A stretch of DNA of 43,789 bases, from contig JAJDZE010000103.1 in assembly GCA_022824805.1 (NCBI GenBank), positions 1 through 43,789 on the forward strand, in the 5' to 3' direction. Position 1 is the stretch's first letter, and each line of letters opens with the position of its first letter. The notes beneath the pieces were generated by a model. It saw only the letters and a list, made by a program, of their open reading frames with translations, did no database searches and was not told where the DNA came from. Source of the DNA: Acidimicrobiia bacterium (GTDB taxonomy: Bacteria; Actinomycetota; Acidimicrobiia; Acidimicrobiales; Poriferisodalaceae). Positions 1 to 43,789 of the stretch are shown in pieces. Position numbers and translations under genes: made by a program.

Positions 1-638
1 GATCCACGCCGATCGCCACATACACGGGCCGGTTCGCGACCTGGGAGTCGCGGACCTTCACGACGATCGCGTCGAACCCAGCACCGCGTAGACCGGCTCG
101 AGGGGCCGGTTCTGCCACACCGCCATGTCGGCGACGATCCCCTCGGTGATCTACCGGGATCGTCTCCCGGCTCACCGTGGTGTCGTAGATCTCCTCGAGA
201 TGCGCCTGGATCTCGCCGGTCGTGAGCCCCTTCGCATAGAGGCTGATCACGTTGCCCGACAGGCCGTCCAGACGGCGCCGGTGCTTGCGCCGCCGTCACA
301 GGCTCGAACGTGCCCGCACGGTCCCGGGGCACCGCCAGGCCGGCCCTCGCCGATCTCAGTGGTGACCCGCTTGGGGGTGAACCCGTTGCGCGAGTTCGGT
401 GACCCTGTGCCCTCGACCGCGTGGCGCTCGTAGCCCAGATGCTCGGTCATCTCGACCTCCAGGCCGGTCTGGAGCACCCGGCGCACCAGCCCGGTCAACA
501 GGCCGTTCTCGCCGGTCAGCCCCCGCGCCATCAGCGCGGGCCTGGGCCACCCAGCAGCTCAGCCCACTCGGTCATCGCCGCCTCACCGGCAGCATCGCTC
601 GCCGGCACCCCCGGCCTGTCATGATCAGTCACAGACAT
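1..638 (-). pseudogene. IS256-family transposase, frameshifted and partial
   Basis: Minus-strand pieces match successive parts of an IS256/Mutator transposase but sit in different frames. The start at 638 gives MSVTDHDRPGVPASDAAGEA and then MTEWAELL, and runs into a stop near 545. The next piece (about 531-350) carries LTGENGLLTGLVRRVLQTGL, MTEHLGYERH and NSRNGF, the usual N-terminal block. Further down come fragments equivalent to LYAKGLTTGEIQAHL and VRDSQVANRPVYVAIG, again in another frame. At least two or three frame changes are needed to join them, so this is a decayed gene. The C-terminal part with the rest of the DDE catalytic domain lies left of the window. Confidence 0.8.
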
Positions 639-711
639 GATCCTCCCCGGCCCACAGCCCTTGGCTGAGGACCATCAGACCACGCCGCTTACACAAACTT
701 CTTGACAGTCC
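1..711 (-). mobile_element. IS256-family (Mutator) insertion sequence remnant, one end
   Basis: The element enters the window from the left and its outer end lies near 711. The end is inferred from a motif at about 689-711 which, read on the minus strand, is GGACTGTCAAGAAGTTTGTG, the type of terminus seen on IS256-family elements, lying just outside the transposase start. The transposase inside is broken by frameshifts, so this copy cannot move by itself. I could not define a target-site duplication because the other end is outside the window. Confidence 0.7.
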
Positions 712-1274
712 CCCTCCTAGTGGCAGGGTGCTTTCAGTTCACCTTGATGTTCATCTGGTTGTGTCGGAGAACTGTCAGCTAGTCCACATCAGTTCGAAGT
801 TGCGCCATCGAGGTCTTAAGCTCGCTCACTTCATTCCGGAACCAGGTGGTCTCGCCACCAGCTGTCGCCATATCTGGAACGTGCCAAGGTCACCCCCGAG
901 AGATTCTGACCGACGGCTGTAGGCCTCCGCATGACTTTGCTCGGGATGACTCGTCGTACTGGCCGGGTCGGCCCAGATAGCGAAGCCGCGCGTGGATGCG
1001 GCATCGGCGTCGGCACGTACGTCGGCGAGTGCAGCCTCCTACGGACAATAGCTGGCTTTCGCGCTTAGCGGTCGTGGTGCCACAAAGTGTCTGCGACTCA
1101 CCATGACCAATCCGTTCTCGCAATCTGCTGGTAGACGATGCCGAGCAGGCAACGAGCCTGCTCCACGCCGTAGGCTCCTGCGCTGGCCGGTGCGCGCCGG
1201 GGACAGCCGACCGGGCCGCTCGAGGGCCGACGACGACGGCCACGATTGCAACCGCAGCGACGGGAGAACCGACG
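712..1274. other. Gene-poor stretch between IS remnant and HMGS-like gene
   Basis: I see no convincing gene here. Open frames on both strands are short and have unbiased composition. The base composition at about 712-1000 is less GC-rich than the rest of the window, which fits non-coding or recently joined DNA next to the insertion sequence. A perfect 8-bp hairpin (GAGCAGGC at 1143-1150, GCCTGCTC at 1156-1163, 5-base loop) lies 110 bases before the next gene but has no T-run. The promoter of the HMGS-like gene should be in this stretch; I cannot place it. Confidence 0.5.
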
Positions 1275-2675
1275 ATGGGACGAGGGATCATTGCCTACGG
1301 GGCGTACGTGCCGTATTGGCGGCTGGACCGCTCCAGGATCACCGCGGCGATGGGCGCCGGCGGCGGCCGCGGGCACCGAGCCGTGGCCAGCTACGACGAG
1401 GACACCACCACGATGGGTGTCGAGGCTGCGCGCAACGCACTGCGCGGCAGCGACATCGTGCCCGACTCGGTGCTGTTCTCGACGGCCAATCCTGCATACA
1501 TGGACAAGACGAACGCATCAGCCATTCACGCTGCGCTCGACCTGCCTCAGTCCACCTGGGCGGTCGACGCCGGCGGCGCGCCGCGTTCATCAGAGGCCAT
1601 CTGGGCGCTTGCTGCGGCCAATCGGGGCACCAACCTGGCAGTCGCTTCGGATCTGCGCACCGGTCGCCCGACCAGTGGCGACGAGGCGGGCGGCGGCGAC
1701 GGTGCCGCCGCTTTCGTCTTCGGCGACGACGCAGTGTCACCGGTGCTGTGCGAGTGGCTCGGCGGGGCAGTTGCCACCGCCGAATTCACCGACCGCTACC
1801 GTCAGCCGGGCGATGCGTACTCGCGCATCTGGGAGGAGCGATTCGGCGAGCAGGTGTACCTGCCGCTCGCCAACGACGCCATCGAGCGAGCGCTGGCCGA
1901 CGCCGGTGTCGGCCTCGACGGCATCGACAAGATCGCGATCGTGGGCCTGCACGCTCGTGCAGTGCGCGGCCTGTCCCGGGTGGCAGGCGACAAGCTGGTC
2001 GGTGACTTGACCGGCGACATCGGCAACACCGGCACCGCGCATGCGGCGATCGTGCTGGCGGCGGTGCTCGACGAGGCGGTGCCGGGCGAGACGATCCTGC
2101 TGGTGCATCTCGCCGACGGCGCCACGGCCGATGTGCTGCGGACGACCGACGCCATCGCCGATCATGCGCCGTACGCGCCGGTGCGTGCCCAGATTGACCG
2201 GGGCAACGACGCACTCGACTACAACAAGTTCCTGACGTGGCGCGGCTTCCTCGACCGCGAGCCGCCCCGCCGGCCCGACCCAGAGCGTCCCGGAGCGCCA
2301 CCGGCCTTCCGCTCCGAAGACTGGAAGTACGCCTTCGTCGGCTCACGCGACCGCAGCTCGGGCGCTATCCATCTGCCGCCGATGCGCGTATCGATGGAAG
2401 GCAGCGCTGTCGACGACATGGAGCGCGTCCGTATGGCCGATGTGCCCGCCACGATCGCCACCTTCACGGTGGACCGGCTGGCGTTCTCGCTGTCGCCGCC
2501 CATGGTGGCCGTGGTCATCGACTATGACGGCGGCGGGCGCTTCCAGGCCGAGATGACCGATGTCGACCCCGACGAGGTGCGCATCGGCGACCGCGTCGAG
2601 ATGACGTTCCGTCGCCTGTACAGCGCGGAGGGAATCCACAACTACTTCTGGAAGGCTCGCCCGGCTGCGAGCTGA
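1275..2675 (+). CDS. HMG-CoA synthase-like (KAS III fold) protein fused to DUF35/OB-fold domain
   Basis: 466 residues. The first 320 resemble the thiolase-fold family that contains archaeal HMG-CoA synthase (N-terminal GRGIIAYGAYVPYWRL; NTGTAHAAI near 251). Residues about 346-462 resemble the DUF35/OB-fold acyl-CoA-binding domain (SEDWKYAFVGSRDR, then LPPMRVS and GDRVEMTFRRLY). In archaea HMGS, DUF35 and a thiolase form one complex from separate genes; here two are fused and the thiolase follows directly. Odd point: the protein has only one cysteine, C159. The nucleophile position (around VDAGGAP, 97-103) and the DUF35 zinc-ribbon positions (D359, S362, S373) have none, so HMG-CoA synthesis is unlikely. 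A role in acyl-CoA or steroid side-chain metabolism is a guess. The ATG at 1275 has GGGAGA seven bases upstream. Confidence 0.8.
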   Translation: MGRGIIAYGAYVPYWRLDRSRITAAMGAGGGRGHRAVASYDEDTTTMGVEAARNALRGSDIVPDSVLFSTANPAYMDKTNASAIHAALDLPQSTWAVDAGGAPRSSEAIWALAAANRGTNLAVASDLRTGRPTSGDEAGGGDGAAAFVFGDDAVSPVLCEWLGGAVATAEFTDRYRQPGDAYSRIWEERFGEQVYLPLANDAIERALADAGVGLDGIDKIAIVGLHARAVRGLSRVAGDKLVGDLTGDIGNTGTAHAAIVLAAVLDEAVPGETILLVHLADGATADVLRTTDAIADHAPYAPVRAQIDRGNDALDYNKFLTWRGFLDREPPRRPDPERPGAPPAFRSEDWKYAFVGSRDRSSGAIHLPPMRVSMEGSAVDDMERVRMADVPATIATFTVDRLAFSLSPPMVAVVIDYDGGGRFQAEMTDVDPDEVRIGDRVEMTFRRLYSAEGIHNYFWKARPAAS

Positions 2676-2698
2676 CGCAGCAAAGCTCGCGCTGCGCA

Positions 2699-2749
2699 AG
2701 CAGCGGCAGGCAAGCACAGTCTGCGGCAGCAGCGGCAGGCAAGCACAGT
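2699..2749. repeat. Two-copy direct repeat, 22 bp, period 29
   Basis: A 22-base unit beginning AGCAGCGGCAGGCAAGCA lies at 2699-2720 and again, identical, at 2728-2749. It fills most of the gap between the HMGS-like stop (2675) and the thiolase ATG (2799), so it would form part of the thiolase leader. Two copies only; not a CRISPR array. Confidence 0.85.
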
Positions 2750-2798
2750 GGTCAGCGGCCATAATGTCACTACCCAACCCACCACAAGGCAGGCACAC

Positions 2799-4001
2799 AT
2801 GAGTTCACATGGCATTCGCGACAAGGTCGCGATCGTCGGAATGGGTTGCACCCAGTTCGGCGAGCACTGGGATCGCAGCGTCGATGACATGCTCACCGAC
2901 GCCGCACACGATGCATACGCATCGGCGGGCGTCACCCAGGACGACATCGACGCCTTCTGGCTCGGCACGATGGGATCGGGCGTCTCGGGCCTGACGCTGT
3001 CGAAGCCGCTGCAGCTCGACTACAAGCCGGTGACCCGGCTCGAGAACATGTGCGCCACCGGATCTGAGGCATTCCGCAACGCTGCCTACGCGGTGGCTTC
3101 GGGTGCCTACGACATGGTGATGGCGATCGGCGTGGAGAAGCTGAAGGACTCCGGGTATTCGGGTCTGACGGGTGCACGCCCGCCCAGCGACGGCACCGAT
3201 TCCACCATCACCGCACCGGCCACGTTCAGCCTGCTGGCACCGGCTTACGCCCACAAGTACGGGCTCGACCCCGACACCATGAAGGAAGTCCTCACCCGCA
3301 TCGCCTGGAAGAACCACCGCAACGGTGCGCTGAATCCTCGGGCGCAGTTCCGCAAGGAAGTTGCCAAGGAGACCATCGCCGGCTCGCCGCTGATCGCTGG
3401 TCCGCTGGGCATCTTCGACTGCTCAGGCGTCAGCGACGGCTCGGCGGCGGCGGTCCTGGTACGGGCTGAGGATGCCCACAAGTACTGCGACAACCCGCTG
3501 TACATCAAGGCCCTCAGCTTTGCGTCGGGTCCGGCGACCGGTGCGCTCGACAGCACCTACGACTACACCACCTTCCGTGAGGTCGTGGCGTCGGCCACCG
3601 AGGCCTACAAGCAGGCCGGCATCACCGACCCGCGGTCGCAGATCGCGATGGCCGAGGTGCACGACTGCTTCACGCCCACCGAACTGGTCCTGATGGAGGA
3701 CCTCGGATTCGCCGAGCGTGGCCTGGGCTGGAAGGAAGCCATGGCCGGAACGTTCGACCTCGACGGCGACCTCCCGGTCAATCCCGACGGCGGTCTCAAG
3801 AGCTTCGGCCACCCGATCGGTGCATCCGGCCTGCGGATGCTGTTCGAGTGCTGGCTGCAGCTGCGCGGTCAGGCCCCGCCTGAACGGCAGATCCCCTCGG
3901 TGACCGAGCAGGGCAAGACGCTGGGGCTTACGCACAACCTGGGCGGGCAGCCTGGGGCGGCGGTAAGCTTCGTCTCGGTCGTTGGCTCCGAACTGGGCTA
4001 G
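2799..4001 (+). CDS. Thiolase, SCP2/lipid-transfer type (acetyl-CoA acetyltransferase family)
   Basis: 400 residues, full length for the SCP2-type thiolase family. The nucleophile is C85 in ENMCATGSEAF. The other active-site elements are EVHDCFTPTE (H288, C290) and GGLKSFGHPIGASG (H338), and the C-terminal NLGG is also present. The enzyme should cleave or form a carbon-carbon bond between acyl-CoA units. ATG 2799 was chosen because the protein then opens with the family-like RDKVAIVGMGCTQFGEH. It follows the HMGS-like/DUF35 gene by 123 bases in the same direction and is probably its partner. In archaea the equivalent trio channels acetoacetyl-CoA, but isoprenoids here come from the MEP route (dxs and ispE are in the window), so lipid or sterol breakdown is more likely. 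The exact substrate cannot be read from the sequence. Confidence 0.88.
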   Translation: MSSHGIRDKVAIVGMGCTQFGEHWDRSVDDMLTDAAHDAYASAGVTQDDIDAFWLGTMGSGVSGLTLSKPLQLDYKPVTRLENMCATGSEAFRNAAYAVASGAYDMVMAIGVEKLKDSGYSGLTGARPPSDGTDSTITAPATFSLLAPAYAHKYGLDPDTMKEVLTRIAWKNHRNGALNPRAQFRKEVAKETIAGSPLIAGPLGIFDCSGVSDGSAAAVLVRAEDAHKYCDNPLYIKALSFASGPATGALDSTYDYTTFREVVASATEAYKQAGITDPRSQIAMAEVHDCFTPTELVLMEDLGFAERGLGWKEAMAGTFDLDGDLPVNPDGGLKSFGHPIGASGLRMLFECWLQLRGQAPPERQIPSVTEQGKTLGLTHNLGGQPGAAVSFVSVVGSELG

Positions 4002-4026
4002 CCGTACCAGCACATCTCAACGATTG

Positions 4027-4053
4027 ACGGCCCGGGGCACTGCTCCGGGCCGT
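4027..4053. terminator. Hairpin between convergent thiolase and dxs genes
   Basis: ACGGCCCGG (4027-4035) pairs perfectly with CCGGGCCGT (4045-4053) around a 9-base loop. It lies in the 61-base gap between two convergent genes, so it can end transcripts from both sides. There is no T-run, which is common for GC-rich actinobacterial terminators. Confidence 0.6.
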
Positions 4054-4062
4054 TGCGCGTCG

Positions 4063-6054
4063 CTAGGGCGCGATGCGCGCGAGGGTCTTGCGCACGGAGG
4101 CGGCGATGCCCTTGGCGTCGAGGCCGAGTTCGGCCTGCAGTTCTTGGGCGGTGCCGTGGGGGAGGTAGGCGTCGGGGGTGCCGAGTTGGGTGATGCGCGG
4201 GACTGTCGGAGCGTCGAGTAGCTGGAGCGCATCGTTGACGAGGCTGCCGAAGCCGCCCACTCGCACACCGTCCTCCACCGTCACCACGAGCGGGTGGGCG
4301 GCAGCGTCGAGCAGCATGGCGCGGTCGAGCGGCTTCAGGACTCTCGGATCCCACAGTGTGACTTCTACGCCGTCGGTGCTGAGCAATTCGGCGGCTTCGA
4401 CCGCTGCGTTGAATGTCTGGCCGGCGGCCAGGATGCAGGCGTCTGGGCCTGACCGGTGTTGGCGGGCCTGTGCGCGCATGTTGTTCGTCGAGACATCCGG
4501 TTGCTGGGCTGTTCGGGCCACTGGGCCCTTGCCGCGGGGCCAGCGGATTGCCACGGGGCCGTCGGTGATCTCGAGGGCTTGGGCGAACGCTGCCGGCAGT
4601 TCGTCGGGCCCCGATGGTGCGAACACGGTCATGCCGGGAATGCGCGTGAACATGGCAATGTCGTACAGGCCGTGGTGGGATGCGCCGTCGGGGCCGGTGA
4701 TGCCGGCGCGGTCGACGCAGAGGATGACCGGCAGACGGTGCAGGCCGACGTCGTAGAGCGCCTGATCGAAGGCCCGGGCCAGGAACGTCGAGTACACCGC
4801 CACGACTGGCCGCAGGCCGGCTCGTGCCATGCCGGCGGCCGAGGTGAGCGCATGCTGCTCGGCGATGCCGACGTCATAGAAACGATCGGGAAACTCCCGT
4901 TGGAAGGGCAGCAGCCCAGTGGAGCCGGGCATGGCGGCCGTAATCGCAACGATGTCACGATCGTGTCGTGCTGCTGCCATGAGCGTCTCGGTGAACACGG
5001 CCGTGTAGTCGCGCAAGACCGGCTCGACTTGGCGAGCCGGTTCATTGGGCACGGTCGGCTCGGTTTGGCCAGCCGGTTCATCGGGCAACTTCGGCGCCAG
5101 CGACGGCTTGTCGGTGCCGAGTGCTGGGGCGCTGCCCGTGGCGGGGTCGAAGAGGCCGATGTCGTGCAGGTGTTTCTCTGTGTCGTGCTCGGCGGGGGCA
5201 TAGCCGCGCCCCTTCTGCGTCACGACATGGACGACGATGGGACCGTCGGCGTAGGCAGCAGCGTCGCGGAAGGCTGATTCCATGGCTGATATGTCGTGCC
5301 CGTCGACCGGGCCGACGTAGCGCACGCCGAGCGTCTCGAAGAACGCCGGCGGCTCCCACATTTCGCGCATCGCGGCTGCGGCGCTGTCCAGACTGCGGCG
5401 CACGCCGTCGCCCAGCGGCACCCGCTCGAGCAGGTGGTCCACCGCTCGGCGGCCTTGCACGTAGTGGGGCGACTGTCGCAGGCGCGACATCACCGTGGAC
5501 AGCCGGCTGACGGTCGGGGCGTAGGAACGGCCGTTGTCGTTGAGCACGATCAATGCCCGCTGGGCGTAATGGCCGAGGTTGTTGAGTGCCTCGAAGGCCA
5601 TCCCGCCGGTCATGGAGCCGTCGCCGATGACCGCGACGACTCGCCGGTGCTCGTGACCGGTGAGCTGGAATCCGGCGGCGAGTCCAGACGCCCAGCTCAG
5701 CGATGTGGAAGCGTGACTGTTTTCGACGACGTCATGGGGCGATTCGGACGTGCTGGGATACCCCGACAGGCCGTGCCGCTGGCGCAGATTCACGAAGCCG
5801 TCCCGCCGGCCGGTGATGAGCTTGTGCACGTAGGCCTGATGGCCGGTGTCCCAGATGATGACGTCGCGTGGCGATTCGAAGACACGGTGCAACGCCACGC
5901 TGAGCTCGACCGCGCCGAGATTCGAACCGAGATGCCCACCGGTCTGCGAGACAGCCTGCACTACGAATTCGCGGATCTCTGCACAGAGCTCATCGAGCTG
6001 GGACGGGCTGAGCGCTCGCAGGTCAGCTGGGCTGGTGAGTTTGGCGAGGTGCAT
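4063..6054 (-). CDS. dxs: 1-deoxy-D-xylulose-5-phosphate synthase
   Basis: 663 residues. DXS joins pyruvate and glyceraldehyde 3-phosphate to DXP, the first step of the MEP isoprenoid pathway, with thiamine diphosphate. Visible landmarks: H41 in GGHLGSNLG, the ThDP/Mg motif GDGSMTGG (144-151) with LNDNG at 171-175, and the activating glutamate E399 in YDVGIAEQHA. The transketolase C-terminal domain ends with VEDGVRVGGFGS. The linker at 323-346 contains a duplicated DEPAGQTEP / NEPARQVEP unit from a 36-bp tandem repeat. The stop of the LPG-synthase-like gene is only 17 bases upstream, so the two are probably cotranscribed. It supplies precursors for undecaprenyl phosphate, which uppP in this window recycles; ispE of the same pathway is at 37780. 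Confidence 0.97.
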   Translation of the reverse strand: MHLAKLTSPADLRALSPSQLDELCAEIREFVVQAVSQTGGHLGSNLGAVELSVALHRVFESPRDVIIWDTGHQAYVHKLITGRRDGFVNLRQRHGLSGYPSTSESPHDVVENSHASTSLSWASGLAAGFQLTGHEHRRVVAVIGDGSMTGGMAFEALNNLGHYAQRALIVLNDNGRSYAPTVSRLSTVMSRLRQSPHYVQGRRAVDHLLERVPLGDGVRRSLDSAAAAMREMWEPPAFFETLGVRYVGPVDGHDISAMESAFRDAAAYADGPIVVHVVTQKGRGYAPAEHDTEKHLHDIGLFDPATGSAPALGTDKPSLAPKLPDEPAGQTEPTVPNEPARQVEPVLRDYTAVFTETLMAAARHDRDIVAITAAMPGSTGLLPFQREFPDRFYDVGIAEQHALTSAAGMARAGLRPVVAVYSTFLARAFDQALYDVGLHRLPVILCVDRAGITGPDGASHHGLYDIAMFTRIPGMTVFAPSGPDELPAAFAQALEITDGPVAIRWPRGKGPVARTAQQPDVSTNNMRAQARQHRSGPDACILAAGQTFNAAVEAAELLSTDGVEVTLWDPRVLKPLDRAMLLDAAAHPLVVTVEDGVRVGGFGSLVNDALQLLDAPTVPRITQLGTPDAYLPHGTAQELQAELGLDAKGIAASVRKTLARIAP
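5021..5087. repeat. 36-bp-period tandem duplication inside dxs linker
   Basis: Two 31-base segments, 5021-5051 and 5057-5087, differ at four positions and share AGCCGGTTCAT. The period is 36 bases, or 12 codons, so the dxs frame is kept. The encoded repeat lies in the loop between the first ThDP domain and the transketolase domain, a place that tolerates length change. Confidence 0.8.
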
Positions 6055-6071
6055 TCGTGGCCCAAGGGTAC

Positions 6072-7049
6072 TCAGCGTGTCGCCGGCACTTCCCCGCGCG
6101 CCTTGCTGAGGTGGCGATGGCCGCCGAACGCGAGAGTCGGGGCGCCGGACAGGCTGACCAGCAGCGTCAGCGCGTAGAGGAGCAGACCCAGCAGCACCGC
6201 TTCGCCTTCATTGACGCCGTGCGCGTCCAGGAACAGCAGGAGTGCCCCCTCGCGTACGCCGAGACCGCCGATGGTGAGGGGCAGGTTTTGCACGATCAGC
6301 ACCATCGGCGCAAACGCCAGCCATGCAAGCAGGCCGGGGTTCACTCCGATTGCCGCGCCGACCAGCGCGGTCGCCGCGACGAGCAAGAACTGGTAGGCGA
6401 ACCCGATGCCGAGGAGACGTGCGGCGGCGTTGCGATGCCTGCGAAACACGCTCAATCCGGTATGCACGGTGCCGAGCCAGTCCCGGATATGAGTGCCTCC
6501 TGACAGCCGTCCGAGACCTCGGGGGTGCTCGGCGAACCAGACGATGAACCCCAATACCAGCAGGGTCCCGAGCGCCAGGCCGCCGGCAATCTGGCCACCC
6601 GAGTGGCGCAGCAGGCTTGGCTGCGCCGCGAGTGCTGCAAGCGTGAATACGGGCAGCACGATCCAGCCGGTGAGTCGTTCGATGATGACGGTTGCGAATG
6701 CGTTGGCACGGCTGCCGCACATGCGACCAAGGCGGTTGACACGCAGCACATCGCCGCCGATGGTGGTGGGCAGGAAGTTCCCGACAAATTGCGCTGCCAA
6801 ATAGATGGACAGCATCGAGCGGCCCGACACCTTGACGTCGAGCGTGTTGGCTACTTGCCACCAGCGCGCGGCGGCCATGACGAATGCGACCGCGGTCGTC
6901 AAGGCGGCAGCGATCAACCAAGCAGCGGCTGCGCTCTTGGAACCCACATCGAGCGATGAGAGTTCTTCGCGGCTCACGGCGAGCAGCCACGCAAGCAAGC
7001 CGGCACTGATGCCGAGGCGCAGTGCTATGCGCACTCGTGGCGGCGCCAT
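6072..7049 (-). CDS. LPG-synthase-TM-like (UPF0104 / YbhN-type) integral membrane protein
   Basis: 325 residues from ATG 7049; an upstream ATG at 7154 in the same frame would add 35 residues rich in Arg and Ala that look unlike the family. The protein is mostly hydrophobic helices. It contains NFLPTTIGGDVLRVNRLGR and, near the end, QNLPLTIGGLGVREGALLLF, which mark the flippase-like transmembrane domain shared with MprF. The soluble MprF aminoacyltransferase domain is absent, so lysyl-lipid synthesis is not supported. A role in moving a lipid or polyprenyl intermediate across the membrane is inferred from the family. It is followed after 17 bases by dxs. Confidence 0.8.
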   Translation of the reverse strand: MAPPRVRIALRLGISAGLLAWLLAVSREELSSLDVGSKSAAAAWLIAAALTTAVAFVMAAARWWQVANTLDVKVSGRSMLSIYLAAQFVGNFLPTTIGGDVLRVNRLGRMCGSRANAFATVIIERLTGWIVLPVFTLAALAAQPSLLRHSGGQIAGGLALGTLLVLGFIVWFAEHPRGLGRLSGGTHIRDWLGTVHTGLSVFRRHRNAAARLLGIGFAYQFLLVAATALVGAAIGVNPGLLAWLAFAPMVLIVQNLPLTIGGLGVREGALLLFLDAHGVNEGEAVLLGLLLYALTLLVSLSGAPTLAFGGHRHLSKARGEVPATR

Positions 7050-7412
7050 GCAGCGTCGTGCCGCGTTCGCACACGCGTGCATCGCCACGGACACGCCGTG
7101 CGCGATGCGCGTCCGCCGCTGCGATGGCGGGACTGGTGCTGTGGCGCCGCGCATCGCCGTCAGCCCGCCGAGCGGGAGTCACGCCAAGGCTGCATTCGGC
7201 AGCGCTTGCCCAGCACGTCGCCTTCGGGGGCACGGCGACGCACATCGGTTCCGAAGCGTTTCACTTGGCTTCGCACAATAGTGTTGCGGGCGCGTCACCC
7301 ACTGGCAGCCGTGCGGTAGTTGTTCTGTTGCCTTGGCGACGGTCGACCATTCGGGACCAGTGCGACGGTGCTCGGGATCGACCTCGGCGAAGAACATGAC
7401 TCGACAGGAACC
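7050..7412. other. Divergent intergenic region between LPG-TM-like gene and tldD
   Basis: About 360 bases separate the two divergent starts, so promoters for both operons should lie here. Its left third can be read as an N-terminal extension of the minus-strand gene (ATG 7154). A short inverted repeat, CGAAGC at 7252-7257 and GCTTCG at 7268-7273, is the only symmetric element I see. No clear -35/-10 pair stands out on either strand. Confidence 0.4.
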
Positions 7413-8858
7413 ATGACACGAACAACTGACACCATGGCCGCCGCAGAGATGACGGCGGCGCCGCTCGTCGATCTCGATGTCGTCGATGCGACTTTGCGTG
7501 CGGCGCTGGACGCGGGCGGCGAGTGGGCCGAGCTGTTCGCCGAAGACCGGGAGTCGGCCGGCGTGGTCTTTGACGAGGGTCGGGTTGAGGAGATGAACTC
7601 GGGCCGCGACCGCGGTGTGGGCATCCGGGTCACCGCCGGCGAGGTCACCGGCTATGCGCACACCTCCGATCTGAGCGCCCGAGGGCTGGCAGATGCCGCT
7701 CGTACGGCGGCTGCGGTGGCGACACGTCAGCCGCGGGGCGGCACGATGGACATGACCTCGCTCGGGCGAGTCGCTCTGGCCGAACCCCGGGTTGCTGTGT
7801 TGCCTGCGTCCATCGGCGCCGAACGCAAGGTGGCGCTGTTGCGCGCAGCAGATGACGCCGCCCGCTCCGCTCACGAGGCCGTCACTCAGGTGACGGCCCG
7901 CTACGGCGAGAGCCGCCGCCGGATCATGGTGGCCAACACCCATGGCGTCTGCGCGGCCGACGACCAGGTGCGGACGTTGTTCTCGGTGGGATGCGTCGCG
8001 AGCGGCGACGGCGGCCTGCAGACCGGCCGCGAGACCGTCGGATACACGGTGGGCTGGGAACTGTTCGACGACCACGACCCTGCTGAGCTCGCCGAGCGTG
8101 CCGCGCAGCGCGCCGTCACGAAACTCGCGGCCCGTCCCGCGCCGAGCGGCGAGGTGCCCGTGGTGATCGCCCGCGGCGGGGGCGGGGTCCTGTTCCATGA
8201 GGCATGCGGGCATGGGCTCGAAGCCGATCTGGTGCGCAAGGGGGCGTCGGTGTTCGCCGGCCGGGTTGGCTCGCAGGTGGCGGCCAGCGGGGTGTCGCTG
8301 GTCGATGACGGCACCATGGGGCCTGAGTGGGGTGCGCTGGCCATCGACGACGAAGGCCACCCCACCCAGCGCAACGAGCTGATCAGCGACGGCATCCTCA
8401 CCGATTACATGTGGGATTGGCTGCGCAGCCGCGATGAAGGCCGGGTGCCGTCGGGCAATGGTCGGCGTCAGAGCTACACGCATCTGCCGATGGTCCGGAT
8501 GACCAACACGTTCGTCACCAACGGCGACATCGACCCGGCCGACATCATCGCTGACACGCCGTGGGGCGTGTATGTGGCCCATCTCGGCGGCGGTCAGGTC
8601 AACACCGCCACCGGCGACTTCGTATTCGGCATGACCGAGTCGTACCTCATCGAGGACGGCGTGATCACCGAACCGCTGCGAGAGGGCAACCTGATCGGCA
8701 ACGGCCCCCAAGTACTGCTCGACATCGACGCCCTCGGGAATGACTTCGCCATGGGCAGCCCCGGTACCTGCGGCAAGGACGGCCAAGGCGTGCCCGTCGG
8801 CGACGGCCAGCCCACGCTGCGCGTACGCGCGCTCACCGTGGGCGGTACCGCCGCGTGA
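7413..8858 (+). CDS. tldD: TldD metalloprotease subunit
   Basis: 481 residues. TldD is the catalytic half of the TldD/TldE heterodimer, a zinc protease of the PmbA/TldD family that trims unfolded peptides and processes some peptide precursors. The zinc site HEACGH is at 262-267 and the later conserved block GSPGTCGKDGQGVPVGDGQP is present. The ATG at 7413 is preceded by ACAGGAACC, a reasonable ribosome site; upstream in-frame codons from 7320 look non-coding. The tldE partner follows after 44 bases, which contain a short duplicated segment. I see no RiPP precursor gene close by, so a general proteolytic role is the simplest reading. Confidence 0.93.
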   Translation: MTRTTDTMAAAEMTAAPLVDLDVVDATLRAALDAGGEWAELFAEDRESAGVVFDEGRVEEMNSGRDRGVGIRVTAGEVTGYAHTSDLSARGLADAARTAAAVATRQPRGGTMDMTSLGRVALAEPRVAVLPASIGAERKVALLRAADDAARSAHEAVTQVTARYGESRRRIMVANTHGVCAADDQVRTLFSVGCVASGDGGLQTGRETVGYTVGWELFDDHDPAELAERAAQRAVTKLAARPAPSGEVPVVIARGGGGVLFHEACGHGLEADLVRKGASVFAGRVGSQVAASGVSLVDDGTMGPEWGALAIDDEGHPTQRNELISDGILTDYMWDWLRSRDEGRVPSGNGRRQSYTHLPMVRMTNTFVTNGDIDPADIIADTPWGVYVAHLGGGQVNTATGDFVFGMTESYLIEDGVITEPLREGNLIGNGPQVLLDIDALGNDFAMGSPGTCGKDGQGVPVGDGQPTLRVRALTVGGTAA

Positions 8859-8895
8859 GCGGCGGGGTGTGGCGGCGCGTGAGCGGCGGGGTGTG
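8853..8895. repeat. Direct repeat in the tldD-tldE junction, 19 bp, period 24
   Basis: GCGTGAGCGGCGGGGTGTG occurs at 8853-8871 and again at 8877-8895. The first copy contains the TGA stop of tldD. The second ends seven bases before the tldE ATG at 8903. The duplication therefore sets the spacing between the two genes. Confidence 0.85.
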
Positions 8896-8902
8896 ATCGC
8901 GC

Positions 8903-10267
8903 ATGAGTGAGCGGCGCCAGTACGACACTGACGAGTTGGCCCAGCTCGCGCGGCAGGTGTGCGAGCACGCCCAAGGCAGCGAGCAGATCGAGGTCTGCGT
9001 GTCGACAGGACGCTCCACCACGGTGCGCGCCTATAGAGGCGACGTCGAGTCGTTGCGCTCGGGCCACAGCGCAGCCATCGGCGTGCGTGTCATCAGCCAC
9101 GGCCGTCAGGGCTTCGCATCGGCCGGCTCGCTCGACGCTGACGTCGTCGCTGACACGCTCGCAGCCGCCCGGAGCAACGTGAAGTTCGGCGAGCCCGATC
9201 CTCATCAGGCACTTGCTGAGCCCGACGACGTGGCCCCTCCCGGCTTGGACCTCAGCGACCCGGCCGTGCTCAGCGTGCCCGACGCCGACAAGATCGCAGC
9301 GGCCATCGACCTCGAACGCCGTTGCCTGTCCGCGGATCCTCGCATCTCCGGGGTGCGCGTCGCGGCTTGGAGCGACGGGTGGTCCCAGTCGGCGCTGGCG
9401 TCGAGCACCGGCATCTGCGTGCAGTCCGAGCACGGGAGCTGCTCGGTCGGCGCTCAACCGCTGGCCACCGACGGCGACGAGACGCAGATCGGCTACGCCG
9501 GCGACGCTGCACGGCGGCCCGACGAGCTCGACATCGACCGGGTCGTCGCTGAATCGACATCGCAGGCCACCGGCCAGCTCGGCGCCACCAAGCCGCCGAG
9601 CGAACGCGTCACCGTCGTGCTGGCTCCGCCGGTCGCGGCAGCGTTCATCGGAGTAGTCGCGAGCGTGCTCGCCGCCGACAGCGTGCTCAAGGGTCGCTCG
9701 CCGTTCGCCGATCGTGTGGGCGAGCAGATTGCCGACGAGCGGCTCCACGTCGTCGACGACCCCACCGACCCGACGACGCTCGGGGCCGCGAACTTCGACG
9801 GTGAAGGGCTTGCAGCACGCCGCAATGAGCTGATCTCGGCCGGTGTGCTGAGCGGATTCCTGCACAACGCCTACACCGCGCGCCGATCAGACACGGTGTC
9901 GACGGGGTCTGCGGTTCGCGGCACGCGATCGGTCCCTGGCGTCGGCACCCACGCACCCGTCGTCGCCACCGGCAATATCGCCGCCGACAAGCTGTACGCA
10001 TCGGTCGGCGACGGCGTGCTGGTGCGAGGCGTCAGCGGCTTGCACAGCGGCGTCAACCCCACCAGCGGCGATTTCTCGGTGGGTGCCTGGGGGCACCGGA
10101 TCGCAGGCGGTCAGCTCGCTGAACCGTTTCGTGAGGCAACCATCGCTTCCACCCTGCAGCGGATGCTGCTCGGGATCTGCGGCATCGGCGCGACCGCCGA
10201 ACCGCTTGCCGGGGGAATGTCGATGCCGCCGCTGGTCATCGCCGATGTTGCACTGTCGGGCGTGTGA
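8903..10267 (+). CDS. tldE: TldE/PmbA, partner subunit of TldD
   Basis: 454 residues. It has the PmbA/TldE fold features (GHSAAIGVRVI near the start, LLGICGIGATAEPLAGGMSM near the end) but no HExxxH motif, as expected for the non-catalytic subunit that shapes the substrate channel. Its stop overlaps the next start in GTGTGA, so translation of the PHP gene is probably coupled. The order tldD-tldE with a short gap supports a stoichiometric complex in the cytoplasm. The GTGAGCGG-type duplication just upstream may alter translation coupling from tldD. Confidence 0.92.
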   Translation: MSERRQYDTDELAQLARQVCEHAQGSEQIEVCVSTGRSTTVRAYRGDVESLRSGHSAAIGVRVISHGRQGFASAGSLDADVVADTLAAARSNVKFGEPDPHQALAEPDDVAPPGLDLSDPAVLSVPDADKIAAAIDLERRCLSADPRISGVRVAAWSDGWSQSALASSTGICVQSEHGSCSVGAQPLATDGDETQIGYAGDAARRPDELDIDRVVAESTSQATGQLGATKPPSERVTVVLAPPVAAAFIGVVASVLAADSVLKGRSPFADRVGEQIADERLHVVDDPTDPTTLGAANFDGEGLAARRNELISAGVLSGFLHNAYTARRSDTVSTGSAVRGTRSVPGVGTHAPVVATGNIAADKLYASVGDGVLVRGVSGLHSGVNPTSGDFSVGAWGHRIAGGQLAEPFREATIASTLQRMLLGICGIGATAEPLAGGMSMPPLVIADVALSGV

Positions 10268-10995
10268 CGATGCCTCGCCCGCCCGCCCCGGCCGCCGTCG
10301 AACGGCATCCGCATCTCGCCGACAGCTGCCCCCAGGGCTGGGTGCGCGTCGACTTCCACACGCACACCATGTGGTCGGGCGACTCGACGACGACACCGGA
10401 AGAATTTGCTCAGTGCCTGTCCGAAAGCGGCATCGACGTGGTGTGCATTACCGACCACAACGCGGTGCGAGGTGCTCAGCAGCTGCAGGGCGAGCTGGAT
10501 GCCCGGGTTGTGGTCGGCGAGGAGATGAAGACCCACGTCGGGGAGATCATCGGGCTGTTCCTGACCGAACGCGTGCCGCAGGGCTTGGCGCCGGTCGCGG
10601 CCGCACAGGCCGTGAAGTCCCAGGGCGGGCTCGTCTACATACCGCACCCGTTCGACCCGCTCCGCAACAATCTGCGTCACGACGCGCTCGATGAGCTCGT
10701 CGGCGAGGGCCTGGTCGACGGCATCGAGGTGATCAACTCAAAGACGAGCCTGTCCAGTCTCAACTCGCGTGCGTCCCGCTATGCCGGCGAGCACGATCTG
10801 GCGCCGGGTGCGGGCAGCGACGCTCATGTCGCCGAAGCGCTGGGGGGCGCATACTTGGAGATGCCTGACTTCAGCGACGACGATCCCGCCGGCTTTCTGG
10901 CATCGATGCGCCAGGGTTGGGCCGTTGGCCATCACTACGACCCACCCCGTCGCTGGAGGCCGCGCATCGTTCCTTCGGTGGGGAGCGACCACTAG
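10264..10995 (+). CDS. PHP-domain metal-dependent phosphoesterase
   Basis: 243 residues from a GTG that overlaps the tldE stop by four bases. The metal-binding motifs of the PHP family are visible: DFHTHTMWSGDS near residue 30, ITDHN near 60, a glutamate in VGEEMKTHVGE, YIPHPFDP, and AGSDAH near 190. Relatives hydrolyse phosphate esters such as nucleoside 3',5'-bisphosphates or histidinol phosphate; the substrate here is not evident. There is no polymerase domain, so it is not a DnaE fragment. It lies between tldE and uppP (8-base gap to uppP) in a clearly cotranscribed set. Confidence 0.82.
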   Translation: MTMPRPPAPAAVERHPHLADSCPQGWVRVDFHTHTMWSGDSTTTPEEFAQCLSESGIDVVCITDHNAVRGAQQLQGELDARVVVGEEMKTHVGEIIGLFLTERVPQGLAPVAAAQAVKSQGGLVYIPHPFDPLRNNLRHDALDELVGEGLVDGIEVINSKTSLSSLNSRASRYAGEHDLAPGAGSDAHVAEALGGAYLEMPDFSDDDPAGFLASMRQGWAVGHHYDPPRRWRPRIVPSVGSDH

Positions 10996-11003
10996 GGGCT
11001 GCA

Positions 11004-12092
11004 GTGCCGGACGCTGCCGTCGCGATCCTGCTTGGCCTGCTGCAGGGACTGACCGAGTTCTTCCCCGTTTCGTCGAGTGCCCATCTCGAAGTGGTGCCCT
11101 GGCTGGCCGGCTGGGATCTCTTCGGTGGTGACAATGAGCTGGAAAACGCCTTCGATGTCGCCGTGCACGTCGGCACGCTGGCCGGAGCGGCGCTGTACCT
11201 GCGTGCCGACATCGCCCGCTATGGCGCAGCACTCTGGCGCGGCGTCCGCGGACGTGCCGAGAGCGACACCCGCATTGCGGTAGGTCTGGGTTTGTCGGCG
11301 CTCCCCGCGGCCGTGGTGGGCGTCGCCCTGGAGGATCGCCTGCTCGACCTCGCTGAGCAGCCTCTGCTGATCGCAGCACTGCTGGCCGGCTTCGGCTGGC
11401 TGCTGTGGCGATCTGACGTTGCTGCGCACGCGCGGGGCGCGCAGCGATCCCAAGATTCCTGCCGGGTGCGGGACGCTCTCGGCATGGGCCTCGCGCAAGC
11501 CACAGCGCTGCTCCCGGGAGTCAGCCGCTCGGGAGTGACCATCACGGCAGGTCGGTGGCTCGGTTTCGATCGAGCTGCGGCGGCACGGCTGGCCTTTCTG
11601 ATGAGCCTTCCGCTCATTGCAGGGGCAGGCGCCTATCGCTTTGCGACACTTGGCGATGCTGCACCCACGAGTGCAGAGCTGCAGTTGTTCATCGTCGGGG
11701 GCGTTTCCGCCGCGGTGGCGTCTTGGGCGGGCGTTGCTGCCATGGTGTGGCTGCTTGACCGGACCGATCGCCGCCCGCAGCGCAGCCCGTCGGAGGCTGA
11801 GCCGCCTGGCGAAGCCGTGGCCCGAGCGGCCCGTGAGCGGAGCGAACAAGAGCGGGAAGCAACAGGCGGTGCGACGAGGAGGTTCATCACTTCGCGCAGC
11901 CCGTCGGAGGCTGAGCCGCTTGGCGAAGCCGTGGCTCGAGCGGCCCGTGAGCGGAGCGAACAAGAGCGGGAAGCAACAGGCGGTGCGACGAGGAGGTTCA
12001 TCACTTCGCGCAGCCCGTTCGCGCTGTTCGCCGGCTACCGCCTGGCGCTCGCAGCCGCCGTGGCCGTGGTGGCCATCAGCGGCCTGCGCTAG
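11004..12092 (+). CDS. uppP: Undecaprenyl-diphosphatase with repeat-derived insertion
   Basis: 362 residues from GTG 11004. UppP removes a phosphate from undecaprenyl diphosphate, recycling the lipid carrier for peptidoglycan and polysaccharide. Motifs: GLLQGLTEFFPVSSSAH (11-27) and LPGVSRSGVT (170-179) carry the active-site Glu, Ser, His and Arg. Family members are usually about 270-280 residues. The excess is mainly residues 260-337, two tandem copies of a 38-residue, highly charged unit (key motif ARAARERSEQERE) placed before the last membrane helix (FALFAGYRLALA). A smaller extra piece, HARGAQRSQDSCR, sits near 142-154. The insert carries no stop and keeps the final helix in frame. GTG was chosen because it gives the standard short N-terminus; the PHP stop is 8 bases upstream. 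Confidence 0.94.
   Translation: MPDAAVAILLGLLQGLTEFFPVSSSAHLEVVPWLAGWDLFGGDNELENAFDVAVHVGTLAGAALYLRADIARYGAALWRGVRGRAESDTRIAVGLGLSALPAAVVGVALEDRLLDLAEQPLLIAALLAGFGWLLWRSDVAAHARGAQRSQDSCRVRDALGMGLAQATALLPGVSRSGVTITAGRWLGFDRAAAARLAFLMSLPLIAGAGAYRFATLGDAAPTSAELQLFIVGGVSAAVASWAGVAAMVWLLDRTDRRPQRSPSEAEPPGEAVARAARERSEQEREATGGATRRFITSRSPSEAEPLGEAVARAARERSEQEREATGGATRRFITSRSPFALFAGYRLALAAAVAVVAISGLR
11781..12018. repeat. Two 114-bp tandem units inside uppP plus partial third
   Basis: Unit 1 is 11781-11894, unit 2 is 11895-12008, and ten bases of a third start (CGCAGCCCGT) follow at 12009-12018. The units differ at only a few positions. Each is exactly 38 codons and open in the uppP frame. Within each lies a 40-base core, at 11819-11858 and 11933-11972, containing GAGCGG three times. 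The same core recurs at 12105-12144 and 27155-27194. Confidence 0.95.
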
Positions 12093-12182
12093 AGGCGAAG
12101 CCGCGGCCCGAGCGGCCCGTGAGCGGAGCGAACAAGAGCGGGCAACGAGAGGTGCGACAGCGAAGGGTTCACCGGTTCGCGT
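12093..12182. repeat. Third copy of the dispersed repeat, between uppP and SAF gene
   Basis: The copy starts right after the uppP TAG. Its 40-base core (12105-12144) matches the uppP copies at 39 of 40 positions; the remainder diverges more, with small gaps, up to TTCGCG near 12181. It fills the whole 76-base gap between the two convergent stops and runs into the last codons of the SAF gene on the minus strand. Confidence 0.85.
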
Positions 12183-12792
12183 TGCTGTCGAGCACCACGG
12201 GCACGACGACGCCTGTGGCGCTGGCCCGTGCCACGGGGTCGAGGTGGATCGGCTCAATCTCGACAAGCCATCGATCCCTTGACGCGGCGAGGACGAAGGC
12301 CGGCACCCGAGCTGCATCGGCAGTTCCGGCGGCGGGATCGAACGGATCGATGTCGGCGAAGAGCATCAGCTCGACGGGCGTGCCGGGCTTCACATCGGGG
12401 GCATGGGGCACGACGCTGATGCCGATGCCGCGGCGTCCTGGGCTCACCCCTGATGCGGGATGGAAGTCGAGCTCGGTCAGCAAGGCGCCCTGCGGGACTG
12501 CCCGCGTCAGCTCGCCGAGCTCGAACGCAGTGGTGAGCGCCCCGGCGGGCACGAGATGGGCCGGTACCTCGACGAGATCGACGTGCTCGGTCGGTGAGCT
12601 TCCCACTGCCAGCGAGGTCTGCGCGGCGAGCACTCGCACCGACGTTCCCCATGCGGCTGCAGCCGAACGCGCTCGGCCCGCCGACCCGGCGATCAGCAGC
12701 AGCGCCACGAGCGCGACCACACCGACCGCGGCCCAGTGCACCGCGTTGGGGCGCCGCCGCCAGAAGTCGCTGAGCTGTGAGATGAACGCCAT
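12169..12792 (-). CDS. SAF-domain membrane-anchored protein (CpaB/RcpC-like)
   Basis: 207 residues from ATG 12792. One membrane helix (about 20-38: AVGVVALVALLLIAGSAG) follows a short basic N-terminus, and the rest should lie outside the cell. Residues 49-110 resemble a SAF domain (VRVLAAQTSLAVG, then VEVPAHLVPAGAL and LTRAVPQGALLTELDF). SAF proteins take part in Flp-pilus assembly (CpaB) or bind sugars; no pilus genes are nearby, so the role is open. The last codons and stop lie in a dispersed-repeat copy. It follows the FmdB-like gene by 67 bases, a gap with a strong hairpin. A longer frame reaching 13890 is antisense to other genes and was not used. Confidence 0.75.
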   Translation of the reverse strand: MAFISQLSDFWRRRPNAVHWAAVGVVALVALLLIAGSAGRARSAAAAWGTSVRVLAAQTSLAVGSSPTEHVDLVEVPAHLVPAGALTTAFELGELTRAVPQGALLTELDFHPASGVSPGRRGIGISVVPHAPDVKPGTPVELMLFADIDPFDPAAGTADAARVPAFVLAASRDRWLVEIEPIHLDPVARASATGVVVPVVLDSNANR

Positions 12793-12815
12793 GAGAGCCT
12801 CCGTCGCGAAGCCAT

Positions 12816-12836
12816 CGCAGCGGCGGGGCCGCTGCG
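12816..12836 (-). other. Strong hairpin between fmdB-like gene and SAF gene
   Basis: CGCAGCGGC (12816-12824) and GCCGCTGCG (12828-12836) form a perfect 9-bp stem with a three-base loop. It lies 24 bases before the SAF-gene ATG on the minus strand. It could reduce read-through from the upstream gene, but it has no T-run and its role is unproven. Confidence 0.4.
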
Positions 12837-12859
12837 GGCTTGTCTCGATGCTGGAGGCG

Positions 12860-13237
12860 TCAGCCTGACGCCGAGGCGGCCCCGACGGCTGAGCTCGACG
12901 CGCCGTTCGACGAGCTGCTGTCCGAAGAGGCCGATTCTTTGCTTGCCGAATCGTTGGTCGTGCTTGAGTTCGATGAGTCCGACGAGTCGCTGCCGGAAGC
13001 CCCCGACGTGCTTCGGCCCTCGGACCTGCTGTCGTTCCGGTAGAAGCCGCTGCCCTTGAAGCTGATCCCGACGTTGGAGAACACCTTCCGCACCTCGCCG
13101 CCGCACTCCGGCGCCGACCCGTTGAGCGCTGTGCCCTCTGCCGGCAGAGGGCACACGCTGATGGGATCGTCGGAGAAGCTCTGGTAGCGCTCGAAGGTCT
13201 GGCCGCAGTCGGTACAGCGATACTCGTAGGTCGGCAT
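12860..13237 (-). CDS. FmdB/Ruc-like zinc-ribbon protein with expanded second knuckle
   Basis: 125 residues. The N-terminus MPTYEYRCTDCGQTFERYQS and the block KVFSNVGISFKGSGFYRND define the FmdB regulatory-protein family; the mycobacterial relative Rv0991c (Ruc) is a zinc-binding, redox-controlled chaperone. C8 and C11 form a normal CxxC. The second pair, normally CPxC, is C29 and C45 here, split by 13 extra residues (LPAEGTALNGSAP). That insert overlaps a perfect 24-base palindrome (13131-13154). The C-terminus from about 68 is Ser/Asp/Gly-rich and surely disordered, as in Ruc. It diverges from the UDP-sugar pyrophosphorylase gene, as Rv0991c does from the galU region, with the folate cyclo-ligase gene missing. 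Confidence 0.85.
   Translation of the reverse strand: MPTYEYRCTDCGQTFERYQSFSDDPISVCPLPAEGTALNGSAPECGGEVRKVFSNVGISFKGSGFYRNDSRSEGRSTSGASGSDSSDSSNSSTTNDSASKESASSDSSSSNGASSSAVGAASASG
13125..13158. repeat. Long palindrome within the fmdB-like coding region
   Basis: Positions 13131-13154 are a perfect 24-base palindrome: GTGCCCTCTGCC followed by its reverse complement. With one bulged base the pairing extends to 13125-13158. It falls in the codons between C29 and C45 of the zinc ribbon, at the 13-codon insertion. Confidence 0.9.
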
Positions 13238-13384
13238 GTATTCCCGCCCGGTGTCCCTTGGGGCCAGTCGCTCTGGTCACCTGCGGTGCCCGAGCCGCCG
13301 AGCAGTGTAGCCCTGGGCCGCAGGGGACAGTCTCGAATTCCCGACGACAGTCGTTCGTCTGCCCAGCCTCTAGGTTCTGGCACC

Positions 13385-14533
13385 GTGCTCGCCTCGGACT
13401 TGGCAGACCGGTACGGCATCGACGCATCGGCGGCCGAGACGCTGGCGGCATACGGCTTCGAGCCCGACGTGTTCGACCGGTTGCGCGCCAGGCTCATCGC
13501 AGCTGACGGCTCGGACACCGCAGGTCCGGCGAATCGGGTGCGTGGCAGCATCGAACCCCTGCGGCACGGCGACCTCGTGCCGCTGCCTCCGCCGGGCGCC
13601 GCTGAGCGCGAACAGTTCGCCCGTGCCGGTCGTGAGGCCATCGCCGGCGGGCAGGTGGGTGTGCTGCTGCTGGCCGGCGGCATGGCCACGCGCTTCGGGG
13701 GCGGCGTGAAAGCGCTGGCAGAGGCACTCCCGGGCCTGACGTTTGCTGCCGCCAAGCTGGCCGACCTGCGCCGTGTCGCCGGTGAGCTGGGGTGCACCGT
13801 TCCCCTGTGGCTGATGACCAGCTTCCAGTCCGACGGCGTGCTGCGCGACTGGGCGGCTGCGGCGGCGACGCCCGACGTTCCCATCGACATCGCCCCTCAG
13901 GGCGTGTCGATGCGCCTCACACCCAGCGGCGACGTGTTTCGCGGCGCTGACGGTGCCGTCTCGCTGCACGCCCCGGGGCATGGCGACGCGCCATGGGCCA
14001 TGCAGCGGAGCGGCCACCTGAGCCGGTTCGCAGACGGCGGCGGGCGCTTCCTCTTCGTCACCAACGTCGACAACGCTGCGGCAACACTGGACCCTGCGGT
14101 GATCGGCGCGCACCTTGCCGGGGCGAGACCGCTCACCTGCGAAGTCGTCGAGGGCGATGCTTCGGGAGGCTCTCCGTGGCGTGTGGACGGGCGGCTGCAG
14201 ATCGTGGAGTCGTTTCGCTTGCCGCCTGGCGTCGACCCGGCGGCGCCTGGGGCAGTCAACACGAACTCCCTCGTCGCTGACCTCGAGGTGTTTGCTGCCG
14301 GCTGGCCGTTGACGTGGTTCGAGGTTCACAAGCAGGTCGACGGGGTTGAGGTAGTGCAGTTCGAGCGGCTGATCGGCGAGCTGTCTGCGTTCGCAGACGC
14401 AGCGATGCTGCTCGTGGAGCGCGATGGCCCCGATGGCCGTTTCCAGCCCGTCAAGGATCCAGCGGAGCTCGAGGCGCGCCGCCCCGAGATCGCCCGGATC
14501 CTCTCCGGACGAGGCATCGAGATCGCCAGCTGA
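13385..14533 (+). CDS. UTP-dependent sugar-1-phosphate uridylyltransferase (UDPGP family)
   Basis: 382 residues from GTG 13385; the upstream in-frame codons look non-coding. The nucleotide-binding motif LLLAGGMATRFGGGVKAL sits near residue 100. FVTNVDNAA and the later VEVVQFERLIGEL and PVKD are typical of the UDPGP family, which covers UDP-glucose pyrophosphorylase and the related UDP-GlcNAc enzymes. It should make a UDP-sugar for envelope polysaccharide. By position it corresponds to galU upstream of moeA in mycobacteria, though the mycobacterial GalU is from another nucleotidyltransferase family, so I leave the symbol empty. Glucose versus N-acetylhexosamine cannot be decided by eye. Confidence 0.8.
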   Translation: MLASDLADRYGIDASAAETLAAYGFEPDVFDRLRARLIAADGSDTAGPANRVRGSIEPLRHGDLVPLPPPGAAEREQFARAGREAIAGGQVGVLLLAGGMATRFGGGVKALAEALPGLTFAAAKLADLRRVAGELGCTVPLWLMTSFQSDGVLRDWAAAAATPDVPIDIAPQGVSMRLTPSGDVFRGADGAVSLHAPGHGDAPWAMQRSGHLSRFADGGGRFLFVTNVDNAAATLDPAVIGAHLAGARPLTCEVVEGDASGGSPWRVDGRLQIVESFRLPPGVDPAAPGAVNTNSLVADLEVFAAGWPLTWFEVHKQVDGVEVVQFERLIGELSAFADAAMLLVERDGPDGRFQPVKDPAELEARRPEIARILSGRGIEIAS

Positions 14534-14577
14534 GGTGCACCGGTTCCCAGATCGCTGAGCCCAGTACATTGCGTTCG

Positions 14578-15795
14578 ATGTTGCCGCTGGAGACCGTGCG
14601 TGAATTCGTGCTCGATCGATGCCCTGCGCGCACTCCGGTATCCGTGCCGGTTGCCGACGCGCTGGGCTTGGTGACAGCCAGCGAGATCATCTCGGCTGAA
14701 GCCATCCCGCAATTCGCCAACACCGCCATGGACGGATTCGCTGTGCGGTCTGCCGACGTGGCCGATGCGCCATGCGAGCTGCGAGTTGTCGAGACGATTG
14801 CCGCGGGACATGCCCCGCAGGTGACGGTGGGGCCGGGCGAGGCCAGCCGCATCATGACGGGCGCGATCATCCCGCCGGGTGCCGATGCGGTGGTCATGGT
14901 CGAACGCACCAGCATCGTGCCGGACGATTCCCGAGACGGCGCCGCCGAGATCGTACGGGTCGAGGTGAGCGTTCCGCCGGGCAATCATGTGCGGCCCGCC
15001 GGCGACGATCTGCACGCCGGCGCCCACGTGTTCGGCGTCGGCACGGAACTCACTGCGGGCCATCTCGGCGTGCTGTGCAGCCTCGGGATGACCGAGGTGA
15101 AAGTGTTCCCGCGGCTGCGGGTGGGCGTGCTGTCGACGGGTGATGAGCTCGTCGACGACGGCAGCCCGCTGCGGCCCGGTCAGATCCGCGATTCGAACCG
15201 TCGAACCCTGCTGGCATTGGCGCACCGGGTCGATGTGGTCCCGGTCGATCTGGGGCTGGCGCCCGACGACCCCGACCGGATTGAAGCCGCTATCGCCACC
15301 GGCATCGACACCTGCGATGCCATGGTCACCTCCGGCGGCGTCAGCATGGGCGACTTCGACTACGTGAAGTCCGTGCTCGATCGAATCGGCGACATGGCCT
15401 GGATGCAGGTGGCCATCAAGCCGGCAAAGCCGCTGGCGTTCGGCACGGTGGGCGATGTGCCGGTCTTCGGTCTGCCGGGAAATCCTGTCTCGTCGATGGT
15501 GTCGTTCGAGCTGTTCGCCCGGCCGGGCCTGCGCTCGATGATGGGCCATGCCGATCCCGTCCGGCCGACGGTCATGGCCACCGCCGCGGAAGACCTGCCT
15601 CGGCGCGCCGACGGCAAGACCCACTTCATGCGGGTGCTGGCCACGCCACGCGATGGCGGCGTCGAAGTGCGCTCCGCCGGCGGTCAGGGCTCGCACATGC
15701 TCTGGGCGATGGCGAAGGCCAATGCGCTGGCGGTGGTGCCCGACGGCGACGGCGTGCGCGCCGGCGACCCGGTCGACGTGCTCCTGCTCGACTGA
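14578..15795 (+). CDS. moeA: Molybdopterin molybdenumtransferase MoeA (gephyrin-like; possible Glp)
   Basis: 405 residues from ATG 14578. MoeA inserts molybdate into molybdopterin. Motifs: IPQFANTAMDGFAVRSADV in the N-terminal domain, RIMTGAIIPPGADAVVMVE, then STGDELV, TSGGVSMGDFDYVK and FGLPGNPVSSMVSF in the MPT-binding domain, and a C-terminal domain IV. The family length is about 400, so it is complete. Next come moaA and moaC, which supports a true cofactor role. The block FmdB / uridylyltransferase / moeA / membrane protein also matches the mycobacterial Rv0991c-Rv0996 order, where the MoeA-like protein is Glp, an FtsZ-binding division factor. A dual or division role is therefore possible. 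Confidence 0.93.
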   Translation: MLPLETVREFVLDRCPARTPVSVPVADALGLVTASEIISAEAIPQFANTAMDGFAVRSADVADAPCELRVVETIAAGHAPQVTVGPGEASRIMTGAIIPPGADAVVMVERTSIVPDDSRDGAAEIVRVEVSVPPGNHVRPAGDDLHAGAHVFGVGTELTAGHLGVLCSLGMTEVKVFPRLRVGVLSTGDELVDDGSPLRPGQIRDSNRRTLLALAHRVDVVPVDLGLAPDDPDRIEAAIATGIDTCDAMVTSGGVSMGDFDYVKSVLDRIGDMAWMQVAIKPAKPLAFGTVGDVPVFGLPGNPVSSMVSFELFARPGLRSMMGHADPVRPTVMATAAEDLPRRADGKTHFMRVLATPRDGGVEVRSAGGQGSHMLWAMAKANALAVVPDGDGVRAGDPVDVLLLD

Positions 15796-15865
15796 GCAGC
15801 CCCCGCCGCCCAGGCCCAGGGCGGCCGAAGGATCAGCCCGCGCGCTGCTGGGTACGCTCAGGCCA

Positions 15866-16894
15866 ATGAATGGCGCAGCAGATGTCGTTGCTCTGGCCGG
15901 GGCAACCGATCTCGTCGATCCGTTCGGCCGGATCGTGGGCGATCTGCGCATCTCGGTCACCGACCGGTGCAACTTCCGCTGCCAGTACTGCATGCCGGCC
16001 GAGGGCATGACATGGCTGCCGCGATCGGAGATCCTGAGCTTCGAGGAGATCGAGCGCTTCGCCGCGGTGTGCGTGGAGCGCTTCGGCTTCGAGAGCATCC
16101 GCTTGACGGGCGGCGAGCCCTTGGTGCGTGCACACCTGCCACGTTTGGTCGAACGTCTTGCCGCGCTGGGCGTCGACGTTGCGCTGACGACCAATGGCGC
16201 CACGTTGCGGCTGCATGCCAAGCCGCTGGCCTCTGCCGGCCTTTCGCGCATCAATATCAGCCTCGATTCGCTGCAGCGCGACCGGTTCCTGGAGCTGACC
16301 CGCCGCGATGAGCTGGACCGGGTGCTCGACGGCATCGACGCGGCCATAGACGCGGGGCTCGCCCCGGTGAAGATCAACACGGTCATGATGCGCGGCATCA
16401 ACGACGATGAAGTGGTGGACTTCGCCCGGTACGGCCGCGAGCGGGGCGTCGAGGTCCGCTTCATCGAGTTCATGCCGCTCGAAGCCGGCGACGTGTGGAA
16501 TGCAGATGTCGTTGTGCCCGCTGATGAGATCCTGGCGGCAATCTCGGCTGAGTTTCCGACAGAGCCCATCGTGCGCGCCAACGAGCCCGCCGAGCGCTAC
16601 CGGTATCTCGACGGCGGCGGTCAGGTCGGTGTCATCGCCAGCGTCACCAAGCCATTCTGCGGGAACTGCGACCGGGTGCGGCTCACCGCCGAGGGCCAGT
16701 TCCGCACCTGCCTGTTCGCGCTCGACGAGTACGACATGCGGTCGATCCTGCGCAGCGGTGCGACGGGTGCTGAGCTCGACGACCTGCTGGCAACCGCCGT
16801 CCGCGATGCCGTCGGCACGAAGTGGGCCGGCCACTCGATCGGTCAAGTCAACTTCATCAAGCCCAAACGAACGATGAGTCAGATCGGCGGCTGA
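15866..16894 (+). CDS. moaA: GTP 3',8-cyclase MoaA
   Basis: 342 residues from ATG 15866. MoaA is the radical-SAM enzyme that opens molybdopterin synthesis by cyclising GTP. The N-terminal iron-sulfur motif is CNFRCQYC in SVTDRCNFRCQYCMPAEGM. RLTGGEPLVR is the SAM-binding GGE motif. The C-terminal cluster cysteines are seen in KPFCGNCDRVRLTAEGQFRTC. It ends in IGG, and the free C-terminal Gly-Gly is needed for activity in this family. It lies 70 bases after moeA and 37 bases before moaC in the same direction. In-frame codons upstream of 15866 overlap moeA and are not used. Confidence 0.97.
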   Translation: MNGAADVVALAGATDLVDPFGRIVGDLRISVTDRCNFRCQYCMPAEGMTWLPRSEILSFEEIERFAAVCVERFGFESIRLTGGEPLVRAHLPRLVERLAALGVDVALTTNGATLRLHAKPLASAGLSRINISLDSLQRDRFLELTRRDELDRVLDGIDAAIDAGLAPVKINTVMMRGINDDEVVDFARYGRERGVEVRFIEFMPLEAGDVWNADVVVPADEILAAISAEFPTEPIVRANEPAERYRYLDGGGQVGVIASVTKPFCGNCDRVRLTAEGQFRTCLFALDEYDMRSILRSGATGAELDDLLATAVRDAVGTKWAGHSIGQVNFIKPKRTMSQIGG

Positions 16895-16931
16895 TGCCGC
16901 CGATCCATCAGACACAGAGGCGGCTAGCGAC

Positions 16932-17432
16932 ATGACCGAGTCACCCTTCACCCATTTGGACCCGCTCGGCCGGGCACGCATGGTCGATGTGACACCCAAG
17001 GAGGCGTCACACCGTCGGGCCATTGCACGCTGCCGTGTCCACATGGAAGCCGAGACAGCGTCGCTGGTCGCCCGCGGAGCGATCGCCAAGGGCGACGTCA
17101 TCGCGGTGGCCCGGGTGGCCGGCATCCAGGCAGCCAAGCGAACGCCGGATCTCATCCCGCTCTGCCACCCCCTGCTCGTCGGCGCTGTCTACGTGAACTT
17201 CGAGATCGCCGATACGTGGATCGAGATCGAGGCCCAAGTCGAGACGGTGGATCGAACCGGCGTCGAGATGGAGGCGATGACGGCATGCTCGGTGGCCGCG
17301 CTCACGATCTACGACATGTGCAAGTCGGCCGACCGGTCCATGGTCATCGGCGATCTGACCCTGTGGGAGAAGACGGGCGGCAAGTCGGGCACCTACCGCC
17401 GCGCCTCCTGCGACGAGGCGGCAGACCACTAA
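16932..17432 (+). CDS. moaC: Cyclic pyranopterin monophosphate synthase MoaC
   Basis: 166 residues from ATG 16932. MoaC converts the MoaA product to cyclic pyranopterin monophosphate. Motifs: MVDVTPKEASHRRAIA near the start, IPLCHPLLV in the middle, and DRTGVEMEAMTACSVAALTI followed by YDMCKS, the catalytic region with the conserved Lys (GGKSG near the end). Length and all core motifs are normal. It acts directly after MoaA, its upstream neighbour. No moaD, moaE or mobA is in the window, so the rest of the pathway must be elsewhere. Confidence 0.97.
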   Translation: MTESPFTHLDPLGRARMVDVTPKEASHRRAIARCRVHMEAETASLVARGAIAKGDVIAVARVAGIQAAKRTPDLIPLCHPLLVGAVYVNFEIADTWIEIEAQVETVDRTGVEMEAMTACSVAALTIYDMCKSADRSMVIGDLTLWEKTGGKSGTYRRASCDEAADH

Positions 17433-17523
17433 TCTTCGACCCATCGTCCAACGGCGATGCGCTGTTCGCACGTCGTGAAGTGACACCCTGTGGGGGCAGG
17501 CCCGCCGGCGAGGCAGGTGATGC

Positions 17524-18030
17524 GTGACAGAATTGGTGCTGGTGCTGTTGGCTGCGGTTTGGATCGTGGTGCTGGCACCCGACGTAGCGCGCTTGTTCCG
17601 ACCTAACCGAAGGGCGGCATCGTCCGTAGTTCAGTTCCGCCAGCAGCTCGACTCGCTCGGCCGATCCGCGCCGGCTGCCGCGCAGATTTCTCGGGAGCAT
17701 GCGCAAAGACGCGCCGGCAAGGCTCAGCGTTACTGGGCGAGCCCGTCTACGTCTATGCCGACCTCGCCGGCCCAAGCAGCGACACGCCGACGCGACATCG
17801 GCACGCTGTTGGTGCTGTGCACCTCGGTGGCCTTTGCGGGCGCCGTCACCACCGGATCGCTGTGGGCAGTCGCCGCCAGCGGGGTACTGCTTGCAGCCAC
17901 GGCGGGGTTTGCTGCTCTCGCAGTGCGCCGGCGCCGCGCAGCGCCGACGGCTGAAGTGCATCACTTGCCGCTGCGAGACACTGGCTCTGCTTCGACGGTC
18001 ACGATGATTCGCCGTCAGGCGAACGAGTAG
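17524..18030 (+). CDS. Three-helix membrane protein, candidate GlpR-like receptor
   Basis: 168 residues from GTG 17524. One membrane helix at the very N-terminus (LVLVLLAAVWIVVLAPDVA, about 4-22) is followed by a basic cytoplasmic stretch (SVVQFRQQLDSLGRSAP near 39-55). Two adjacent helices follow, about 95-138, and then a short basic tail ending VTMIRRQANE. I recognise no enzyme motif. The layout and position match the mycobacterial/corynebacterial membrane protein GlpR, encoded just after the MoeA-like Glp gene, where it ties Glp and FtsZ to the membrane. This assignment is by layout and synteny only. The gap to moaC is 91 bases; a tRNA follows 38 bases after the stop. Confidence 0.6.
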   Translation: MTELVLVLLAAVWIVVLAPDVARLFRPNRRAASSVVQFRQQLDSLGRSAPAAAQISREHAQRRAGKAQRYWASPSTSMPTSPAQAATRRRDIGTLLVLCTSVAFAGAVTTGSLWAVAASGVLLAATAGFAALAVRRRRAAPTAEVHHLPLRDTGSASTVTMIRRQANE

Positions 18031-18045
18031 GCACTGCGCCCCAGA

Positions 18046-18051
18046 TATATT
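18046..18051 (+). promoter_or_regulatory. Possible -10 element of tRNA-Ala
   Basis: TATATT lies 17 bases before the tRNA and is rare AT-rich sequence in this GC-rich region. No good -35 hexamer is seen upstream, so the call rests on the -10 and its position alone. Confidence 0.3.
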
Positions 18052-18068
18052 CGGCAGTCGCCCAGCTC

Positions 18069-18141
18069 GGGGGTGTAGCTCAGTTGGTAGAGCGCTTCGG
18101 TCGCATCGAAGAGGCCAGGGGTTCAATTCCCCTCACCTCCA
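18069..18141 (+). tRNA. tRNA-Ala (anticodon CGC)
   Basis: The cloverleaf folds fully. The acceptor stem GGGGGTG pairs with CACCTCC (one G-T pair), and the discriminator is A141 of 18141. D arm: GCTC/GAGC. Anticodon arm: CTTCG-GTCGCAT-CGAAG with anticodon CGC, reading GCG. T arm: AGGGG-TTCAATT-CCCCT. The length is 73 bases and CCA is not encoded. Confidence 0.95.
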
Positions 18142-18250
18142 CTCACACGACATGCCGGCAAACGCAGTGCGGCCATGATGCTGGTCGATCGACTGCGTGC
18201 GCTTGTCCACAGCTCATGCACCGGTCTGTGGAAAACACCTGAGGCCACTG

Positions 18251-18955
18251 ATGCGCTCGCCTCGATGGCGCCTCGTCTTGTTCGTGGCGGCTGTGCTCAT
18301 GGTGGCCGCGTGCGGAAGCGGCGGTGAGGGTGAGTCGCGCTACGAGGGCTTGGCCGTGCCGGCGACCCAGCTGCGACAGGTGCCCGACATGGCGTTTGCC
18401 GACACCGACGGCGACGAGGTCCATCTGGCGGCCGACACCCGGGGGCAGGTCCGGCTCGTCTACCAGATGTTCACCAACTGTCCCGACATCTGCGGCGTGC
18501 AGCTCGCGCAGCTTGCGAGCGTGCTCAACCGTCCGGGTGCCCCCCCGAACGTGGCTGTGCTGGCCGTCACTGTCGACCCGGACCGGGACTCGCCCGAGGT
18601 GCTGCGTGCCTACCTCGACCAGTTCAGCGAGGATTTCGTGGGGCTCATCCCACGCAGCGAGCAGCAGCTCACCGACCTGCAGAACGAGCTGGGTGCGCTG
18701 GCGTCGATCAAGATCTTCGACACCACCACCACCGGCGCTCACGAGATGTCCGGCATGGATCACGACGACATGAGCGGCATGGATCACGGCGACGTCGACT
18801 ACGACATCGCCCACGATGCCCGGGTGTTCGCCTACGCCCCCAATGGCTACGGCTACGCGCAGTACCCGCATCCCACACGCCAGACCCAGTTCGACCACGA
18901 CCTGCCGATCCTCGCCGGCATCGAACCTGACGCGCCGGCTGAGGCAGGCTTGTAG
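18251..18955 (+). CDS. SCO1/SenC family copper chaperone lipoprotein
   Basis: 234 residues from ATG 18251. The N-terminus is a lipoprotein signal ending LMVAAC (Cys at about 21), so it is anchored outside the cytoplasmic membrane. The thioredoxin-like copper site is CPDIC in FTNCPDICG near 79-83, with the family's partner histidine towards the C-terminus. A Met/His-rich loop with two MSGMDH units (about 168-180) is unusual and may bind extra copper. SCO1 proteins deliver copper to the CuA centre of cytochrome oxidase. The stop is two bases before the CtaG start, so the two are cotranscribed and act in the same assembly job. Confidence 0.92.
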   Translation: MRSPRWRLVLFVAAVLMVAACGSGGEGESRYEGLAVPATQLRQVPDMAFADTDGDEVHLAADTRGQVRLVYQMFTNCPDICGVQLAQLASVLNRPGAPPNVAVLAVTVDPDRDSPEVLRAYLDQFSEDFVGLIPRSEQQLTDLQNELGALASIKIFDTTTTGAHEMSGMDHDDMSGMDHGDVDYDIAHDARVFAYAPNGYGYAQYPHPTRQTQFDHDLPILAGIEPDAPAEAGL

Positions 18956-18957
18956 CG

Positions 18958-19809
18958 ATGCGTTTCTGGTGCTCGGCGCTCGAGGTGCCGTGGAGCTGGT
19001 CGTGGCGGGCCTATCCAGGCGTCTGGGCGGCATCACTTGCGATCGCAGTCCCGTACTTGGCGGCGCAGCGGCGGGGCCGCAGCATGCGGCCGCAGCCGCC
19101 CGATCCTGCCGAAGCAGCGGCCCAGCGTCGGCAGATGTGGTTCTTCCTGGCCGGAGTGGCGGCGTTCTGGGTGGCATCGGACTGGCCGCTCGGCGTCCTC
19201 GGCGCCGGATACCTGGCGTCGGCTCACATGGCGCAGTTCATGCTGTACACGCTGGTTTCCGCACCGCTGCTGGTGCTCGGAATTCCCGAGCCGATGGCTC
19301 GGCGGATCCTGGCTCGGCTGCGGCTCTACCGGCTCATGACCCGGCTCACCCAGCCGGTCACCGCCGGGCTTGTGTTCAACGGCTGCCTGGTCGCGACGCA
19401 CTCGCCGTGGGCGGTCGACACGCTGCGGGCGAACCAGCTCGGCTCGTTCGTGATGGACGCGGTGTGGCTGGCATCGGGCGTGCTCGTCTGGCTGCCGATC
19501 TGCTCGCCGCTGAGTGAGCACCGGCTGCGGGCCTACCCCGGCAAGATGGTGTACCTGTTCCTGGCCCTCGGGGTCGTTCCGGCGGTGCCTGCGGGCTTCT
19601 TGACGTTCGCAGGCTTTCCTCTCTACGCCACCTACGAGCTGGCACCGCGCTTCTATGGCCTCGATGCTGCGACTGATCAGCAGATGGCAGGGCTCATCAT
19701 GAAGCTTGGCGGCATTCCCATTGTGTGGGGAACCATCATCGCGATGATGATGCGATGGGCCGACGAGTCCAAAACGGCCAGTCCGGCTCAGCCGCTCAGT
19801 CCGCGATGA
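18958..19809 (+). CDS. Cytochrome c oxidase assembly protein, CtaG (caa3) family
   Basis: 283 residues with about six or seven membrane helices. The pattern fits the caa3_CtaG family of Gram-positives: SAHMAQFMLYTLVSAPLLVL, then FNGCLVATHSPW and SPLSEHRLRAYPGKMVYLFL, with conserved His in SAHM, ATHSP and SEHR that could bind copper. Together with the SCO1 protein just upstream it should help load copper into cytochrome oxidase. It is unrelated in sequence to the Cox11-type CtaG of proteobacteria. Its stop overlaps by 14 bases the end of a small minus-strand ORF. Confidence 0.88.
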   Translation: MRFWCSALEVPWSWSWRAYPGVWAASLAIAVPYLAAQRRGRSMRPQPPDPAEAAAQRRQMWFFLAGVAAFWVASDWPLGVLGAGYLASAHMAQFMLYTLVSAPLLVLGIPEPMARRILARLRLYRLMTRLTQPVTAGLVFNGCLVATHSPWAVDTLRANQLGSFVMDAVWLASGVLVWLPICSPLSEHRLRAYPGKMVYLFLALGVVPAVPAGFLTFAGFPLYATYELAPRFYGLDAATDQQMAGLIMKLGGIPIVWGTIIAMMMRWADESKTASPAQPLSPR

Positions 19810-19924
19810 CCAGCGCCCAATAGACCACCACGGCGATCAGCGCTGCGGCGGCGGCAAGTGCGCGCAGTGACAGCCACACCTCGTCGCCCGGCCCCATGGG
19901 CCGTCGAGGCGGGCGGCCGAACAT
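19796..19924 (-). CDS. Small single-helix membrane protein (hypothetical)
   Basis: 42 residues. It starts MFGRPPRRPMGPGDEVWLS and then has a clear hydrophobic helix, LAAAAALIAVVVYWALVIAD, ending at the stop. It begins 28 bases after pepN in the same direction and would be the last gene of that transcript. The basic N-terminus and C-terminal helix suggest an N-in membrane peptide. I do not recognise the family, and its ribosome site is weak, so it could also be chance. Confidence 0.5.
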   Translation of the reverse strand: MFGRPPRRPMGPGDEVWLSLRALAAAAALIAVVVYWALVIAD

Positions 19925-19952
19925 CAGCCGCCGCCCAGCCCTGCGGCAAGCT

Positions 19953-22589
19953 TCATGACGCCGGCGCTGCGGGATCTCGGCCGATGCGGGCGCCCTCTCG
20001 CTCGCGCAGCCGCACGTTCACCCACATCTTCTCGATGTGCTGGGCCAACGTCAGCGCGCCCTGCGGCACCTCGTGCTCGGCGAAGAAGGCGTCCACCTCG
20101 CCGGCCAGCTCGCGGGTGCGCAGCCCGCGTATCCCGCCCGCCATCCGGGAGATCGAGTTCTGGGGGAACCGGTCGGTCAGCTCGTCCCAACGGTCGCGGA
20201 CGAAGGCCCACGCCATCGGACCGTGGTCGAGATGCGTCATAGCGGCGCCGAGCAGGTACGGGGCGTTCTGCGTGCGCACTTCGGCCGCGAACAACTCGAG
20301 CGTCCGCTTGAACAGCGCAGCGTCCTCGAACAGCAGCAGCGATTGCAGGTAGCGCAGCTCGCTCTGCGGCGTGTCGGCCGACCGGTACAGCTCCAGCATG
20401 CGCTCGTAGTCGGTCTCGTCGCCGGCCGCTGCCACCACCTGCACCGCCGCCGCGGCCAGGTTCGGCTCGACAGCGGTCGTCGCTGCTGCGGACGGGTTCG
20501 GCTCTACAGCGTCGCTGCCGCCGGTGGCGTGCTCGAAAATCGCCCGTGCGCGGGTTCGCACCAGCTCGTCGCGTCCGCGCCCGCCGGCGGCCTCGAACAG
20601 CACGCCGCGCAGCTCGCGGTCGAGGTCGGGCTCGCCAGGCTGGGGCTCGAATCCGAGCACGCCCAGCGCCGTGGTCGCCAGATCGCGTATGAGCACGGCC
20701 AGCGCTGCTCGTCCGTCGGGCTCGGCGATCGCATGCAATCCCTTGAGTCCCCCGATCATCCGCTGCCAAACGTGCAGGTCGGTCTCTGAGCCCAGATCGG
20801 TGACGAGTCCGATGAACTCGGCTGCGCTGGCGTCGCCGGCCACCACCGCCGCGTACGTGTCGTCGACGAGCCCGTACCGCTCGATGGGTTCCAGCACTTC
20901 CAGGGCTTGGCGCGCCACCGCTGCGAGCAACTCGGGGCTGTAACGCACCCGGTAGTAGCCGTGCCCGCCCGCATTCAACACCGCCCACTCGACCGGACCA
21001 CCGAGGTCGACGCCCCTGGAGGCATCGGACAGGAGCAGCCGCTCGGTGACGGTTCGGCCGTCGGCGAGGCGGGCGCGCACCATCACCGGCACGCTCCACG
21101 TGGTTGGCGCCGAATCGTCGGCACCGCGCGGCGAGTCGCTGTACACGAAGCGGTGCTGCGACAGCGTGAGCCCAGACGGGAGCGGCTCAACGGACACGAT
21201 CGGGTAACCGCCGGTGAAGATCCAGCCGTCCATGACCGACCGCACCGGCTCGCCGCTGGAAGTCTCCAGGGCGTCCCACAGGTCGGTCGTGGTGGTGTTG
21301 GCGTAGCTGTGGCGCTCGAGATAGTGCTGCACTCCGGCCGCGAACCGGTCCCTGCCGAGATACTGCTCGAGCATGCGCACGACCGCCGCGCCCTTCTCGT
21401 AGGTCAGCACGTCGTACATGCCCTCGGCGTCAGCGGGGGAGACCACCTCGTACTCGATGGGTCGGGTAGTGCTCAGCGCGTCCACGTCGAACGCGGCGCC
21501 TCGCTCGATCGAGAATTCGTCCCAGCGCTTCCACTCGGGTCGGAAGGCATCGGTGGTGGCCACCTGCATGAAGGTGGCGAAGGCCTCCTTCAGCCAGATG
21601 CCGTTCCACCAGTCCATCGTCACGAGATTGCCGAACCACATGTGGGCCAGCTCGTGCGCGACCACATCGACGATGCGCAGCAGCTCCGCAGTGGTGGCCT
21701 TCTGGGTGTCGGCCAGCAGCAGCGTTTCCCGGAAGGTGATGGCACCCATGTTCTCCATCGCGCCGAACGCGAAGTCGGGAACGGCAATGAGGTCGACCTT
21801 GGTGCCCGGGTAGGGAACGCCGTAATAGTCGACCAGCCACGCCAGCGCGAACGCCCCGGCTTCCAAGCCGAAATCGGTCAGTGCCGATTTGCCGCGCACG
21901 TGCACGATCCGCAGCGGTACTCCATCGACGTCGATGGGCTCGGTGGCTTCGAGATCGCCGACGATGAACGCCATCAGGTAGGTCGACATCTGCATGGTGT
22001 CGGCGAACGTGTCGCGGCGGCGGCCGTCGGCCACGATCTCCGACGACACCACCTCGCCGCAACTGACAGCCATGAGATCGGCAGGCACGATCATCGTGAC
22101 GCCGAAGACTGCCTTGAAGTCGGGCTCGTCGAAGCAGGGGAACGCTCGCCGAGCGCTGGTGGATTCGAACTGGGTCGTCGCGATGGTGTGCGCCTCGCCG
22201 TCTTCGTCGACGAACGTGGAGCGGTAGAAGCCGCGGAGCTGGTCGTTCAGCTCGCCGGCGAACGAGCAGCTGATCCGCAGGTCGCCGGGCTCGAGCCGGC
22301 GGCCGTCGGAACGCCGCAGCGTCATGCGTTCGGTTTCGGGATGGTACGTCACCTCGGCCGCGACTGCCGACCCGTTCTGCTGCAGCGTTGCGTCGCTGCA
22401 GTCCAGGTCGGCGGCATTGAGCATGACGCTGTCGACGGGTGCTTGCACCGTTGCCGAGATCACGACCCTCCCGACAAAGCGGGCCTCGTCGATGTCGGGC
22501 TCGATGACGATGTCATAGCGCTCCGGCAGCACATCTCGTGGCAGCCGGTACGGGTTGGCGTCGGGCGAGCCGTCAGTCTGGAGCGTCAC
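19953..22589 (-). CDS. pepN: Membrane alanyl aminopeptidase, M1 family
   Basis: 878 residues from GTG 22589 (GTG 22598 would add three). M1 metallopeptidases remove N-terminal residues from peptides. The GAMENMGAITFRE motif binds the substrate N-terminus. The zinc site HELAHMWFGN, followed by LKEAFATFM, gives HExxH plus the third ligand Glu. After the catalytic part comes an ERAP1-like helical domain (VEWAVLNAGGHGYYRVRYS region). It is cytoplasmic as far as seen, with no signal peptide. The helical domain holds an Ala-rich repeat (AVEPNPSAAATT / AVEPNLAAAA) from a 36-bp duplication. The gene diverges from the PfkB kinase. Confidence 0.95.
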   Translation of the reverse strand: MTLQTDGSPDANPYRLPRDVLPERYDIVIEPDIDEARFVGRVVISATVQAPVDSVMLNAADLDCSDATLQQNGSAVAAEVTYHPETERMTLRRSDGRRLEPGDLRISCSFAGELNDQLRGFYRSTFVDEDGEAHTIATTQFESTSARRAFPCFDEPDFKAVFGVTMIVPADLMAVSCGEVVSSEIVADGRRRDTFADTMQMSTYLMAFIVGDLEATEPIDVDGVPLRIVHVRGKSALTDFGLEAGAFALAWLVDYYGVPYPGTKVDLIAVPDFAFGAMENMGAITFRETLLLADTQKATTAELLRIVDVVAHELAHMWFGNLVTMDWWNGIWLKEAFATFMQVATTDAFRPEWKRWDEFSIERGAAFDVDALSTTRPIEYEVVSPADAEGMYDVLTYEKGAAVVRMLEQYLGRDRFAAGVQHYLERHSYANTTTTDLWDALETSSGEPVRSVMDGWIFTGGYPIVSVEPLPSGLTLSQHRFVYSDSPRGADDSAPTTWSVPVMVRARLADGRTVTERLLLSDASRGVDLGGPVEWAVLNAGGHGYYRVRYSPELLAAVARQALEVLEPIERYGLVDDTYAAVVAGDASAAEFIGLVTDLGSETDLHVWQRMIGGLKGLHAIAEPDGRAALAVLIRDLATTALGVLGFEPQPGEPDLDRELRGVLFEAAGGRGRDELVRTRARAIFEHATGGSDAVEPNPSAAATTAVEPNLAAAAVQVVAAAGDETDYERMLELYRSADTPQSELRYLQSLLLFEDAALFKRTLELFAAEVRTQNAPYLLGAAMTHLDHGPMAWAFVRDRWDELTDRFPQNSISRMAGGIRGLRTRELAGEVDAFFAEHEVPQGALTLAQHIEKMWVNVRLREREGARIGRDPAAPAS
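20460..20511. repeat. 36-bp-period repeat inside pepN
   Basis: GTTCGGCTCGACAGCG (20460-20475) recurs as GTTCGGCTCTACAGCG (20496-20511). The spacing is 36 bases, or 12 codons, so the frame is preserved. The encoded TAVEPN repeat lies in a helical-domain loop. Confidence 0.75.
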
Positions 22590-22694
22590 GGCGCGCACAC
22601 TACCGACGCTCCGCTCAACGCTGCAGATGGGTGCGCCCGCCGCTGAGGCGGCAGGTCGCGCGGGTGGGCGAGCTGAGGTGCTAAGCCCGCGTGC

Positions 22695-23705
22695 GTGGAA
22701 TCGACGGATTCGCTGGATGTGGTTGGCATCGGCAACGCCATGGTGGATGTGCTGCTGCGCGCCGGTGACACCGTCGTAGATGGCTTGGGCATTGTGAAAG
22801 GGGCGATGACGCTGGTGGACACCCAGCGGGCGACAGAGCTTGCCGCAATGGTGGAACTGCTCGGCGGCGCCGACGAGATGACACCCGGCGGCTCGGTGGC
22901 CAACACCATGCTGGGAATCGCCGCGCTCGGCGCCCGCGCCGGCTACATGGGGCGAGTCTGCGCCGACGGGCTCGGCGATCTGTTCGTCGCCGACATGGCG
23001 GCACATGGGGTCACTCAGGCAACGGCGAGGGCGTCACGTGATGATCCGACCGGGCGCTGCACGGTGGTGATCACGCCCGACGGCGAGCGAACCATGAGCA
23101 CCTATTTGGGCGCGTCCGCAGGCTTCGCCCCCGCAGATGTCGACTGGGACATGGTGGGCCGGGCCCGCATCGTGTTGCTCGAGGGCTACCTCTGGGACCC
23201 GACCGCTGCCCGGGCAGCACTGCGCGAGGTGGCCGAGCACTGTGCCGCGCCCGGCAACGACTGCCAGGTGGCACTCAGCCTCTCGGACTCATTCTGTGTG
23301 GACCGCCACCGGCGCGAGTTCATCGACATGGTCGACCGGTGCACGAACATCCTGTTTGCGAACGCCGCCGAGCTGAAAGCCCTGTACCAGACCGACGATC
23401 TCGACGAGGCGCTGGCGGCGGTGCAGGGCCAGGTGGACATCGCATCGGTGACGCTCTCGGCTGCAGGCGCTGTACTGGTGACGCCTGACGAGATGGTGGA
23501 AGTCCCCGTCGAGCCGGTGGACGAAGTGGTCGACCGCACCGGCGCCGGCGACCTGTATGCCGCCGGGGTGCTCTACGGACTTGCCCGGGGCTGCGACCTC
23601 GAACTGTGCGGCCGGCTGGGCTCGGTGGCTGCTGCCGAAGTCATCTCCCACGTGGGCACCCGGCCGCTCGTGCCGCTCGACGAGCTGGCCGCAGAACTGC
23701 TCTAG
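22695..23705 (+). CDS. PfkB-family carbohydrate/nucleoside kinase (adenosine-kinase-like)
   Basis: 336 residues from GTG 22695. The ribokinase fold is shown by VVGIGNAMVDVL at the start, GGSVANTMLGIAALG near 57-71 and the catalytic signature DRTGAGDLYAAGVLYGLARG near 275-294, where the Asp is the base. SLSDSFCVDRHR and NAAELKALY are also typical of bacterial proteins annotated as adenosine kinase. It should phosphorylate a sugar or nucleoside with ATP; which one is not certain. It diverges from pepN, and its stop overlaps that of the phosphohexomutase in the shared palindrome CTAG. Confidence 0.85.
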   Translation: MESTDSLDVVGIGNAMVDVLLRAGDTVVDGLGIVKGAMTLVDTQRATELAAMVELLGGADEMTPGGSVANTMLGIAALGARAGYMGRVCADGLGDLFVADMAAHGVTQATARASRDDPTGRCTVVITPDGERTMSTYLGASAGFAPADVDWDMVGRARIVLLEGYLWDPTAARAALREVAEHCAAPGNDCQVALSLSDSFCVDRHRREFIDMVDRCTNILFANAAELKALYQTDDLDEALAAVQGQVDIASVTLSAAGAVLVTPDEMVEVPVEPVDEVVDRTGAGDLYAAGVLYGLARGCDLELCGRLGSVAAAEVISHVGTRPLVPLDELAAELL

Positions 23706-25462
23706 ACCCGCGTGAACCACACCATGGCCTCGCCAGCTATGGCGTCCAGCAATGCCTGCAGGCGGTGGCGGTCTGCGAGGAGGTCATCAGGGTTCGGGCT
23801 GACGGCTTCGAGGTAGATCTTCGCCTTGGGTTCGGTGCCGCTTGGGCGGATGCAGATGCGCACCTGCGTCTCGCCGGGCGTGGCGGCGGCGACAGGCATC
23901 AGCGTGAGTTCGATGAGGTCGGCGGGGTGCGGCGCATCGGCGGCGAGCCAGTCGGCGATCTTCGTGACCGGGTGCCCGGCGATCGTGCGGGGCGGATCGG
24001 CTCGCAACACGGCCATGGCAGCCGCGATCTGTTCCGCCCCCACACGTACCGACAGGGCACTCGTGACGTGCAGTCCGACCTCGGCAGCCAGCTCATCGAG
24101 CCGTTCCAGCGGCCCGACGCCGCGTGCCGCCAAGGCCCCCGCCATCCGGGCGAACTCCACGGCTGCTGAGATGCCGTCTTTGTCGAGCACGGCGTCGGTG
24201 ACCGAGTAGCCGAGCGCCTCCTCGTAGCCGAACACCCACCGGGCGTCGGGATGCGCCAGGCGGGGCGCCATGATCCACTTGAAGCCGGTGAGGGTGCGGT
24301 GGTGGGTCACGCCGCGGGCAGCGCACAGCGCCTCCGCCATGCGGCCCGACACCACCGACGATGCCGAGATGAGCGGTGCCGCGGGCCCGCCGCTGCCGCT
24401 GCCGTTGCCGTTGCCGTGCAGGCCGATCATCCAGTCGCACAGCAGCACCCCCAGTTCGTCACCGCTCAGCTGGCGCCAGGTGCCGTTGCCGTCGCGAACG
24501 GTCGTCGCCAGCCGGTCCGCGTCAGGGTCATTCGCGAACACGAGATCGACATCGTGATCGTCGGCAAGAGCCATCGCGTCGTCGAGCGTGCCGGGTTCCT
24601 CGGGGTTGGGGAACGGCAGCCTCGGAAACGCGCCATCGGGTTGCCGCTGGTGCTCCACGTAGATCGGCGGCGGCAGCCCGGCCGCGGCGAACGCGTGCCC
24701 GAGCGTCTGCGCTCCGACGCCGCAGAGCGCCGTGTACACGACACGGGGCGCGTCGCCGGCGCCGGTGCTCGCCGATGTCGCCGCCCGCGAGGCTGCGGCG
24801 GGGGTCGTCGCGAGGTCGTCGCTGCCAGGCGGTCGGATCGCGGCGGCGACGTACTCGGCGATGACAGCGCGCACGTCGAGGCTCTCCACCTCGTGCCGGG
24901 CTGCCAGATCGCCGTCGGCGGGAAGCGACGACAGGTCCATGCGCGCCTCGATGCGCTGGTCGAGCGGCGGCCGGATCTGCGTGCCGTCGGCCCAGTACAC
25001 CTTCAGGCCGTTGTCGTCGCGCGGGTTGTGGCTGGCCGTGATCATCAGACCGGCGCCCGCCGACCGAGCGAGCAGTTGGCGGGCCAGCAACGGTGTGGGC
25101 GCAGGTCCGTCGATGATCGCGGTGGGGATGCCCATGGCGGCGAGCAGCTGGGCGGCGTCGAAGGCCATGTCCGCCGAACCCCGCCGGGCGTCGAACCCCA
25201 CCACGGCGCCGCGGCTGGCGAGACCGGCTGCGACGAGTTCGGCGCCGACGGCTCGAGCAGCGACGCGGACCATGACGCGGTTCATCCCTGCTGGTCCCGG
25301 TCCGGCGGGGGCACGCATGCCTGCGGTGCCGAAGCGAAGCACGCTGCCGAACTGCGCCTGCACCCACTCGGCGCGATGGCGCTCGGCTTCGATTGCCCGG
25401 CGTGTTGCCGGATCGGGGTCGATCTCCAGCCAGGAATCGAGCAGCTCTGCGGGAGTTGTCAT
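23702..25462 (-). CDS. Phosphoglucomutase/phosphomannomutase (phosphohexomutase)
   Basis: 586 residues. The four landmarks of the alpha-D-phosphohexomutases are present: the phosphoserine loop TASHNPRDDNG (about 142-152), the metal loop NDPDADRLA (about 312-320), the sugar-binding loop GYEEALGYS (about 411-419) and the phosphate-binding loop RPSGTEPKAK near 545. It moves phosphate between C1 and C6 of a hexose, feeding sugar-1-phosphate to UDP-sugar synthesis. Two low-complexity insertions stand out: TTPAAASRAATSASTGAGD (about 223-241) and a Gly/Asn/Ser run GNGNGSGSGG built from six-base repeats at 24391-24420. It is convergent with the PfkB kinase. Confidence 0.92.
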   Translation of the reverse strand: MTTPAELLDSWLEIDPDPATRRAIEAERHRAEWVQAQFGSVLRFGTAGMRAPAGPGPAGMNRVMVRVAARAVGAELVAAGLASRGAVVGFDARRGSADMAFDAAQLLAAMGIPTAIIDGPAPTPLLARQLLARSAGAGLMITASHNPRDDNGLKVYWADGTQIRPPLDQRIEARMDLSSLPADGDLAARHEVESLDVRAVIAEYVAAAIRPPGSDDLATTPAAASRAATSASTGAGDAPRVVYTALCGVGAQTLGHAFAAAGLPPPIYVEHQRQPDGAFPRLPFPNPEEPGTLDDAMALADDHDVDLVFANDPDADRLATTVRDGNGTWRQLSGDELGVLLCDWMIGLHGNGNGSGSGGPAAPLISASSVVSGRMAEALCAARGVTHHRTLTGFKWIMAPRLAHPDARWVFGYEEALGYSVTDAVLDKDGISAAVEFARMAGALAARGVGPLERLDELAAEVGLHVTSALSVRVGAEQIAAAMAVLRADPPRTIAGHPVTKIADWLAADAPHPADLIELTLMPVAAATPGETQVRICIRPSGTEPKAKIYLEAVSPNPDDLLADRHRLQALLDAIAGEAMVWFTRV

Positions 25463-25605
25463 GGTCTCGTCTGCTGGCTCGGCGTCCGGATCAGCATGTC
25501 GCCTTCCGCTCTGGTTCCCATGCCCGATTCGATCCGGGCTCGCAGGCCGCTCGGGCCCCCAGGCTCAGCCCGTGGCCATGCGCGCGCAAGTATGTTCGGC
25601 CCGGC

Positions 25606-27087
25606 ATGTTGTTCCCGACGTTGGTCTTCGGAGCATTCTTCGTTGTCGTCTTCGTCGTCAACTGGCTCACCCGGCCGCATCCGGCCCTGTGGAAGCCGCT
25701 CATGCTGGCCGCCAGCATCGTGTTCTACGGCTGGTGGAGCTGGCGGTTCGTCTTCCTGCTGCTCGCCACCATCGTCATCAACTGGGTCGTCGGGCATTAC
25801 GCCGCAGCTGCGCTGCGGGCATCAAGCTCGGCCGCAGCTGCGCTGCGGGCATCAGATACAGCCGTCCCCCTGCGTGGCATCAGCGCCAGCTGGTGGGTGG
25901 GGCTCGGCGTGGCCGCCAATCTCACCATCCTCGGCGTCTTCAAGTACTGGGACTTCTTCGCCGTCGAGATGTCCAACCTGCTGGAGCGCTTCGGCATCTC
26001 GAACGCCTTGCCGGTGCTGGAGTACACGCTGCCGGTCGGCATCTCGTTCTACACGTTCCAGGCGATGAGCTACATCATCGACATCGGCCGCGGGAACGTC
26101 CGCGAGATGGCGCCGCTCGACTTTGCGGTGTACCTGTCGTTCTTCCCCCAGCTCGTCGCCGGGCCGATCGTGCGGGCATCGGAGATGGCGCCGCAGCTCG
26201 CGGCCCGGCCCGATCCCCGGCACGTGCCGGCCGCCGAGGCGTTCGGGCTGATCTTGAACGGTCTGTTCAAGAAGGTGGTCATCTCCAGCTTCCTGGCCAG
26301 CGAGATCGTCGACGGCGTGTTCGCCGACCCGGGGGCACACAGCGGGCCCGAAGTGGTATTGGCGGTGTACGCCTACGCGGTCCAGATCTACGCCGACTTC
26401 TCCGGCTACACCGACATCGCCATCGGCGTGGCACTCCTGCTCGGCTTCCGCTTCCCGCAGAACTTCGACAATCCCTACCGGGCGCTGACCTTGCAGGATT
26501 TCTGGCGTCGCTGGCACATGACCTTGTCGCGCTGGCTGCGCGACTACCTGTACGTGCCGCTGGGCGGCAACCGGAAGGGCCGCGCCAGCACCTACCGCAA
26601 CCTCATGATCGTCATGCTGCTGGGCGGCCTGTGGCACGGCAGCACCTGGAACTTCGTCATCTGGGGCGGCATCCACGGTGTGGTTCTGGCCGTGGAGCGG
26701 CTGGTGCGCGAGCAGCGGGAGCGCAGCGGTGCGGCGCCGATCCTGCCGGGAGGCTGGGGCGAGGTCGTGCGCTGGCTCGTCACCTTCCATGTGGTGTGCC
26801 TGGCATGGGTGTTCTTCCGCTCCGAATCGCTCTCGGCTGCGGTCGAGATGCTCGGTGCGATGGCCAACTTCGACAACTACGCCGGCACTGCGACGCCGCT
26901 GGTGATCGCAGTGACGTTCGGCGCTCTCGCATTCCAGTTCATGCCCACCGACTGGTTCGATGAGTTGCGTGACGGCTTCGCCGGCCTCGGCTGGGTGGCC
27001 CAGGGCGCTGTGGTGGGCGTGTCGCTGGTGGCCATCGATGTTCTCGGTCCCACGGGCGTCGCCCCGTTCATCTACTTCCAGTTCTGA
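25606..27087 (+). CDS. MBOAT-family O-acyltransferase (AlgI/PatA-like)
   Basis: 493 residues from ATG 25606, nearly all membrane helices. The MBOAT signature is clear: FWRRWHMTLSRWLRDYLYVP, GGNRKG, and the invariant histidine in GGLWHGSTWNFVIWGGIHG. FFPQLVAGPI and IYADFSGYTDIAIG also match AlgI. Such proteins pass acetyl groups across the membrane to surface polymers, and the SGNH protein encoded next would complete the transfer outside. A loop after the second helix holds AAAALRASSS and AAAALRASDT, from a 30-bp tandem repeat. Codons before 25606 overlap phosphohexomutase sequence and are not used. Confidence 0.93.
   Translation: MLFPTLVFGAFFVVVFVVNWLTRPHPALWKPLMLAASIVFYGWWSWRFVFLLLATIVINWVVGHYAAAALRASSSAAAALRASDTAVPLRGISASWWVGLGVAANLTILGVFKYWDFFAVEMSNLLERFGISNALPVLEYTLPVGISFYTFQAMSYIIDIGRGNVREMAPLDFAVYLSFFPQLVAGPIVRASEMAPQLAARPDPRHVPAAEAFGLILNGLFKKVVISSFLASEIVDGVFADPGAHSGPEVVLAVYAYAVQIYADFSGYTDIAIGVALLLGFRFPQNFDNPYRALTLQDFWRRWHMTLSRWLRDYLYVPLGGNRKGRASTYRNLMIVMLLGGLWHGSTWNFVIWGGIHGVVLAVERLVREQRERSGAAPILPGGWGEVVRWLVTFHVVCLAWVFFRSESLSAAVEMLGAMANFDNYAGTATPLVIAVTFGALAFQFMPTDWFDELRDGFAGLGWVAQGAVVGVSLVAIDVLGPTGVAPFIYFQF
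25801..25854. repeat. 30-bp-period tandem repeat inside the MBOAT gene
   Basis: The 24 bases at 25801-25824 (starting GCCGCAGCTGCGCTGCGGGC) are repeated exactly at 25831-25854. The period is ten codons, so the frame is kept. The repeat is in a loop after the second membrane helix. Confidence 0.9.
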
Positions 27088-27154
27088 GCAATGCCGGCAT
27101 CGCATGCTCCGCCCAGTCCGCCGACCGCCCCGCCCGGAACCCCGCAGCGCCCAG

Positions 27155-27213
27155 GGCCCGAGCGGCCCGTGAGCGGAGCGAACAGGAGCGGGAAATAATG
27201 GCGGTGCTTCGGG
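27155..27213. repeat. Fourth copy of the dispersed repeat, upstream of the SGNH gene
   Basis: The 40-base core at 27155-27194 matches the uppP copies at 39 of 40 positions. After a one-base gap the match resumes with GGCGGTGC at 27200-27207, already inside the SGNH coding region. This copy lies 15 kb from the other three. Confidence 0.85.
27184..27188 (+). promoter_or_regulatory. Ribosome binding site of the SGNH gene, inside the repeat
   Basis: AGGAG lies nine bases before the ATG at 27198, ideal spacing. In the other three repeat copies the same place reads AAGAG, so the one base in which this core differs is what makes the site. Confidence 0.7.
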
Positions 27214-28427
27214 AAGGTGTGCCAGTCAGCGCTGCCACGAGTGCCGCCGACCGCCGCAACGGCATGCCCGCCGGCAAGGTGTTGCTGGCAGGCGCGCTCG
27301 GGCTGGCGCTTGCGATCGTGCTCAACTCGCAGCAGCTGCTGCGCGAGGCCCAGCAGAAGCCGTTCGGCTGGGAACGCGATGTCTCGGTGGCGGCGTGGGA
27401 ACCGGTGGAGGGCGTGGCCAGCGCTGCGGGAGTGCACTTGCCACGTCTGTGGGCCGACGAGGCGCTGGGCCGGGAGGTCCTCGATCCCGGCGAGGTGGAT
27501 CCGTACGGCCCGACCGGCGGCTTCGGCGGCGGCATCGCTCACGAGGCCGGCGGCGACACCGGGGCAGCCGATCCGGTCCGTGCCGCTGCCGTGGTCGCCG
27601 AACCGTCGGGAACCGGCACGGCCGCCAGCGGAGATCAGCAGCAGAACTCGGGCGGCGCGGGTGATGCAGCCACCGGAGCCTCCGCCACCACCATGCCGCG
27701 GTTCCCGCCGCCGGGTGAGCAGCAGATCTCGAACGGTGCCGACGAGGCCGCCACGGTGCCGTGGTTCCCGACGCCCGCCGACCCGCTGCAGCTGCACATC
27801 ATGGGCGATTCCATGGTGCGGTTCTTCGGCGATGTGATGGTGAGCTTGGCCGACGACACCGGCGTCATCGAGGCCTCCGCGGAGCATCAGCTCTCCAGCG
27901 GCCTGAGCCGACCCGATTTCTACGACTGGCCGACCCGCATCGTGGAAGTCCTGGCAGCCGAGGACCCCGACGCAGTCGTGCTGATGTTCGGCGGCAACGA
28001 CGCACAGGCGATCGTCGTGGACGGCCAGATCGCACGCCGCTTCTCTGATGCCTGGGTGCAGGAATACTCGGCGCGAGTCGGCCATGTCATGGACCTGGTG
28101 ACCACCGATGCTGACCGGGTGTTGATCTGGGTCGGCCAGCCGATCATGGAGGACCCCGAATACGACTCCCGCATGCAGGGAGTCAACGAAGTCTTCGCGG
28201 CCGAAGCCGCCAAGCGCGACCGGGTGCACTACGTGGACACGAGGGATCTGTTCCGGGGGCCCAATGGCGGCTTCAGCCGCTACGTGGCCGACGCCGATGG
28301 GCAGCTCTCCGATGTGCGGCTCACCGACGGCGTCCACCTCAGCACCGTCGGCGGTCGTTGGCTGTCACAGGTGCTGCTGGACGAACTCGGACTCTTCGTC
28401 GACCTGACCTCGGGCGCTCAGTCGTGA
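27198..28427 (+). CDS. SGNH-hydrolase-like membrane-anchored protein, MBOAT partner
   Basis: 409 residues from ATG 27198. One helix (about 27-43, KVLLAGALGLALAIVLN) anchors it, with most of the protein outside. A long Gly/Ala/Pro-rich linker runs from about 100 to 195. The SGNH (DUF459-like) domain follows: HIMGDSMVRFFGD (Ser 205), VLMFGGNDAQAI and LTDGVHLSTVGGRW hold the Ser, Gly, Asn and Asp/His blocks. With the MBOAT protein upstream (110-base gap) it makes a two-part surface O-acylation system of the AlgI/AlgJ or PatA/PatB type. The target polymer is unknown. Its first codons and ribosome site come from a dispersed-repeat copy. Confidence 0.85.
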   Translation: MAVLREGVPVSAATSAADRRNGMPAGKVLLAGALGLALAIVLNSQQLLREAQQKPFGWERDVSVAAWEPVEGVASAAGVHLPRLWADEALGREVLDPGEVDPYGPTGGFGGGIAHEAGGDTGAADPVRAAAVVAEPSGTGTAASGDQQQNSGGAGDAATGASATTMPRFPPPGEQQISNGADEAATVPWFPTPADPLQLHIMGDSMVRFFGDVMVSLADDTGVIEASAEHQLSSGLSRPDFYDWPTRIVEVLAAEDPDAVVLMFGGNDAQAIVVDGQIARRFSDAWVQEYSARVGHVMDLVTTDADRVLIWVGQPIMEDPEYDSRMQGVNEVFAAEAAKRDRVHYVDTRDLFRGPNGGFSRYVADADGQLSDVRLTDGVHLSTVGGRWLSQVLLDELGLFVDLTSGAQS

Positions 28428-28487
28428 CGCGCCGCCGCTGGGCTCACGGACCGCCGGGGCCGCAGCCTCGCCTGGCGGATCGACCTT

Positions 28488-30338
28488 TCAGCGGCACACG
28501 GCTTTGAACTCGTAGCCGGAATCCGCCAGACGTTCGAGCGCCATGTCGAGTCCTCGCACCGTCGCCGAACGAGGGCCGCCGCCGTCGTGCAACAGAATGA
28601 TGGCGCCGGGAGAGGACCGGGCGACGAGGCCGTCGGCAATCACCTGGGCCGGACGCTGTTCCCAATCGCGCGGGGAGTAGGTCCAGCCGACCAGTCGCAG
28701 GCCCAGCTCGTTGGACCATTCCTCGGTGAATCTGCCGATGGCGTAGTACGGCGGCCTGAGGCACGGCGTGGCGAGCGGCCCCAGGATCTCTTGGGTGCGC
28801 CCGACGGAACGGTCGAATGCCGCCTTCGAGACGCGGGCGAGCGACTCGTGACTCCAGGAGTGGTTGGCGAGGGTGTGACCCTCGTGTGCGATGCGCTGGA
28901 TGAGCAGCGGCCATCTCTCCGCCATGGAACCCACGACGAAGAACGTCGCTTGAGCCCCGTGGCGTGCCAGCACGTCGAGCACTTGCGGTGTGTAGGTCGG
29001 GTGCGGCCCGTCGTCGAACGTCAGGTAGACGACCGGGCCGTCATCGGGCACTGCTGGCGGCGAGATGCGCGTGCTCGACCAGAATCCGGTGGGGTCGCGG
29101 GTAGCTATGCCCTCGCCGAGTGCAGCCGGGAAGACGTCGATGGAAAGCCGGTAGTCCGCAGGCGTCACGAGCGAAGAAGCAACAGTGACGCGCCATTCGC
29201 CGCTCGCCGGTACGGCGACCGCGAATTTCTGTGTGCGTTCGGCCAAGGGCACCAGCACGGCGCTGTCGCTCAGGCGGGCCTCGAGCCACACTCCTGCCGG
29301 GGCGGCGAGCGTCACCACCAGCACTTCGCTCTCGTCGGCCTGCACAACGTAGGGGTGCCGTTCGCGCAGCTCGATCCGGTCCGACGCGGCCATGCCGATG
29401 CCGTCCAGAGCGGGCGCCAGCACGGTAACCGGGCGGCCGATCTGCAGCGTCGGCACCCGGTCAATCGGCTCGACTCCGGTGACGGTCACCACCGTCTCTG
29501 CACCTGCGCTGGGGGTGTCGGCGGACGGCTTGAGGGTCAGCGCAGTGCGTCTGGTGACGAACTCGAGCGGCTCGCCCGGCGAGCGGTCGAGGAAGGACAC
29601 CTCGATGACGTCATTGCGGATGTCGAGCTTGTCCATGATGATGCGCCGGCCCAGATCCGCCGACGGCCACGTCTCGAATGCTCCGCCGCCGCCGATGACG
29701 GGCACGATCAAGTGCGGTTGCGGCGAGTCGGCATACTGCGCCTCGAGGTGAAGGGCGTAGTCCTCGTTGCCGTCGCCGTCCAGATCGCCACGTGCTGACT
29801 CCGGATGAAGCACGAACCACCGGTCCGGGTACGAGCGCCGGACAGCTTCCTCCACGCCCGCAGGCAGCCGATCCGGTTCAGCTGCGGGTGCGATCGCGCG
29901 ATCCTGCTGCGCGCCATCCTGATCGTCGGCATGTCCCTCCGAAGTGGCCCGGTCGACCGAGGGGTCGGCTCTCGCCGACAGCTCCCGATCGGCATGCTGA
30001 TCTGCCGCGTCAGGCGAGCGCTCGCCGAACGGGCCGGTCTGGGCCGATTGCTCCGCCTCCTCAGAGGGCACGAGCCGTCCGGACAGCGCAGCGTCGTCAT
30101 CGCCAGACGGCTGGCCTTCCGCCAACGCGGCCCGTGGCTGCGCCACATCCCCCACGGTTGCCCGCGGAGGCGATGCCGCCGTCGATGCTGTGTACCCCGA
30201 AGCTTCGGTCTGCTCGGTTGCGCCAGAGCCCGCTTCGGCGGGCGGGCCATCCCCGACGCTCTCAATGCGGCAGGCACCGGCCAGCGCCACCGTCAGGACC
30301 AGCGCGCCGACGAGATTTCTGGCGTTGACCCCGCGCAC
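28488..30338 (-). CDS. Polysaccharide deacetylase (NodB-type) lipoprotein
   Basis: 616 residues from GTG 30338. A lipoprotein signal ends LTVALAGAC, then comes a long acidic low-complexity region to about 160. DLDGDGNEDYALH (about 190-202) is a Ca-binding FG-GAP/EF-hand-like segment, and a beta-rich region follows. The C-terminal 200 residues are a NodB domain: TFDDGPHPTYTP with the catalytic and metal Asp pair, HSWSHESL with the metal histidines, RPPYYAIG, and ILLHDGGG. It should remove acetyl groups from peptidoglycan or another glycan on the cell surface, the opposite of the MBOAT/SGNH pair next door. The two operons converge with a 60-base gap. Confidence 0.9.
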   Translation of the reverse strand: MRGVNARNLVGALVLTVALAGACRIESVGDGPPAEAGSGATEQTEASGYTASTAASPPRATVGDVAQPRAALAEGQPSGDDDAALSGRLVPSEEAEQSAQTGPFGERSPDAADQHADRELSARADPSVDRATSEGHADDQDGAQQDRAIAPAAEPDRLPAGVEEAVRRSYPDRWFVLHPESARGDLDGDGNEDYALHLEAQYADSPQPHLIVPVIGGGGAFETWPSADLGRRIIMDKLDIRNDVIEVSFLDRSPGEPLEFVTRRTALTLKPSADTPSAGAETVVTVTGVEPIDRVPTLQIGRPVTVLAPALDGIGMAASDRIELRERHPYVVQADESEVLVVTLAAPAGVWLEARLSDSAVLVPLAERTQKFAVAVPASGEWRVTVASSLVTPADYRLSIDVFPAALGEGIATRDPTGFWSSTRISPPAVPDDGPVVYLTFDDGPHPTYTPQVLDVLARHGAQATFFVVGSMAERWPLLIQRIAHEGHTLANHSWSHESLARVSKAAFDRSVGRTQEILGPLATPCLRPPYYAIGRFTEEWSNELGLRLVGWTYSPRDWEQRPAQVIADGLVARSSPGAIILLHDGGGPRSATVRGLDMALERLADSGYEFKAVCR

Positions 30339-30423
30339 CCTTTGATGATGGCCGCTTGAGAGAGGGGTGCAGCGGCAGCCGGCCGCAGTCACATTGGCCG
30401 CAGGCGCGGCCGATACCAGCCGC

Positions 30424-30510
30424 CTAGCCGCGGCCGCAGTTGGGGCGCTTGCCGTGATTGGCTTTGCTGCGCCGCGCCCGGAGCTTTCGCTTGTTGGTGC
30501 GCTTCGACAT
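30424..30510 (-). CDS. Ribosomal protein bL37 (actinobacterial)
   Basis: 28 residues, MSKRTNKRKLRARRSKANHG then KRPNCGRG. The tail SKANHGKRPN is the hallmark of the tiny basic large-subunit protein first seen in mycobacterial ribosomes. GAGGTG four bases before the ATG is a good ribosome site. It lies between the CoA transferase and the deacetylase genes on the same strand. Confidence 0.85.
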   Translation of the reverse strand: MSKRTNKRKLRARRSKANHGKRPNCGRG

Positions 30511-30569
30511 AGGCACCTCAGGCTATCGACACTGCGCCGAATTCAGCCCTGCAGCTCAGCCTCCGGGGC

Positions 30570-31709
<1,140 letters not shown>

Positions 31710-31835
31710 GGGTTCCTCCCCGTCAATGGATGTCTCGGGCGCGCACCCGAGGGGGCGAAGTCTTGCACGCGGCGCTCGGTGCTGCCCGGGAGGTCTGCGG
31801 GACCAGGCAGGCGCACTCACTAGCCTCGCCCGGCG

Positions 31836-32945
31836 ATGGAGCGCTTTGGGTTCGTGGGCCTGCCCAACGCGGGGAAGTCGTCGCTGTTCAATTCGCTCGC
31901 CGGCGGTGGCGCGCTGGCGGCGCCGTACGCCTTTGCCACCACCGATTCGAATGTCGGAGTGGCCCGGGTGCCCGACCCCCGGCTCGACGCGCTCGCCGAG
32001 ATGAGCGGCAGCAAGAAAGTGGTGCCGACCACCACAGAGTTCATCGACATCGGCGGGCTTGTGGAGGGCGCCAGCAAGGGCGAAGGTCTCGGCAACCGCT
32101 TCCTGGCGGGGATCCGCGAGGTGGACGCGATCGTCTTCGTCCTGCGTGCCTTCGCTGATGCCGATGTGCCGGGTCCCGCTGACCCGCTCGAACACCTTCG
32201 CATCGTCGAGACCGAGCTCACGCTGGCGGATCTGGAGTCGGTGGAATCCCGCATCAACCGCCGGCGCAAGGCATCCCGCAGCCAGCCGTCTGACACCGCG
32301 CTGGCCGACGAGGTTGCGGCGCTCGAAGCCGCGCTTGAGCACCTGGCGGCTGGCACGCCGCTGTACCGGGCATGGCCGCTCGGCGCAGTGTTCGACGGGT
32401 CCGACGAGCATCCGCATCGAGCGGCGCTGCGAAGCCACTTCCTGCTGACCGACAAGCCGGTCATGGCGGTGCTCAACATCGGCGACGACCAGCTCGATGC
32501 CGCGGCCGAGCTGGCAGCGCCCATCGAGGCCGAGCTGCCGGGCGCGACGGTGCTGCCGCTGTGCGTGCAGCTCGAAGCGGAAGCGGCGCAGCTCACCGGT
32601 GCCGAGCGAGCCGAGCTGCTCGAAGGACTCGGTCTGGGCGAGGGCGCGCTGGAGCGGTTCGTGGCCGCTGCGCACGGCCTGCTGGGCCTGCGCACGTTCC
32701 TCACCACAGGCGAGAAGGAATCGCGGGCTTGGACCTTCCGGGCGGGCTGGCGAGCGCCGCAATGCGCCGGGCGGATCCACACCGACTTCGAGCGCGGCTT
32801 CATCCGGGCCGAGGTGATCGACTGGGCCGAACTGCTGGATTTAGGCTCGTGGTCTGCTGCGCGGGATGCGGGTCGCCTGCGAGTCGAGGGGAAGGACTAT
32901 CCGATGCGCGATGGCGACGTCGTGGAGTTCCGCTTCAACGTGTAG
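31836..32945 (+). CDS. ychF: Ribosome-binding ATPase YchF (Obg family)
   Basis: 369 residues from ATG 31836. The P-loop [12 protein letters not shown] is at 8-19, and switch regions [20 protein letters not shown] follow. The C-terminal TGS-like part is seen in [19 protein letters not shown] and [18 protein letters not shown], the usual end. NIGDD stands where GTPases have NKxD, as is normal for YchF, which prefers ATP. It binds ribosomes and affects stress responses. Two bases separate its stop from the DUF192 gene, so they share a transcript, which may continue through rsmI to ispE. Confidence 0.97.
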
Positions 32946-32947
32946 CC

Positions 32948-33283
32948 ATGCCCTGGCTGGCCTGCGGGGATCGAGTGGTGGCAAGCCTTGAGGTGGCTCG
33001 CACCCGTTCCGAGCGTCGGCGCGGCCTGCTCGGGCGCGACGACGTGACCGGAGCGCTGCTGATCGAGCGGTGCCGCTGCGTGCACACCATCGGCATGCGC
33101 TTCGACATCGACGTGGCGTACCTCGATGCGCATCATCGCGTGATCGACATCGTGACGATGCCGCCCGGGCGGATCGGCCGCCCCCGCCTGTCCGCCCGCT
33201 CGGTCATCGAAGCCCGGGCAGGTGCTTTCGAACAATGGGGCGTCACCGTCGCCGACGCCCTGGATGTTCGCCTCGACACATGA
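32948..33283 (+). CDS. DUF192 family protein
   Basis: 111 residues from ATG 32948, two bases after ychF. The block RRRGLLGRDDVTGALLIERC and the following CVHTIGMRFDIDVAYLD are the DUF192 signature; PPGRIGRPRLSARSVIEARAG ends the domain. The family is a small beta-fold of unknown function, sometimes secreted; no signal peptide is seen here, so this one should be cytoplasmic. Nothing in the context fixes its job. Confidence 0.88.
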   Translation: MPWLACGDRVVASLEVARTRSERRRGLLGRDDVTGALLIERCRCVHTIGMRFDIDVAYLDAHHRVIDIVTMPPGRIGRPRLSARSVIEARAGAFEQWGVTVADALDVRLDT

Positions 33284-33346
33284 GCCCTCCGGCGCACCCC
33301 GGCGAGCGCGGAGTCGGACGCGTTCGGGGCGTGGTTGGCTACAGGC

Positions 33347-34198
33347 ATGACTGAAGGCTCGGCCGTGGCCTCGGACCCTGGTCTGTGGCTGGTTGCCACA
33401 CCCATCGGCAACCTTGCTGACATCGCCCCGCGGGCGGTCGAGGTGCTGTCGGCGGTGTCTTTCGTGGCCTGCGAGGACACCCGCCGTACCGGCCTGCTGC
33501 TGCAGCGGCTGGGCATCGGACCGCGCCCGCTGGTGGCGATGCACGAGCACAACGAGGCCGCTGTCTGTGCGCAGATCGTGCGGCGCCTGGGGGCAGGAGA
33601 GACCGCCGCGTACGTCACCGACGCGGGCATGCCCGCCGTCTCCGATCCCGGGCAGCGATTGGTCGCCGCTGCGGCATCAGCAGGCGTCGTCGTCAGCGCC
33701 GTTCCGGGACCGTCGGCGCCAGTGACGGCGTTGGCCGTCTCGGGCCTGCCGACAGATCGCTGGGTCATGGAAGGGTTCCTGCCCCGCAAGGCAGGAGCCC
33801 GCAGTCAACGCCTCGACGAGATCGCCTCCGAGCAGCGAACCGTCGTGCTGCTGGAATCGCCCAAGCGCCTTGGCACCACGCTCGGTGACCTCGTCGAGGC
33901 CTGCGGCGCCGACCGTCCGGGAGTCGTCGTCCGTGAACTCACCAAGCTCCACGAAGAAGTGGCGCGCGGCACTCTCGCCGAACTGGCGGCGCGGTTCGCC
34001 GAACCACCCAAAGGAGAGGTCGTCGTGGTTCTCGGCCCAGCGACCTCCGAACCGCCCTCCGACGAGCAGATAACCGCCGAACTTCACTGCGAACTGGAAG
34101 CCGGCGCCAGCGCCCGCGACGCCGCGGCAACCGTCGCAGAGCGTCTCGGCGTAGCCCGCAACCGCACGTATGCCCTCTCGACCAAGCTGGCCCAGTAG
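33347..34198 (+). CDS. rsmI: 16S rRNA (cytidine(1402)-2'-O)-methyltransferase RsmI
   Basis: 283 residues from ATG 33347. RsmI methylates the ribose of C1402 in the decoding centre of 16S rRNA. It has the tetrapyrrole-methylase fold with LVATPIGNLADIAPRAVEVL at the start, ACEDTRRTGLLL, TDAGMPAVSDPG and PGPSAPVTALAVSGL for SAM binding. ESPKRLGTTLGDL and RELTKLHEEVARGTL are also specific to RsmI. The rsmA gene downstream modifies the same rRNA. It is followed by metG after 85 bases. Confidence 0.96.
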   Translation: MTEGSAVASDPGLWLVATPIGNLADIAPRAVEVLSAVSFVACEDTRRTGLLLQRLGIGPRPLVAMHEHNEAAVCAQIVRRLGAGETAAYVTDAGMPAVSDPGQRLVAAAASAGVVVSAVPGPSAPVTALAVSGLPTDRWVMEGFLPRKAGARSQRLDEIASEQRTVVLLESPKRLGTTLGDLVEACGADRPGVVVRELTKLHEEVARGTLAELAARFAEPPKGEVVVVLGPATSEPPSDEQITAELHCELEAGASARDAAATVAERLGVARNRTYALSTKLAQ

Positions 34199-34283
34199 AC
34201 GCCGCCGCCCTCGCCGCGGACGCGCGCAAGCGCAAACAACAAGTCCAGGGGGCGGGCCAGCCCACCCTCACTACCCTGCTGGC

Positions 34284-35783
34284 GTGACCTCCTACTACGT
34301 CACGACGCCGATCTACTACGTCAACGACGCCCCCCACATCGGGCACGCGTACACGACGATCACCGCCGACGCGATCGCTCGCTGGAATCGGCTGTGCGGC
34401 GATGACGTCATGTTCCTGACCGGCACCGACGAACATGGCCTCAAGGTGCAGCGGGCTGCCGAGCAGAACGGCTGCACTCCCATCGAGTGGGCCGACCGCA
34501 CCGTGGTGCGCTTCCAGGAAGCGTGGCAGCAGCTCGACATCGCCAACGACGATTTCATCCGCACCAGCGAGCCGCGTCACCACCACTCGGTGCGGCAGCT
34601 GCTGCAGGCCTGCTACGACAACGGCGACATCACGCTGCAGACCTACGAAGGCCTGTACTGCGTGAGCTGCGAGGCCTACTTCACCGAGGACGATCTCGAT
34701 GACGGCATGTGCCCCATCCACCGCCGGCCGGTCGAGCACGTCTCGGAGGAGAATTACTTCTTCTCGCTCAGCCGCTACGAAGAGCCTTTGCTCGACTGGT
34801 ACGAAGCGCATCCCGACTTCGTCCTGCCGACGACCAAGCGCAACGAAGCGCTGGGGTTCATCCGCAGCGGGTTGCAGGACTTCTCGATCAGCCGCACGTC
34901 GCTGGACTGGGGCATCCCGATCCCTTGGGATCCGAGCCATGTCACCTACGTCTGGTTCGACGCGCTCACCAACTACATCACTGCTGCCGGGTATGCCAGC
35001 GACGATGCCCAGTTCGCGCAGCGCTGGCCGGGTGTGCACCTGATCGGCAAGGACATCCTCCGCTTCCATTGCGTGTACTGGCCGGCGATGCTGATGAGCG
35101 GTGGCGTGCTGCCGCCACGGCGTGTTCACGTGCACGGCTTCCTGCTCGTCGGCGGCGAGAAGATGGCGAAGTCGGCGCTCAACCAGATCGCCCCGGGCGA
35201 CCTGGTCGGCGACTTCGGCAGCGATGGCGTTCGGCACCACTTCTTGCACGATCAGCCCTTCGGCCCCGATGGGGATTTCTCATACGAGGGGATGGTCGCC
35301 CGCTACAACGCCGATCTCGCCAACAACCTGGGCAACCTGATGAGCCGGGTGGCCACCGTGGTCGGCCGCAAGTGCGGCGGCGTCGGGCCGGCGCCTCGTG
35401 CCGACAGCCCGCTGGCGGGCGCGGTAGCCGAGTGCGTTGCCGAGACCGCCGACGCTTGGGAGCGGTTGGCGCCCTCGGAAGCCCTCGACGCGACCTGGCG
35501 CATCATCCGCGAGACCAATTCAATGCTCGAGGATGCCGAGCCGTGGAAGGCCGATCCGGGTCCCGAGACCGACGCTGTGCTGGGCGATGCACTGGAGGCA
35601 CTGCGCATCGTGGCCGTGCTTGCATCTGTCGCCACGCCGAGGGGCTGCGACGAGGTGTGGCGGCGCATCGGCATGCAGGGCTCGGTCGCCGACCAGCGCC
35701 TGCCCGAAGCTGCGACCTGGGGCGGCTACCCCGGCGGCCTGCCGGTGTCGACCGGCGAGCCTCTGTACCCCCGGATTCGCTGA
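34284..35783 (+). CDS. metG: Methionyl-tRNA synthetase
   Basis: 499 residues from GTG 34284. Class I synthetase: HIGH motif in NDAPHIGHAYTT, zinc knuckle YCVSCEAYF with CPIHRRP, WFDALTNYITAAGY for methionine binding, and the second signature as EKMAKS instead of the usual KMSKS. The anticodon-binding helical domain follows (NADLANNLGNLMSR) and the protein ends without the C-terminal EMAP/tRNA-binding domain, as in many short bacterial MetG. The KMAKS change keeps both lysines. It lies between rsmI and tatD in the usual actinobacterial order. Confidence 0.97.
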   Translation: MTSYYVTTPIYYVNDAPHIGHAYTTITADAIARWNRLCGDDVMFLTGTDEHGLKVQRAAEQNGCTPIEWADRTVVRFQEAWQQLDIANDDFIRTSEPRHHHSVRQLLQACYDNGDITLQTYEGLYCVSCEAYFTEDDLDDGMCPIHRRPVEHVSEENYFFSLSRYEEPLLDWYEAHPDFVLPTTKRNEALGFIRSGLQDFSISRTSLDWGIPIPWDPSHVTYVWFDALTNYITAAGYASDDAQFAQRWPGVHLIGKDILRFHCVYWPAMLMSGGVLPPRRVHVHGFLLVGGEKMAKSALNQIAPGDLVGDFGSDGVRHHFLHDQPFGPDGDFSYEGMVARYNADLANNLGNLMSRVATVVGRKCGGVGPAPRADSPLAGAVAECVAETADAWERLAPSEALDATWRIIRETNSMLEDAEPWKADPGPETDAVLGDALEALRIVAVLASVATPRGCDEVWRRIGMQGSVADQRLPEAATWGGYPGGLPVSTGEPLYPRIR

Positions 35784-35872
35784 CCGGCTATGCGTTCGAG
35801 GAATGAACCGGCTGCGCACATGACTGCTGGGGATGCCGTGCTGTCTCGTGACGATCCGAGAATGCGCAGGCG

Positions 35873-36694
35873 ATGAGCGACACGCAGCCCGAAGTGTGGG
35901 TCGACAGCCACTGCCACCTGTGGGACAACGGCGCTGAACTCGTCGCGGAGGCGCACCAAGACGGCGTGGCCTGGGTGGTCGACATCGGCACCGACGTCGA
36001 GCGCAGCATCGCGGCGCTGGATCGCTCTCGCACGCTGCCGGGCGTCGCGGCCACCGTCGGCCTGCACCCTCACGATGCCGACGAAGGCCCGGCAACCCTT
36101 GAGGTGCTCGAACAGCTCATCGCCGACGCAAGCGCCGCTGGCGCAGCCGGCCGCAGCGCAGGCATCGCTCGGCTCGTGGCGGTGGGCGAGTGCGGGCTCG
36201 ACTACTACTACGAGCACTCGGATCGGGCCAGCCAGCGCGAGGCGTTCGCCGCCCAGATCGCGATGGCGCACCGCTACGAGCTGGCGCTGGTGATCCACAG
36301 CCGCGATGCCTGGGAAGACACGTTCGACGTGCTCGACGCTGAAGGTGTGCCCCCCGGCACGGTGTTCCACTGCTTCACAGGCGGGCCCGACGAGGCGCGT
36401 GCGGCACTTGACCGGGGTGCGTCGGTGTCGTTCAGCGGGATCGTGTCATTCCGCAACGCGGCCGAGATCCGCGACGCCGCAGCACTCGTTCCTGCCGACC
36501 GCTACCTGGTCGAAACCGACGCGCCCTACCTGGCGCCCGTGCCCCAGCGCGGCAAGCAGAACCGGCCGAGCTGGGTGCGCTTCGTGGGCGAGGCCGTCGC
36601 CGCAGCCCGCGGCGTGTCCACCGCCCAGGTCGCTGCAGAAACCACCGCCAACGCTCAGCGCACCTTCGGACTCGACGATCTGCCGGCCAGATGA
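35873..36694 (+). CDS. tatD: TatD-family metal-dependent deoxyribonuclease
   Basis: 273 residues from ATG 35873. Amidohydrolase-fold nuclease: VDSHCHL (metal histidines) at 10-16, VGLHPHDA, VAVGECGLDYYY with the bridging Glu, ALVIHSRDA, VFHCFTGG and LVETDAPYLAP, all in order. TatD proteins trim 3' ends of single-stranded DNA or RNA and act in DNA quality control. It sits between metG and rsmA, the standard order in actinobacteria and many firmicutes. Confidence 0.95.
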   Translation: MSDTQPEVWVDSHCHLWDNGAELVAEAHQDGVAWVVDIGTDVERSIAALDRSRTLPGVAATVGLHPHDADEGPATLEVLEQLIADASAAGAAGRSAGIARLVAVGECGLDYYYEHSDRASQREAFAAQIAMAHRYELALVIHSRDAWEDTFDVLDAEGVPPGTVFHCFTGGPDEARAALDRGASVSFSGIVSFRNAAEIRDAAALVPADRYLVETDAPYLAPVPQRGKQNRPSWVRFVGEAVAAARGVSTAQVAAETTANAQRTFGLDDLPAR

Positions 36695-36764
36695 GCTTGC
36701 GGCTGCCGAGTGCGCCTCGTGGCTACCGTCCGCGACGGCTGCGGTCATCTGAGACTGCAACGAG

Positions 36765-37733
36765 ATGAATTCCAGGCAGCTGAACGGCCCTGCGGTCAAG
36801 GAGCTGCTGGAACGGGCTGGGGCGGCGCCGCGGCGAAGCCTTGGTCAGAACTTCGTGATCGATCCCAACACCGTGCGCCGCATCGCACGCCTCGCAGACA
36901 TCGGCCCGGGAGACCGTGTTGTCGAGATCGGTGCCGGGCTGGGTTCGCTGACACTCGCACTGGCCGAGACCGGCGCCGAGATCGTCGCCGTCGAAACCGA
37001 CGGTCGCCTGGTGCCGCTCTTGCGCGAGGTGCTGAGCCCATGTGCCAACGACAGGGATCAGCCTTCCGTCGAGCGCGCTGCCGTAGCCCAGAGCCCCACG
37101 GTACGGAGCGCAACTGAGCCGGGTGCTGTGGCACAACGCCTTGTAGCACCAGGGTCCGCAGAGCCGAGCGCTGTGCAGGTTGTGCATGCCGACGCGCGAC
37201 GCATGGACTGGGATGCGCTCCTGCCGGGAAGCGGATGGCACCTCGTTGCGAACCTGCCGTACAACATCGCGACCTCGCTGGTGCTGACCGTGCTCGACGA
37301 GGTGCCGGCCGTCACCCGGCTGCTGGTGATGTGCCAGCGCGAAGCCGCCGAGCGATTGGCGGCGGCGCCTGGCAACGGTTTCTACGGCGCAGTCTCCGTT
37401 CGAGTCGCCATCCACGCTGACGCCGAGCTGGTCGGCGCGGTGCCGCCCACGGTCTTCTATCCCCGACCCGAAGTGGAATCCGCGCTGGTGCGCATCACAC
37501 GGCGGGCACCGACAATCGAGCCAGTCCTGCGAGACGAGATCGACCGTTTGGTCACGACCGCGTTCGCGCGCCGCCGCCAGATGTTGCGCCGCACGTTGCG
37601 AGGTGCCGTCGATGACGTCGAGCGCACGCTCGCAGCAGCCGGTGTGGATCCGACCGACCGTCCCGAACGGCTCGGACTCGACCAGTGGATCAGGCTTGCC
37701 GAGGTCGCTCTCGCAGCTCGGGCGAGGGGCTGA
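36765..37733 (+). CDS. rsmA: 16S rRNA dimethyladenosine transferase RsmA (KsgA) with internal insertion
   Basis: 322 residues from ATG 36765. RsmA dimethylates two adenines near the 3' end of 16S rRNA, a late check of 30S assembly. Motifs: RRSLGQNFVIDPNTVRRIA, the SAM-binding VVEIGAGLGSLTLALAETGA, and the catalytic ANLPYNIATSLV. Between VPLLREVL and VQVVHADARRMDW there are about 38-46 residues more than in typical RsmA (SPCANDRDQPSVERAAVAQS and on), rich in Ala, Val, Pro and Gln, encoded by about 37036-37176. The frame is intact and the later motifs (VPPTVFYPRPEVESALVRI) are normal, so it should be functional. The ispE start follows within 47 bases. Confidence 0.95.
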   Translation: MNSRQLNGPAVKELLERAGAAPRRSLGQNFVIDPNTVRRIARLADIGPGDRVVEIGAGLGSLTLALAETGAEIVAVETDGRLVPLLREVLSPCANDRDQPSVERAAVAQSPTVRSATEPGAVAQRLVAPGSAEPSAVQVVHADARRMDWDALLPGSGWHLVANLPYNIATSLVLTVLDEVPAVTRLLVMCQREAAERLAAAPGNGFYGAVSVRVAIHADAELVGAVPPTVFYPRPEVESALVRITRRAPTIEPVLRDEIDRLVTTAFARRRQMLRRTLRGAVDDVERTLAAAGVDPTDRPERLGLDQWIRLAEVALAARARG

Positions 37734-37779
37734 ATCCGCCTTGGCGACCGCAGGGGCTGCACACACCGCGCCCGTCCGG

Positions 37780-38625
37780 ATGCTGGCACCAGCCAAGCTG
37801 ACGCTGTCGCTGAGCATCACCGGCACCCGGCCCGACGGTTATCACCTGATCGACGCCGAGATGGTGACGCTCGACCTGTGCGACGAGATCATCGTGCACC
37901 CCAGCTCGCAGCAGTCGGTCGAGATCGTCCCGGTGCCGGCCACCTATGGCCGCGCTGGTGCTGCCGCCGACTGGGACATTCCCACCGACGGCGCCAACCT
38001 GGTCACCCGGGCACTGGAACTGGCTGGCAGGACCGCTCACGTCGAGATCCGCAAGCGCATCCCGCCCGGTGCGGGCCTCGGCGGGGGATCGGCCAACGCT
38101 GCCGCAGTGCTCCGCTGGGCCAATCGGATGGCTCTCGATGAGACCGCTGACGCAGCGACCGCTGACGCGGCACTCACTCCCTCGACTCCCCGTCCGCAAA
38201 CGGCTGCCGCCGTCACCCCGCAACAGGCAGCGACGCTGGGCGCAGACGTGGCGTTCTGCCTCGTCGGCGGGCGCGCTCGCGTCACGGGCATCGGCGAGAC
38301 CATCGAGCCGCTCCCGTTCCGCCACCAGGCCTTCGTGCTGTGGGCGCCGCCGATCGAGGTCGATACCGCAGCGGTGTACCGGACATGGGACGCGCTCGGC
38401 GGCCCAGCGGGCGAGCAGTCCAATGACCTCGAGCCCGCTGCGGTGGCGCTTCACCCCGAGCTCGCCGCATGGCGCGATGAGCTGACCCAAGCCTCAGGGC
38501 GCACCCCGCAGCTCGCCGGCAGCGGCGGCACCTGGTTCGTCCCCGCGCCCTACCCGGTGCCGCCCGACGTGGTCCGGCGCGAGGGCGTCAGCGCAGCAGC
38601 GGCCCGAGCGATCGGCCGCTTGTAG
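37780..38625 (+). CDS. ispE: 4-(cytidine 5'-diphospho)-2-C-methyl-D-erythritol kinase
   Basis: 281 residues from ATG 37780; a TTG at 37741 would add 13. IspE is the GHMP kinase of the MEP isoprenoid pathway that starts with dxs. The start LAPAKLTLSLSITGTRPDGYH holds the catalytic Lys region, IPPGAGLGGGSANAAAVLR is the ATP-binding glycine-rich loop, and AGSGGTWFV is the third GHMP motif. Between RMALDETAD and LGADVAFCL an extra stretch (TADAATADAALTPSTPRPQT) carries a 15-bp tandem repeat at 38142-38171, two copies differing by one base. It follows rsmA, as in most actinobacteria. Confidence 0.93.
   Translation: MLAPAKLTLSLSITGTRPDGYHLIDAEMVTLDLCDEIIVHPSSQQSVEIVPVPATYGRAGAAADWDIPTDGANLVTRALELAGRTAHVEIRKRIPPGAGLGGGSANAAAVLRWANRMALDETADAATADAALTPSTPRPQTAAAVTPQQAATLGADVAFCLVGGRARVTGIGETIEPLPFRHQAFVLWAPPIEVDTAAVYRTWDALGGPAGEQSNDLEPAAVALHPELAAWRDELTQASGRTPQLAGSGGTWFVPAPYPVPPDVVRREGVSAAAARAIGRL
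38142..38171. repeat. 15-bp tandem repeat inside ispE
   Basis: GACCGCTGACGCAGC (38142-38156) is followed directly by GACCGCTGACGCGGC (38157-38171). It encodes TADAA twice, five codons per unit, in an insertion that the enzyme family usually lacks. Confidence 0.8.
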
Positions 38626-38643
38626 GCCAGAAATGCCGGTGGA

Positions 38644-38739
38644 TCAGCGGTTGCGGCGCTGGTAGCGCGTGCGGCGCAGCATCTTGCGGTGCTTCTTCTT
38701 GCGCATCCGCTTGCGGCGCTTCTTGACCAGCGATCCCAT
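38644..38739 (-). CDS. Ribosomal protein bS22 (AURKAIP1/COX24-domain)
   Basis: 31 residues, starting MGSLVKKRRKRMRKKKHRKM and ending LRRTRYQRRNR. It matches the tiny Lys/Arg-rich small-subunit protein bS22 of actinobacteria, whose usual form begins MGSVIKKRRKRM. It is convergent with ispE (18-base gap). It was too short for ordinary gene finding. Confidence 0.92.
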   Translation of the reverse strand: MGSLVKKRRKRMRKKKHRKMLRRTRYQRRNR

Positions 38740-38858
38740 GGAGTGCCGAACGCTAGCGCCTCGGCGGGGTGCTGCCACGAGCGAAAATCGTGGCGATGGC
38801 GCCGGAGCGGGTCGCTACCCTCGATCCACAGACAACCCGCCTGCCGAGCCAGGCGCTA

Positions 38859-38930
38859 TCGGGGATCGTTCAATTGGTAGGACATCGGGTTTTGGTCCCG
38901 GCAATGGAGGTTCGAGTCCTCCTCCCCGAG
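38859..38930 (+). tRNA. tRNA-Gln (anticodon TTG)
   Basis: The acceptor stem TCGGGGA pairs perfectly with TCCCCGA at 38923-38929. D arm: GTTC/GGAC. Anticodon arm: TCGGG-TTTTGGT-CCCGG, anticodon TTG, reading CAA. T arm: GGAGG-TTCGAGT-CCTCC. The discriminator is G at 38930, and the next bases are CCC, so CCA is not encoded. Confidence 0.95.
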
Positions 38931-39012
38931 CCCCAGCGTTCGCGCAGCGCCGGAGCACCGAGCCCACAAGCGCTCGGCATGCGGGCGCACTGACGCCGAT
39001 GAGTGCGGGTTC

Positions 39013-39876
39013 GTGAGCGTGGGTTGCGCTGCCATCGTGCTGGCAGCCGGCGCTGGTACCCGCATGGGATCAGACCTCCCGAAGCCGCTCCACCCGATCA
39101 GGGGCCGCGCCATGGTGCTGCGGGTGCTCGACGCCTTGGCGGCTGTCGGCGCAGCGCCGGTCGTGGTGGTGGTGGGGCACGGCGCAGCCCAGGTCCGCGA
39201 AGCCGTCTGGGCCGAAGCACCCCACGCAGACCGGCTGGTGTTCGCGACCCAACCGGCCCAGCTCGGCACCGGCGACGCGGTTCGGGCCGGCCTGAGCGAA
39301 CTCGACGGGCTGCACGCGCGTGCGCACCGCGCTTCAGACTTGGCGAGCTGTGGCGACACCCAGCGGCAGTTCGCCATTGAGGGTGCAGCGAGCGTCGATG
39401 TTCCGATGCGCGATGTGCTGGTGGTGCCGGGCGATACACCGCTGCTGCGAGCGGCGACGCTGGAGCGGCTGATCGCTGAACGACGCAGTGTCGATGCTGC
39501 CGCCAGCTTGCTGACGGCACATGTTGCAGACCCCACCGGCTACGGGCGCATCGTGCGTGACGGCACCGGCCTCGCCATCGTGGAGCAGCGCGACGCGACG
39601 CCGTCGCGGGCGCAGATCGACGAGATCAACGCAGGCGTGTACTGCTTCGACGCAGTCAAGCTGCGCCGGGTGCTGCCGCAGTTGCGCACCGCGAATGCCG
39701 CCTCGGAGTACTACCTCACCGACGCCATCAGTCTGCTCGCCCGCAGCGGCGAACCGATCACCGCGATGGCCCTCGACGATGCGTCCGAGGCGCTCGGCGT
39801 GAACAGCCCCGACCAGCTCGCCGCGTGCGAAGCCGCGCTGGTCGCGCGAACGAGCTGCTCGGCACAGATGCCATAG
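39013..39876 (+). CDS. glmU: GlmU-type uridylyltransferase, N-terminal domain only
   Basis: 287 residues from GTG 39013. The start AAIVLAAGAGTRMGSDLPKP is the GlmU nucleotidyltransferase signature, followed by TQPAQLGTGDAVRAG, VVPGDTPLL, PTGYGRIVRDG and INAGVYCFDA. Normal GlmU is about 450-490 residues and ends in a left-handed beta-helix that acetylates glucosamine-1-phosphate. That half is absent, and the stop is followed by non-coding DNA with an inverted repeat. It should still make UDP-GlcNAc if the acetyl step is done elsewhere. An extra segment (HARAHRASDLASCGDTQRQF) lies at about residues 101-120. Position before prs, rplY, pth and mfd supports the glmU identity. Confidence 0.85.
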   Translation: MSVGCAAIVLAAGAGTRMGSDLPKPLHPIRGRAMVLRVLDALAAVGAAPVVVVVGHGAAQVREAVWAEAPHADRLVFATQPAQLGTGDAVRAGLSELDGLHARAHRASDLASCGDTQRQFAIEGAASVDVPMRDVLVVPGDTPLLRAATLERLIAERRSVDAAASLLTAHVADPTGYGRIVRDGTGLAIVEQRDATPSRAQIDEINAGVYCFDAVKLRRVLPQLRTANAASEYYLTDAISLLARSGEPITAMALDDASEALGVNSPDQLAACEAALVARTSCSAQMP

Positions 39877-39878
39877 CT

Positions 39879-39952
39879 CCGGAGGCGGCAGGAGACTCGG
39901 CAACGTTGCGACCTGCTGGATCGCTGGTCGCAGAGGATCCTGCCGCCTCCGG
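39879..39952. other. 15-bp perfect inverted repeat after glmU, upstream of prs
   Basis: CCGGAGGCGGCAGGA (39879-39893) and TCCTGCCGCCTCCGG (39938-39952) pair perfectly around a 44-base centre. The centre contains a nested stem, GCGACC (39908-39913) with GGTCGC (39926-39931). It starts three bases after the glmU stop. It may end glmU transcripts or form a structured prs leader; no T-run is present. Confidence 0.6.
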
Positions 39953-40109
39953 GGCGGGCGCAGTTGGGTAGTCTCGAATTGTCGCCGGACTGCTGAACAT
40001 GCCGCCAAAACCCATTGCCGAGCGTTCCGCCCAGCCCTCAGCTAGTGCTGATCCGAGCGCGTCTGCGTCAAGCACGGCGCCCAGGGGACTGCTGCGAAAG
40101 GAACACGCA

Positions 40110-41093
40110 ATGGAGCTGGTCACCAAGAAGCGCCTGCACCTGTTCAGCGGCAGGGCGAATCCGGAGTTGGCCACCGAGATCGCCGAGCAACTCGGCGTGG
40201 AACTCGGCGACCCCGGGCTCATCGACTTCGCCAACGGCGAGATCAAGTGCAAGTTCGCCGAGTCGATCCGCGGCGGCGACGTGTTCATCATCCAGAGCCA
40301 TGCCGCCTGCGAGACCATGAGCCCCAACGACGCGGTCATGGAGCAGCTCATCATGGTCGACGCCGCCCGGCGTGCGTCGGCCAAGCGCATCACTGCGGTG
40401 GCGCCGCTGTACGGGTACGCCCGCCAGGATCGCAAGGCGGCCGGCCGCGAGCCGATCACCGCACGCCTGCTGGCCGACCTGTTCACCGTGGCGGGGGCCG
40501 AGCGTCTCGTGTCGATCGACCTGCACAGCGGCCAGATCCAGGGTTTCTTCGACGGCCCGGTCGATCATCTGACGGCCGCGCCGGTGCTCATCGACTACCT
40601 GTCCGGCGTCATGGGGCCCGACTCGGTGATCGTGTCGCCTGACACCGGCCGCGTGAAGGTGGCTGAGCGGTACGCGACCCGGCTGGGCTGCGACGTCGCG
40701 TCGATCTACAAGCGCCGTGACGCCGACAGCGCCAACGAGTCTGAGGCGCTCGGCATCATGGGCGAGGTGGCGGGCCGCACCTGCGTGATCATCGACGACA
40801 TGATCGACACCGCAGGCACCATCTGCTCGGCCACCGAGACGCTGGTCGCCAACGGTGCCGCCGACGTGATGTGCGCGAGCACGCACGGCCTGTTCTCCGA
40901 GCCGGCGGTGGACCGCCTGAAGAACTCCTCGCTGAGCCAGGTCATCGTCACCAATACGGTGCCGATCCCCAGCTCCAAGCAATTCGACAAGCTTGTGGTG
41001 CTGAGTGTCGCCGGCGTGTTCGCCGACGCTCTGGAGTCGGTGTTCGAGGACGCATCGGTGTCGGAGATCTTCGACGGCCAGAACCTGTTCTGA
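40110..41093 (+). CDS. prs: Ribose-phosphate pyrophosphokinase
   Basis: 327 residues from ATG 40110, with AAAGGA eight bases upstream. The enzyme makes PRPP for nucleotide, histidine and tryptophan synthesis. Motifs: FANGEIKCKFAESIRGGDVF, the PLYGYARQDRK catalytic loop, DLHSGQIQGFF (metal His/Asp), VSPDTGRVKVAERYA, and the PRPP-binding VIIDDMIDTAGT. The end EIFDGQNLF is normal. Between glmU and this start lies a 233-base leader with the inverted repeat. The next gene, rplY, is 86 bases on. Confidence 0.97.
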   Translation: MELVTKKRLHLFSGRANPELATEIAEQLGVELGDPGLIDFANGEIKCKFAESIRGGDVFIIQSHAACETMSPNDAVMEQLIMVDAARRASAKRITAVAPLYGYARQDRKAAGREPITARLLADLFTVAGAERLVSIDLHSGQIQGFFDGPVDHLTAAPVLIDYLSGVMGPDSVIVSPDTGRVKVAERYATRLGCDVASIYKRRDADSANESEALGIMGEVAGRTCVIIDDMIDTAGTICSATETLVANGAADVMCASTHGLFSEPAVDRLKNSSLSQVIVTNTVPIPSSKQFDKLVVLSVAGVFADALESVFEDASVSEIFDGQNLF

Positions 41094-41179
41094 AGCGGTG
41101 ACACGGGGGCGTCCGCAGTCTGAACTCGTAGGCTGTCTCGTCGCTATCGACTAGGCGCCCAGTGCTCGAAGGGGCCAGC

Positions 41180-41821
41180 ATGGAACAGCTGAAGCTCATC
41201 GCCGAGACCCGTCACGCAACCGGCTCGGGTGCGTCGCGGCGTCTGCGCGCCGACGACAAGATCCCCGCAGTGATGTACGGCCATGGCAGCGAGCCCGTGT
41301 CGATCACGCTGGACCGGCTGCGGTTTCGAGCTGCGCTGAACGCAGCGGGCCCGAACGCGATCATCACGCTCGAGGTCGAGGGCCAGAACCACCTCACCAT
41401 CGTCAAGGACATGCAACGCGACACGATCGCCAACCGCGTGACGCATGTCGATTTCCTGCTGATCTCGCTCGACGAGCGCTTGGTGGTCGATGTGCCAATC
41501 CGGCTGGTCGGCGAGGCGGCTCAGGCGGGCCGTGAAGGCGCCGTGGTGCAGCAGCAGATCATGTCGCTGCACGTCGAATCGCCCGCGGGGGTGATCCCCC
41601 CGGCCATCGACGTCGACGTGGAGTCGCTCTCGCTGGACAACCCGATCCGTGTCAGCGATCTCACCCTGCCCGAGGGCATGGAGAGCTTGCTCGAGGGAGA
41701 CACGCTGGTAGCGATCGCACAGCGGACACGCGCTGCCGTCGCCGCTGAACAGGTAGACGGTGAGGGCGAGCCGGTCGGGGCCGACACCCTCGACGACGCC
41801 GCAGCCGCAGACGAGGACTGA
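41180..41821 (+). CDS. rplY: Large ribosomal subunit protein bL25 (CTC form)
   Basis: 213 residues from ATG 41180, with GAAGGGG upstream. The N-terminal part (RHATGSGASRRLRADDKIPA then VMYGHG) is the 5S-rRNA-binding L25 domain. The C-terminal TL5/CTC domain follows from about 95 (LVVDVPIRLVGEA, IPPAIDVDVESL, LPEGMESLLEGD). The protein ends in an acidic tail, GEGEPVGADTLDDAAAADED. Its stop is eight bases before pth, as commonly seen in actinobacteria. Confidence 0.95.
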   Translation: MEQLKLIAETRHATGSGASRRLRADDKIPAVMYGHGSEPVSITLDRLRFRAALNAAGPNAIITLEVEGQNHLTIVKDMQRDTIANRVTHVDFLLISLDERLVVDVPIRLVGEAAQAGREGAVVQQQIMSLHVESPAGVIPPAIDVDVESLSLDNPIRVSDLTLPEGMESLLEGDTLVAIAQRTRAAVAAEQVDGEGEPVGADTLDDAAAADED

Positions 41822-41829
41822 ACAACCCA

Positions 41830-42471
41830 GTGTCCGTGTTCCGCCGGGCGGCCGCGCGGCGGGGAACAGCCGCAGACTGGCTCGTGGTGGGCCTCGGCAA
41901 TCCCCCCGAGCGCTATGCCGGAAGCCGTCACAACGTCGGGGCCGAGGCCACCGAACGCTGGGCATCGGAGCTTCGGTGCGACTTTGCCGTGCAGCGGCGC
42001 GAGCACGCCCGAGTGGCACAGGCCACGGTGGGCGAGCGTCGCATCACGCTCGCGTGTCCGACCACGTTCATGAACGAGAGCGGCCGGAGCGTGGGCGTGC
42101 TGGTGAAGCGCCACGGCATCGTCGAGCCGTCGCGGCTCGTGGTGGTACACGACGAGCTCGACCTCGAGCCCGGCCAGGTGCGGCTCAAGTCGGGCGGCGG
42201 CATCGCCGGTCACAACGGCCTGGCCTCGATCGCCGACCAGCTCGGCACCCGCGACTTCGTGCGGCTGCGCATCGGCATCGGCAAGCCGCCGCGACCCGAA
42301 GCCGGCAAGAAGTGGGTGCTGCAGCGACCGGGGCGCCACGAAGGGCCGTTGATCGACACGGCGATGGACCTCGCAGTGGCGGGGCTCGAGATGCTGGTGC
42401 GCGACGGCATCGAGGCGGCGATGACCGTCACCAATGCCCGTCGGCGTCGGCGAGAAACTCCTGCGTCGTGA
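41830..42471 (+). CDS. pth: Peptidyl-tRNA hydrolase
   Basis: 213 residues from GTG 41830. Pth frees tRNA from peptidyl-tRNA that has dropped off the ribosome. The catalytic histidine is in RYAGSRHNVGAEA. TTFMNESGRSVG and VVVHDELDLEPGQVRLKSGG contain the substrate-binding Asn and Asp, and GHNGLASIADQLGTRDFVRL follows. The length is normal. The gene is close behind rplY, and mfd begins 82 bases later. Confidence 0.96.
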   Translation: MSVFRRAAARRGTAADWLVVGLGNPPERYAGSRHNVGAEATERWASELRCDFAVQRREHARVAQATVGERRITLACPTTFMNESGRSVGVLVKRHGIVEPSRLVVVHDELDLEPGQVRLKSGGGIAGHNGLASIADQLGTRDFVRLRIGIGKPPRPEAGKKWVLQRPGRHEGPLIDTAMDLAVAGLEMLVRDGIEAAMTVTNARRRRRETPAS

Positions 42472-42553
42472 GGCCAGCATTGTCGGCGCCGTATCGGACC
42501 GGGCGCGGGCCGAGCGAACTGCGGCTTGGTCATTCGGCGCAGCCGCTCGCGTC

Positions 42554-43789
42554 GTGAACACCTCACAAGCAGCACCGCTGCGCGGGCTGGCCGAGCGCCT
42601 CGGACGCGACCCGGGCTTCGTGTCGATGCTGGGCCGGGGGTCCGGCTCGGTTGCCGTCGCCGAGGGAGCTCGCCCGTTCGTCGTCGCCGGCTTGGCGACA
42701 CTGGGATCGCGCAGCCCGATCCTTGTCGTCACCGCCACTGCCAACGAGGCTGAGCGCTATGCCAGCGACCTCGGCACCTGGCTGGGGGAGGGGCAGGTAG
42801 CGCTGTTTGCGGCCTGGGAGACGCTGCCGTTCGAGCGCGTGAGCCCCGCAGCCGAGACGATGGGTGGCCGGCTGGCGGTGCTTGAGGCGGTGCGAGCCAC
42901 GGCTGCGGGACCTGCATCGACAACCGATCCTGGATCCTCGGCTGCGCCGCTGGCGCGAGACGCGACGCCCGCAGCCGACGGTACGCCTGATCTGCGGCCG
43001 AGGTTCGAGGTGATCGTGGCGCCGATCCGGGCGTTGCTGCAGCGGCTGAGCCCGAACTCTGTGACCGATGCGGCGGCATCGTTACGCGTCGCCCGCGGCC
43101 ACCGGTGCGACTTGGGCGAGCTGGTGTCGCAGCTGGTGTCGTGGGGCTACCGGCGCGAGCACCAGGTGGAGCATCGCGGCGAAGTCGCAGTGCGCGGCGG
43201 GATCGTGGACGTCTTCTGCCCGACGGCCGACGCGCCGGTGCGCATCGATCTGTGGGGCGACGAGATCGACCGTCTCACCTCGTTCTCGGTCGCCGACCAG
43301 CGTTCGGTGGTGGAGCTTGCGCAGGCTCAGATCTACCCGGCACGAGAGATGCGGCCCGACGCCGTCATGCGAGAGCGAGCCGCAGCCCTGGCTGTCAGCG
43401 AGCCGTGGTGCGCCGAGCACATGGAGCGTCTCAGCAGGGGCGAGCTCTTCGACGGGATGGAGTCGTGGCTGCCGTGGCTGGCCCCTGACGAGGTTGTGCT
43501 GCCGGACCTGCTGGGGCCCGACTCGCTGGTGCTGCTCTGCGAGCCGCGGCGCCTCGCTGATCGTGCCGCCGACATCAAGGCGGAGACCGACGACCTCACC
43601 CAGTCGCTGGCAGTGACGTGGGGTGTGCGACGCCTTGGCGACGGTGCCCAGCAACCTGCCGGTGCCGCGGACGATGCGAGCGGCGATGCCGACGATGCAG
43701 ATGGGGACGACGCTGCGATCGGCGCTAGCGACGGGAGCGAGGACGATGCCGCAGCCTTGTTCCCGCGGCTGCACGTTGCGTTCGAACGA
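42554..43789 (+). CDS. mfd: Transcription-repair coupling factor Mfd, N-terminal part (runs off window)
   Basis: 412 codons are seen, open to the right edge. Mfd removes stalled RNA polymerase and recruits UvrA. The UvrB-like N-terminus is recognised by ILVVTATANEAERYASDLGT, FAAWETLPFERVSP, VIVAPIRALLQRLSP, HRGEVAVRGGIVDVFCPTAD and DLWGDEIDRLTSFSVADQRS, a close match to mycobacterial Mfd. I chose GTG 42554; an in-frame ATG at 42434 lies inside pth and would add 40 poorly conserved residues. Two low-complexity pieces stand out: an Ala/Thr/Pro-rich loop (43 kb, AAGPASTTDPGSSAAPLARD) and an Asp/Ala-rich stretch near 43660-43750. The RNAP-binding and helicase domains lie outside the window. Confidence 0.92.
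   Translation, partial: MNTSQAAPLRGLAERLGRDPGFVSMLGRGSGSVAVAEGARPFVVAGLATLGSRSPILVVTATANEAERYASDLGTWLGEGQVALFAAWETLPFERVSPAAETMGGRLAVLEAVRATAAGPASTTDPGSSAAPLARDATPAADGTPDLRPRFEVIVAPIRALLQRLSPNSVTDAAASLRVARGHRCDLGELVSQLVSWGYRREHQVEHRGEVAVRGGIVDVFCPTADAPVRIDLWGDEIDRLTSFSVADQRSVVELAQAQIYPAREMRPDAVMRERAAALAVSEPWCAEHMERLSRGELFDGMESWLPWLAPDEVVLPDLLGPDSLVLLCEPRRLADRAADIKAETDDLTQSLAVTWGVRRLGDGAQQPAGAADDASGDADDADGDDAAIGASDGSEDDAAALFPRLHVAFER

Follow-up and report, generated by a model that had tools for sequence, protein, structure and literature searches.

A short dispersed repeat of Acidimicrobiia, found as two tandem in-frame copies in uppP and probably mobile

The gene for undecaprenyl-diphosphate phosphatase, uppP, in a member of an uncultured Acidimicrobiia group contains an insert of 228 bp, i.e. 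two tandem units of 114 bp, which is free of stop codons and in frame with UppP. The insert probably represents two tandem copies of a dispersed, mobile and non-autonomous repeat, here named the EAEP element after the peptide that it encodes, which adds about 114 bp per insertion and is tolerated in one sense frame. The same short repeat is dispersed to dozens of places in genomes of this group. The window, i.e. the whole stretch of 43,789 nucleotides that was analysed, is contig C111 of the source genome G000 (3.69 Mb, 211 contigs, 92.5% complete), which was compared with ten congeners, G001–G010, giving 11 genomes of the genus. The features are listed in Table 1.

Table 1. Features of uppP, its insert and the other element copies of the window
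Feature	Coordinates	Strand	Remarks
uppP with insert (undecaprenyl-diphosphate phosphatase, BacA/UppP family)	11004..12092	+	362 codons plus stop; Pfam BacA
Host target sequence GCGCAGCCCGT, left copy	11780..11790	+	once in the empty uppP of L178, L181 and L183
Element copy 1 in uppP	11791..11893	+	constant 5' half to about 11858, variable 3' half beyond
Duplicated target sequence between both copies	11894..11904	+	11-mer GCGCAGCCCGT again
Element copy 2 in uppP, tandem duplicate	11905..12007	+	units 98% alike
Duplicated target sequence, right copy	12008..12018	+	11-mer GCGCAGCCCGT; 'ten bases of a third unit' in the sequence-only reading
5'-truncated copy directly 3' of the uppP stop codon	12094..12181	+	copy at the same place in G001, G002, G005, G006
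Fourth copy, 5'-truncated, between two genes	27153..27240 (ends approximate)	+	core 27165-27192, one mismatch

The identity of the host protein is given by its match to Pfam BacA (E 3.6e-60), while the NCBIfam UppP models match below their cut-offs, and residues 1–262 share 90% protein identity with the congeners. The last hydrophobic segment of the protein, FALFAGYRLALAAAVAVVAISGLR, is still in frame 3' of the insert. Tandem Repeats Finder, run on the window, reported 11780–12018 with a period of 114, 2.1 copies, 98% matches and a score of 464, which agrees with the sequence-only reading that two tandem 114-bp units without a stop had entered the gene in frame with retention of the last helix; GAGCGG, which it had counted three times, is indeed seen three times in the first unit. 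It had also described ten bases of a third unit; trailing bases are present, but there are 11 of them and they are a duplicate of the host sequence. This 11-mer occurs three times in the uppP studied here and once in each of the empty genes named in Table 1. The sequence-only reading had called uppP essential; PAP2-type phosphatases can, however, stand in for UppP.

A 24-base core of the element, searched with up to three mismatches and with the reversed pattern as a control, was found at 62 places in G000 (29 forward, 33 reverse), the control giving 0. Among 61 relatives, the core was present in all 11 genomes of the genus, at 15–71 places each, in 0 of 26 other genomes of the same family and in two of 24 genomes from other families, at 3 and 1 places. 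A wider sample of 395 genomes drawn from the class contained ten carriers, namely the window's own genome, seven of family f29 and two with one place each. This second family of the order carries the core abundantly: in genus g46 four of five genomes have 20–49 places, in g90 all three have 2, 64 and 120, and in g63 it occurs in 0 of 3. Counts in eight individual genomes were 1, 2, 16, 63, 258, 69, 172 and 131 core places, the count of 258, in the 2.7-Mb genome G447 (record set JAGWAO, L061), being the highest seen. The titles of 116 core-sharing stretches read Acidimicrobiia, Acidimicrobiaceae, Acidimicrobiales or Microthrixaceae, plus one 'bacterium' and one Alphaproteobacteria. Such a patchy distribution suggests transfer between families or repeated loss. 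The copy labelled Alphaproteobacteria (L170:4119-4228) is the sole match in its genome, and when its contig was compared with the pool of loci the element alone matched; it may stem from a misbinned contig or from real transfer. The stem of this copy has G-C pairs on both sides in place of the tandem G-A mismatch. An origin from phages or plasmids was rejected, as the exact core pattern was in 0 viral contigs and the phage and plasmid collections gave no match at E 1e-5.

Congeners differ in whether an orthologous site carries the element. When the joined flanks of 21 G000 copies were used as queries against the ten congeners, 19 yielded a measurable empty site, L003 and L009 giving none. Net gain was 111–115 bp at 14 of these 19 sites, in coding and non-coding DNA alike, and exactly 114 bp at seven (L002, L006, L008, L011, L013, L018, L020); the remaining five differ, with 72 bp at L005, 53 or 106 at L014, 69 at L016, 106 or 92 at L019 and 101 or 74 at L025. 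In uppP the flanks of the insert are contiguous in the aligned genes of 10/10 congeners. There, as at L008, L013 and L017, the matches of all ten congeners span the empty join, which makes a gain in G000 more parsimonious than ten losses. The target duplication is exact at two sites, with 11 bp in uppP and 12 bp at L004, and imperfect or absent elsewhere. No fixed duplication length emerged from 57 query copies; a spanning match was obtained for 30, and some of these matches are the tandem copies themselves. At the L004 site, G000 and G007 hold differing copies whose 3' halves agree at 29 of 42 positions, which hints at a preferred target. By eye, several targets look like an element end, the 3' end in uppP and the 5' end at L004. 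Isolated 5' ends (RGAGGCTGAGCC) number 84 in G000 against 4 in the reversed control, and at 21 of 52 distinct sites they are without the usual core nearby, some having a longer core. Several 'empty' congener sites carry such an end exactly at the insertion place (L006, L008 and L022; less clearly L005 and L011), and element-free congener loci have one, of the form (A/G)GAGGC(C/T)..., where G000 is full (L231, L234, L267, L268, L221, L222). These isolated ends may be remnants or targets.

The presence of empty orthologs in every congener leaves next to no room for the idea that the insert is an old, lineage-specific domain of UppP. An in-frame, stop-free segment is what that idea has in its favour, but the insert is also missing from all 21 other UppP proteins of the protein alignment and the same sequence stands at dozens of unrelated places, and the idea was rejected; the sequence-only reading, which had favoured a spreading repeat over an old domain, is upheld by the 62 core places and the 10/10 empty genes. 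It is also quite unlikely that the second unit is an error in the assembly of this metagenome-assembled genome. Short tandem units within an assembly of 211 contigs invite that suspicion; against it, the two units differ (98% match) and tandem copies at other spacings exist in several genomes. A single unit in place of two would not change the main conclusion. Core arrays in tandem at spacings of 45 and 57 bp, both multiples of three, are seen in G000 at L358 (C172), L370 (C163) and L382 (C94), and similar spacings recur in other genomes.

Copies inside protein genes were sought with a codon model whose frame assignment was correct for 480 of 507 test windows. At a strict setting, nine of 206 copies were flanked by coding sequence on either side, seven of them in sense orientation, all in the EAEP frame, and two antisense (L008, L304); a looser setting gave 15 frames, of which ten were sense in the EAEP frame, two sense in another frame and three antisense. 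Eight loci were accepted: UppP, PolA (L016), L020, L045, ScpA (L060), acetoacetate-CoA ligase (L135), a PGI/PMI-like protein (L169) and CtaC (L013), the last added by hand. Left out were L286 (an ortholog of L020), L141 (a poor element match) and L027 (an uncertain start), together with L133, L159, L006, L163 and L304, which were judged, not proven, to be spurious, masked, intergenic or weakly coding, L133 and L159 being the masked cases. In the accepted loci, the choice of which involved judgement, 8/8 copies are sense and read in one frame, EAEPxGEAVARAARERSEQERE; counted without selection, the EAEP-frame share of in-gene copies is 11/16. Of 48 non-coding copies, 33 are open in the EAEP frame and 20, 2, 37, 39 and 34 in the other five, so openness alone predicts about 20% EAEP and eight of eight would have a chance of 0.2^8 = 2.6e-6. 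When the codon model is applied to the element itself, none of the six frames scores as coding. Of the peptides that could be made, probably only the charged, helix-prone EAEP peptide is tolerated in genes.

Pfam and NCBIfam support six of the eight loci, L020 and L045 having no family match. Empty orthologs were found for UppP, PolA, CtaC and one protein without family assignment. PolA has 69 bp inserted in G000 and G007, absent in G001, G009 and G010; CtaC has 114 bp in its signal region, where five of the ten congeners whose matches span the join were aligned at protein level; and the protein without assignment has gained 114 bp, i.e. 38 residues, in G000, G002 and G009, a gain absent in G004, G005, G006 and G010. 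For ScpA, acetoacetate-CoA ligase and the PGI/PMI-like protein the element lies inside the family match, which is the basis for these three.

Genes are the rarer location. Among 56 full-length copies with 300-nt flanks, whose gene status was set by a codon-score test, six are in genes, all in sense, and 50 are outside. A sense gene ends between -60 and +40 nt from the element 5' end in 29 of these 50, an antisense gene ends at the element 3' side in 16, eight have both and 13 neither; sense-only outnumber antisense-only gene ends by 21 to 8 (p 0.024). The 3' end of the copy directly behind uppP provides the stop codon and last residues of a convergent gene (ORF 12169–13890, minus strand). This copy is present in G000 and in the four congeners named in Table 1, and absent in G003, G004, G007, G008, G009 and G010; the congeners without it include those closest to G000 in UppP, and this patchy presence, in five genomes with and six without, requires repeated insertion or loss to be invoked there. 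The start codon of ORF 27198–28427 sits inside the fourth copy. MIRU repeats of mycobacteria, also an actinobacterial lineage, are short and sit at gene boundaries, and by this general description the EAEP element is like them.

The element consists of two unlike halves. An alignment of 36 copies shows 94% identity over the 66 bp of the 5' side and 56% over the 3' part. The second of the predicted hairpin loops of the 5' part has a 9-base form in 164 of 194 copies and a 23–24-base form in 13; in the long-core copies L300, L304, L307, L317, L319 and L322 a hairpin-like segment of 23–24 bases replaces the short loop and shifts the frame behind it. Most pairs of the predicted 5' stems never vary, so that covariation lends them almost no support. 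Imperfect terminal inverted repeats of about 20 bp are clear in L115, L021 and L307; most of the 64 copies that have a 5' end show them weakly or not at all. No covariation between the two ends was detected, 241 of 2000 swaps reaching the observed value. Folded as DNA, L115 has a z of -1.92 and L300 of -0.75. The uppP copy, with a z of 1.68, folds no better than shuffles; the earlier statement that the unit is not palindromic thus holds for uppP, but has to be qualified by the terminal repeats of some sister copies. In 12 orthologous pairs from 8 sites, matching positions amount to 772/792 in the 5' half, 465/504 in the 3' half and 3385/3666 in the flanks. The 5' half therefore drifts more slowly than the flanks (20/792 versus 281/3666 changed, p 1e-8; with one pair per site 13/528 versus 158/2444, p 1e-4), and the 3' half keeps pace with the flanks (p 0.93).

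Non-orthologous copies do not share their 3' halves. In 154 such pairs whose 5' halves are at least 97% identical (235 distinct copies), 3'-half identity has a median of 0.52 and a maximum of 0.83; the tandem pair in uppP is an exception, with identical 3' halves and a 5' identity of 0.97 that falls below the pair cut-off. For the insertions found in G000 only (L008, L013, L017, L022) no donor with a matching tail was found, the best reaching 0.71–0.83, and since all 62 G000 core places are within the compared loci, any donor with a good core would be expected among them. It is conceivable, if rather improbable, that each insertion joins the constant 66-bp module to a 42-bp tail made anew, which would give each protein a constant charged helix followed by a new variable peptide. 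Conservation of the 5' half continues after insertion, however, so gene conversion or selection acting over old lineages could give the same picture. Because there is weak lineage structure (nearest-neighbour identity 0.727 versus 0.704 when shuffled, reached by 0 of 200) and one pair, L003 and L021, reaches 0.90, it is likelier that the 5' halves are homogenised by gene conversion or held by selection while old tails diverge than that tails are renewed at insertion.

What maintains and what moves the element are questions on which two further readings bear. The constant 5' half might be a structured RNA or DNA module that is selected at gene ends because it binds a protein or acts in mRNA stability or termination, a role suggested for REP or MIRU repeats; the copies within genes would then be accidents. 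The sense gene ends beside 29 of 50 non-genic copies, the slow change of the 5' half after insertion and the position of its variable columns (13–16 and 49–50) in predicted hairpin loops all speak for this. Against it, covariation in the predicted stems is almost nil (term -0.15; a double change in 1 of 18 pairs), no Rfam match appears at E up to 1, the uppP copy lacks unusual folding, and the reading would explain maintenance, not spread; we regard it as possible but doubtful. A known RNA family was rejected on the same Rfam search, which covered window positions 11700–12250. Far less probable is a REP-type repeat moved by a RAYT/IS200-type (Y1) transposase: the element is hairpin-rich, dispersed and often located behind genes, as this reading would have it, but PF01797 is in 0 of 11 genomes of the genus while 5 of 14 control genomes are positive, and RAYT mobilisation was rejected on this ground. 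Not one of the nine PF01609 loci of G000, eight of them over the cut-off, carries the two ends of the element; at L348 a single stretch matches the element 3' end at 14/17, against 11 when shuffled. Of the 27 ORFs listed next to 12 loci that have isolated 5' ends, 20 were examined and include no fitting autonomous element. A mobilising enzyme was thus not found among the PF01797 and PF01609 matches and the ORFs beside isolated 5' ends.

A mobile, non-autonomous element tolerated in one frame remains the preferred explanation, and its course may be pictured as follows. One insertion would add about 114 bp, i.e. 38 codons with the duplication of host sequence included, presumably by transposition in trans, and would bring a 5' part that is open in the EAEP frame. 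Insertions into genes in this sense frame would add to a surface loop a segment that is charged and rich in alanine, and be tolerated, while those in other frames would be lost, tolerance then being the likely cause of the frame bias, and most copies would survive at gene ends beside stop codons. In uppP, one copy would have entered at GCGCAGCCCGT and duplicated 11 bp, and would then have been doubled in tandem, probably by recombination or slippage.

In-frame insertion of selfish repeats into conserved proteins has been documented mainly for Rickettsia and Wolbachia. Judged by description, the EAEP element appears to work like the in-frame palindromic elements of Rickettsia, in another phylum. 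The Rickettsia palindromic elements (RPE; Ogata et al. 2000, 2002, via PMC10969869, PMC3767692, PMC4316617) are described as dispersed sequences of about 100–150 bp that enter ORFs, including those of housekeeping genes, without destroying the frame. Both kinds of element thus have this size, lie in unrelated existing ORFs without breaking them and vary in presence between related genomes, and the likeness to RPE drawn by the sequence-only reading is supported; but 50 of the 56 full-length EAEP copies lie outside genes and, compared by description, the element also differs in its host group and phylum, its imperfect terminal repeats and its constant and variable halves. RPE sites in R. japonica are largely shared among orthologs, according to PMC3767692, whereas EAEP sites are polymorphic. 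The palindromic elements of Wolbachia and the coding palindromes of Methanocaldococcus jannaschii, as described in PMC2996958, are in-frame coding repeats in housekeeping genes as well, and by description differ in their organisms. The same paper presents PARCEL (palindromic amphipathic repeat coding elements) as palindromic DNA of patchy occurrence that encodes an amphipathic segment and forms tandem domains of its own membrane proteins, whereas the EAEP element enters existing housekeeping proteins.

MITEs offer a further comparison. QMITE1 and QMITE2 of Coxiella belong to this class, and are described (PMC5896051; review PMC10969869) as small and non-autonomous, with dozens of copies, often at gene 3' ends and some in frame. 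The EAEP element is like them in all these respects, and unlike MITEs in that no parent insertion sequence was found (among the PF01609 loci and the ORFs at 12 loci) and that its terminal repeats and target duplications are inconsistent. The review regards the same in-frame route as conceivable in other prokaryotes (PMC10969869). Literature searches on Acidimicrobiia combined with sponge symbionts and repetitive elements or with miniature inverted-repeats, and on 'repeated palindromic element', found no paper, although a description of the element elsewhere is possible.

With the EAEP element, in-frame insertion of a repeat is now known from another phylum, and close relatives provide the empty sites. 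The net size of 38 codons and the single tolerated frame make the cost of an insertion testable in native ortholog pairs, and the pattern of a constant 5' and a variable 3' half may be the trace of an unusual process of copying or homogenisation in these bacteria.
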